Below, piece by piece: positions 1-32,318 of a DNA stretch of 32,318 nt (the first letter of the stretch is position 1; every line of letters starts with the position of its first letter). A program made the position numbers and the translations under genes. Below the pieces are notes generated by a model. The model did not search any database, was not told where the DNA came from, and saw only the letters and a program-made list of their open reading frames with translations. This stretch comes from Microcystis aeruginosa LEGE 91341 (GTDB lineage Bacteria; Cyanobacteriota; Cyanobacteriia; Cyanobacteriales; Microcystaceae), in assembly GCF_015206885.1 (NCBI RefSeq), contig NZ_JADEXY010000040.1, positions 1 to 32,318 on the forward strand. Direction: 5' to 3'.

Positions 1-93
1 CCCCAAAACCCCAACCCCCAAAACCTGTCTCCTATCTCCTATCTCCTGACTCCTGACTCCTAACCCCACCAACAAACTTTTTCAGCAAACCCT

Positions 94-311
94 AAATAAA
101 TACTTCGCCGAAAAAGGTTTCAGCGAAGTACCACAATAGTCAGTGACCAGTTATCAGTTATCAGTACCTTTAATATAACACCTTTGATCCAAAAATCATA
201 CCTTGGTGCAAAAAAAAGGCCACAAATAAATACTTCGCCGAAAAAGGTTTCAGCGAAGTACCACAATAGTCAGTGACCAGTTATCAGTTATCAGTACCTT
301 TAATATAACAC
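94..311. repeat. Two direct copies of an 88-bp repeat, each with a hairpin
   Basis: Bases 94-181 and 224-311 are identical over 88 bp, separated by 42 bp of unrelated sequence (offset 130). Each copy holds an 8-bp inverted repeat, TACTTCGC / GCGAAGTA (101-108 with 123-130; 231-238 with 253-260), followed by a short CAGTTAT-type heptamer run. The hairpins have 14-nt loops and no following T-run, so they are poor intrinsic terminators. The element lies just past the stop of the minus-strand enolase gene and looks like a dispersed, locally duplicated intergenic repeat. Confidence 0.9.
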
Positions 312-345
312 TCTTTTTCGATCACTGCAAGACTTTTTGCAAATT

Positions 346-1647
<1,302 letters not shown>

Positions 1648-1690
1648 TTATCGTCTCCAACTCAATTTACGCGGTAATTTCGGCTGATTA

Positions 1691-2452
1691 TTAATTGCCT
1701 AAAGGGAAATCCACGTTGACAATCTGCTTTTGATCATCAAAAACGAGGATTAAAGTATCCGTCAGTTTTTCAAATTGAATCGTCACCAACACCATATCCA
1801 CACCGTCCGTATCCGAGCCTTTTCTGACCTGAGTTCCCACGATCCGACGCACGGGGCCGGTACGCTTAAGTAAATTCTCCCAAGTGCCTTGCACTCTGGT
1901 GGGGAAAACCTCAGCTTTCAGGAGAGGATGTAAAAAACCTCGGGCCAGGCTGTAGTCTTTATTGGCCAAGGCCGTGACAAAAGCGGTGCCAATCTCAGAA
2001 ATACTGCGAAATTCGGGAAAATCGGCGGCAACTATCTGACCAGCCCGGTTAAAGGTAACTATCACATCGTCGGTAACTTTCTCAAATTCAACGGTGACAA
2101 TCACCAGATTGGCATTGATAGCATCGAGTACCTTGCTTTTGACAATACGCTTAAATGGTCCAGTATGGTCAGTGACTTGGCTTTCCCAGACCTTTTGCAG
2201 TTTTTCGGCAGTCCAGAGGGGTTTTAGTTGGGGTGACAAAGCTGCAATCACCTTGTCGTATTGTTTGGTTCCCAACCATTCTACTAACTGCCGAGCTTGC
2301 TTTTCTTCCCGAACGGGATCACCAAGAGCGATCGCATTCGGTTCTAGGTTCGCCTGTACTGGTGAAATGCTGAACGCGGTCCAAGGTAGGGAAAAACCCA
2401 TTAAACACAAAGAGAGAATCGATACCCGTTTCGCTAATGAAAGCCGCATCAT
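1691..2452 (-). CDS. Secreted tandem-DUF3887 protein
   Basis: Function unknown. The protein has two similar halves, each containing a WTAEKLQKVWE- or VFPTRVQGTWE-type helix, a TGPF(V)(K/R)RIV turn and a VTVEFEK / VTIQFEK strand pair ending in a (V/I)VxxDFP motif. This is the pattern of tandem DUF3887 domains, alpha+beta modules common in exported proteins. The N-terminus of the chosen start (MMRLSLAKRVSILSLCLMGF, then a segment ending SPVQA) is a clear signal peptide, which argues for the internal ATG at 2452 (GGAG upstream) over the first ATG at 2512; the longer form would bury the signal behind 20 residues. It sits between glgX and eno, on the same strand, with short gaps. The link to carbon metabolism is positional only. 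Confidence 0.75.
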   Translation of the reverse strand: MMRLSLAKRVSILSLCLMGFSLPWTAFSISPVQANLEPNAIALGDPVREEKQARQLVEWLGTKQYDKVIAALSPQLKPLWTAEKLQKVWESQVTDHTGPFKRIVKSKVLDAINANLVIVTVEFEKVTDDVIVTFNRAGQIVAADFPEFRSISEIGTAFVTALANKDYSLARGFLHPLLKAEVFPTRVQGTWENLLKRTGPVRRIVGTQVRKGSDTDGVDMVLVTIQFEKLTDTLILVFDDQKQIVNVDFPLGN

Positions 2453-2567
2453 TTCAGCTATTGCTCCGCAAATAAATAACGTTTTTCCACTTGACGATTG
2501 AATTGATGCCATTGTTCATTAGTTAAAGCATTCAAGATCGCTCGATCGGGCAATATCTCTCCCCTTG

Positions 2568-4646
2568 TTATACTGGTTTAACGATTAAAACTACCGCCGA
2601 ACGCGCTTGCACCCGATAGGTTTCCGATTCAATAGCGACGGCGGCATCTAAATCACAGGCTGCCTCGGACAATTGCCCAGCAGTATCGATGACACGATGC
2701 CATTTTTCCTCTGGGAATAGGGGTGGTAACTGGAAGTTGAGAGATTCCCAGTAAGCGTTGAGCATAATGTGTAAATACTCGTTCGCCTTGGGATGACGCA
2801 GGGAAAAAGCTAAACTGCGGGAATCTTCCGACCAATCGGGTTTACTCAACTGTACGCCATGCCAACTGAGATGGGGTTCAAGACTGGTATAGGTGACTTC
2901 TAGCAATTTTTCTTGACGGAAAAGAGCTAATTTTTTATTAAAATCGATCAGTCTCCTTACGAAACACCAAAGATCGAACTCTTGCTCTACCGCACTCCAA
3001 TCGAACCAACTTAACTGGTTATCCTGACAATAGGCGTTATTGTTGCCCTTTTGGGTGCGTCGCACTTCGTCCCCCATCAACAGCATAGGTGTTCCTTGGG
3101 AAATGAACAGGATCGTTAAGAGATTTTTTATTTGTTGCAGTCGCAGGGTTTTAATCGCCTCGTTATTGGTTTCCCCTTCTATGCCACAATTCCAGCTAAA
3201 ATTATCGTTGCAACCGTCCCGATTCTCCTCGCCGTTAGCCTCGTTGTGTTTCTCGTTGTAGGACACTAGATCGTTAAGGGTAAAGCCATCGTGACAGGTA
3301 ACAAAATTTATACTTCTATTGACATCGGTGTCAGGTCTGTGGTATATGTCGGGGCTTCCTAAAATCCGCGCCGCTAATTTCGTGACTATGCTGGTATCTC
3401 CCCAGACAAAAGCGCGTACATCATCGCGAAAAGGACCATTCCACTCGGAAAACCAATCGGCAAATTCGACAAATTGACCGACACTATACAATCCTGCCGC
3501 ATCCCAGGCTTCAGCGATTAATTTTGTCCCGGCTAAGACTGGATCCGATTCGATCGCCCAGATCATGTTATAACCTTTTTGCAGGATCGGTTCCCCGTTG
3601 ACATTGCGCGATAATACGGCCGCCAAGTCAAAGCGAAAACCATCCACGTGCATTTCCGACACCCAATAGCGCAAACAATCGAGAATCATTTTGCCCACAA
3701 TCGGATGACTGCCCTTGAGGGTGTTACCACAGCCGGTATAGTTGCTATAGATGCTTTTATCTTCTGCATCGAGGATGTAGTAGGTGCGATTATCGATACC
3801 TTTAAAGGAAAGAGTTGGCCCGATTTCGTCCCCCTCGGCGGTATGATTGAAAACCACATCGAGAATCACTTCGATCCCCGCTTTGTGTAAAGCTTTCACC
3901 AGATCTCGAAATTCATTCAAAGGACCGAACGGTGAGCGATCGCTACTGTAACCGGCATGGGGCGCAAAAAAGCCGATCGTGCTATAACCCCAATAGTTAG
4001 TTAACCCCGGCATGGCCGAAGCGGGATCAAAGTAATGAATCGGTAACAATTCCACGGCAGTAATGCCTAGGTTTTTCAAATAGGGTATTTTTTCGATTAA
4101 TCCCGCAAAAGTACCTCTTTTTTCCTCGCTAACGCCGGAATTCGGGTTACGGGTAAAGCCACCTACGTGCATTTCGTAGATAAAACTGGCAGAGTAGGGA
4201 GTGCGTAGCGGTTTGTCATCTTCCCAATCGTAGCGGCCCGTATCCACTACCAGACCCCGCAAAGCTTGATGACAATTATCACCTTTTTCGCTGGCAGCTT
4301 GTCGATCATAAATTTCCGCACCGACAATCGCTTTCGCATAGGGATCAAGAACTACTTTATCAGGATCGAAGCGATGACCCTGGGCCGGATTATCCGGACC
4401 ATAGACTCGATAAGCATACACTTGACCGGCTCCAATCCCGTGAACGAAAATATGCCAATAGAAAAAAGTGCGATTTTCTTGGGGATTCAGACGAATAATT
4501 TGACTAGGTTGCGGGGAATTGGCATCATCAAATAATAATAATTCTATGGCAGTGGCATACTTAGAAAATAGTGAGAAGTTGACACCATCGGTCAAGACAG
4601 TCGCCCCGACGGGATGGCTTTTACCGTGATCAGTTTTTAAGGTCAT
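2568..4646 (-). CDS. glgX: Glycogen debranching enzyme, isoamylase type
   Basis: Hydrolyses alpha-1,6 branch linkages in glycogen-type glucan. The N-terminal 100 residues form a CBM48-like beta domain (VGATVLTDGVNFSLFSKYATAIELLLFD). The GH13 barrel shows EMHVGGFT, DVVFNHTAEG, DGFRFDLAA with the nucleophile Asp (about residue 338), LIAEAWDAAG with the acid/base Glu (about 377) and VTCHDGFTLNDL with the transition-state Asp (about 452). A C-terminal beta domain ends in VQARSAVVLIVKPV. About 692 residues is normal for GlgX/TreX. An in-frame TTG lies 6 nt earlier (4652), but the ATG at 4646 is the simpler start. There is no strong ribosome binding site. First gene of a same-strand run with the DUF3887 gene and eno, consistent with glycogen breakdown feeding glycolysis (inference from order). 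Confidence 0.95.
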   Translation of the reverse strand: MTLKTDHGKSHPVGATVLTDGVNFSLFSKYATAIELLLFDDANSPQPSQIIRLNPQENRTFFYWHIFVHGIGAGQVYAYRVYGPDNPAQGHRFDPDKVVLDPYAKAIVGAEIYDRQAASEKGDNCHQALRGLVVDTGRYDWEDDKPLRTPYSASFIYEMHVGGFTRNPNSGVSEEKRGTFAGLIEKIPYLKNLGITAVELLPIHYFDPASAMPGLTNYWGYSTIGFFAPHAGYSSDRSPFGPLNEFRDLVKALHKAGIEVILDVVFNHTAEGDEIGPTLSFKGIDNRTYYILDAEDKSIYSNYTGCGNTLKGSHPIVGKMILDCLRYWVSEMHVDGFRFDLAAVLSRNVNGEPILQKGYNMIWAIESDPVLAGTKLIAEAWDAAGLYSVGQFVEFADWFSEWNGPFRDDVRAFVWGDTSIVTKLAARILGSPDIYHRPDTDVNRSINFVTCHDGFTLNDLVSYNEKHNEANGEENRDGCNDNFSWNCGIEGETNNEAIKTLRLQQIKNLLTILFISQGTPMLLMGDEVRRTQKGNNNAYCQDNQLSWFDWSAVEQEFDLWCFVRRLIDFNKKLALFRQEKLLEVTYTSLEPHLSWHGVQLSKPDWSEDSRSLAFSLRHPKANEYLHIMLNAYWESLNFQLPPLFPEEKWHRVIDTAGQLSEAACDLDAAVAIESETYRVQARSAVVLIVKPV

Positions 4647-4652
4647 TGTCAA

Positions 4653-4909
4653 GAGATGAGAAGTGATTAGGAGTAGTATAAGATTATTTGGCGTTTTTGA
4701 ATCAAGCTATGAATGCCAAATGTGTGTCCTATCCAAAAGTTAGTTTTGGTCTAGGTTTGAAAAATCTCACCCAAGAAGATTCAGAATTCAAATCAGCAAA
4801 GCCAGATTTTCATGCAGATGGTGTGATTAATTTCTAAGACCTTGCCCTATTCAATAAAGCTCTCAATTTTCCGAGCAATCAAGGGAAAAAATGGCATTTC
4901 CTGAATATT
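4653..4909. other. Intergenic, possible gene remnant
   Basis: No convincing gene. On the plus strand 4709-4837 is an open frame of 42 codons (begins MNAKCVSYPKVSFGL, ends FHADGVINF) without a ribosome binding site. Its composition is protein-like, so it may be the truncated end of a lost gene, but I cannot name a family. Confidence 0.2.
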
Positions 4910-5806
4910 TTATGCTTGATTAAGCCAATTAATTAAGTCAGCTTGAATATTAAAGTCTAGTAATGCTTCTGCTAAGTCTTCTAATTTTTCTACTGAGAGT
5001 TTTTGGATAGTTTCAGTAATATGCGGGGGAAGTTCACCAAATCGTCGGTTAAGCAAGCGTAGCACTAGGTTGGCTTCTCCTTGTTGAATCCCTTCGATTC
5101 TACCTTTTTGAATCGCTGCTTCTCTATCTTGTTCATATAAAGGGGCTAAACGCATAATAAATTTCCTCTCCTCCTGGGTTCTTTTGGGTAAGGCTTGCAA
5201 GTTCCTACTCAAATTGTATAATAATTTTAAGGAAGCTGATTTAAAGGGATGACTAGGAGACAAGGCCTCTAATTCATCAATCGCTCTGGTTCTGGTTCCT
5301 CCTCTACCTAATAATCTTAACCAAAGGGTTTCAGGGGTTTCGGGTAATTGATGCAGGACAATAATGGCTGTGGTTAATGCTGGAGGTAAAAAATAAATTC
5401 CTTCTCCCCAATCTGGATGATTGAGAGCGGAAAAAGCAGTTATAATTCTTTGACTGGCCGTAGGAGTTAGTATCCATAGTCTAGGAATATTTTCTGCTAA
5501 TAAGGGTTGTTGATGACGGTGAGCTTCTCTTTGTAATTGTTCCCGCACAGTAAACAGTTTAGATAAACAGGCAATAATGCCATCAATCGTGACCGGATTG
5601 CGATAGGGTTCCAATAGACAAGGGGTTTGAGCTAATCGGCCCAATAAACCTAATTCGGGCGGCATTTCTGGGGAAGTCGGTCGAAAATACACATCAATTT
5701 CTTGAGTTTCTGCCGTCACATCAAGGCTAGTTTTCACGTCACCGGAAGAAGCGAGAAAGGTTTCGAGGTAATCTTTACTAAATTTATCCCAAAGAAAGCG
5801 AGTCAA
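4910..5806 (-). CDS. DUF4351 / Rpn-type protein (PD-(D/E)XK-like family)
   Basis: Member of a large cyanobacterial family often annotated as transposase-like or Rpn nuclease-like proteins. The N-terminus MTRFLWDKFSKDYLETFL and the following EIDVYFRP strand match the family's usual start (the nuclease-like half); in this half I cannot pick out a complete catalytic set. The middle (EAHRHQQ...LWILTPTAS, then an HP.W..G(I/V)YFLP block) is typical. The C-terminus (about 240-295) is a DUF4351 helical domain: LVLRLLNRRFGELPPHITETIQ followed by KLEDLAEALLDF. 298 residues is full length. The gene stands alone, and a 40-bp mobile-element terminus begins 3 bp upstream of its start codon, which may have replaced its promoter. 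Its biological role is unproven. Confidence 0.85.
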   Translation of the reverse strand: MTRFLWDKFSKDYLETFLASSGDVKTSLDVTAETQEIDVYFRPTSPEMPPELGLLGRLAQTPCLLEPYRNPVTIDGIIACLSKLFTVREQLQREAHRHQQPLLAENIPRLWILTPTASQRIITAFSALNHPDWGEGIYFLPPALTTAIIVLHQLPETPETLWLRLLGRGGTRTRAIDELEALSPSHPFKSASLKLLYNLSRNLQALPKRTQEERKFIMRLAPLYEQDREAAIQKGRIEGIQQGEANLVLRLLNRRFGELPPHITETIQKLSVEKLEDLAEALLDFNIQADLINWLNQA

Positions 5807-5809
5807 GAC

Positions 5810-5849
5810 CTAATACTAAATCTGGTTATTAAAGACTGATTATTTATTC
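5810..5849. repeat. 40-bp terminus matching the element at 25251-25343
   Basis: This stretch matches the reverse complement of 25307-25346 at 37 of 40 positions. It begins CTAATACTAAATC, the terminal motif of that small inverted-repeat element. Only one end is present here, so it is a solo end or a degraded copy. Confidence 0.8.
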
Positions 5850-5872
5850 CCCTTTTTGCATGAGTGCATGAG

Positions 5873-5907
5873 CAGAAAACGGGTTTCTCGGAGAAACCCG
5901 TTTTCTG
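5873..5907. repeat. Perfect 17-bp inverted repeat
   Basis: CAGAAAACGGGTTTCTC (5873-5889) and its exact complement GAGAAACCCGTTTTCTG (5891-5907) flank a single G. As RNA either strand would fold into a very stable hairpin. It lies between the divergently placed DUF4351 and channel genes, so it does not terminate either. It looks like a small dispersed palindromic element. Confidence 0.85.
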
Positions 5908-6006
5908 TGCGTTACAAAATTGGCAGCATTGCAGCTTTAGTTACAGATTTTTCCTAGTTTTTGCGCTAGAAATGAAAAGTTAATCAGCAAAAAACGCGCT
6001 CGATGA

Positions 6007-7713
6007 ATGAAACCGCAAATCATCGTCTGTGGATTAGGTCGCACGGGTTATAAAATCTTTTGTTTACTCAAACAACAATCTGCGGCAGTAGTAGCGATTA
6101 GCGATCGCCAAATGGTCTGTGAATACCAGTCTGATATTATTATCGGCGATCCCTGCTCTCCTAAAACTCTCCTGCAAGCCGGCCTTCCAGATGCAGAAAC
6201 CCTAGTTTTGTCCATCGATAACGACGCACTCAATCTAGAAATTCTCACCCGCGCAAGAATAATTAACCCGAAAATTCGGATAGTTAACCGACTATTTAAC
6301 GAAACTTTGGGAGAAAGACTCGATCAAACCCTCCCTGCTCACGTTAGCATGAGTGTTGCTTCCCTAGCGGCTCCTATCTTTTCCTTTGCTGCCCTTGGTA
6401 ATAAAGCTATCGGTCAATTACAGCTATTCGATCGCCTTTGGCCAATTCAAGAGATAATTATCGAGGAAAATCATCCTTGGTGGGGATTACCCCTCTACGA
6501 ACTTTGGGACGATCCGGCCCGGATGTTAATCTATTATCTCCCCGCTCACGACGAAATCGATCTGGTTTCCGCAGTTCTTTTAGGCAAAAAACTCCAAACT
6601 GGCGATCATCTCATTATCGGCAATAAACCGACAATTAAGGCAAAACAGCGTTTTAAACTGCAAAAGTGGCTGAGAAATCTACTCAATCTCCGTCCCTATC
6701 AGCACTATGTCCAACCGGTAATTCTTGTCACCCTTTCCCTCCTGGGGATGATTTCCCTTGCTACCATTACCTATCTCAGCGTTAATCAAAAAATTTCCCT
6801 CGTCGATTCCCTCTATTTCTCCGTCGGGATGATTACCGGTGCCGGAGGTAACGAAAAAGTGGCCGAATCTACCCCCGATAGTATCAAAATTTTTACCGTG
6901 GTCATGATGATTGTCGGTGCGGGGGTTATCGGTATCTGTTATGCTCTCCTCAACGATTTTATTCTCGGTAGTCGCTTTAAACAGTTTTGGGATGCTACCC
7001 GCATTCCCGTCCGCAATCATCACATTATCTGTGGTTTAGGAGGTATCGGCACCCGCATTGTGCGACAATTGCACGAGCAAGGCTGTGAAGTGGTGGTGAT
7101 TGAATCGGACCCCAATAATAGATTTTTGCATTCCGTGCGCTCTTGGGGAATCCCCGTTATCATCGAGGATGCGCGTCTAGTGGCTACCCTAGAAACGGCT
7201 AATATTAATAACGCTGAATCCTTGATCGTGGTGACTTACGAGGATATGATTAATGTGGAGATTGCCCTCACTGCTAAAGCGATCGCTCCTAAAATTAATC
7301 TAGTTTTACGCTGCTCTCAGGAACAATTCGGGCGATCGATTCAAGAGGTTTTTGATTTTGATACGGTATTATGTCCCCGGGATCTAGCCACCTATTCCTT
7401 CGCTGCGGCCGCTTTGGGCGGTAGAATTCTCGGTAATGGCATGACGGATGATCTCCTCTGGGTTGCTTTGGCTACATTAATCACACCGAATCATCCTTTT
7501 ATGGGGCAAATTATCAAGGAAGCGGCGATGAATGCCGATTTTGTGCCACTTTACCTAGAAAAACAAGGTCAAACTATCCACGGTTGGCAATTACTGGAAA
7601 TCACTCTCGATCAAGGTGATATTCTGTATCTAACTATGCCGGCTATGCGTTTACAACAGGTTTGGCAAAATACTTCCCTAACTATTCCGCAATCTTTCCC
7701 CGATTTAAAATGA
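6007..7713 (+). CDS. Two-TM potassium-channel-like protein with two RCK (TrkA) modules
   Basis: Predicted inner-membrane cation channel or transporter gated by nucleotide or ion binding. Order: RCK/TrkA-N Rossmann domain (1-130, CGLGRTG), TrkA-C-like domain (about 145-205), TM1 (about 236-260), pore region, TM2 (about 290-315), second RCK (about 340-460, CGLGGIGTR followed by VVVIESD), and a final TrkA-C (to about 555). The pore-loop position reads S-L-Y-F-S-V-G-M-I-T-G-A-G-G-N (268-282), where a K+ channel would carry TVGYGD; the canonical filter is missing. The common MthK-type order is 2TM-RCK, so the extra N-terminal RCK module is unusual though known in prokaryotic channels. The stop codon overlaps the next gene's ATG (ATGA), suggesting coupled translation. 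Substrate cannot be assigned from sequence. Confidence 0.85.
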   Translation: MKPQIIVCGLGRTGYKIFCLLKQQSAAVVAISDRQMVCEYQSDIIIGDPCSPKTLLQAGLPDAETLVLSIDNDALNLEILTRARIINPKIRIVNRLFNETLGERLDQTLPAHVSMSVASLAAPIFSFAALGNKAIGQLQLFDRLWPIQEIIIEENHPWWGLPLYELWDDPARMLIYYLPAHDEIDLVSAVLLGKKLQTGDHLIIGNKPTIKAKQRFKLQKWLRNLLNLRPYQHYVQPVILVTLSLLGMISLATITYLSVNQKISLVDSLYFSVGMITGAGGNEKVAESTPDSIKIFTVVMMIVGAGVIGICYALLNDFILGSRFKQFWDATRIPVRNHHIICGLGGIGTRIVRQLHEQGCEVVVIESDPNNRFLHSVRSWGIPVIIEDARLVATLETANINNAESLIVVTYEDMINVEIALTAKAIAPKINLVLRCSQEQFGRSIQEVFDFDTVLCPRDLATYSFAAAALGGRILGNGMTDDLLWVALATLITPNHPFMGQIIKEAAMNADFVPLYLEKQGQTIHGWQLLEITLDQGDILYLTMPAMRLQQVWQNTSLTIPQSFPDLK

Positions 7714-7964
7714 TTTCTGGTCTTAATTATCTGAGCAAAGCTAGTTATCGCTGTATCTTGAGTTTAGGCAGTGCTGGCAGTATTTTAAGTCTCGCTAGTG
7801 CCAGCAGCATTTTAAGTCTGGTTAGTATCGGCAGTATGCTCAGTATTGGCAGTGTCGGCAGTATTCTTAGTATTGGCAGTGTCGGCAGTATTCTTAGTAT
7901 TGGCAGTGTCGGCAGTATCTTTGGCATCTTTCAATATCATTCTCTGCCTAACCATCCTGGATAG
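7710..7964 (+). CDS. Small Ser/Gly/Ile-rich nonapeptide-repeat protein
   Basis: 84 residues when started at the ATG that overlaps the channel gene's stop (ATGA); a longer frame from 7662 would overlap that gene by 52 bp and is less likely. After an N-terminal MISGLNYLSKASYRC the rest is repeats of SIGSVGSIL, nearly exact at the DNA level as three 27-bp units (7842-7868, 7869-7895, 7896-7922), preceded by degenerate units (SLGSAGSIL, SLASASSIL, SLVSIGSML). The period of nine residues with regularly spaced Ile/Leu could form a small beta solenoid or an amphipathic membrane-associated sheet; this is inference. ATGA coupling to the channel gene suggests that both are made together. I do not recognise a characterised family. 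Confidence 0.6.
   Translation: MISGLNYLSKASYRCILSLGSAGSILSLASASSILSLVSIGSMLSIGSVGSILSIGSVGSILSIGSVGSIFGIFQYHSLPNHPG
7842..7922. repeat. 27-bp tandem repeat, three units
   Basis: Three consecutive 27-bp units beginning AGTATTGGCAGTGTCGGCAG; the first two are identical and the third differs only near its end. The unit is a multiple of three and codes for SIGSVGSIL, so copy-number change would keep the frame. Confidence 0.9.
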
Positions 7965-8027
7965 TTCTAATGAACTACTCCTCATCGCTTCTTTGTCGAT
8001 GGCGGTTTTATAAGTTTAAACTGTTAG

Positions 8028-8068
8028 GCGATCGCTTTTTATGCAAACAAAATAGAAAGAGCGATCGC
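8028..8068. terminator. HIP1-based hairpin between convergent genes
   Basis: Two HIP1 octamers (8028-8035 and 8061-8068) with complementary flanks (left followed by TTTTT, right preceded by AAAGA) can pair as a roughly 12-bp stem. It lies between the plus-strand repeat gene and the end of the minus-strand 718-aa gene, a place where a bidirectional terminator would fit. A long 3' T-run is lacking, so this is tentative. Confidence 0.35.
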
Positions 8069-8106
8069 ATTGTGAGCATCAGTTAATAAAACAATAAAGT
8101 TCGGGG

Positions 8107-10263
8107 TCAGGTGCTTAGGTTTGCTAATTGTTCCTGAATATTAGCTTGAGTAGAGAGTTTTTCGGATTTTTCCCATAGAGCGTTAAAGATACTTTTATCT
8201 GTCTCGACAACTCTTGTTTGATAGGAAATATAACCTGATTCTGTTTGACCATTCATAGTTCTTCTCGCTGTAAAAGAATTTCTTGGAACAGATAAGTTTT
8301 CGCTAATTAATAGGTTGGTATTATCCCAACAATAGCCTTCAACATTTTTGGCTTTTTCATGACAAATACAAGCAACTTCTATGCCAGAGTTAAGTTGTTC
8401 CTGAATCACTTGTAAATGCTTTGGAGTCGGAACTTCAGGAAGAATAAAAACTCGTTGAATAGAAATCCCTCTTTTGATTAGTTCTTTGTTAACTTCCCAG
8501 AATTTTTGACCAAGGGGATTATCCCACCAGATGGAATCTGTCATGGAGTGAACAGCCAAGATTCGAGATTGACTTTGAGGATCAATGTGTTTGAGTAGTT
8601 GAGCAACCTTTTCTAAACGGGATTCGCCGCTAATTTCAATGTTAATTTCAGGCATAATTGTGTTAGTCAAAATTGTGCCATCAAGGAGGGTTAGATTATT
8701 TTCATCTAATTTAACATCGGTCAAGTTAGCTCCCGTTAGATTAGCTTTGCTCAAATCGGCATGACTTAAATTGGCTCCTGTTAAATCAGCATTAGTTAAA
8801 TTAACCCTCGAAAGATTAGCCTGACTGAAGTTACATCCCATCAATTTTGCATCGGAAAGATTGGCCTCACCATCCATTAAATTAACTTGGCTGAAATTCA
8901 GTCCCCGAAAATCTCGTTCGCCAATTTTGTGCAAATATGTCAATTCTTTCGTGCTATGAATATCAGGGTGATATTCCTTGGGTGCATAAACGGCAATCAT
9001 CGCTTTGACGTAGGCGAAAAAATAAGCCTTGAGAATATTTTCATGGGTGTGGATGGTAATAACTTCTTTCCCATCATACTCGACCACCGCCTTGACAGTT
9101 GTGGCTCCTTGTTGACCCGGTGTCAAGTTGGCCAAATAGATAGATGTAAGGGTATGTTTAACCTCAACTAAATGAGCTAGAGCCTCATTAAAAGCAGTAC
9201 AAAGTGCATCTACTGAACCTTTTTTAAAGGCTGATTCAGTGTAACGCTCTTGGGTTTTTGTATTACATAGGATAACTGTCGCAGAAGTTAAATTGTTATT
9301 GGCACAGAGAATTTCAAAGTTCTCAATTTTCCAGCCTTGAAAAAGCAAAAGATTATCTTCAAAGAATAAGTTTTGTTGAGGCTCGTTTTCTAAAAGCTGA
9401 TTGAGTTTTACTTTCTCATGTTCCATGGCAGCTTTACCGATATTTTTGAGAGTTCTTTCGATAGAAGCTGGCGAGGTATCTTTCCCTAAAGACTGTAAGA
9501 ATAGGGAAGGAGAACCCACAAAAGGATACCCACTGGCAATGAATTCTCGATCTCTGATGGTGATAATACCTGCTAGGCTATACTTTCTGGCAATCTCAAC
9601 TTGAATTGCCGTTTTTAAATTAACGTTGGGATATTTTTCTAGGTCAATTTCTTTCAAGTTAACTTGACCGACGTTAATCTTACTCAGAAGTTCAATGATC
9701 GAACGATTGGCATCTTTTCTAGATTTCAGATTTTTGATATCATGCCAAATTTTGATTAATCCCATTTCGCCGATGTAAGGATTAATTTTTCCCTCTAAAA
9801 CAAGTCCCATAACCCTAGTCGCTTCACTGTTAAGAGTCGTCTGATTTCGTAATAAAAACTCTTCAATCAGAGCAGCGTCAATTAAGACTTTTGGAGCTTG
9901 AGAATTGTTATCTTTTAATTGGAATACTTCTAAGTTACCCAGAAAAAAATTAATATTTATACTAGGATGATTAGTAACTTTACGCAAACTAAACTTGATT
10001 TCGTACTGCACAAAATCACCAGATTCGTTTTCGAGATTATTTCTCAAATCCCAAAGTTTTTTAATCACTTGAGGCTCAGGATATTCTCCTAATTTCCTTA
10101 TGATTTCAGCACGGCGATCGCTATCCTGTTCATTGTCTAGTTGAGCTAACAAATCATTAATAATGTCAGCACGGGGAGTGACCGATGTTGGTATCTCGCA
10201 CAATAACTCTGTGTTTTCCATTTTTAAATCAATCTCCTTGATTGGTGGTCTTCTCATCCGCAC
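8107..10263 (-). CDS. Multidomain protein: HEAT-like, LeuA-regulatory-like, pentapeptide repeats, C-terminal alpha/beta domain
   Basis: Not a recognised family as a whole. N-terminus (about 30-95) has a HEAT-like helical pair (RRAEIIRKLGEYPEPQVIKKLWDL). Residues about 315-425 resemble the regulatory (dimerisation) domain of 2-isopropylmalate synthase: SATVILCN, KKGSVDALCTAFNEAL, then VKAVVEYDGKEV and a helix ENILKAYFFAYVKAM. No LeuA catalytic barrel is present. Residues about 448-530 are pentapeptide repeats (ANLSxADL, ANLTGANL). The last about 180 residues look alpha/beta (RILAVHSMT..WW, GISIQRVFIL, Q..LNSGIEVACI) and end in a helix; the layout recalls PLD-like or sensor domains but no HKD motif is visible. 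GTG start at 10263 overlaps the upstream stop by one base. In-frame ATGs at 10257 and 10221 are alternatives, and the latter has AAGGAG 12 nt upstream. Second gene of an operator-preceded operon. Confidence 0.8.
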   Translation of the reverse strand: MRMRRPPIKEIDLKMENTELLCEIPTSVTPRADIINDLLAQLDNEQDSDRRAEIIRKLGEYPEPQVIKKLWDLRNNLENESGDFVQYEIKFSLRKVTNHPSININFFLGNLEVFQLKDNNSQAPKVLIDAALIEEFLLRNQTTLNSEATRVMGLVLEGKINPYIGEMGLIKIWHDIKNLKSRKDANRSIIELLSKINVGQVNLKEIDLEKYPNVNLKTAIQVEIARKYSLAGIITIRDREFIASGYPFVGSPSLFLQSLGKDTSPASIERTLKNIGKAAMEHEKVKLNQLLENEPQQNLFFEDNLLLFQGWKIENFEILCANNNLTSATVILCNTKTQERYTESAFKKGSVDALCTAFNEALAHLVEVKHTLTSIYLANLTPGQQGATTVKAVVEYDGKEVITIHTHENILKAYFFAYVKAMIAVYAPKEYHPDIHSTKELTYLHKIGERDFRGLNFSQVNLMDGEANLSDAKLMGCNFSQANLSRVNLTNADLTGANLSHADLSKANLTGANLTDVKLDENNLTLLDGTILTNTIMPEINIEISGESRLEKVAQLLKHIDPQSQSRILAVHSMTDSIWWDNPLGQKFWEVNKELIKRGISIQRVFILPEVPTPKHLQVIQEQLNSGIEVACICHEKAKNVEGYCWDNTNLLISENLSVPRNSFTARRTMNGQTESGYISYQTRVVETDKSIFNALWEKSEKLSTQANIQEQLANLST

Positions 10264-10679
10264 TAATTGTGTCTGACAGTAAAAGACTGCTCTAATTGAG
10301 AATTTTCAGCGTAGCGTGTTCGCAAAACTCTCACTAATTCATCGTCATTAATGTCAACAAAATAGCCCTTTTTAAAGAGAACTCTTCTTAAAGAAGTAAT
10401 TCCCACCCGCTCATCTAACTCAAGGTAATCCTTAAGATGGGATCCTAGGTTTTTGTTGAAATCCGCGTTTAGATTTTTTTGGCTATGATTGAACATTTCA
10501 GCCAAGTCATCGGCGGAATAAAGTCCTGTAGCCGCCAGATAGAAAATAATTTTGTATTTTTCAGATGGGGGTTCGATTTTTTCCAATAAAGCTTGTAGCT
10601 TGGGTATATCCAAACCACAGTTTCTTGCCTGCTTTTGGGCATCGCATAGTGATGGGGGAGTTGACGAGAGCGTCTTCAT
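10263..10679 (-). CDS. 138-aa protein with HTH-like core
   Basis: Unrecognised. The middle (about 42-85: YKIIFYLAATGLYSADDLAEM, then HSQKNLNADFNKNLGSHLKDYL) has the spacing of a helix-turn-helix, with a short turn after AATGLYS. It is followed by a probable wing or second helical unit (ITSLRRVLFKKGYFVDI). No membrane segment or signal. The stop TAG shares its G with the GTG start of the 718-aa gene, so the two are almost certainly co-translated. An array of five near-palindromic sites lies 44 to 145 bp upstream of its ATG, which fits a role as self-regulating DNA-binding protein; equally it could be an adaptor or effector-associated helical domain of a conflict system. DNA binding is inference only. 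Confidence 0.65.
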   Translation of the reverse strand: MKTLSSTPPSLCDAQKQARNCGLDIPKLQALLEKIEPPSEKYKIIFYLAATGLYSADDLAEMFNHSQKNLNADFNKNLGSHLKDYLELDERVGITSLRRVLFKKGYFVDINDDELVRVLRTRYAENSQLEQSFTVRHN

Positions 10680-10722
10680 GGCTGTATTTTCGAGCTAGTT
10701 CGCATATTTTGAAATGAAGTAC

Positions 10723-10825
10723 CAACAATTATTGTTTAATGATAGCAACAATTATTGGTTTAGCTTTGCAACAATTGTTGGTTTGAAGCCAATAATTGTT
10801 GGTTTAACTTTGCAATATTTATTGG
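10723..10825. promoter_or_regulatory. Array of five near-palindromic 12-bp sites
   Basis: Sites start at 10723, 10746, 10769, 10790 and 10813: CAACAATTATTG, CAACAATTATTG, CAACAATTGTTG (perfect palindrome), CAATAATTGTTG and CAATATTTATTG. Steps are 23, 23, 21 and 23 bp, about two helical turns, so the sites face nearly the same side of the DNA. Most are followed by GGTTT, making a degenerate 23-bp direct repeat with a palindromic core. Position directly upstream of the 138-aa/718-aa operon suggests operators; an iteron-like replication or maintenance role is an alternative. Confidence 0.7.
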
Positions 10826-10902
10826 TTGATATCCTTACAGTAAGTGATTATATTATGGATACCATTAGAGAAGATGGAGCGATAGTAAAAAACAGTACAA
10901 AA

Positions 10903-10936
10903 AAGCTGGATCAAGTGTTGGCGCACTGCCCAGCTT
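10903..10936. other. Stem-loop AAGCTGG / CCAGCTT
   Basis: A 7-bp outer stem (10903-10909 with 10930-10936) encloses a possible inner stem AGTG/CACT. It lies between the operator array and the end of the 50-aa minus-strand gene and could be that transcript's 3' structure, although no T-run follows. Confidence 0.4.
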
Positions 10937-10956
10937 GAATTAGGTAAACGTTCTAC

Positions 10957-11109
10957 CTACCGCTTCTTCCCGTCTTGATTATCTCCACCCTGACGTTTTG
11001 CTAGTTCGTTGATGGTGTAGATAAAAACGTAGTCGTAGGGATGAATCTTCCCGACAGCTACGCCGTAAGCAAGGGAGCTTAGGAGCATGACAGTGAGTAA
11101 GTTCTTCAT
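10957..11109 (-). CDS. 50-aa putative membrane or secreted peptide
   Basis: This short frame has a near-perfect ribosome binding site, AGGAGGT, 8 nt before the ATG, the strongest in the window. The peptide begins MKNLLTVMLLSSLAYGVAVG, a hydrophobic segment suited to a signal peptide or membrane anchor. A short polar part (KIHPYDYVFIYTINELAKR) follows, then a charged tail (QGGDNQDGKKR). I recognise no family. It lies between the operator array of the 138/718-aa operon and the divergent plus-strand gene set starting at 11369, in an accessory block. The size and shape would suit a membrane toxin, a small regulator or a phage-like lysis peptide; none can be chosen from sequence. Confidence 0.65.
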   Translation of the reverse strand: MKNLLTVMLLSSLAYGVAVGKIHPYDYVFIYTINELAKRQGGDNQDGKKR

Positions 11110-11368
11110 ATTGATTGACCTCCTGGCTTCTTAGTCCACTAATAAGGTTTTTAAGTCTCCTGGTGGGCTGTTGAGAGGGCTAATCCCGATGATGCGAAGC
11201 TAGGAGAGGGCCAGTATCCTCACGGGTGCTGGCTCTTTACTCATATCATGCCCGCATCTTAGCCCATGAGGGTAGATTGAGTCAAGCTAATAATGTTAGG
11301 GATTCCTGACACGAGGAGCAAAACACTACTAGACAAAAACAAAGATCCTGATCAAATCAACCTTAGCC
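11110..11368. promoter_or_regulatory. Divergent intergenic region with a long imperfect stem
   Basis: Separates the 50-aa minus gene and the 78-aa plus gene. Around 11205-11238 the arms with cores GCCAG (11210-11214) and CTGGC (11229-11233) pair imperfectly over about ten positions. On the minus strand this would sit in the 5' leader of the 50-aa gene, on the plus strand upstream of the 78-aa gene. I see no known riboswitch and no clear promoter pair. Confidence 0.35.
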
Positions 11369-11605
11369 ATGAAAGCACTTAGCCACAAAACAGAAGATTT
11401 GAGTATAGCCGATGTCTCATCCTATTACCCCGATCAATGGGTGGTCGTAGAGATCACTGGTCGCGACAAATATGGCTGGCCAGAGAAAGGTAAGGTTATT
11501 GGGTATTCAGACGATAAACATAAGCTTATACAAGAAACTAAACATTTGAAGGGAGACTTATATTTGTTTTATACAGGTCCTGTTGACGGAAGTAAAGTTG
11601 CTTAA
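11369..11605 (+). CDS. 78-aa hypothetical protein upstream of an aspartyl-protease gene
   Basis: Function unknown. The sequence (SSYYPDQWVVVEITGRDKYGWPEKGKVIGYSDDK, then LKGDLYLFYTGPV) is a compact beta-rich domain without membrane segments or Cys clusters. It resembles a group of small cyanobacterial proteins whose genes commonly sit just before retropepsin-like proteases (from memory, not checked), as here, where the protease frame follows within 67 bp. No good ribosome binding site is seen before this ATG. It may be a substrate, partner or inhibitor of the protease. Confidence 0.65.
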   Translation: MKALSHKTEDLSIADVSSYYPDQWVVVEITGRDKYGWPEKGKVIGYSDDKHKLIQETKHLKGDLYLFYTGPVDGSKVA

Positions 11606-11671
11606 AGTTGATAATGAGTCTTGGCTATCAACGCTACAGCTTTTATCCTTACTCCATCATCCTTAATCTAC

Positions 11672-12106
11672 ATGGCCGTCATTGTCGTTGAACATACATT
11701 TGAGGGAGACCACAATCTTGAGAGATTGTCTATGTGGGTGATTCCAGTCACTGTTGAGTTTAACGACAACCAAAGAACGGTTAATGTCCTACTCGATACG
11801 GGGTCACAGGTGACTGTCTTTCATCCAGATTTATTAGACTTTCTAGATTTACCGACATCTCAATCATCTGTTCGGGGAAGTGGTGCAACGGGTAGTTCTC
11901 GGTATAGGACTGCTAGGCTTGATAGACTGGAAATAGGTTCTATTTTGTTTAGTGAAACAGAAGTTTTTTTTGGCTCTATTCCAGGAGTATCCTCAAAATA
12001 CTATATTGATGGGATGTTAGGAGGGGACATTCTCAAAGAATTAAAGGTAATCATTGATTATCCTCAAAAAACTCTTAAACTAGAAAAGCTATTTATTTCG
12101 CTTTAA
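11672..12106 (+). CDS. Retropepsin-like aspartyl protease
   Basis: Single-lobed aspartyl protease fold of about 145 residues, which would work as a dimer. Catalytic motif LLDTGSQVTVF (Asp at about residue 42), then a flap region (GSGATGSSRYRTARLDRLEIGS) and the second signature DGMLGGDIL with the hydrophobic-hydrophobic-Gly pattern, followed by VIIDYPQKTLKLE. No signal peptide, so probably cytosolic. The frame is open back to a TTG at 11621; the ATG at 11672 is chosen because the extra 17 residues look unlike the family, but ATG 11732 (MWVIPVTVEF) is possible. The 78-aa gene lies before it and a Trypco/Pepco-like gene 42 bp after. Substrate unknown. Confidence 0.8.
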   Translation: MAVIVVEHTFEGDHNLERLSMWVIPVTVEFNDNQRTVNVLLDTGSQVTVFHPDLLDFLDLPTSQSSVRGSGATGSSRYRTARLDRLEIGSILFSETEVFFGSIPGVSSKYYIDGMLGGDILKELKVIIDYPQKTLKLEKLFISL

Positions 12107-12148
12107 CGTGGTTTCCTCTATTATTCATCAAGATTTAGGAAAGATTAA

Positions 12149-12469
12149 GTGTCTGATAATCTCCAGCCAACTCAAAAACTCAAAATTGTTTCCTTAGAAC
12201 CTAAAATCGTTTTTGTACAACGAGATGATCTGAGTCGAAATACTGAAAAATCTGGCGAAAGTGAAGATGAGTCCGTGATTTTAGCTCCACTCTTCATCGA
12301 TCCTGAGCAGGCAATTGATGACTTAAGCCAGTTGATTGATAAAGTTCATGATGAGTTTAATAATGCTTGCAAAAAACGGAATCTCGAATGGGAGGCTGAA
12401 TTAGAGTTAGGAATGGAGTTTGGAGTCAAATTTACAGCAAAACTTAAAATATCACCGAAAAAAGAATGA
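12149..12469 (+). CDS. Trypco/Pepco-like small protein (peptidase-associated)
   Basis: 106 residues from a GTG start with AGGAAAG 7 nt upstream. N-terminal strands (KLKIVSLEPKIVFVQ), an acidic linker (KSGESEDESV), a helix (AIDDLSQLIDKVHDEFNNACKKR), then strands WEAELELGMEFGVKFTAKLKIS. The pattern of one long amphipathic helix followed by a (L/V)xLGxxFGVKxxA strand resembles small domains (Trypco, Pepco, EACC1 types) described as constant partners of peptidases in bacterial conflict systems. That likeness is by eye. Here the neighbour is a retropepsin-like protease. No enzymatic motif is present, so a scaffold or adaptor role is likely. Confidence 0.55.
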   Translation: MSDNLQPTQKLKIVSLEPKIVFVQRDDLSRNTEKSGESEDESVILAPLFIDPEQAIDDLSQLIDKVHDEFNNACKKRNLEWEAELELGMEFGVKFTAKLKISPKKE

Positions 12470-12588
12470 ACGGCGATAGCAGACAAAAGATAAGAGATAA
12501 CTATCCTATTCATAAAACCTAAGATTATGTCAAATTTATCCGGGGTTTTAGATATTTTCACCCCATAGCGGCTCGATAACTTACTTTT

Positions 12589-12638
12589 GCAAGAGATTAC
12601 TGATCCTCTTGCCCTATTTTGGTAAAATCAACTATAAT
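12589..12638 (+). promoter_or_regulatory. Candidate nadD promoter with overlapping inverted repeat
   Basis: A consensus -10 TATAAT (12633-12638) lies 18 bp after TTGCCC (12609-12614). A perfect 7-bp inverted repeat GCAAGAG / CTCTTGC (12589-12595 and 12606-12612, 10-nt spacer) overlaps the -35, a good position for a repressor operator. The operon it would drive encodes an NrtR-type regulator of NAD synthesis, the natural candidate ligand-responsive repressor. Confidence 0.55.
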
Positions 12639-12710
12639 GGGGAGAAGTTAATCTTTGCCAAGCTTGAGCAGAGTTAAACTAATCCCTCAGTGAGCAAGCA
12701 ATTGAATCCT

Positions 12711-13277
12711 ATGCTTAAAATTGCCCTTTTTGGAACCAGTGCCGATCCTCCCACTGCCGGTCATCAAGCCATACTAAAATGGTTATCGGAACAGTACGAT
12801 ATCGTTGCGGTTTGGGCTGCCGATAATCCCTTTAAAAATCATCAAACCAGTCTCGAACATCGTCTGAGGATGTTAAATTTGCTCATCCGGGATATTCAAC
12901 CCCCAAGGGATAATATACAACTGCGACGAGAATTAAGCGATCGACGTAGCTTAATTAGTGTGGAAAAAGCGCAAGCAATTTGGGGAGAACAGGAGGAATA
13001 TACCCTAGTCATTGGTTCCGATTTAGCTGGACAAATTAGGCACTGGTATCGCAGCCAAGAATTACTAGAAAAAGTCAAAATTCTCGTGATTCCCCGTCCC
13101 GGATATCCTATTAATCAAGATGATATTGAACAACTGCAAACATTAGGGGGTGATTGTCTGATTGCCGATGTCTTTGCTCCGGCTGTATCATCAACAGATT
13201 ATCGAGAAAAAGGCGATAAACAGGCTGTTCCTGCACCGATTAAAGATTATATCGAAGGTCAAAAACTTTACGCATGA
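12711..13277 (+). CDS. nadD: Nicotinate-nucleotide adenylyltransferase
   Basis: Transfers AMP from ATP to nicotinate mononucleotide, giving deamido-NAD. The nucleotidyltransferase signature GTSADPPTAGH (residues 8-18) supplies the T/H-x-G-H ATP-binding site, and SSTDYREK near the C-terminus is the ISSTxIR-type motif. 188 residues is normal. I use the ATG at 12711 because the family begins MxKIALFGTSADPP; an in-frame GTG at 12690 would add seven residues. The stop overlaps the next start (ATGA at 13274), so it is coupled to the regulator gene, followed by nadE: a complete last-two-steps NAD module. Confidence 0.9.
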   Translation: MLKIALFGTSADPPTAGHQAILKWLSEQYDIVAVWAADNPFKNHQTSLEHRLRMLNLLIRDIQPPRDNIQLRRELSDRRSLISVEKAQAIWGEQEEYTLVIGSDLAGQIRHWYRSQELLEKVKILVIPRPGYPINQDDIEQLQTLGGDCLIADVFAPAVSSTDYREKGDKQAVPAPIKDYIEGQKLYA

Positions 13278-14002
13278 AACCGCTAAATACCCTAGCTAAT
13301 AAATCTCTAGCTGATTTTAAAGTCGGAGTTGATAACGTGATCTTTTCCGTTGATACCCAATTAAATCGGCTGCTGGTGCTTCTGATTAAACGACGGGAAG
13401 AACCTTTTAGTAATTACTGGAGTTTACCCGGAACTTTAGTGAGAAATGGGGAATCACTGGAAACGGCAGCCTATCGAATTTTAGCCGAGAAAATTAGCGT
13501 CAATAATCTCTATCTGGAACAGTTATATACTTTTGGCAGTCCAGAGGGAGATTCCCCAGCAGCAGCCGAGAGTTTTGGGAAACGTTATCTATCGGTGAGT
13601 TACTTCGCTTTAGTGCGGTTTGAAGAAGCAAAATTAATCACTGAACGGGATTATAATATCACTTGGTATATGATTGATAAAGTGCCAGATTTAGCCTTTA
13701 ATCACGGTCAAATTTTAGCTTATGGCTGGCGAAGATTACGCAATAAAGTAGAGTATAGTCCCGTCGCTTTTGAGGTTTTACCAGAATTATTTACTTTAAA
13801 TGATCTTTATCAATTTTATGAGACAATTTTAGGTAAAAATTTTAGTGATTATTCTAACTTCAGAAATCGGCTATTGAAATTAGGATTTCTCAAAGATATG
13901 GGTTTAAAAGTCTCTCGTGGTGCCGGTCGTCCGGCTAGTTTATATCGCTTTGATGAAAAAGCTTTTGCTCCCTTTAAAGATCAACCGTTAGTTTTTGTTT
14001 AA
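13274..14002 (+). CDS. nrtR: NrtR-type Nudix-like transcriptional regulator
   Basis: N-terminal Nudix-fold domain (about 15-150) joined to a C-terminal winged-helix domain (about 155-235: LFTLNDLYQFYETILGK, RNRLLKLGFLKD, then GRPASLYRF). This is the architecture of NrtR repressors of NAD metabolism, which use the Nudix domain as an ADP-ribose or NAD-derivative sensor. The Nudix box is broken: where REXXEE is expected there is R68-I-L-A-E72-K73, so hydrolysis is unlikely and a sensing role fits. Located between nadD (ATGA overlap) and nadE (12-bp gap). NrtR control of NAD genes, including in Synechocystis, is described in the literature as I recall it. Confidence 0.85.
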   Translation: MKPLNTLANKSLADFKVGVDNVIFSVDTQLNRLLVLLIKRREEPFSNYWSLPGTLVRNGESLETAAYRILAEKISVNNLYLEQLYTFGSPEGDSPAAAESFGKRYLSVSYFALVRFEEAKLITERDYNITWYMIDKVPDLAFNHGQILAYGWRRLRNKVEYSPVAFEVLPELFTLNDLYQFYETILGKNFSDYSNFRNRLLKLGFLKDMGLKVSRGAGRPASLYRFDEKAFAPFKDQPLVFV

Positions 14003-14014
14003 ATAGGAAAAAAT

Positions 14015-15673
14015 ATGAGAATTGCTATCGCTCAATTAAATCCCATTGTTGGAGATATCGAAGGAAATGCCCAAAGAATTTTAGAGGCCGCTCAAACGGC
14101 ATTTAATCAAGGAGCAGAATTACTTTTAACCCCCGAATTATCCCTCTGTGGTTATCCTCCCAGAGACTTATTATTAAATCTGGGTTTTGTGGAGAAAATG
14201 TCTCAACAATTGCAATTATTGTCCCAACAATTACCAGAAAAATTAGCCGTCTTAGTCGGTTTTGTCGAAAAAAATCCCTCGGCAACGGTCAGAGGAGAAA
14301 AGCCGTTATTTAATAGCATAGCTTTGCTAAAAAGTCAAGAGATTAAACAAGTTTTTACTAAACGTTTATTGCCTACCTACGATGTTTTTGATGAGGATCG
14401 TTACTTTGCTTCTGGGAAAGAAAGTCAATATTTTCAACTAACAGAAAATAATGTAAAAATCGGTGTAACTATCTGTGAAGATGTTTGGAATGATGAACAA
14501 TTTTGGGGTCAGCGTCAATACGCAGTTAATCCCATGGCCGATTTAGCTAATTTAGGAGTGGATTTAATCGTTAATCTTTCCGCTTCTCCCTACAGTGTCG
14601 GTAAGCAAAAATTGCGAGAATCTTTATTATCCTATAGTGCCACTAGATATAATTTACCGATAGTTTATGTCAATCAAGTGGGAGGAAATGATGATTTAAT
14701 TTTTGATGGTGATAGTGTTGCTTTTAACCGACAAGGAGAAGTGATTTATCGCGCCAAGGCATTTACTTCTAGCCTAGAATTGATCGAGTTTAATCAAGAT
14801 TTATTACCCGCAGTTATTCATCCTTTACCCGTCGATGAAGATGAAGAAATTTATCGAGCTTTAGTCTTAGGAGTACGAGATTATGTGCAGAAATGCGGTT
14901 TTAAACGGGTAATTTTTGGCTTGAGTGGTGGCATTGATTCCAGTTTAGTTGCCGCTATTGCCACTGACGCATTAGGTAAAGAAAATGTTCTCGCTGTGAT
15001 GATGCCTTCTCCCTATAGTTCCGACCATTCTATTAGCGATGCAGTGGCTTTAGTTAATAATTTAGGCATCAAAAGTGAGAAGTTAGCAATTAAAGAAATT
15101 ATGACTGCTTATGATCAACTTTTAGAGAGTCTTTTCGCTGGGACTGATTTCGGTATTGCTGAAGAAAATCTTCAGTCACGCATTCGCGGTAATTTATTAA
15201 TGGCTCTCTCTAATAAATTCGGTCATTTACTATTATCCACTGGCAATAAATCAGAAATGGCGGTGGGATATTGCACCCTTTACGGTGATATGAATGGTGG
15301 TTTAGCAGTGATTGCTGATGTGCCGAAAACCCGCGTTTATTCCCTCTGTCGCTGGTTAAATCGGCACGGGGAAATTATTCCCCTTAATGTGATTAATAAA
15401 GCTCCTAGTGCTGAATTAAAACCCAATCAGAAGGATCAAGATTCTTTACCTCCCTACGAGATTTTAGATGCTATTTTAGCACTGTTAATCGATCGCCATC
15501 AATCCGCCGAAAAAATTATCGCCGCCGGTTTTGAGCCTGAAATTGTGCAGAAAGTGATTAAATTAGTTAAAAATGCCGAATTTAAGCGCAAACAAGCTCC
15601 CCCAGGCTTAAAAATTAGCGATCGCGCTTTTGGCACTGGTTGGCGAATGCCTATCGCTAGTCGTTGGGGTTAG
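14015..15673 (+). CDS. nadE: Glutamine-dependent NAD+ synthetase
   Basis: Final step of NAD synthesis: amidation of deamido-NAD with ammonia released from glutamine. N-terminal nitrilase-type glutaminase (about 1-250) with ELSLCGYPPRDL (Glu), a Lys in FTKRLLPTYDVFDE and the nucleophile Cys in TICEDVWND. C-terminal synthetase with the PP-loop FGLSGGIDSSLVA (near 305), then STGNKSEMAVGYCTLYGDMNGG and the end KQAPPGLKISDRAFGTGWRMPI. 552 residues is the standard length. AGGA lies 7 nt before the ATG. Third gene of the NAD operon. A CAGTTAT array begins 11 bp after its stop. Confidence 0.97.
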   Translation: MRIAIAQLNPIVGDIEGNAQRILEAAQTAFNQGAELLLTPELSLCGYPPRDLLLNLGFVEKMSQQLQLLSQQLPEKLAVLVGFVEKNPSATVRGEKPLFNSIALLKSQEIKQVFTKRLLPTYDVFDEDRYFASGKESQYFQLTENNVKIGVTICEDVWNDEQFWGQRQYAVNPMADLANLGVDLIVNLSASPYSVGKQKLRESLLSYSATRYNLPIVYVNQVGGNDDLIFDGDSVAFNRQGEVIYRAKAFTSSLELIEFNQDLLPAVIHPLPVDEDEEIYRALVLGVRDYVQKCGFKRVIFGLSGGIDSSLVAAIATDALGKENVLAVMMPSPYSSDHSISDAVALVNNLGIKSEKLAIKEIMTAYDQLLESLFAGTDFGIAEENLQSRIRGNLLMALSNKFGHLLLSTGNKSEMAVGYCTLYGDMNGGLAVIADVPKTRVYSLCRWLNRHGEIIPLNVINKAPSAELKPNQKDQDSLPPYEILDAILALLIDRHQSAEKIIAAGFEPEIVQKVIKLVKNAEFKRKQAPPGLKISDRAFGTGWRMPIASRWG

Positions 15674-15683
15674 AGGGGTTTTT

Positions 15684-15711
15684 CAGTTATCAGTTATCAG
15701 TTATCAGTTAT
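15684..15711. repeat. CAGTTAT heptamer array (4 units)
   Basis: Four head-to-tail CAGTTAT units just after the nadE stop. The same heptamer recurs at 17020 and, more briefly, inside the 88-bp repeat near the window start. Confidence 0.9.
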
Positions 15712-15890
15712 GGCTCTCTTAGATTGAGTATGATTAATTAGTAGCAAAATGCCAATTTAAGAGGACTCTTCGCCTAAAGTTATCAAAGTTATTTAACCCA
15801 TAAGCTTGTCTTTACCTTCCTTTAATAATGTTGCTATTTCCTTGACAGTCATTCTCTTTCTTTTAAACCTATTAACTATGCCTGTCTCTA
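15712..15890. other. Intergenic DNA, no intact gene
   Basis: No intact gene. On the minus strand 15793-15852 encodes MTVKEIATLLKEGKDKLMG then a stop, which looks like the first helix-turn-helix part of a lost gene. Nothing else recognisable. Confidence 0.3.
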
Positions 15891-16219
15891 ATGCTTCTCA
15901 TTTTAGGCGCAACTGGTTTTTTACAAGAAACCTATCCCCATTCTACTTGTAGTAAAGGTTTAAGTCTCTGGATAGAAAAACACAATCGTTATCCCTGCGT
16001 TTACCCTGTCGTCCCCTGTTGCGTTGGTTGTATATGTACTTTATTTTAGGGGGAATCCGCGACGGAAAAGCTGGTTTTCCTTGGTGTACTTTACCGGCTT
16101 TTTATGAGTATTTAATTCTTTTGAAAGCTGAGGAAATCAAAACCGAGAATTTTACCGTTAATGGTCAGATTATCATTGAAGCGGAACAAGCGATCGATGT
16201 GACATCCGATTGTTGTTAA
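15891..16219 (+). pseudogene. Remnant of a WaaE-like family 2 glycosyltransferase
   Basis: Two fragments in different frames. The first, in the frame of ATG 15891, contains SKGLSLWIEKHNRYP (about 15950-15995), the conserved LSxWIEKHNRYS block of this glycosyltransferase group. The second, open from about 15985 to the stop at 16219, contains LRLPCRPLLRWLYMYFILGG, IRDGKAGFPWCTLPAFYEYL and LLKAEE, the conserved C-terminal part. In intact relatives (from memory) these blocks are separated by tens of residues; here they abut with a frame change, so an internal deletion plus frameshift has occurred. The N-terminal catalytic domain is absent. No product is expected. Confidence 0.7.
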
Positions 16220-16286
16220 TTAACTGGTCGGACAGAAATTTTCTTGTCTATCTTAAGAAATGTAAACTTTCCTCACTCAGGGTTAA

Positions 16287-16292
16287 TATAAT
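16287..16292 (+). promoter_or_regulatory. Candidate -10 box upstream of hisIE
   Basis: A consensus TATAAT 91 bp before the hisIE ATG, in otherwise empty DNA. No good -35 is seen at 16-18 bp, so the call rests on the -10 alone. Confidence 0.35.
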
Positions 16293-16382
16293 TCTCTGCG
16301 GCCATTTAGGGTAATTCCTCAAGGCTATATAATTAAGCTTTGGGCAATTTATCCCACCATAATTCTTGACCGCGAAAAACTG

Positions 16383-17018
16383 ATGTCCTCTTTACTCTCC
16401 GCTATTCCCCTCGACGCGATCGCTTATAATCCCCAGGGTTTAGTACCGGCGATCGCTCAAGACTATCTTGATGCTACAGTGTTAATGATGGCCTGGATGA
16501 ATCGGGAATCCCTCGAAAAAACCCTCACCACCGGGGAAGCGTGGTATTGGAGTCGTTCTCGTCAAGAATTATGGCACAAAGGAGCCACCTCGGGACATAT
16601 CCAAAAAGTGCGTCAAATTCGCTACGATTGCGATAGTGATGCTATCTTGCTGACTATTGAGCAAATCGGTGATATAGCCTGTCATACCGGCGAAAGAAGC
16701 TGTTTTCACCAAGTAAATTCGCAAAAATCACCGCCAGCGGCCGACACCCTCTCGGAATTGTTTAAGGTAATTTGCGATCGCAGAGACGATCCTCATCCGG
16801 AATCCTACACCTGTAAACTTTTGGCCGGGGGAGATAACAAAATTCTCAAGAAAATCGGCGAAGAATCGGCAGAAGTGGTCATGGCCTGCAAAGATAATGA
16901 TGGCGATGCTATTGCTGCAGAAGTGGCCGATCTTTTTTATCATACCCTCGTCGCTCTCGCCTATCATCAAGTCCCCCTGCGAGATGTCTATAAAAAACTG
17001 CAAGACCGGCGCCGGTAA
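16383..17018 (+). CDS. hisI: Bifunctional phosphoribosyl-AMP cyclohydrolase / phosphoribosyl-ATP pyrophosphatase
   Basis: HisIE fusion catalysing steps two and three of histidine synthesis. The HisI half (about 1-115) shows [31 protein letters not shown], the metal-binding [10 protein letters not shown] and [10 protein letters not shown] with paired Cys/His ligands. The HisE half (about 125-211) shows [20 protein letters not shown] and [11 protein letters not shown], the acidic helices of the MazG-like pyrophosphatase. 211 residues is typical of the fused enzyme. It stands alone with no other his gene nearby, usual for cyanobacteria, where his genes are scattered. Followed at once by a heptamer array. 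Confidence 0.95.
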
Positions 17019-17019
17019 T

Positions 17020-17125
17020 CAGTTATCAGTTATCAGTTATCAGTTATCAGTTATCAGTTATCAGTTTTAAGTTTCCAATTCCTGAATACTGTCTCCTGAC
17101 TCCTGAATACTGACTCCTGATTCCT
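17020..17125. repeat. CAGTTAT array followed by CTCCTGA-type repeats
   Basis: Six full CAGTTAT units and a partial one (17020-17066), then about 55 bp of imperfect CTGAATACTG / TCTCCTGACTCCTGA repeats. The array starts one base after the hisIE stop and ends about 12 bp before the next gene. Confidence 0.9.
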
Positions 17126-17136
17126 ACTTTATATTT

Positions 17137-18522
17137 GTGGTTTACGACTTAGTAATTATCGGTGCCACTCCTGCGGGGATAGAAGCGGCTTTGTTAGCTG
17201 TTCACCTCAAAAAAAGGGTGGCTTTAGTGCAACAGCCTTCTAGCGACAATTTAGAGGCATCTGAGGACATTTTTAGCAAGGGGTACAGCCAAATTATCCA
17301 TCTCTATAAACTGCTGAATCATTGGCAAGAAACGGCCATTTATCCCCAATGGCAACGGTTGCGGCAATGGTTAGAGGAAGTGGATAAAACTATTAATAAA
17401 AATCATTCTTTGGCAAGATTAGCCACGGAAGGAATAGATGTGATCCCGGGTGGGGGGGAATTTGTCCGGCTGCCCCATTTAGGATTCGTGGTTAACGGTC
17501 GGCAATTGTTGGCTAAACACTATCTTATCGCCCTGGGTTTTTATCCACAAGTCCCGAAAATTTTCGGCTTAGATGAGGTTAATTATTTTACCGCTCAAAC
17601 CCTTTGGCAAGAGCCAAATTTAGACAATTTAGGACAACATTTAGCGATTATTGGCAACAGTAGCATGGCTGTGAGTTTAGCGCAAATTCTCCGACGTTTG
17701 GGGAAAGAAATTAGCTTAATTATCGAGGATAGTTATCTACTGCCGGATATTGATCGGGAAATCTGCCATTTAGTTACTGCCATTTTAGAAGCGGAAGGAA
17801 TTAAGATTTTACCCGGCTATTGTCCTAGTCAAGTGAAAGCGATCGAGGGTCAAAAATGGCTACAATTAGGCAATCGTGTTATCGAAGTTGATGATATCAT
17901 TTTTGCTGGTAATTATCAAGTCAATGAACAGGGATTAAATTTGGCTGGGGTGGGAGTTAAACTAGAACGAGGATTAATCAAGGTTAATCAGCAATTACAA
18001 ACCGATAATTCCCGCATTTATGCCCTAAATTTACTCAGAAATAATTATCCCGATCCTAGTTTAAATCACTGGGCTGCTTTTGGGTTAGTCAAGCATCTGC
18101 TCACGGGAGAAAAATTTAACTTTAATCCCGATAAAATTCCCTCATTTATTGCTTTTGATCCGGCTATTGCTTGGGTGGGTTTAACTGGAAAAGCAGCCTG
18201 GGAGAGCTATGGTGAGAAGGTAAAAATGATCAACTATCCCATCAAAAATATGATCCCACAGCAAATCTGGGGAGAAACCACCGGATTTTGTCAATTAATC
18301 TACAGACAAGATGGTAAAATACTGGGAGCGCAAATAGTCGGTAATCAAGCAGCAGAAATGATCGGTATCATCAGTTTAGCTTTACAAGAAAATTTAACCA
18401 TACAATCCCTCAATAAAAATATTTATACTTGGGGAAGTATGGGAGAGATTATCGGAGAAATGACGCAATTAATCCCCCAGAAAAAATCTTGGTTAACTTG
18501 GCTAAAAAAATTATTTAGATAA
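17137..18522 (+). CDS. FAD/NAD(P)-dependent oxidoreductase lacking the redox disulfide
   Basis: Two-dinucleotide-binding-domain flavoprotein of the glutathione reductase / dihydrolipoamide dehydrogenase fold, 461 residues. N-terminal FAD motif IIGATPAGIEAA; second Rossmann motif LAIIGNSSMAVSLAQILRRLG (near 165) for the pyridine nucleotide; C-terminal dimerisation-type domain with AWVGLTGKAAWESYG and GAQIVGNQAAEMIGI. The CxxxxC pair that normally follows the first FAD strand is absent: the first Cys is beyond residue 210. The C-terminal His-Glu catalytic pair is replaced (YTWGSMGEII). It therefore cannot be a classical disulfide reductase; electron acceptor unknown. GTG start at 17137. It precedes the tmk-like gene by 25 bp and may share its transcript. 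Confidence 0.85.
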   Translation: MVYDLVIIGATPAGIEAALLAVHLKKRVALVQQPSSDNLEASEDIFSKGYSQIIHLYKLLNHWQETAIYPQWQRLRQWLEEVDKTINKNHSLARLATEGIDVIPGGGEFVRLPHLGFVVNGRQLLAKHYLIALGFYPQVPKIFGLDEVNYFTAQTLWQEPNLDNLGQHLAIIGNSSMAVSLAQILRRLGKEISLIIEDSYLLPDIDREICHLVTAILEAEGIKILPGYCPSQVKAIEGQKWLQLGNRVIEVDDIIFAGNYQVNEQGLNLAGVGVKLERGLIKVNQQLQTDNSRIYALNLLRNNYPDPSLNHWAAFGLVKHLLTGEKFNFNPDKIPSFIAFDPAIAWVGLTGKAAWESYGEKVKMINYPIKNMIPQQIWGETTGFCQLIYRQDGKILGAQIVGNQAAEMIGIISLALQENLTIQSLNKNIYTWGSMGEIIGEMTQLIPQKKSWLTWLKKLFR

Positions 18523-18547
18523 TTAGATCGATAAAGAAGATTAAATT

Positions 18548-19171
18548 ATGAAACCAAAATTTATTGTCTTTGAAGGTATTGACGGATCGGGAACAAGTAC
18601 CCAAGCAAAACTCCTACAAGAATATTTTTTTAAGCGAGGGGAAAAAGCGGTTTTAAGTCCAGAACCTTCCGAGGGAGTCATCGGTCGTTTGATTCGAGAA
18701 ATCATGCAAACTAATCTTATTTCTATCAAAGATCAAAATAAATTTGACCGACAAATGGCCTATTTATTTGCAGCCGATCGTCATTATCACTTATATAATG
18801 ATCACGATGGCGTTTTTAAATTTATTCACCAAGAACAAACCCACGTTATCACTACTCGTTATTATTTTTCTTCCCTGGCCTATAATTGCAATAATCCTGA
18901 AGAATTTGCTTTTGTTCGGCAGTTAAATCAACATTTTCCCAATCCAGATTTAGTCATTTATATCGATGTTATTCCCGATATTTCTCTGGCAAGAATTAAA
19001 AATAGAGCCATCACAGAAGTGTACGAAAAACAAGAAAAATTAATGAAAGTTCGTCAGATGTTTCTCAATATATTTAAAGAATATAAAGATAATTGTTTAC
19101 AACTGGATGGCAGTGATACAATAGAACACATTCACCAAAATGTTATTAATTATCTTGAACGATTAATTTAA
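18548..19171 (+). CDS. tmk: Thymidylate kinase-like protein with altered P-loop
   Basis: dTMP kinase fold: FEGIDGSGTSTQ at the nucleotide-binding loop, PEPSEGVIGRLIRE (dTMP-binding Pro-rich loop), AADRHYH (residues 75-81), TRYYFSSLAYN and IYIDVIPDISLARI. Two residues differ from the norm. The Walker A Lys is Thr16 (GSGTST instead of GSGKTT), and the Asp of DRYxxSSLAYQ is Thr103. Other members with GTSTQ P-loops exist as I recall, so this may be a distinct branch. Such a loop could reduce catalysis or change phosphate donor handling. Five bases before the thymidylate-synthase-like gene, which supports a dTMP to dTDP role. I cannot tell if a canonical tmk exists elsewhere. Confidence 0.8.
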   Translation: MKPKFIVFEGIDGSGTSTQAKLLQEYFFKRGEKAVLSPEPSEGVIGRLIREIMQTNLISIKDQNKFDRQMAYLFAADRHYHLYNDHDGVFKFIHQEQTHVITTRYYFSSLAYNCNNPEEFAFVRQLNQHFPNPDLVIYIDVIPDISLARIKNRAITEVYEKQEKLMKVRQMFLNIFKEYKDNCLQLDGSDTIEHIHQNVINYLERLI

Positions 19172-19175
19172 ATCC

Positions 19176-20690
19176 ATGCTCAGTATAGAAACCACCCCTA
19201 GTTCGACAAGCTCACTAACAACATTCATCTACCAACCCCACTATAAACCTAATCAATTAATCTGTGGTCACGGACAAACGGCAATTATCACGGGATGGAC
19301 AGTAAAACAGTCCCTTGCTAAACATTTAAATCCCGACCAGTACGCAGTAATTGGTAATCTTTATAGTCCCACCAGAGGAATTAGTCCCCTGCTGAGAAAC
19401 TTAATCGCAAATCCCCACGTTAGATACTTAGTTATTCTCAACGCGACGAAGGAAGATAAAAACTCTGGTAGCTGTCAATGTTTGCTAGACTTTTTTAGTC
19501 AAGGATTTCAGTTAGGCAAAAGTGACACAGGTAGAGAATGTTGGCTAATTAATTCTCCTATCACGGGATATATTGACAAAGAAATTGACAGAGAAACCCT
19601 CGAAAAATTACGTCAATCAATTCAATATCAACTGGTTAAATCCATCCCAGAAGCAATTGAAACTGTCAAAAGTTATGCAGAACAATCTCCCCTACCAACT
19701 TGGGGAGAACCCTTAATTTTTCCTCTATTAGAAAATCTTCCTTCTCTTCTACCCGGTACAAGATACGGTCATCGGATTGAAGGAAAAACTATTGCCGAAA
19801 CTTGGGTAAAAATTCTCCAAAAGATTAAAACCACTGGCACAATTAGACCCACAGGATATGATGGTAAATGGCAAGAATTAATTGACCTAATGGCTGTTGT
19901 CACCGATGAACCCCCAGACTTTTACTTTCCCGAACCTAATTATTTGCCTATAGATAGACCTTTTCTCACCGAATATATCGGACAAATTCTCGATGATTCC
20001 CCTATACACCAAGGAGTTAAATACACCTACGGTCAAAGATTGCGCTCTTGGTTTGGCCGGGACCAAATTGCACAGGTTATCAATAAATTAATCTCAGAAA
20101 TTGATGCAGCTAGTGCAGTTATGTCCCTCTGGGATGTGAAAGACCACGAAAAGGGAGGTAGTCCCTGTTTAAATCATATTTGGGTGCGAGTGGTGGAAAA
20201 TGAATTATCTCTCACCGCAATATTTAGAAGTAATGATATGTTTGCCGCTTGGCCGGCAAATGCCATGGGATTGCGTGCTTTACAGCAACATATTAGGGAT
20301 GAGATTAGCAAGCGCTCTGACTACAATTTATCAATGGGTCCATTAATTACTATTAGTCAATCGGCCCATATATACGATGATACTTGGGAGAATGTCGAAC
20401 GATTAATCGCCACCCAGTACGATAAAATTATCAATCAGCGCGATTTTTTTGACCCTAGCGGTAACTTTTTGATTTCCGTGGAAGAAGAACAAATTCTCCT
20501 CCAACAAACTACCCCCGGCAGTGGGGAAATTGTCGCCTGTTATCAAGGCAAAAATCCCCTCAAATTAATCCGCGAGCTTGCCGCTACCAATCCCGCAATT
20601 ATTCCTGAACATATCGGTTATCTGGGAATCGAGCTACAAAAGGCATACAACTGTCTCAAGAATAATCAGCCTTATATACAAGACCAGTAG
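19176..20690 (+). CDS. thyA: Archaeal-type thymidylate synthase with MtrA-like N-terminal domain
   Basis: C-terminal half (about 280-440) is a thymidylate synthase-like domain: VKYTYGQRLRSWFGRDQI, the catalytic-Cys segment GGSPCLNHIWVRV (Cys about 331) and RSNDMFAAWPANAMGL, which replaces the RSxDxxLGxPFN motif of classic ThyA and matches the methanogen-type branch. The N-terminal about 200 residues (YAVIGNLYSP, LLRNLIANPHVRYLVIL, a domain of the DUF4346 kind) resemble subunit A of tetrahydromethanopterin methyltransferase. 504 residues is about twice classic ThyA. Expected reaction: methylation or hydroxymethylation of a pyrimidine nucleotide with a folate C1 donor. Follows the kinase gene by 4 bp. 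dUMP as substrate is inference. Confidence 0.75.
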   Translation: MLSIETTPSSTSSLTTFIYQPHYKPNQLICGHGQTAIITGWTVKQSLAKHLNPDQYAVIGNLYSPTRGISPLLRNLIANPHVRYLVILNATKEDKNSGSCQCLLDFFSQGFQLGKSDTGRECWLINSPITGYIDKEIDRETLEKLRQSIQYQLVKSIPEAIETVKSYAEQSPLPTWGEPLIFPLLENLPSLLPGTRYGHRIEGKTIAETWVKILQKIKTTGTIRPTGYDGKWQELIDLMAVVTDEPPDFYFPEPNYLPIDRPFLTEYIGQILDDSPIHQGVKYTYGQRLRSWFGRDQIAQVINKLISEIDAASAVMSLWDVKDHEKGGSPCLNHIWVRVVENELSLTAIFRSNDMFAAWPANAMGLRALQQHIRDEISKRSDYNLSMGPLITISQSAHIYDDTWENVERLIATQYDKIINQRDFFDPSGNFLISVEEEQILLQQTTPGSGEIVACYQGKNPLKLIRELAATNPAIIPEHIGYLGIELQKAYNCLKNNQPYIQDQ

Positions 20691-20776
20691 ATAAGTGGGA
20701 ATTATAAATTATGAATTATGAATTGGTAATTGGGGAGAAGGGAGAAGGGAGAAGGGAGTGGGGAGAATACATAAAA

Positions 20777-20822
<46 letters not shown>

Positions 20823-20823
20823 A

Positions 20824-21255
20824 TTACTGCTCCTTATTTGCCGAACCGGCGCCGCGATATTTGAGAGATGAGGAGCGAATTGGGTTGGCCAGCGTGGGAT
20901 TATTGGTGATTTTAACCTCCGCACCGCGATATTTACCCCCCCGCTCCTTGACAGGAGCCTCGGCGACTGTTGACTCCATATAGGTGGCCCCACGATACTT
21001 TTTCTCGCCGGCGGTTTCTGGAGTGGGGACGGGGACATTTTTCTGCTCTTCTCGTCCTTGCCATAAAAAGGTGACGACAATCACAACTGTCAAGAGAATT
21101 AATAGCTGAATCTGCCAAGGAGCTAAAACCAGACTCAACACTAAACTAATTACCGTGGCGGCACTGGCAAGATAAGCGATTTCATCGCTGGACTTCTGCC
21201 AGAAATAGGCAGCCAAGGCAGCGGCGAATAGTGGCAACAAAAACAAATAGGACAT
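20824..21255 (-). CDS. DUF4278 membrane protein
   Basis: 143 residues. Two hydrophobic stretches (MSYLFLLPLFAAALAAYF; LVLAPWQIQLLILLTVVIVVTFLW), perhaps three membrane passes, then a soluble tail with three copies of a KYRG motif: KKYRGATY, GKYRGAEV and LKYRGAGS. KYRG is the hallmark of the cyanobacterial DUF4278 family, whose role is unknown. The tandem triple is unusual, as small family members that I recall carry one. The ATG at 21255 begins at the first hydrophobic residue. The gene ends one base beyond a heptamer array. Convergent with the thyA-like gene. Confidence 0.75.
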   Translation of the reverse strand: MSYLFLLPLFAAALAAYFWQKSSDEIAYLASAATVISLVLSLVLAPWQIQLLILLTVVIVVTFLWQGREEQKNVPVPTPETAGEKKYRGATYMESTVAEAPVKERGGKYRGAEVKITNNPTLANPIRSSSLKYRGAGSANKEQ

Positions 21256-21540
21256 TCTGGGTACACCTTGTCATGCTAGTGAACCAATCTCCCTATATAT
21301 TACCTCCCTAGCTTTGATCGACGAAAAATATTAACTCAGCTTATAACTCACATAAGTTTTATTTTGTCAATCCTTCTTTACAATTCGTAAAAATATTGTT
21401 ACATTTATTTACATGAACTAAAAGTTAAAGCAAAACAGCCAAGACAGCAAGCCAGTTCAGATTGTCTCGAGGAGCATCAGACAGTTTATGATTCGTTTAG
21501 CTCCAGACAACGGCAAAAAACTTGGCCTACTAGCTTAAAA

Positions 21541-21633
21541 AAGTTTTCGGGGTTTGGGTTTACCCCATTGACAGATTTGCTTGAGTTCTCCTACATAACT
21601 TAGCGCTACCTCGGCTGGACACCGAGGTTTTTT
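21541..21633 (+). ncRNA. Putative small RNA or 3' module, copy A
   Basis: In the 458-bp gap between DUF4278 and the ABC genes, with no real coding frame. Elements: a hairpin GGGGT / ACCCC (about 21549-21566), the 15-mer TTGAGTTCTCCTACA (21581-21595) and a terminator CCTCGG-N7-CCGAGG followed by T6 (21609-21633). The 15-mer and terminator recur on the other strand at 29597-29637. The CTCCT core is complementary to Shine-Dalgarno AGGAG, as expected for a trans-acting RNA. The 5' end is unknown and could be upstream of 21440. Confidence 0.5.
21609..21633 (+). terminator. Rho-independent terminator
   Basis: Perfect CCTCGG / CCGAGG stem (7 bp when flanking A-T is counted), 7-nt loop, then six T. 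It points along the plus strand, where no protein gene ends nearby, which is the main argument for a non-coding transcript. Confidence 0.8.
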
Positions 21634-21713
21634 ATTTTGTGACAGCGTTTTCGACTAAGTCAAACCTAGATACATTATTGCTATCTAACAATTAATTGAG
21701 ATTACCTACTTAA

Positions 21714-22469
21714 TTAAAAATTAACTTCATTTTGATGCACGGAATCCAAATAAAACTTGATTACATCTTCTGATGTACCCTGACATTGTAACTGGCCTTT
21801 ATTCAGCCAAATTGCTTGGTCACAGGACTCTTGAATTAAAGTCAAATCGTGGGAAACTACTAAAATAGTAGCGTTAGAATTCCAGAATTTTTTTAAGCGT
21901 CGTTTACACTTATTTTTAAAACTTTCATCCCCGACGGAAAGGACCTCATCAAGAATAAGAATATCGGGGTGAACCTCTGTTGCAATCGCAAATCCTAAAC
22001 GAGCCACCATCCCGGAAGAAAGAGATTTCACCGGCGCTCCCATGTATTCTTCTAGTTCAGCAAAGTCGAGAATATCTTTGGTTTTTTCCTTCATTTCCTG
22101 ACGAGAAAATCCCAGCATTACCCCATAGAGAATAATATTATCTTTTACTGGTAAATCTGCATCAAAACCCGCTCCTAATTCAATTAGAGATGCAATTTGT
22201 CCCCTGACTCTCACCTGTCCCTTTGTCGGTTCTAGAATGCCACAAATAACTTTTAGGAGAGTAGATTTTCCCGCGCCATTAGCTCCAATGATACCTAATT
22301 TCGCTCCAGAATTAATGACTAAATCTATATCATCTAGAACTAATTTTTTGGCTGGTTGACGATATTTACCTTCAAGAAGAGAGAAGATTGTCCTTTTTAG
22401 ATCGTAGGAGAATTCTTCTTGAGTACGTCTTTGGAGAGATACTTGATCGAGTCGAATTACTTCTGTCAT
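21714..22469 (-). CDS. Polysaccharide-type ABC exporter, ATP-binding subunit (Wzt-like)
   Basis: ATPase energising export of a surface polysaccharide or related glycan. Walker A GANGAGKST, signature LSSGMVARLGFAI, Walker B ILILDEVLSVGDESF and the switch VVSHD. The N-terminal region (FSYDLKRTIFSLLEGKYRQP) and the gap before Walker A are typical of Wzt/TagH ATPases. At 251 residues it lacks the C-terminal carbohydrate-binding domain of long Wzt proteins, so it should act without substrate-tail recognition. Its ATG directly follows the permease stop (TAA then ATG, no gap), showing one operon. No glycosyltransferase gene is adjacent. Confidence 0.9.
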   Translation of the reverse strand: MTEVIRLDQVSLQRRTQEEFSYDLKRTIFSLLEGKYRQPAKKLVLDDIDLVINSGAKLGIIGANGAGKSTLLKVICGILEPTKGQVRVRGQIASLIELGAGFDADLPVKDNIILYGVMLGFSRQEMKEKTKDILDFAELEEYMGAPVKSLSSGMVARLGFAIATEVHPDILILDEVLSVGDESFKNKCKRRLKKFWNSNATILVVSHDLTLIQESCDQAIWLNKGQLQCQGTSEDVIKFYLDSVHQNEVNF

Positions 22470-23288
22470 TTATAATAAATCCATAAATAAATGTCGCCAT
22501 AGTCGGAAGCAAGTCCAACCAATTCCTAAGATAATGATCCCACCAAGTAGAGATTGAAAAATCAAACTAAAATCCGGTAATCCAGGGGAAAGGGACAATT
22601 GGCGAATACTTTCAATTACTGGTAATAATGGGTTTAATATCAGGAATGGTTGTACGGAGGGAGGAATAATTTCTGGAGGATAGAAAATTGGGCTGCTAAT
22701 CCAAGCGACAAAACAAACAATTTCGTAAAAATAGGGTAAGTCTCTGAAGAAAACGTAGAGGGTACTAACAAAGAAACCCACTCCCGTGCAAACCAGAGCA
22801 AGACCGATCACGGGAAAAATCAGAGCAATTACATTAAGTAAACTTTGAGACTTCCAGAGAGTTACTATAGCCAAAAGGGGAAAGATACTAATAGCAAATT
22901 GAAAAATATTTGCTACTACCATGGAAACGGGAAAAATGCTAACTGGCAGCCGAATTTTATTTAAAATACTGCCATTACCAACGATACTAGGTAAAGCTTG
23001 GTTAGTGGAAGCATTAAAGAAATTTATTACGACTAAACCAGTGAAAGCCGCTAGGACATAGTTAACTATAGAATTATCAAAATAAGAGGCGAAAACCGTG
23101 CCGAAAATTGCCGTGTATAGTGCCGTCATAATCAGGGGATTTAACAAAGACCAGTAAACCCCCAGAAAAGAACCCCGATAGCGTCCCTTGAGATTACGTT
23201 CCACTAGAACACTAAGCAATTCGTAATATCGCCGCGCTGTTGACCATCTAGTTTTTGCTTGGAGATCGGTCATAGGGATAATTGTCAT
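22470..23288 (-). CDS. ABC-2 type polysaccharide export permease (Wzm-like)
   Basis: Integral membrane partner of the ATPase encoded immediately downstream. A cytoplasmic N-terminus (ARRYYELLSVLVERNLKGRYRGSF, the amphipathic ABC-2 entry helix) is followed by about six membrane segments, among them LLNPLIMTALYTAIFGTVF, YVLAAFTGLVVINFF, FAISIFPLLAIVTLW, VIALIFPVIGLALVC and GGIIILGIGWTCFRLW. SSPIFYPPEIIPPSVQPFLILNPLLP is the conserved loop near the periplasmic side. 272 residues is standard. Another ATG five codons in (23273) is a possible start. Substrate unknown. Confidence 0.9.
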   Translation of the reverse strand: MTIIPMTDLQAKTRWSTARRYYELLSVLVERNLKGRYRGSFLGVYWSLLNPLIMTALYTAIFGTVFASYFDNSIVNYVLAAFTGLVVINFFNASTNQALPSIVGNGSILNKIRLPVSIFPVSMVVANIFQFAISIFPLLAIVTLWKSQSLLNVIALIFPVIGLALVCTGVGFFVSTLYVFFRDLPYFYEIVCFVAWISSPIFYPPEIIPPSVQPFLILNPLLPVIESIRQLSLSPGLPDFSLIFQSLLGGIIILGIGWTCFRLWRHLFMDLL

Positions 23289-23643
23289 CTCGTCAGTATT
23301 CAGTGCCTTATTCTAAACGATTACCGTCAATTTTGTCTATCGATCGAGGGAGTACTCTAGTTTTTGTCCAGTCCCCGAAGACTCTCCCTCTGGGGAAAAA
23401 GTTCCCCCACTAGGTCATTTCTCCGGATCAAAAAGCTTAAAAACCGCTAAAAGCCTCTTTTTTTAGGGTTGAATTCGACTTTTAGGCACAACCTCAGCTA
23501 ATTGACCTAGACTCTAGCAGGTTGGCCCATAAAATAGACACCAGATCAAAGCCAAGAAATGCCGATTTAAACAGAGCTAATCTCAGAAAAACTGGAGTCA
23601 AAAACCGATAACTGAACAACTTCCTAACGGACAAACTAATCAT
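23289..23643. other. 355-bp intergenic region, no gene
   Basis: No coding frame of note. It contains a perfect small hairpin GGGGAA-AAAG-TTCCCC (23392-23407), a short T-rich stretch near 23457 and otherwise unstructured, repeat-like sequence resembling other cyanobacterial intergenic elements. It separates two same-strand ABC units, so it should hold the promoter of the Wzm/Wzt operon, but I cannot pick one out. Confidence 0.5.
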
Positions 23644-24519
23644 CTAATCCAATTGATGTCCCGTCAGTTCCACAAAGATATCTTCGAGGTTGGAAGGGCG
23701 ACACATTACCCCAGTTTTATCACTCAAAGTGTCCAAATAAGAGTTAGCATCGGCCACGGTGGGGAAGAATTTACAATCGATTTTATCGCCAACTTGTTTG
23801 ATAACTAAACCCTCGCCATACTTAGCACGAAAATCCGTTAGAGTTCCTAATTCGATTAATTTGCCCGCATCCATAATGCCAATTCTGCCCGGTTTTCCTG
23901 CGGCGTTATCCTGACAGAGAAATTCCACTTCTTCCATGTAGTGAGTGGTTAACAAAATTGTCATTCCTTGCTGGTTTAAATCGCGAATTACTTCCCACAA
24001 ACGACGACGATTTTGGGGATCTAAACCGACAGTCGGCTCATCGAGAAAGAGGATTTTTGGTTCGTGAAGAAGAGCGCGAGCAATCTGTAAACGTCGTTTC
24101 ATCCCTCCGGAAAGAGTTTTGGCAAGGGCAGATTTTCGATCGCTTAAACTGACATAATCTAAATAGCGATCGATTAATTCCTGTCTCTGGGGATTGGGGA
24201 TATGGTGCATCCGGCCGTGAAATTCCATATTTTCCCAGACGGTTAATTCCCCATCAACGCTAATCTGTTGTAAGACTACCCCAATATTTTTCTTCACCTG
24301 ATCGCGGTATTTTTTCACATCATACCCCGCCACTTCGATTTCTCCTTGACTTGCTTCGGTTAGAGTGATAATCATGCGGATTGTCGTCGATTTTCCCGCA
24401 CCGTTGGGACCGAGTAAACCAAAGATTTCCCCTTTTTCGATAGCAAAGGAAAGCTCGTTAACTACCGGGAGATTATTATAGATTTTAGAAACGCGATCGA
24501 GAGCAATAGCGGCGGTCAT
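23644..24519 (-). CDS. ABC transporter ATP-binding protein, DrrA/CcmA-like, orphan
   Basis: ABC-2-type exporter ATPase. Walker A GPNGAGKST, Q-loop VVLQQ, signature LSGGMKRRLQIARAL, Walker B ILFLDEPTVGLDPQ and switch LLTTHYMEE. After the nucleotide-binding domain (to about 220) comes a C-terminal domain (DFRAKYGEGLVIKQVGDKIDCKFF, then SNLEDIFVELTGHQL) typical of DrrA/NodI-like ATPases. No permease gene is next to it: upstream is the divergent L,D-transpeptidase gene and downstream a 355-bp gap, so its partner is encoded elsewhere. 291 residues, full length, motifs intact. Substrate unknown. Confidence 0.88.
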   Translation of the reverse strand: MTAAIALDRVSKIYNNLPVVNELSFAIEKGEIFGLLGPNGAGKSTTIRMIITLTEASQGEIEVAGYDVKKYRDQVKKNIGVVLQQISVDGELTVWENMEFHGRMHHIPNPQRQELIDRYLDYVSLSDRKSALAKTLSGGMKRRLQIARALLHEPKILFLDEPTVGLDPQNRRRLWEVIRDLNQQGMTILLTTHYMEEVEFLCQDNAAGKPGRIGIMDAGKLIELGTLTDFRAKYGEGLVIKQVGDKIDCKFFPTVADANSYLDTLSDKTGVMCRPSNLEDIFVELTGHQLD

Positions 24520-24623
24520 AGTTACAAAAGTTAATATTCTAGCTATGGATTAGTGTAACCGAATTAGCCCAACTCGACGGCGATTTTATCCTTCCCTCTC
24601 GGAGTCGTCCTATCGACTTTGGT

Positions 24624-24650
24624 TTGACATCTTCACAATCAGATTAGAAT
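24624..24650 (+). promoter_or_regulatory. Candidate promoter for the L,D-transpeptidase gene
   Basis: TTGACA (24624-24629) and TAGAAT (24645-24650) lie 34 bp before the ATG. The spacer is 15 bp, shorter than ideal, so this is tentative. Confidence 0.4.
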
Positions 24651-24683
24651 ACGGATAAAAAATCTTGACTTTGCCGGTATCCG

Positions 24684-25184
24684 ATGCGAGTTTTTCTGCC
24701 AATTCTGTGTTTATGTCTAGGAATAGGGGAATTTTTCCTCAATCCCCCCATTATTCCCGTCAATTCCCTTCCCGCAACCACGGTAACTCGAACGGAAACC
24801 CGTTTGCTGCTAAATTTAAAAAAAAGACGGGTTTTTGTTTACCAAGGACAGAAAATAATCGCTTCTTACCCAGTGGCGATCGGTCGTCCGGGTTGGGAAA
24901 CCCCGACGGGACAATTTAGGGTGATTCAGATGGTGCGGGAACCAGTCTGGGAACATCCTTTCACCGGTCAACTGGTGCCATCGGGAAAAAACAACCCCTT
25001 GGGGGCCCGTTGGATTGGATTTTGGACCGATGGCGCGAATTTTATCGGTTTTCACGGTACACCCCAAGAAAATCTCATCGGCCGGGCCGTCTCCCACGGT
25101 TGCGTCAGGATGCGCGATCGAGATATAAAAGCTTTATTTGAAAAGGTAAAAATCGGCACTTCGGTGATAGTAATCGCTCAATAA
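24684..25184 (+). CDS. L,D-transpeptidase (YkuD family)
   Basis: Periplasmic enzyme that forms 3-3 peptidoglycan cross-links or attaches proteins to the wall. The N-terminus (MRVFLPILCLCLGIGEFF) is a signal peptide or anchor. The YkuD domain follows (about 38-165): LLLNLKKRRVFVYQGQ, ASYPVAIGRPGWETPTGQF, FHGTP and the active-site SHGCVRMRDRDI, with catalytic Cys near 140 and the paired His. 166 residues fits a minimal one-domain enzyme without LysM or other wall-binding part. Divergent from the orphan ABC ATPase. A mobile-element-like motif starts right after the stop. Confidence 0.93.
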   Translation: MRVFLPILCLCLGIGEFFLNPPIIPVNSLPATTVTRTETRLLLNLKKRRVFVYQGQKIIASYPVAIGRPGWETPTGQFRVIQMVREPVWEHPFTGQLVPSGKNNPLGARWIGFWTDGANFIGFHGTPQENLIGRAVSHGCVRMRDRDIKALFEKVKIGTSVIVIAQ

Positions 25185-25250
25185 GTAGGGTCTGCTGAAA
25201 AAGTTTCTTGGTCAGGTTAGGAGTCGGTCGTCGGTGGTCAGGAGTAATTT

Positions 25251-25343
25251 ATACTAAATCCGTTGAGTATAGGCTACATATCAGGAAAGGCAAAAGGCAA
25301 AGGGTAGAATAAATAATCAGTTTTTAATAACTGGATTTAGTAT
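25251..25343. mobile_element. 93-bp MITE-like element
   Basis: Terminal inverted repeats ATACTAAATCC (25251-25261) and GGATTTAGTAT (25333-25343) enclose 71 bp without coding capacity. The right-hand 40 bp recur, inverted, at 5810-5849 with three mismatches, and the terminal decamer ATACTAAATC also occurs at 28818. No clear target duplication could be read. Non-autonomous element inferred. Confidence 0.65.
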
Positions 25344-25393
25344 TAGATAGTCAACAGTTTAAAATGAGAGAAACTAAGCCAAGAGGATAAGCG

Positions 25394-25648
25394 GTGAATA
25401 TTATTGAACTAATCGGGATCGTGGCGGGAATATTAACCACGGTCTCCTTTTTACCCCAAGTGATTAAAACTTGGCGTTATCGTTCGGCTAAGGACTTGTC
25501 CCTCACTATGTTTATTTGCTTTTGTCTGGGGGTTTTTCTCTGGCTAATCTACGGGATTTATATGAGCAGTAAACCGATTATTATCGCTAATTTTGTTACT
25601 TTTATCTTAGCGGGGACAATTCTCTATTTTAAGATTAAATATGATTAA
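25394..25648 (+). CDS. SemiSWEET-type sugar transporter (PQ-loop)
   Basis: 84 residues, three membrane segments (IIELIGIVAGILTTVSFL; LTMFICFCLGVFLWLIYGIY; PIIIANFVTFILAGTILYF). The motif FLPQVIKTWRYRSAKDLSL carries the PQ-loop of bacterial SemiSWEETs, which dimerise to make a six-helix sugar facilitator. The GTG start at 25394 is supported by AGAGGA at 6-11 nt upstream. Alone on its transcript as far as can be seen. The sugar cannot be inferred. Confidence 0.88.
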   Translation: MNIIELIGIVAGILTTVSFLPQVIKTWRYRSAKDLSLTMFICFCLGVFLWLIYGIYMSSKPIIIANFVTFILAGTILYFKIKYD

Positions 25649-25801
25649 ATTGACTGGCAATCCCTTGCGGCTGTATTTGCTCACGTCATGACAATTCTAC
25701 AATTTATCCCCACATCTAGGGGCGAGGATAGGATTTTTAGGTTAATTTATTGTTAAGATGATCATTTTTGACCATTTAGACTACATTTGGGGTCAAGAAA
25801 C

Positions 25802-27055
25802 ATGAGCGATCGCATCGAGTGGATTAATGCCCTATCAACCCGTCCCTCCCTAGAAGCGGCGGTGACGGAAGTAGTGGAAAAAGTGCAAGATAAGTTAGTT
25901 GGATCGGCAGATCTAGCCATAATTTTCATTTCTTCTGCCTATGCCAGCGACTGTCCCCGTTTAGTTCCCTTAATCTTGGATAAACTCCCTGTTCCTGTGC
26001 TGATCGGCTGCGGTGGGGCGGGGATTGTCGGCATGGGTGACAGGGAAAAAGCGCGAGAAATCGAAGCGAGTCCGGCTTTAAGTCTCACCGTCGCCCATTT
26101 GCCGGATGTGGAAGTGCAGCCCTTCTATATCGAAGCGGCGGAAATGCCCGATCTCGACAGTTCCCCCTCTAGTTGGACAGAATTATTAGGGGTAGAAGCG
26201 GCCAAAAATCCCCAATTTATCCTTTTAGCCGATCCTTTTTCCAGTCGTATCAATGATCTGTTAGAGGGTTTGGATTTTGCCTACCCCGGTTCGGCCAAAA
26301 TCGGCGGTTTAGTCAGTGGTGGCATGATCGAACGTTCTGGGGGTCTATTCTACCACGATCAACAAAAACCGCGTAATAGCTATCTCTATCGTCAGGGAAC
26401 CGTAGGAATCGCCCTTTCTGGCAATATTATCGTCGAAACTATCGTCGCCCAGGGTTGTCGTCCCATTGGACCGATTTATCAGGTGAGTGAGGGAGAACGC
26501 AATATTATCATCTCCATGACCAGTAAAGAGGCCGATGGGACTCCGCAACCACCTTTAAATCTACTGCGGGATTTAATCCCCTCCTTGAGGGAAAAAGACC
26601 GAGAATTAGTGCAAAACTCCCTTTTTATCGGTATTGCTAGGGATGAGTTCAAAATGCAGTTGCGGGCCGGGGATTTCTTAATTCGCAGTGTTTTGGGAGT
26701 AGATCCTCGTCAAGGTGCGATCGCAATTGGCGATCGAGTTCGTCCGGGGCAGCGGGTACAATTTCACCTGCGCGATGCCGACACTTCCGCCCTAGATTTA
26801 GAATTACTTCTGCAAGCTTTTCCCCAAGAAAAACTTAATAGTTCAGAGGTACTAGGGGCTTTAATCTTTTCCTGTCTCGGTCGCGGGGAAAATCTCTACG
26901 AAAAACCGGACTTTGATTCGGGTCTTTTTCAGCGTTATTTCGCCAATGTTCCCCTCGCCGGTTTCTTTTGCAACGGAGAAATCGGGCCAGTGGCCGGTCG
27001 AACTTTTTTACACGGTTATACCTCGGCTTTTGCCCTCTTTCGTCAGGGAATTTAA
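25802..27055 (+). CDS. FIST-domain sensory protein
   Basis: 417 residues from the ATG at 25802; an in-frame TTG at 25787 would add five residues. FIST N domain (about 30-220: DLAIIFISSAYASDCPRLVPLI, LIGCGGAGIVG, KIGGLVSGG) and FIST C domain (about 230-405: GCRPIGPIYQVSEGERNIIISM, FKMQLRAGDFLIRSVLGVDPRQGAIAIGD, FSCLGRGENLY, PLAGFFCNGEIGPVAG). FIST domains are proposed small-ligand sensors linked to signal transduction. There is no output domain here, so it is a stand-alone ligand-binding protein. No signal peptide or membrane segment. Ligand unknown. Confidence 0.9.
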   Translation: MSDRIEWINALSTRPSLEAAVTEVVEKVQDKLVGSADLAIIFISSAYASDCPRLVPLILDKLPVPVLIGCGGAGIVGMGDREKAREIEASPALSLTVAHLPDVEVQPFYIEAAEMPDLDSSPSSWTELLGVEAAKNPQFILLADPFSSRINDLLEGLDFAYPGSAKIGGLVSGGMIERSGGLFYHDQQKPRNSYLYRQGTVGIALSGNIIVETIVAQGCRPIGPIYQVSEGERNIIISMTSKEADGTPQPPLNLLRDLIPSLREKDRELVQNSLFIGIARDEFKMQLRAGDFLIRSVLGVDPRQGAIAIGDRVRPGQRVQFHLRDADTSALDLELLLQAFPQEKLNSSEVLGALIFSCLGRGENLYEKPDFDSGLFQRYFANVPLAGFFCNGEIGPVAGRTFLHGYTSAFALFRQGI

Positions 27056-27060
27056 TGTTA

Positions 27061-27076
27061 TACTAAACAGTTAGTA
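27061..27076. promoter_or_regulatory. Inverted repeat TACTAA / TTAGTA
   Basis: A perfect 6-bp inverted repeat with a 4-bp spacer 18 bp before the Uma2 ATG, followed by GGGAG as ribosome binding site. It may be an operator or a short mobile-element trace. Confidence 0.35.
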
Positions 27077-27093
27077 CACTAGGGAGTAGAACG

Positions 27094-27807
27094 ATGGTAA
27101 AAGCCCAATCTTTCTCTGAGTCGGAGATTATCTATCCCGATAGTGATGGTAAACCGATGGCCGATAATACCAAACAATTTCGCTGGATTGTGACGATTAA
27201 GGAAAATCTCGAATGTTTATTCGCAGACAATGACCATGTGTTTATCGCCGGCGATCTGTTGTGGTATCCGGTCGAGGGGGATAATAAAACCTGTCAAGCG
27301 CCGGATGCTATGGTGGTGTTTGGCAGACCCAAGGGCGATCGAGGTTCCTATAAGCAATGGTTAGAAAACCAGATTGCGCCGCAGGTAGTCTTTGAAATTC
27401 TCTCTCCGGGCAACACTAAAGCGGAAATGCGCCGAAAATGGCAATTTTATCAGCGTTTTGGCGTAGAAGAATATTATCTCTACGATCCCGATGCTAATTA
27501 TCTACAGGGTTGGTGGCGCAGGGGTGATCAATTGGAGATGATTGCCGCGATCGATAATTGGCAGAGTCCGCTTCTACAGATTCGTTTTCAACTGGAGAGT
27601 CCCCAGTTAGCTATTTTTTATCCCGATGGATCACGGTTTTTGACCACCCTAGAAATCAAGCAAAAAGCGGAATTAGCCTAACAACGGGCCGATGCCGCCG
27701 AACAGCAAGCCCAACAGGAACGTCAACGGGCCCGGGAAGCTGAGGCAAAATTAGCCCGCCTAGAGGCGCAATTACGGGCAATGGGGATTAATCTAGAGGA
27801 AAGCTAA
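27094..27807 (+). pseudogene. Uma2-family endonuclease-like gene interrupted by a TAA
   Basis: The Uma2 (DUF820) domain is complete: SDGKPMADNTKQFRW, AGDLLWYPVEGD, APDAMVVFGRP, QVVFEILSPGNT with the acidic PD-(D/E)XK-like core, and RFGVEEYYLYDPD. Codon 196 is TAA (27679-27681), but the frame continues to 27807 with a charged coiled coil (QQAQQERQRAREAEAKLARL, ending MGINLEES), the usual C-terminus of this family. A single C-to-T change of a CAA codon explains it. The 195-residue product may still fold, as the lost part is only the coil. The downstream end overlaps the convergent DUF1350 gene by four bases. Confidence 0.8.
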
Positions 27808-28583
27808 CGAGAGGCGGGAAGGACGGGATTTAACCAGTGGAGAATCTCATCTTTGAGACGGGAATTATCCCGGGCAAGTCCCTGTTTTAACCATTGGCCG
27901 ATCGCATCGAGGGGAGTAAATACTTCTCCGGTTTGCCAACTGACATCTTGACTCAAGGGAGTGAGATGATTACCCGGGAGAGTTCGCAGGGCAATTAAAT
28001 CATTAAAGCGTTTTTTTAGCAGGGGATTTAATACCAGAGATTGATCGATCGTGTCGTCTTGAAAACGGATTAAAAGATTGCGACGAATGGCATAATCTTG
28101 GAAAATTAACTCGTTTGTTTCTTCGGGGGAAGGGGTAAATTCGAGGTTAAAAGTGGTGTCAATTTGCAAAGGTTCGATAAAAGGAATAGCCCGACGAATG
28201 GGATAATTATTAAAGGAAATGAGGATATTTCCCGCCCGTTCCACTTCGTAGAGACTACCGATTAATAAATGTAGTTTACACCCCATACTGTGACCCAATC
28301 CGTAGATGGGGAGATAACCTTGGGGCAGGCTATGATTCCAGCGCAGACGTTCAATAATATTATCAAAACGGTTTAAAACTGTGCGGGCGATCGATTTGTG
28401 ATCGAGGGTATTAACAAAGGGAGTCGCGACAATAGCGTATCCTGAATTCCCAAGACTTTCTAATAACCAACGATAGGTAATATTCGGGGCTGCCGCTACA
28501 AATGCCCCCCCTAAAAAGTGAATGATACCCTGGGGACGACGGGGGAGAAAAACCCAATTACCTGCTATTTCTTGCCAATTCAT
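27804..28583 (-). CDS. DUF1350 alpha/beta-hydrolase-like protein
   Basis: About 259 residues from the ATG at 28583 (MNWQEIAGNWVFLPRRPQG, the usual family start). The frame stays open further upstream, but those 55 residues come from a GC-rich palindromic repeat and are not part of the gene. Features: IIHFLGGAFVAAAPNITYRWLL (oxyanion-side strand), ATPFVNTLDH, the nucleophile elbow GLGHSMGCKLH (Ser about 100) and PGNHLTPLSQDV with a probable catalytic His. The family is conserved in cyanobacteria and plant plastids; its activity is not known to me. Convergent with the interrupted Uma2 gene. Confidence 0.85.
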   Translation of the reverse strand: MNWQEIAGNWVFLPRRPQGIIHFLGGAFVAAAPNITYRWLLESLGNSGYAIVATPFVNTLDHKSIARTVLNRFDNIIERLRWNHSLPQGYLPIYGLGHSMGCKLHLLIGSLYEVERAGNILISFNNYPIRRAIPFIEPLQIDTTFNLEFTPSPEETNELIFQDYAIRRNLLIRFQDDTIDQSLVLNPLLKKRFNDLIALRTLPGNHLTPLSQDVSWQTGEVFTPLDAIGQWLKQGLARDNSRLKDEILHWLNPVLPASR

Positions 28584-28625
28584 AAGTAAGTAGTTATAAT
28601 TAAATTGAAGATAGATTTTGCCTCT

Positions 28626-28735
28626 GATCCCCCCGCCCCCCTTGATAAGGGGGGTGCCGATAGGCGGGGGGATCTCCCTTGATAAGGAGGGTGCCGATCC
28701 CCCCTTACTCCCCCCTTGATAAGGGAGGTGTTTGA
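28626..28735. repeat. GC-rich nested palindromic repeat
   Basis: GATCCCCCCGCC (28626-28637) and GGCGGGGGGATC (28663-28674) are a perfect 12-bp inverted repeat. Between them is a second palindrome of CCCCCTT and AAGGGGG arms around GATA. The unit CCCTTGATAAGG.GGGTGCCGAT is then repeated to 28735. It lies immediately upstream of the DUF1350 gene and could form cruciforms or hairpins in its leader. Confidence 0.85.
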
Positions 28736-28920
28736 CAACTTTTAACACCTACCTACTTAATTAGTTATCAGTGGATTAATAACTTAGTCACTCACTAAAT
28801 AAATACCACTTCATATTATACTAAATCTTGTTTAAAAGGGATAGGAGATTAGCCAGAGATTGGCACCGCCGGATCAGGATAACTGCTTGCCCAAGTTATA
28901 AAAAATCGGTAGGAATAGTT
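28736..28920. other. Intergenic DNA, no gene
   Basis: Only an isolated ATACTAAATC decamer (28818-28827), the end motif of the 93-bp element, is recognisable. No promoter is obvious. Confidence 0.4.
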
Positions 28921-29487
28921 CTAGTCCAGTTTTTTCTTAATAAAAGCCACTAATTGAGACATTTGTTTTTTGATAGTTTCCATTTCTGTTTGCATTTGGG
29001 CAATTTGGCCATGAAGATTCTGAATATCGGTGCTATAATCCCCGGTGAGTTCCTCTAGTTTCCGGCTAGAAACTTTTGGTTTGGGAGAATACTGTTTCGC
29101 CTTGGCTATCGCTTCTTTGATCGCTTGTAGCAATTGTTTTTGGTCGAAAGGCTTCTCAATAAAGGCAAAATATTGGAAAGGTTCGGGTATTTTCTCTACT
29201 ACCTCCTCTTTCCTTCCCGACATCAACACTAGGGGAATACTTTTGAGATTATCTTCGCTTTGGATTTGCTGAAACACCTCCCAACCGCTCATTTTTGGGA
29301 GAAGGAAGTCCAAAATAATCAAATTCGGGTTTTCGGTACGAATAAGATTATAGCCCTCTAATCCGTCTTTAGCTTCGAGAAATTCAAAGTTACCCTCTGG
29401 TAACATATCGCGAACACGCATCCTAATCACTTTACTGTCATCGATAACGAGAATTTTATGATTTGACACGATAGACACCTTAGACAA
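28921..29487 (-). CDS. Single-domain response regulator with C-terminal coiled coil
   Basis: Receiver domain (about 10-130) with all expected residues: the acidic pair in VIDDSK, the phospho-acceptor Asp near 60 in LIILDFLLPKMSGWE, Ser in LVLMSGRKEE and Lys in FIEKPFDQ. After a linker (KAKQYSPKPKVSSRK) the last about 45 residues (DIQNLHGQIAQMQTEMETIK) form a predicted coiled coil. There is no DNA-binding or enzymatic output domain, so it likely acts by protein contact, like CheY- or PatA-type regulators. No histidine kinase is nearby. 188 residues. Confidence 0.9.
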   Translation of the reverse strand: MSKVSIVSNHKILVIDDSKVIRMRVRDMLPEGNFEFLEAKDGLEGYNLIRTENPNLIILDFLLPKMSGWEVFQQIQSEDNLKSIPLVLMSGRKEEVVEKIPEPFQYFAFIEKPFDQKQLLQAIKEAIAKAKQYSPKPKVSSRKLEELTGDYSTDIQNLHGQIAQMQTEMETIKKQMSQLVAFIKKKLD

Positions 29488-29590
29488 GAAATAGATAAGC
29501 TGGATGATTCGAGGGGGTATTAGGGGAAACTTTCGGCATAGGGATTGAGGATTCCCAAAAAACCCTTAGAAACTAAGATACACCATAAAG

Positions 29591-29615
29591 AAAAAACCTC
29601 GGTTAATGTCCGAGG
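29591..29615 (-). terminator. Rho-independent terminator after the subtilase gene
   Basis: Read on the minus strand: CCTCGG (29615-29610), loop ACATTAA, CCGAGG (29602-29597), then six T. About 100 bp past the subtilase stop. Confidence 0.8.
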
Positions 29616-29680
29616 CTGCTGTTGTAGGAGAACTCAATGCAAAACAAAAGGAAGATACCAAAACCAAAGAGGTTTTTATC
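29591..29680 (-). ncRNA. Putative small RNA or 3' module, copy B
   Basis: Minus-strand counterpart of the element at 21541-21633. It has the identical 15-mer TTGAGTTCTCCTACA (complement at 29623-29637), preceded by a similar TTTTGCA, then CCTCGG-N7-CCGAGG and T6. It lies about 35-100 nt past the stop of the subtilase gene, so it may be a 3'-UTR-derived RNA or just that gene's terminator region. The upstream part (about 29640-29680) is only weakly like copy A. Confidence 0.45.
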
Positions 29681-29716
29681 GGTAAATCACCTTTGTTGTC
29701 CCATTGTAACCCCTGT

Positions 29717-31495
29717 TTAAGCGTATCGGGAGGAAGTAGCACTTTTTAGGGCTAAATAACCTAAACCGAGACATAAAAGCGCATTTACGCCCAAAAACGC
29801 CTGAGCGATCCTACCAGAACCTAACCAGATCAGAGTAGGATCGATAACAGCACTGATACCTAAACTCACCGCCATGGCTAAAGATACCCCCACCGCTAAC
29901 CATTTTGCTTGAGTATGACCCAAAAGCAGAGCAATCAGGACAAAAGGCAGGATAACACTGGCAAAAAGCGGATTAAGGGCAGAACTTCCCTGAATAACGC
30001 CTCCTAAGTCCGAAAGAGAACTCCCCATCACTCGGAAAGGCCATTGGGGTAAATCGAAGATATAAAGACCTCTGAGGAAAAATAAGCCAGAACTGCCAAA
30101 AATTAGACCAGCATTCAAAAATCCGTTCCAGGGGAAGGGAAAATAATTTCTCAGCCACCAAGCAAGGAGATAAGAACCCAAAACCATGGCCATTTTGGGC
30201 AAAACCGCCACCGCACCGCCATCAATCCAGAAACGGGGATTGAGATAACCGTTATCGCGCAACCAACGCCAAAAATCCCGGACAGTAATCTGTCCTTTTA
30301 GGGCCAATTGTACGGCATTGCCTGCGTCTAATTGTCCGGCCCCAAAATGATTAAAGGGATCATCATTGATCTTACGGGCCGACTGTTGCAAAACCTCTAA
30401 AACTGCATTGGGTTCTTTAATTCCCGCAGCCTTGATTAAAGCTACCACCCCAGCAACGTGAGGGGCTGCCATGCTGGTTCCCTGAAAACCGAGGAACGCC
30501 GGTCCCCCCCCCTTAGCGGGATCGATGGTTTCTTGGATAATTTTACCCGTATCGGAGCCGCCGGGGGCAGCAATATCGATTCCGGCCCCGAAATTAGAAT
30601 AGGGGGCCTTATTTCCGGAGGCATCTACCGCAGAAACCCCGATAACGTGCGGAAAACGGGCAGGATAGGCGGCGGAATTATCATCGGCATTACCGGCAGC
30701 AGCGACGATTACCACACCTTTACTATAGGCATATTCGATCGCGTCTTTAATTACTTGGGTTTCCCCTCCACCCCCTAAACTCATATTGATGACATCGGCT
30801 TTATTATCGACGGCAAAACGGATCGCTTCGGCAATATCCCCCACGCTTCCCCCACCCGTCCCAGAAAGCACCTTGAGGGGCATAATTTTGGCTTTGTAGG
30901 CGATGCCGGCCACCCCGTAGTTATTATTGGTCGATTGGGCAATTGTTCCCGCTACATGGGTTCCGTGACCGTTATCGTCCTCGGCATTGCTGCGATCGTT
31001 GACGAAGTCGTAGCCTTCCACAAACTCGGTTTCTCGCAGATCGGGGACTTTTGATACGCCTGTATCAATAACGGCGACGGTTATCCCTTCACCGTGATTT
31101 TCTTCCCAAGCGCGTTCGATGTTAATTCCTCGCAGGTTCCACTGTTTGCTATAGTCGGGGTCGTTGGGAGCGACAAAAGCATGATATATATAATCTGGTT
31201 CGATCGATTCGGTGTATTTTTTTAGGTCGGAATTGCGGAGAGTTTTAAGAAGTTTGCTATCTCCTGCCACGGTGTAAAGATGTTCATCGATGGAAAAAAT
31301 ACTATTTAAACTGGTGGTTTTTCCCGCTTTTTTGTTGATAGCATTTAACTGCTCATCGAGGACGCTGACGGGTATATCGTCCTTAAAGTCGATTAAAATT
31401 GATTGATATTCGCCCCGATTTGCTAATCCAGTAAAGTTAAAGAGAGCAAATCCTAGACCGATAACGAATAGGGTTAACAATAAAATTTTTTTCAT
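29717..31495 (-). CDS. Membrane-anchored subtilisin-family (S8) protease
   Basis: 592 residues. Signal peptide or anchor MKKILLLTLFVIGLGFALF, a propeptide-like region (about 30-110), then the S8 domain with Asp in VAVIDTGVS (about 142), His in DDNGHGTHVAGT (about 179), the oxyanion Asn in AAAGNADDNS and Ser in GFQGTSMAAPHVAG (about 340). All catalytic residues are present. The C-terminal third holds about five membrane segments (VLPKMAMVLGSYLLAWWL; LNAGLIFGSSGLFFLRGLYIF; LFASVILPFVLIALLLG; LAVGVSLAMAVSLGISAV; AFLGVNALLCLGLGYLAL), so the protease domain should sit on the outer face of the inner membrane. No peptide-precursor gene is near. A terminator lies about 100 bp downstream. Confidence 0.93.
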   Translation of the reverse strand: MKKILLLTLFVIGLGFALFNFTGLANRGEYQSILIDFKDDIPVSVLDEQLNAINKKAGKTTSLNSIFSIDEHLYTVAGDSKLLKTLRNSDLKKYTESIEPDYIYHAFVAPNDPDYSKQWNLRGINIERAWEENHGEGITVAVIDTGVSKVPDLRETEFVEGYDFVNDRSNAEDDNGHGTHVAGTIAQSTNNNYGVAGIAYKAKIMPLKVLSGTGGGSVGDIAEAIRFAVDNKADVINMSLGGGGETQVIKDAIEYAYSKGVVIVAAAGNADDNSAAYPARFPHVIGVSAVDASGNKAPYSNFGAGIDIAAPGGSDTGKIIQETIDPAKGGGPAFLGFQGTSMAAPHVAGVVALIKAAGIKEPNAVLEVLQQSARKINDDPFNHFGAGQLDAGNAVQLALKGQITVRDFWRWLRDNGYLNPRFWIDGGAVAVLPKMAMVLGSYLLAWWLRNYFPFPWNGFLNAGLIFGSSGLFFLRGLYIFDLPQWPFRVMGSSLSDLGGVIQGSSALNPLFASVILPFVLIALLLGHTQAKWLAVGVSLAMAVSLGISAVIDPTLIWLGSGRIAQAFLGVNALLCLGLGYLALKSATSSRYA

Positions 31496-31629
31496 AGATT
31501 TCCTAAGAATTTATCATTGCAAGGCAAGGTTTTTTTAGTTTCGATGAGAGAATCTGAGGGAAGTTCCCCTATTTTTGTCGCAGTTGAAGATAGGACTAAC
31601 CAATTACAAAAAGTTACCTGTTGTTTATT

Positions 31630-32064
31630 TTAAGCTCGATCGCCGATCGCTGTTAATTGCCGACTGGCAAAAATAGCTTCGTAGTGGCGATAATGTTTAA
31701 ATTCGAGGAGATTATAGAAAGGATCCTCTAGGAAAAAGGTTTTATGTTCGGTTATCTCCCCAGCAAAGCGAGTTTTTGGTTCTAGATAAAATTTTAGTTG
31801 ATTGACTCGTGCTTGTGCGAGAAGATTGTCCCAATCGCTGGCATCCGGCAGAATTAGACCAAAATGGCGAGGATAAATGCTATTTTGGGGAGTAAGAGGC
31901 ATTTCCGTGACGTGAGCGACTACCTGATGACCATAGAAATTTAAGATAATCGCTTTCTCGGTTTCCCTTCCCGCTAAACAACCTAAACCATCACAGTAAA
32001 AGCTTTTAGCGGTGGATACATCGGTAATCGGAATAGCGAGATGAAAAATTGCAGGTTGATTCAT
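31630..32064 (-). CDS. VOC (glyoxalase/bleomycin-resistance fold) protein
   Basis: About 144 residues from the ATG at 32064 (MNQPAIFHLAIPITDVSTAK). The open frame reaches 32151, but the extra residues (MPISRKNFRKSPPSIAR...) are low-complexity and HIP1-derived, and unlike the family. Paired beta-alpha-beta-beta-beta modules: FHLAIPITDVSTAKSFYCDG with LGCLAGR, then PRHFGLILPDASDWDNLL and KTFFLEDPFYNLLEFKHY. Metal ligands appear to be His near the N-terminus, His of PRHFG and Glu of LLEFK. The family includes dioxygenases, isomerases and resistance proteins; the reaction cannot be told. No operon partner. Confidence 0.85.
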   Translation of the reverse strand: MNQPAIFHLAIPITDVSTAKSFYCDGLGCLAGRETEKAIILNFYGHQVVAHVTEMPLTPQNSIYPRHFGLILPDASDWDNLLAQARVNQLKFYLEPKTRFAGEITEHKTFFLEDPFYNLLEFKHYRHYEAIFASRQLTAIGDRA

Positions 32065-32156
32065 GGCGATCGAGTTTATCGGCATTCTAATAGGTTCCAT
32101 TCTAGCGATCGAGGGGGGACTTTTCCGAAAATTTTTTCTTGAAATTGGCAATTAGC

Positions 32157-32183
32157 TAGAGTTTGCTGAATAAATCTAAAAAC
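32157..32183. repeat. Mobile-element-type terminus (TTTGCTGAA motif)
   Basis: TAGAGTTTGCTGAATAAATC resembles TAGGGTCTGCTGAAAAAGTT at 25186 and, reversed, the sequence at 71-94. Three occurrences in the window suggest the end of one insertion-element family. Confidence 0.55.
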
Positions 32184-32219
32184 CTTATTGGATAATATCT
32201 TTAGGCTTTGTTTGACATC

Positions 32220-32274
32220 AAAAAGTGCCGACTCTTAGAGTAATCGCAGGGAAATTTTAGGCACTTTTTCCCTG
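32220..32274. repeat. Overlapping inverted repeats near the window end
   Basis: AAAAAGTGCC (32220-32229) pairs with GGCACTTTTT (32260-32269), and CAGGGAAA (32247-32254) pairs with TTTCCCTG (32267-32274). The two stems share bases and exclude each other. It looks like a small palindromic element downstream of the motif at 32157. Confidence 0.75.
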
Positions 32275-32297
32275 AAAATCGATAAAACCCCACACCC

Positions 32298-32316
32298 CCC
32301 CCGATGTCGGGGGGGT
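32298..32316. repeat. Poly-C/poly-G palindrome at the window edge
   Basis: A run of about eight C, then GATGT, then C and seven G, forming a strong hairpin. Cut off by the window end, so its extent is unknown. Confidence 0.6.
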
Positions 32317-32318
32317 AG

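What the first reader, a model, noticed from the sequence alone, without database searches (positions are those of the whole stretch)
8107..10679. Candidate new two-gene system: HTH-like protein plus multidomain partner
A 138-aa HTH-like gene and a 718-aa gene overlap by one base (TAG/GTG), are preceded by a regular operator array, and lie in an accessory block next to a small membrane peptide, a retropepsin-like protease and a Trypco/Pepco-like protein. The compact, tightly coupled layout of unrecognised proteins resembles conflict (defence) or conditional regulatory systems. Seen: overlap, array, domain patterns. Inferred: a shared function.
Basis: partly seen in the sequence, partly recalled or inferred. 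Interest (0 to 1): 0.75.

Follow-up and report, generated by a model that had tools for sequence, protein, structure and literature searches.

The report
HTH gene with pseudo-PIN sensor partner
Two linked genes in a Microcystis-like cyanobacterium look like a small DNA-binding switch and a large multi-part sensor protein built around a toxin fold that has lost most of its usual cutting residues, resembling several other gene pairs found in cyanobacteria.

Summary
The pair is real: a 138-aa helix-turn-helix (HTH) protein and a 718-aa partner, headed by palindromes (CAAYAATTRTTG, 21-23 bp apart) whose paired arrangement is unique in the assembly. One detail is doubtful: the 1-base overlap needs a GTG start; a conserved ATG suggests a 41-nt gap.

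The partner reads HEAT-like / PIN / LeuA-regulatory / pentapeptide / PLD-like. Both enzyme folds look inactive: no HKD motif, and the PIN keeps one of five standard acid columns. In a sample of 52 cyanobacterial PINs, 24 of 38 stand-alone ones keep all five columns and 0 of 14 fused ones do; 9 of those 14 (about five lineages) have an HTH gene just upstream. Fusion partners vary (DUF1822, Npun_R1517, phycobilisome, LeuA/pentapeptide/PLD).

The small gene is in 6 of 12 genomes of the genus, the large one in 7 of 12, in a hotspot between nadD-like and K+-channel-like genes. Two Crocosphaera MAGs carry the pair. Intact copies show purifying selection overall; some copies are broken.

Best reading: an accessory switch built from toxin-antitoxin parts, in which the HTH protein autoregulates and the large protein senses and controls it. 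DNA binding, contact and output are inferred; defence is possible but unproven. The neighbouring protease and Trypco-like genes are optional.

The parts
10723..10824 (.). Operator-like array: 5 palindromic CAAYAATTRTTG-type sites (10723, 10746, 10769, 10790 exact; 10813 one mismatch), 21-23 bp apart, 43 nt before the small gene
   Evidence: 0 of 100 shuffles; paired form found only here in the assembly; at least two exact sites before the small gene in each of the five other loci of the genus examined, not in Crocosphaera or L005
10263..10679 (-). 138-aa HTH protein: helical HTH core about 11-108, low-confidence C-terminal tail about 114-138
8107..10263 (-). 718-aa partner as listed (GTG start); conserved Met15 at 10221 is the likelier start
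9958..10173 (-). HEAT-like helical region, residues 31-102
9469..9912 (-). Degenerate PIN domain, residues 118-265
   Evidence: Weak PIN_3 on its own (0.028); family profiles find stand-alone PINs across cyanobacteria; acid columns counted
8974..9369 (-). LeuA-type regulatory (dimerisation) domain, residues 299-430
   Evidence: Pfam LeuA_dimer 3.3e-9, above cut-off; also above cut-off in the Crocosphaera and L005 relatives
8644..8946 (-). Pentapeptide-repeat solenoid, residues about 440-540
8110..8631 (-). PLD-like fold domain without HKD motif, residues 545-718

Best explanation
A conditional regulatory switch assembled from toxin-antitoxin parts. The 138-aa HTH protein binds the palindrome array in front of its own gene and controls the operon (inferred). 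Its C-terminal tail, like an antitoxin tail, binds the 718-aa partner, perhaps at the HEAT-like N-terminus (inferred). The partner is probably not a nuclease: its PIN and PLD-like domains are kept as folds but lack most standard active-site residues. With the LeuA-type domain (possible small-ligand and dimer module) and the pentapeptide solenoid, it senses a stress or infection cue and releases or locks the HTH protein. Shown: anatomy, array, pair linkage, loss of standard active-site residues, purifying selection overall, and recurrence of HTH genes beside fused pseudo-PINs in other lineages. Inferred: DNA binding, protein contact, ligand, output.
For: Pair adjacent in 6 of 6 genomes of the genus holding the small gene and in 2 Crocosphaera MAGs. 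Paired array found only here in the assembly and repeated before the small gene in the five other loci of the genus examined. HTH-like core plus low-confidence tail. Of 52 distinct sampled PINs, 24 of 38 stand-alone ones keep all five acid columns and 0 of 14 fused ones do (0 to 3 of five kept; the window keeps one). Upstream HTH gene within 120 nt of 9 of 14 fused PINs (four in the window's own family; XRE-type in L091, L092, L093, L128, L129). dN/dS 0.23-0.44 for the whole protein and 0.09-0.30 for the PIN part in five valid pairs. In G389 one divergent block runs from about residue 90 of the small protein to about residue 115 of the large one, 66-78% identical in eight 60-nt bins, so the HTH tail and HEAT region appear to have been exchanged together (one case).
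Against: No experiment. The array is absent in Crocosphaera and L005, so it is not a fixed part. L005/L031 has no recognisable HTH partner. 5 of 14 fused PINs have no HTH gene within 120 nt, and the 9 that do are about five lineages. HTH fold matches are weak. The model of the large protein is poor (mean pLDDT 48.6). A one-residue shift would let D238 serve as acid 4, and E166/E223 could form an unusual metal site. dN/dS is high in parts of some pairs (pentapeptide 1.36 and HEAT 0.72 for window-G233; small gene 0.22-0.60). Copies are broken in G235 and G386 and truncated in G355, so it is dispensable.
Confidence: 0.45

Rival explanations
1. A genuine toxin-antitoxin pair: the HTH protein is the antitoxin and the 718-aa protein an active PIN ribonuclease with an unusual acid set, restrained until stress or phage attack.
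For: Gene order (small HTH-like gene first), close coupling, palindromic sites and a low-confidence tail are type II TA anatomy. D129 is invariant in the window family copies aligned, and E166, E223, D238 (or E) and E240 (or D) are acidic in the genus copies aligned and L005. The PIN part is under purifying selection in all five valid pairs (0.09-0.30). The only genome of the genus with the large gene but no small gene (G355) lacks residues 1-206.
Against: Acid 3b is absent in all 14 fused PINs; acid 3 is N/T or S/S in the window family; acid 2 is K, N or Q in genus copies and H in Crocosphaera; E166 is V in both Crocosphaera and D238 is Y in L036. The small-protein profile shows no convincing relation to the antitoxin-like genes upstream of stand-alone PINs.
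Confidence: 0.2
2. A phage-defence (conflict) module related to the cyanobacterial EACC2-caspase systems: the HTH and pseudo-PIN genes are the sensing and transcription arm, and a separate effector elsewhere kills the cell.
For: L093 and L130 carry XRE, PIN-DUF1822 (weak DUF1822 in L130) and CHAT genes in a row. Kaur et al. 2021 (PMC8195603, section 9 read) describe ECF sigma and DUF1822 genes beside EACC2-caspase genes. Scattered presence in a hotspot with RES, BrnT and Uma2 genes. The genome holds 10 CHAT matches elsewhere.
Against: None of the 10 CHAT matches lies on the window's contig, and none was seen by eye among the ORFs around the Crocosphaera pairs. No PADLOC match for the large protein.
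Confidence: 0.25
3. Decaying accessory genes kept briefly by horizontal transfer, with no maintained function.
For: Among 7 genomes of the genus with the large gene, one has an in-frame stop (G235), one a frame break (G386), one is truncated and displaced (G355).
Against: Intact copies show overall dN/dS 0.23-0.44, and the pair is kept together at 47-53% identity in Crocosphaera.
Confidence: 0.1

Closest known systems
VapBC-type (PIN) toxin-antitoxin modules
   Same: PIN fold in the second gene, small HTH-like gene first, close coupling, palindromic sites, disordered-looking tail
   Different: PIN acid set degenerate; large protein has four further regions; no convincing relation of the HTH protein to the small genes upstream of the stand-alone PINs (best 0.0015 over about 25 residues among 21 sequences, as low in 1 of 200 shuffled sets)
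Cyanobacterial EACC2-caspase systems with ECF sigma and DUF1822 genes (Kaur et al. 2021, PMC8195603)
   Same: HTH or sigma-like gene beside a repeat/sensor protein; related PIN-DUF1822 proteins lie beside XRE and CHAT genes in L093 and L130
   Different: No CHAT match on the window's contig; no DUF1822 in the window protein; XRE or unclassified HTH instead of ECF
LeuA (2-isopropylmalate synthase) C-terminal regulatory domain
   Same: LeuA_dimer domain above Pfam cut-off
   Different: No LeuA catalytic part found; sits between PIN and pentapeptide repeats
PLD-family nucleases (Nuc, BfiI, Zucchini)
   Same: Fold of residues about 536-705 in a low-confidence model
   Different: No HKD motif

Membership tests
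PIN-domain ribonuclease toxins (VapC-like) | PIN fold by profile | tested here: met
   PIN part of the family profile finds stand-alone PINs down to 1.3e-16 and lower with a broader profile; Pfam PIN_3 3.2e-5 (just under cut-off) in L005
PIN-domain ribonuclease toxins (VapC-like) | Acidic catalytic set in the standard positions | tested here: not met
   Window keeps D129 only; K171, N215, T218, R237 elsewhere. All five columns kept in 24 of 38 stand-alone and 0 of 14 fused PINs sampled. A one-residue slip could make D238 acid 4
Type II toxin-antitoxin module | Small gene directly upstream, coupled, with palindromic sites | tested here: met
   (palindromes in this genus only; DNA binding itself untested)
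Type II toxin-antitoxin module | Toxicity of the second gene, neutralised by the first | not testable with these tools
   Needs expression in a laboratory host
PLD superfamily nucleases | HKD motif (HxKxxxxD) | tested here: not met
   In five intact proteins, an HxK occurs in the last 180 residues of four, at differing places and never with D at the motif distance; none in G233
LeuA | Catalytic barrel domain | tested here: not met
   Pfam finds only the regulatory domain
EACC2-caspase conflict systems | CHAT/caspase gene in the neighbourhood | tested here: not met
   10 CHAT matches in the assembly, none on the window's contig; Crocosphaera judged by eye only; CHAT present near PIN fusions L093 and L130
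Known anti-phage systems (PADLOC) | Match of either protein to a model | tested here: inconclusive
   None for the large protein; WH_III-A 0.0039 for the small one

The most novel reading that the evidence does not exclude
A cyanobacterial class of two-gene switches in which a PIN toxin was disarmed and reused as a docking hub: an HTH gene followed by a pseudo-PIN fused to exchangeable sensor modules (LeuA-type, DUF1822, Npun_R1517, phycobilisome-like, pentapeptide, pseudo-PLD), with the HTH tail and the partner's N-terminus exchanged together as a specificity unit.
Probability: 0.35. Interest if true: 0.8.

Novelty: new variant of a known kind. Interest (0 to 1): 0.6.

Why it matters
If right, it documents disarmed toxin folds being turned repeatedly into regulatory hubs, links toxin-antitoxin modules with the caspase-associated conflict systems of cyanobacteria, and gives concrete testable parts: an operator, an HTH protein, a putative ligand domain, and a swapped contact surface.

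Tried and rejected
Active PIN toxin: considered first; demoted after the acid-column comparison. Active PLD nuclease: rejected, no HKD. Phage origin: no match for the C-terminal domain or residues 1-435 in phages, nor for the PIN-LeuA profile in viral contigs; the small protein was searched only in plasmids (none) and genomes. Obligate link to the retropepsin/Trypco-like genes: rejected. A guess from memory that the small protein belongs to a vMAP-type HTH family could not be tested (accession not held). Relation of the 120-aa gene upstream of the L031 protein to the small protein: no support. Relation of the small protein to antitoxin-like genes upstream of stand-alone PINs: weak 25-residue match, treated as chance. 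Relation of the C-terminal domain to an actinobacterial DUF6879-like protein: one weak tblastn hit, left open. A Crocosphaera genus survey was not possible. The first dN/dS run used a wrong frame for G233; those rows were discarded and redone. Sampling limits: the 52 PINs come from 51 of 56 loci given to the script, which were mostly the best matches of a profile built largely from degenerate PINs, so class sizes are not frequencies. The 24-protein class with all acids was first set apart by one acid column (3b), so its '24 of 24' is partly by construction; the fair figure is 24 of 38 stand-alone against 0 of 14 fused. The fused class includes the broken G235 copy (L106) and near relatives. 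The upstream-gene control is rough: for 73 non-PIN ORFs of 200 aa or more only 5 upstream ORFs of 80 aa or more were kept, against 11 of 14 fused PINs (limit 50 aa); the 73 include spurious ORFs and locus edges, and duplicates were dropped. Papers: PMC8195603 passages and section 9 read; PMC7159879 passages; all others seen as listings only.

Full report
What is there. The window is contig C258 of a 280-contig assembly; the closest named relatives of the large protein are Microcystis records at 92-95% identity, so I call the genus Microcystis by inference. On the minus strand lie a 138-aa ORF (10679-10263) and a 718-aa ORF (10263-8107). The DNA reads TAGTG at the junction, so a one-base overlap exists if the GTG is used. 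Met15 (10221) has AAGGAG upstream, aligns with the first residue of both Crocosphaera proteins, and in G389 the open frame only begins there. It is the likelier start, giving a 41-nt gap. In front of the small gene are five CAAYAATTRTTG-type palindromes spaced 21-23 bp (0 of 100 shuffles reach five). The paired arrangement was found only here in the assembly, and 4 of 10 exact single sites lie here. Each of the five other loci of the genus examined has at least two exact sites before the small gene, in the same register, and G386 has a second set further upstream; the two Crocosphaera loci and L005 have none.

The PIN domain is degenerate. I compared five acid columns (1, 2, 3a, 3b, 4) in 52 distinct PINs from 56 loci. 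Of 38 stand-alone proteins, 24 keep all five; the other 14 keep one to three (D1 in 14, acid 2 in 0, 3a in 12, 3b in 0, acid 4 in 1). Of 14 fused proteins (200 aa or more), none keeps all five (none to three kept: D1 in 12, acid 2 in 2, 3a in 6, 3b in 0, acid 4 in 4). The split of the stand-alone group was first made on column 3b, and the sample leans to degenerate PINs, so these are not population frequencies. Of the 24 intact ones, 17 have an upstream ORF within -40 to +15 nt, many of which look like small antitoxin genes by eye; of the 14 degenerate stand-alone ones, 3 do. In the window the five residues are D129, K171, N215, T218, R237. A one-residue shift could place D238 as acid 4, and E166 or E223 might compensate, so loss of activity is likely rather than proven. 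The tree needs one change for each stand-alone group and two for the fused one; the window protein groups with Crocosphaera and L005 (99/97), but several fused branches are long and their deeper placement is unsure.

A wider set. HTH genes lie within 120 nt upstream of 9 of 14 fused PINs: four in the window's own family (one of them the broken G235 copy), and XRE-type genes in L091 (HTH_26 6.4e-21), L093, L128, L129 (HTH_3 8.5e-10, 3.8e-11, 1.9e-11) and L092 (HTH_3 0.0045, below cut-off, with DUF2442). That is about five lineages. L130 has an XRE gene further upstream; L094 and L095 have an upstream gene with no HTH match (L094 scanned); L005 and one L128 protein have none. Fusion partners include DUF1822 (L093 5.7e-13; weak 9e-4 in L130), phycobilisome (L094 2.5e-14, L095 1.1e-6), Npun_R1517 (L129 9.8e-43) and weak sigma region 4 (L128). 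L093 and L130 also carry CHAT genes, in L093 with pentapeptide repeats, which ties the set to the EACC2-caspase neighbourhoods with ECF and DUF1822 genes described by Kaur et al. 2021 (PMC8195603, section 9). The window's assembly has 10 CHAT matches, none on the window's contig. Literature searches returned no listing that I recognised as this HTH plus pseudo-PIN set; apart from the two papers named in Tried and rejected, they were seen as listings only, and many papers are not in the library.

Distribution and locus. In 12 genomes of the genus the large gene is in 7 and the small gene in 6, each time beside the large one. The pair lies between a nadD-like gene (CTP_transf_like 1.7e-14) and a K+-channel-like gene (TrkA_N 3.3e-40, Ion_trans_2 just under cut-off) in the four genomes whose contig spans the site (window, G389, G386, G233); G235 and G388 have it beside the nadD-like gene on contigs that end before the channel gene. 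G251, G310 and G387 have short empty sites, G095 only a Uma2 gene, and G390 and G355 cannot be judged there. Beside the pair are the retropepsin and Trypco-like genes (window, G389, G235), a RES gene with a putative antitoxin (G386, G388), or a BrnT gene (G233). Large-gene copies are broken in G235 and G386, split over contigs in G388, and truncated in G355, beside RRF and amino-acid-kinase genes. The two Crocosphaera MAGs carry the pair next to a glycerol-3-phosphate dehydrogenase gene, and L036 (by eye L035 too) next to an animal-type haem peroxidase gene. In 386 cyanobacterial genomes the small-protein profile hits 3 and the C-terminal profile 4, all in this genus. No relatives of the parts tried were found in phages or viral contigs.

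Selection and modularity. In five valid pairs dN/dS is 0.23-0.44 for the whole protein and 0.09-0.30 for the PIN part; it is 1.36 for the pentapeptide part and 0.72 for the HEAT part in window-G233 (few changes), and 0.22-0.60 for the small gene; dS between Microcystis and Crocosphaera is near saturation. In G389 one block, from about residue 90 of the small protein to about residue 115 of the large one, is 66-78% identical in eight 60-nt bins (85% in the next); most bins on either side are 92-98%, with dips of 80% (small gene residue 30-50) and 85-88% (large gene 272-311). The ends fall near the end of the HTH core and the start of the PIN domain. This hints that the HTH tail and the HEAT-like region recognise each other, but it is one exchange, and any contiguous exchange would carry neighbours along.

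Mechanism and verdict. I favour an autoregulated switch made of a disarmed toxin scaffold with sensor modules, kept as an accessory element. DNA binding, contact, ligand and output are inferred. A true toxin-antitoxin pair and a defence sensor arm remain open. The finding is more than an ordinary neighbourhood, but it is a variant of known kinds rather than a new kind.

Noticed in passing
window 7662-7964 (84-aa ORF from 7710): Gly-Ser-Ile/Val/Leu-rich ORF of 9/27-bp repeats that starts over the stop codon of the K+-channel-like gene (ATGA); found at about 96-100% nucleotide identity in 10 of 14 fetched loci of the genus, with or without the pair; no Pfam match.
   Followed up: partly
window 11369-11605 and 11621-12106: 78-aa and retropepsin-like ORFs match the two PADLOC candidates PDC-M08A (0.0016) and PDC-M08B (1.2e-14); the 78-aa gene also occurs without the protease in G233 and G388.
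   Followed up: partly
L059 and L060 between nadD-like gene and the pair: A RES-domain gene (Pfam 2.9e-12 and 1.4e-11) and a putative Xre/MbcA-type antitoxin (0.04 at best) occupy the place of the retropepsin/Trypco-like genes; G233 has the antitoxin-like gene, with no RES ORF seen beside it.
   Followed up: partly
L035:958-1185, L036:3019-3246, L059:2720-3040: DUF1830 genes lie near the pair in both Crocosphaera MAGs and in one genome of the window's genus.
   Followed up: no
L094:2100-3083 and L095: PIN_3 fused to a phycobilisome-type domain (Pfam 6.9e-16 and 2.5e-14 in L094; 1.2e-17 and 1.1e-6 in L095).
   Followed up: partly
L093:2779-6428 and L130: XRE, PIN-DUF1822 and CHAT genes in a row: a possible variant of EACC2-caspase systems with a pseudo-PIN.
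   Followed up: partly
14 degenerate stand-alone PINs, such as L096, L097, L105: Stand-alone degenerate PINs, mostly without an upstream partner gene (3 of 14 within -40 to +15 nt), forming one group in the tree.
   Followed up: partly
L070 (G355 contig C27): Truncated large gene without the small gene, near ribosome-recycling-factor and amino-acid-kinase (pyrH-like) genes, away from the nadD-like gene.
   Followed up: partly
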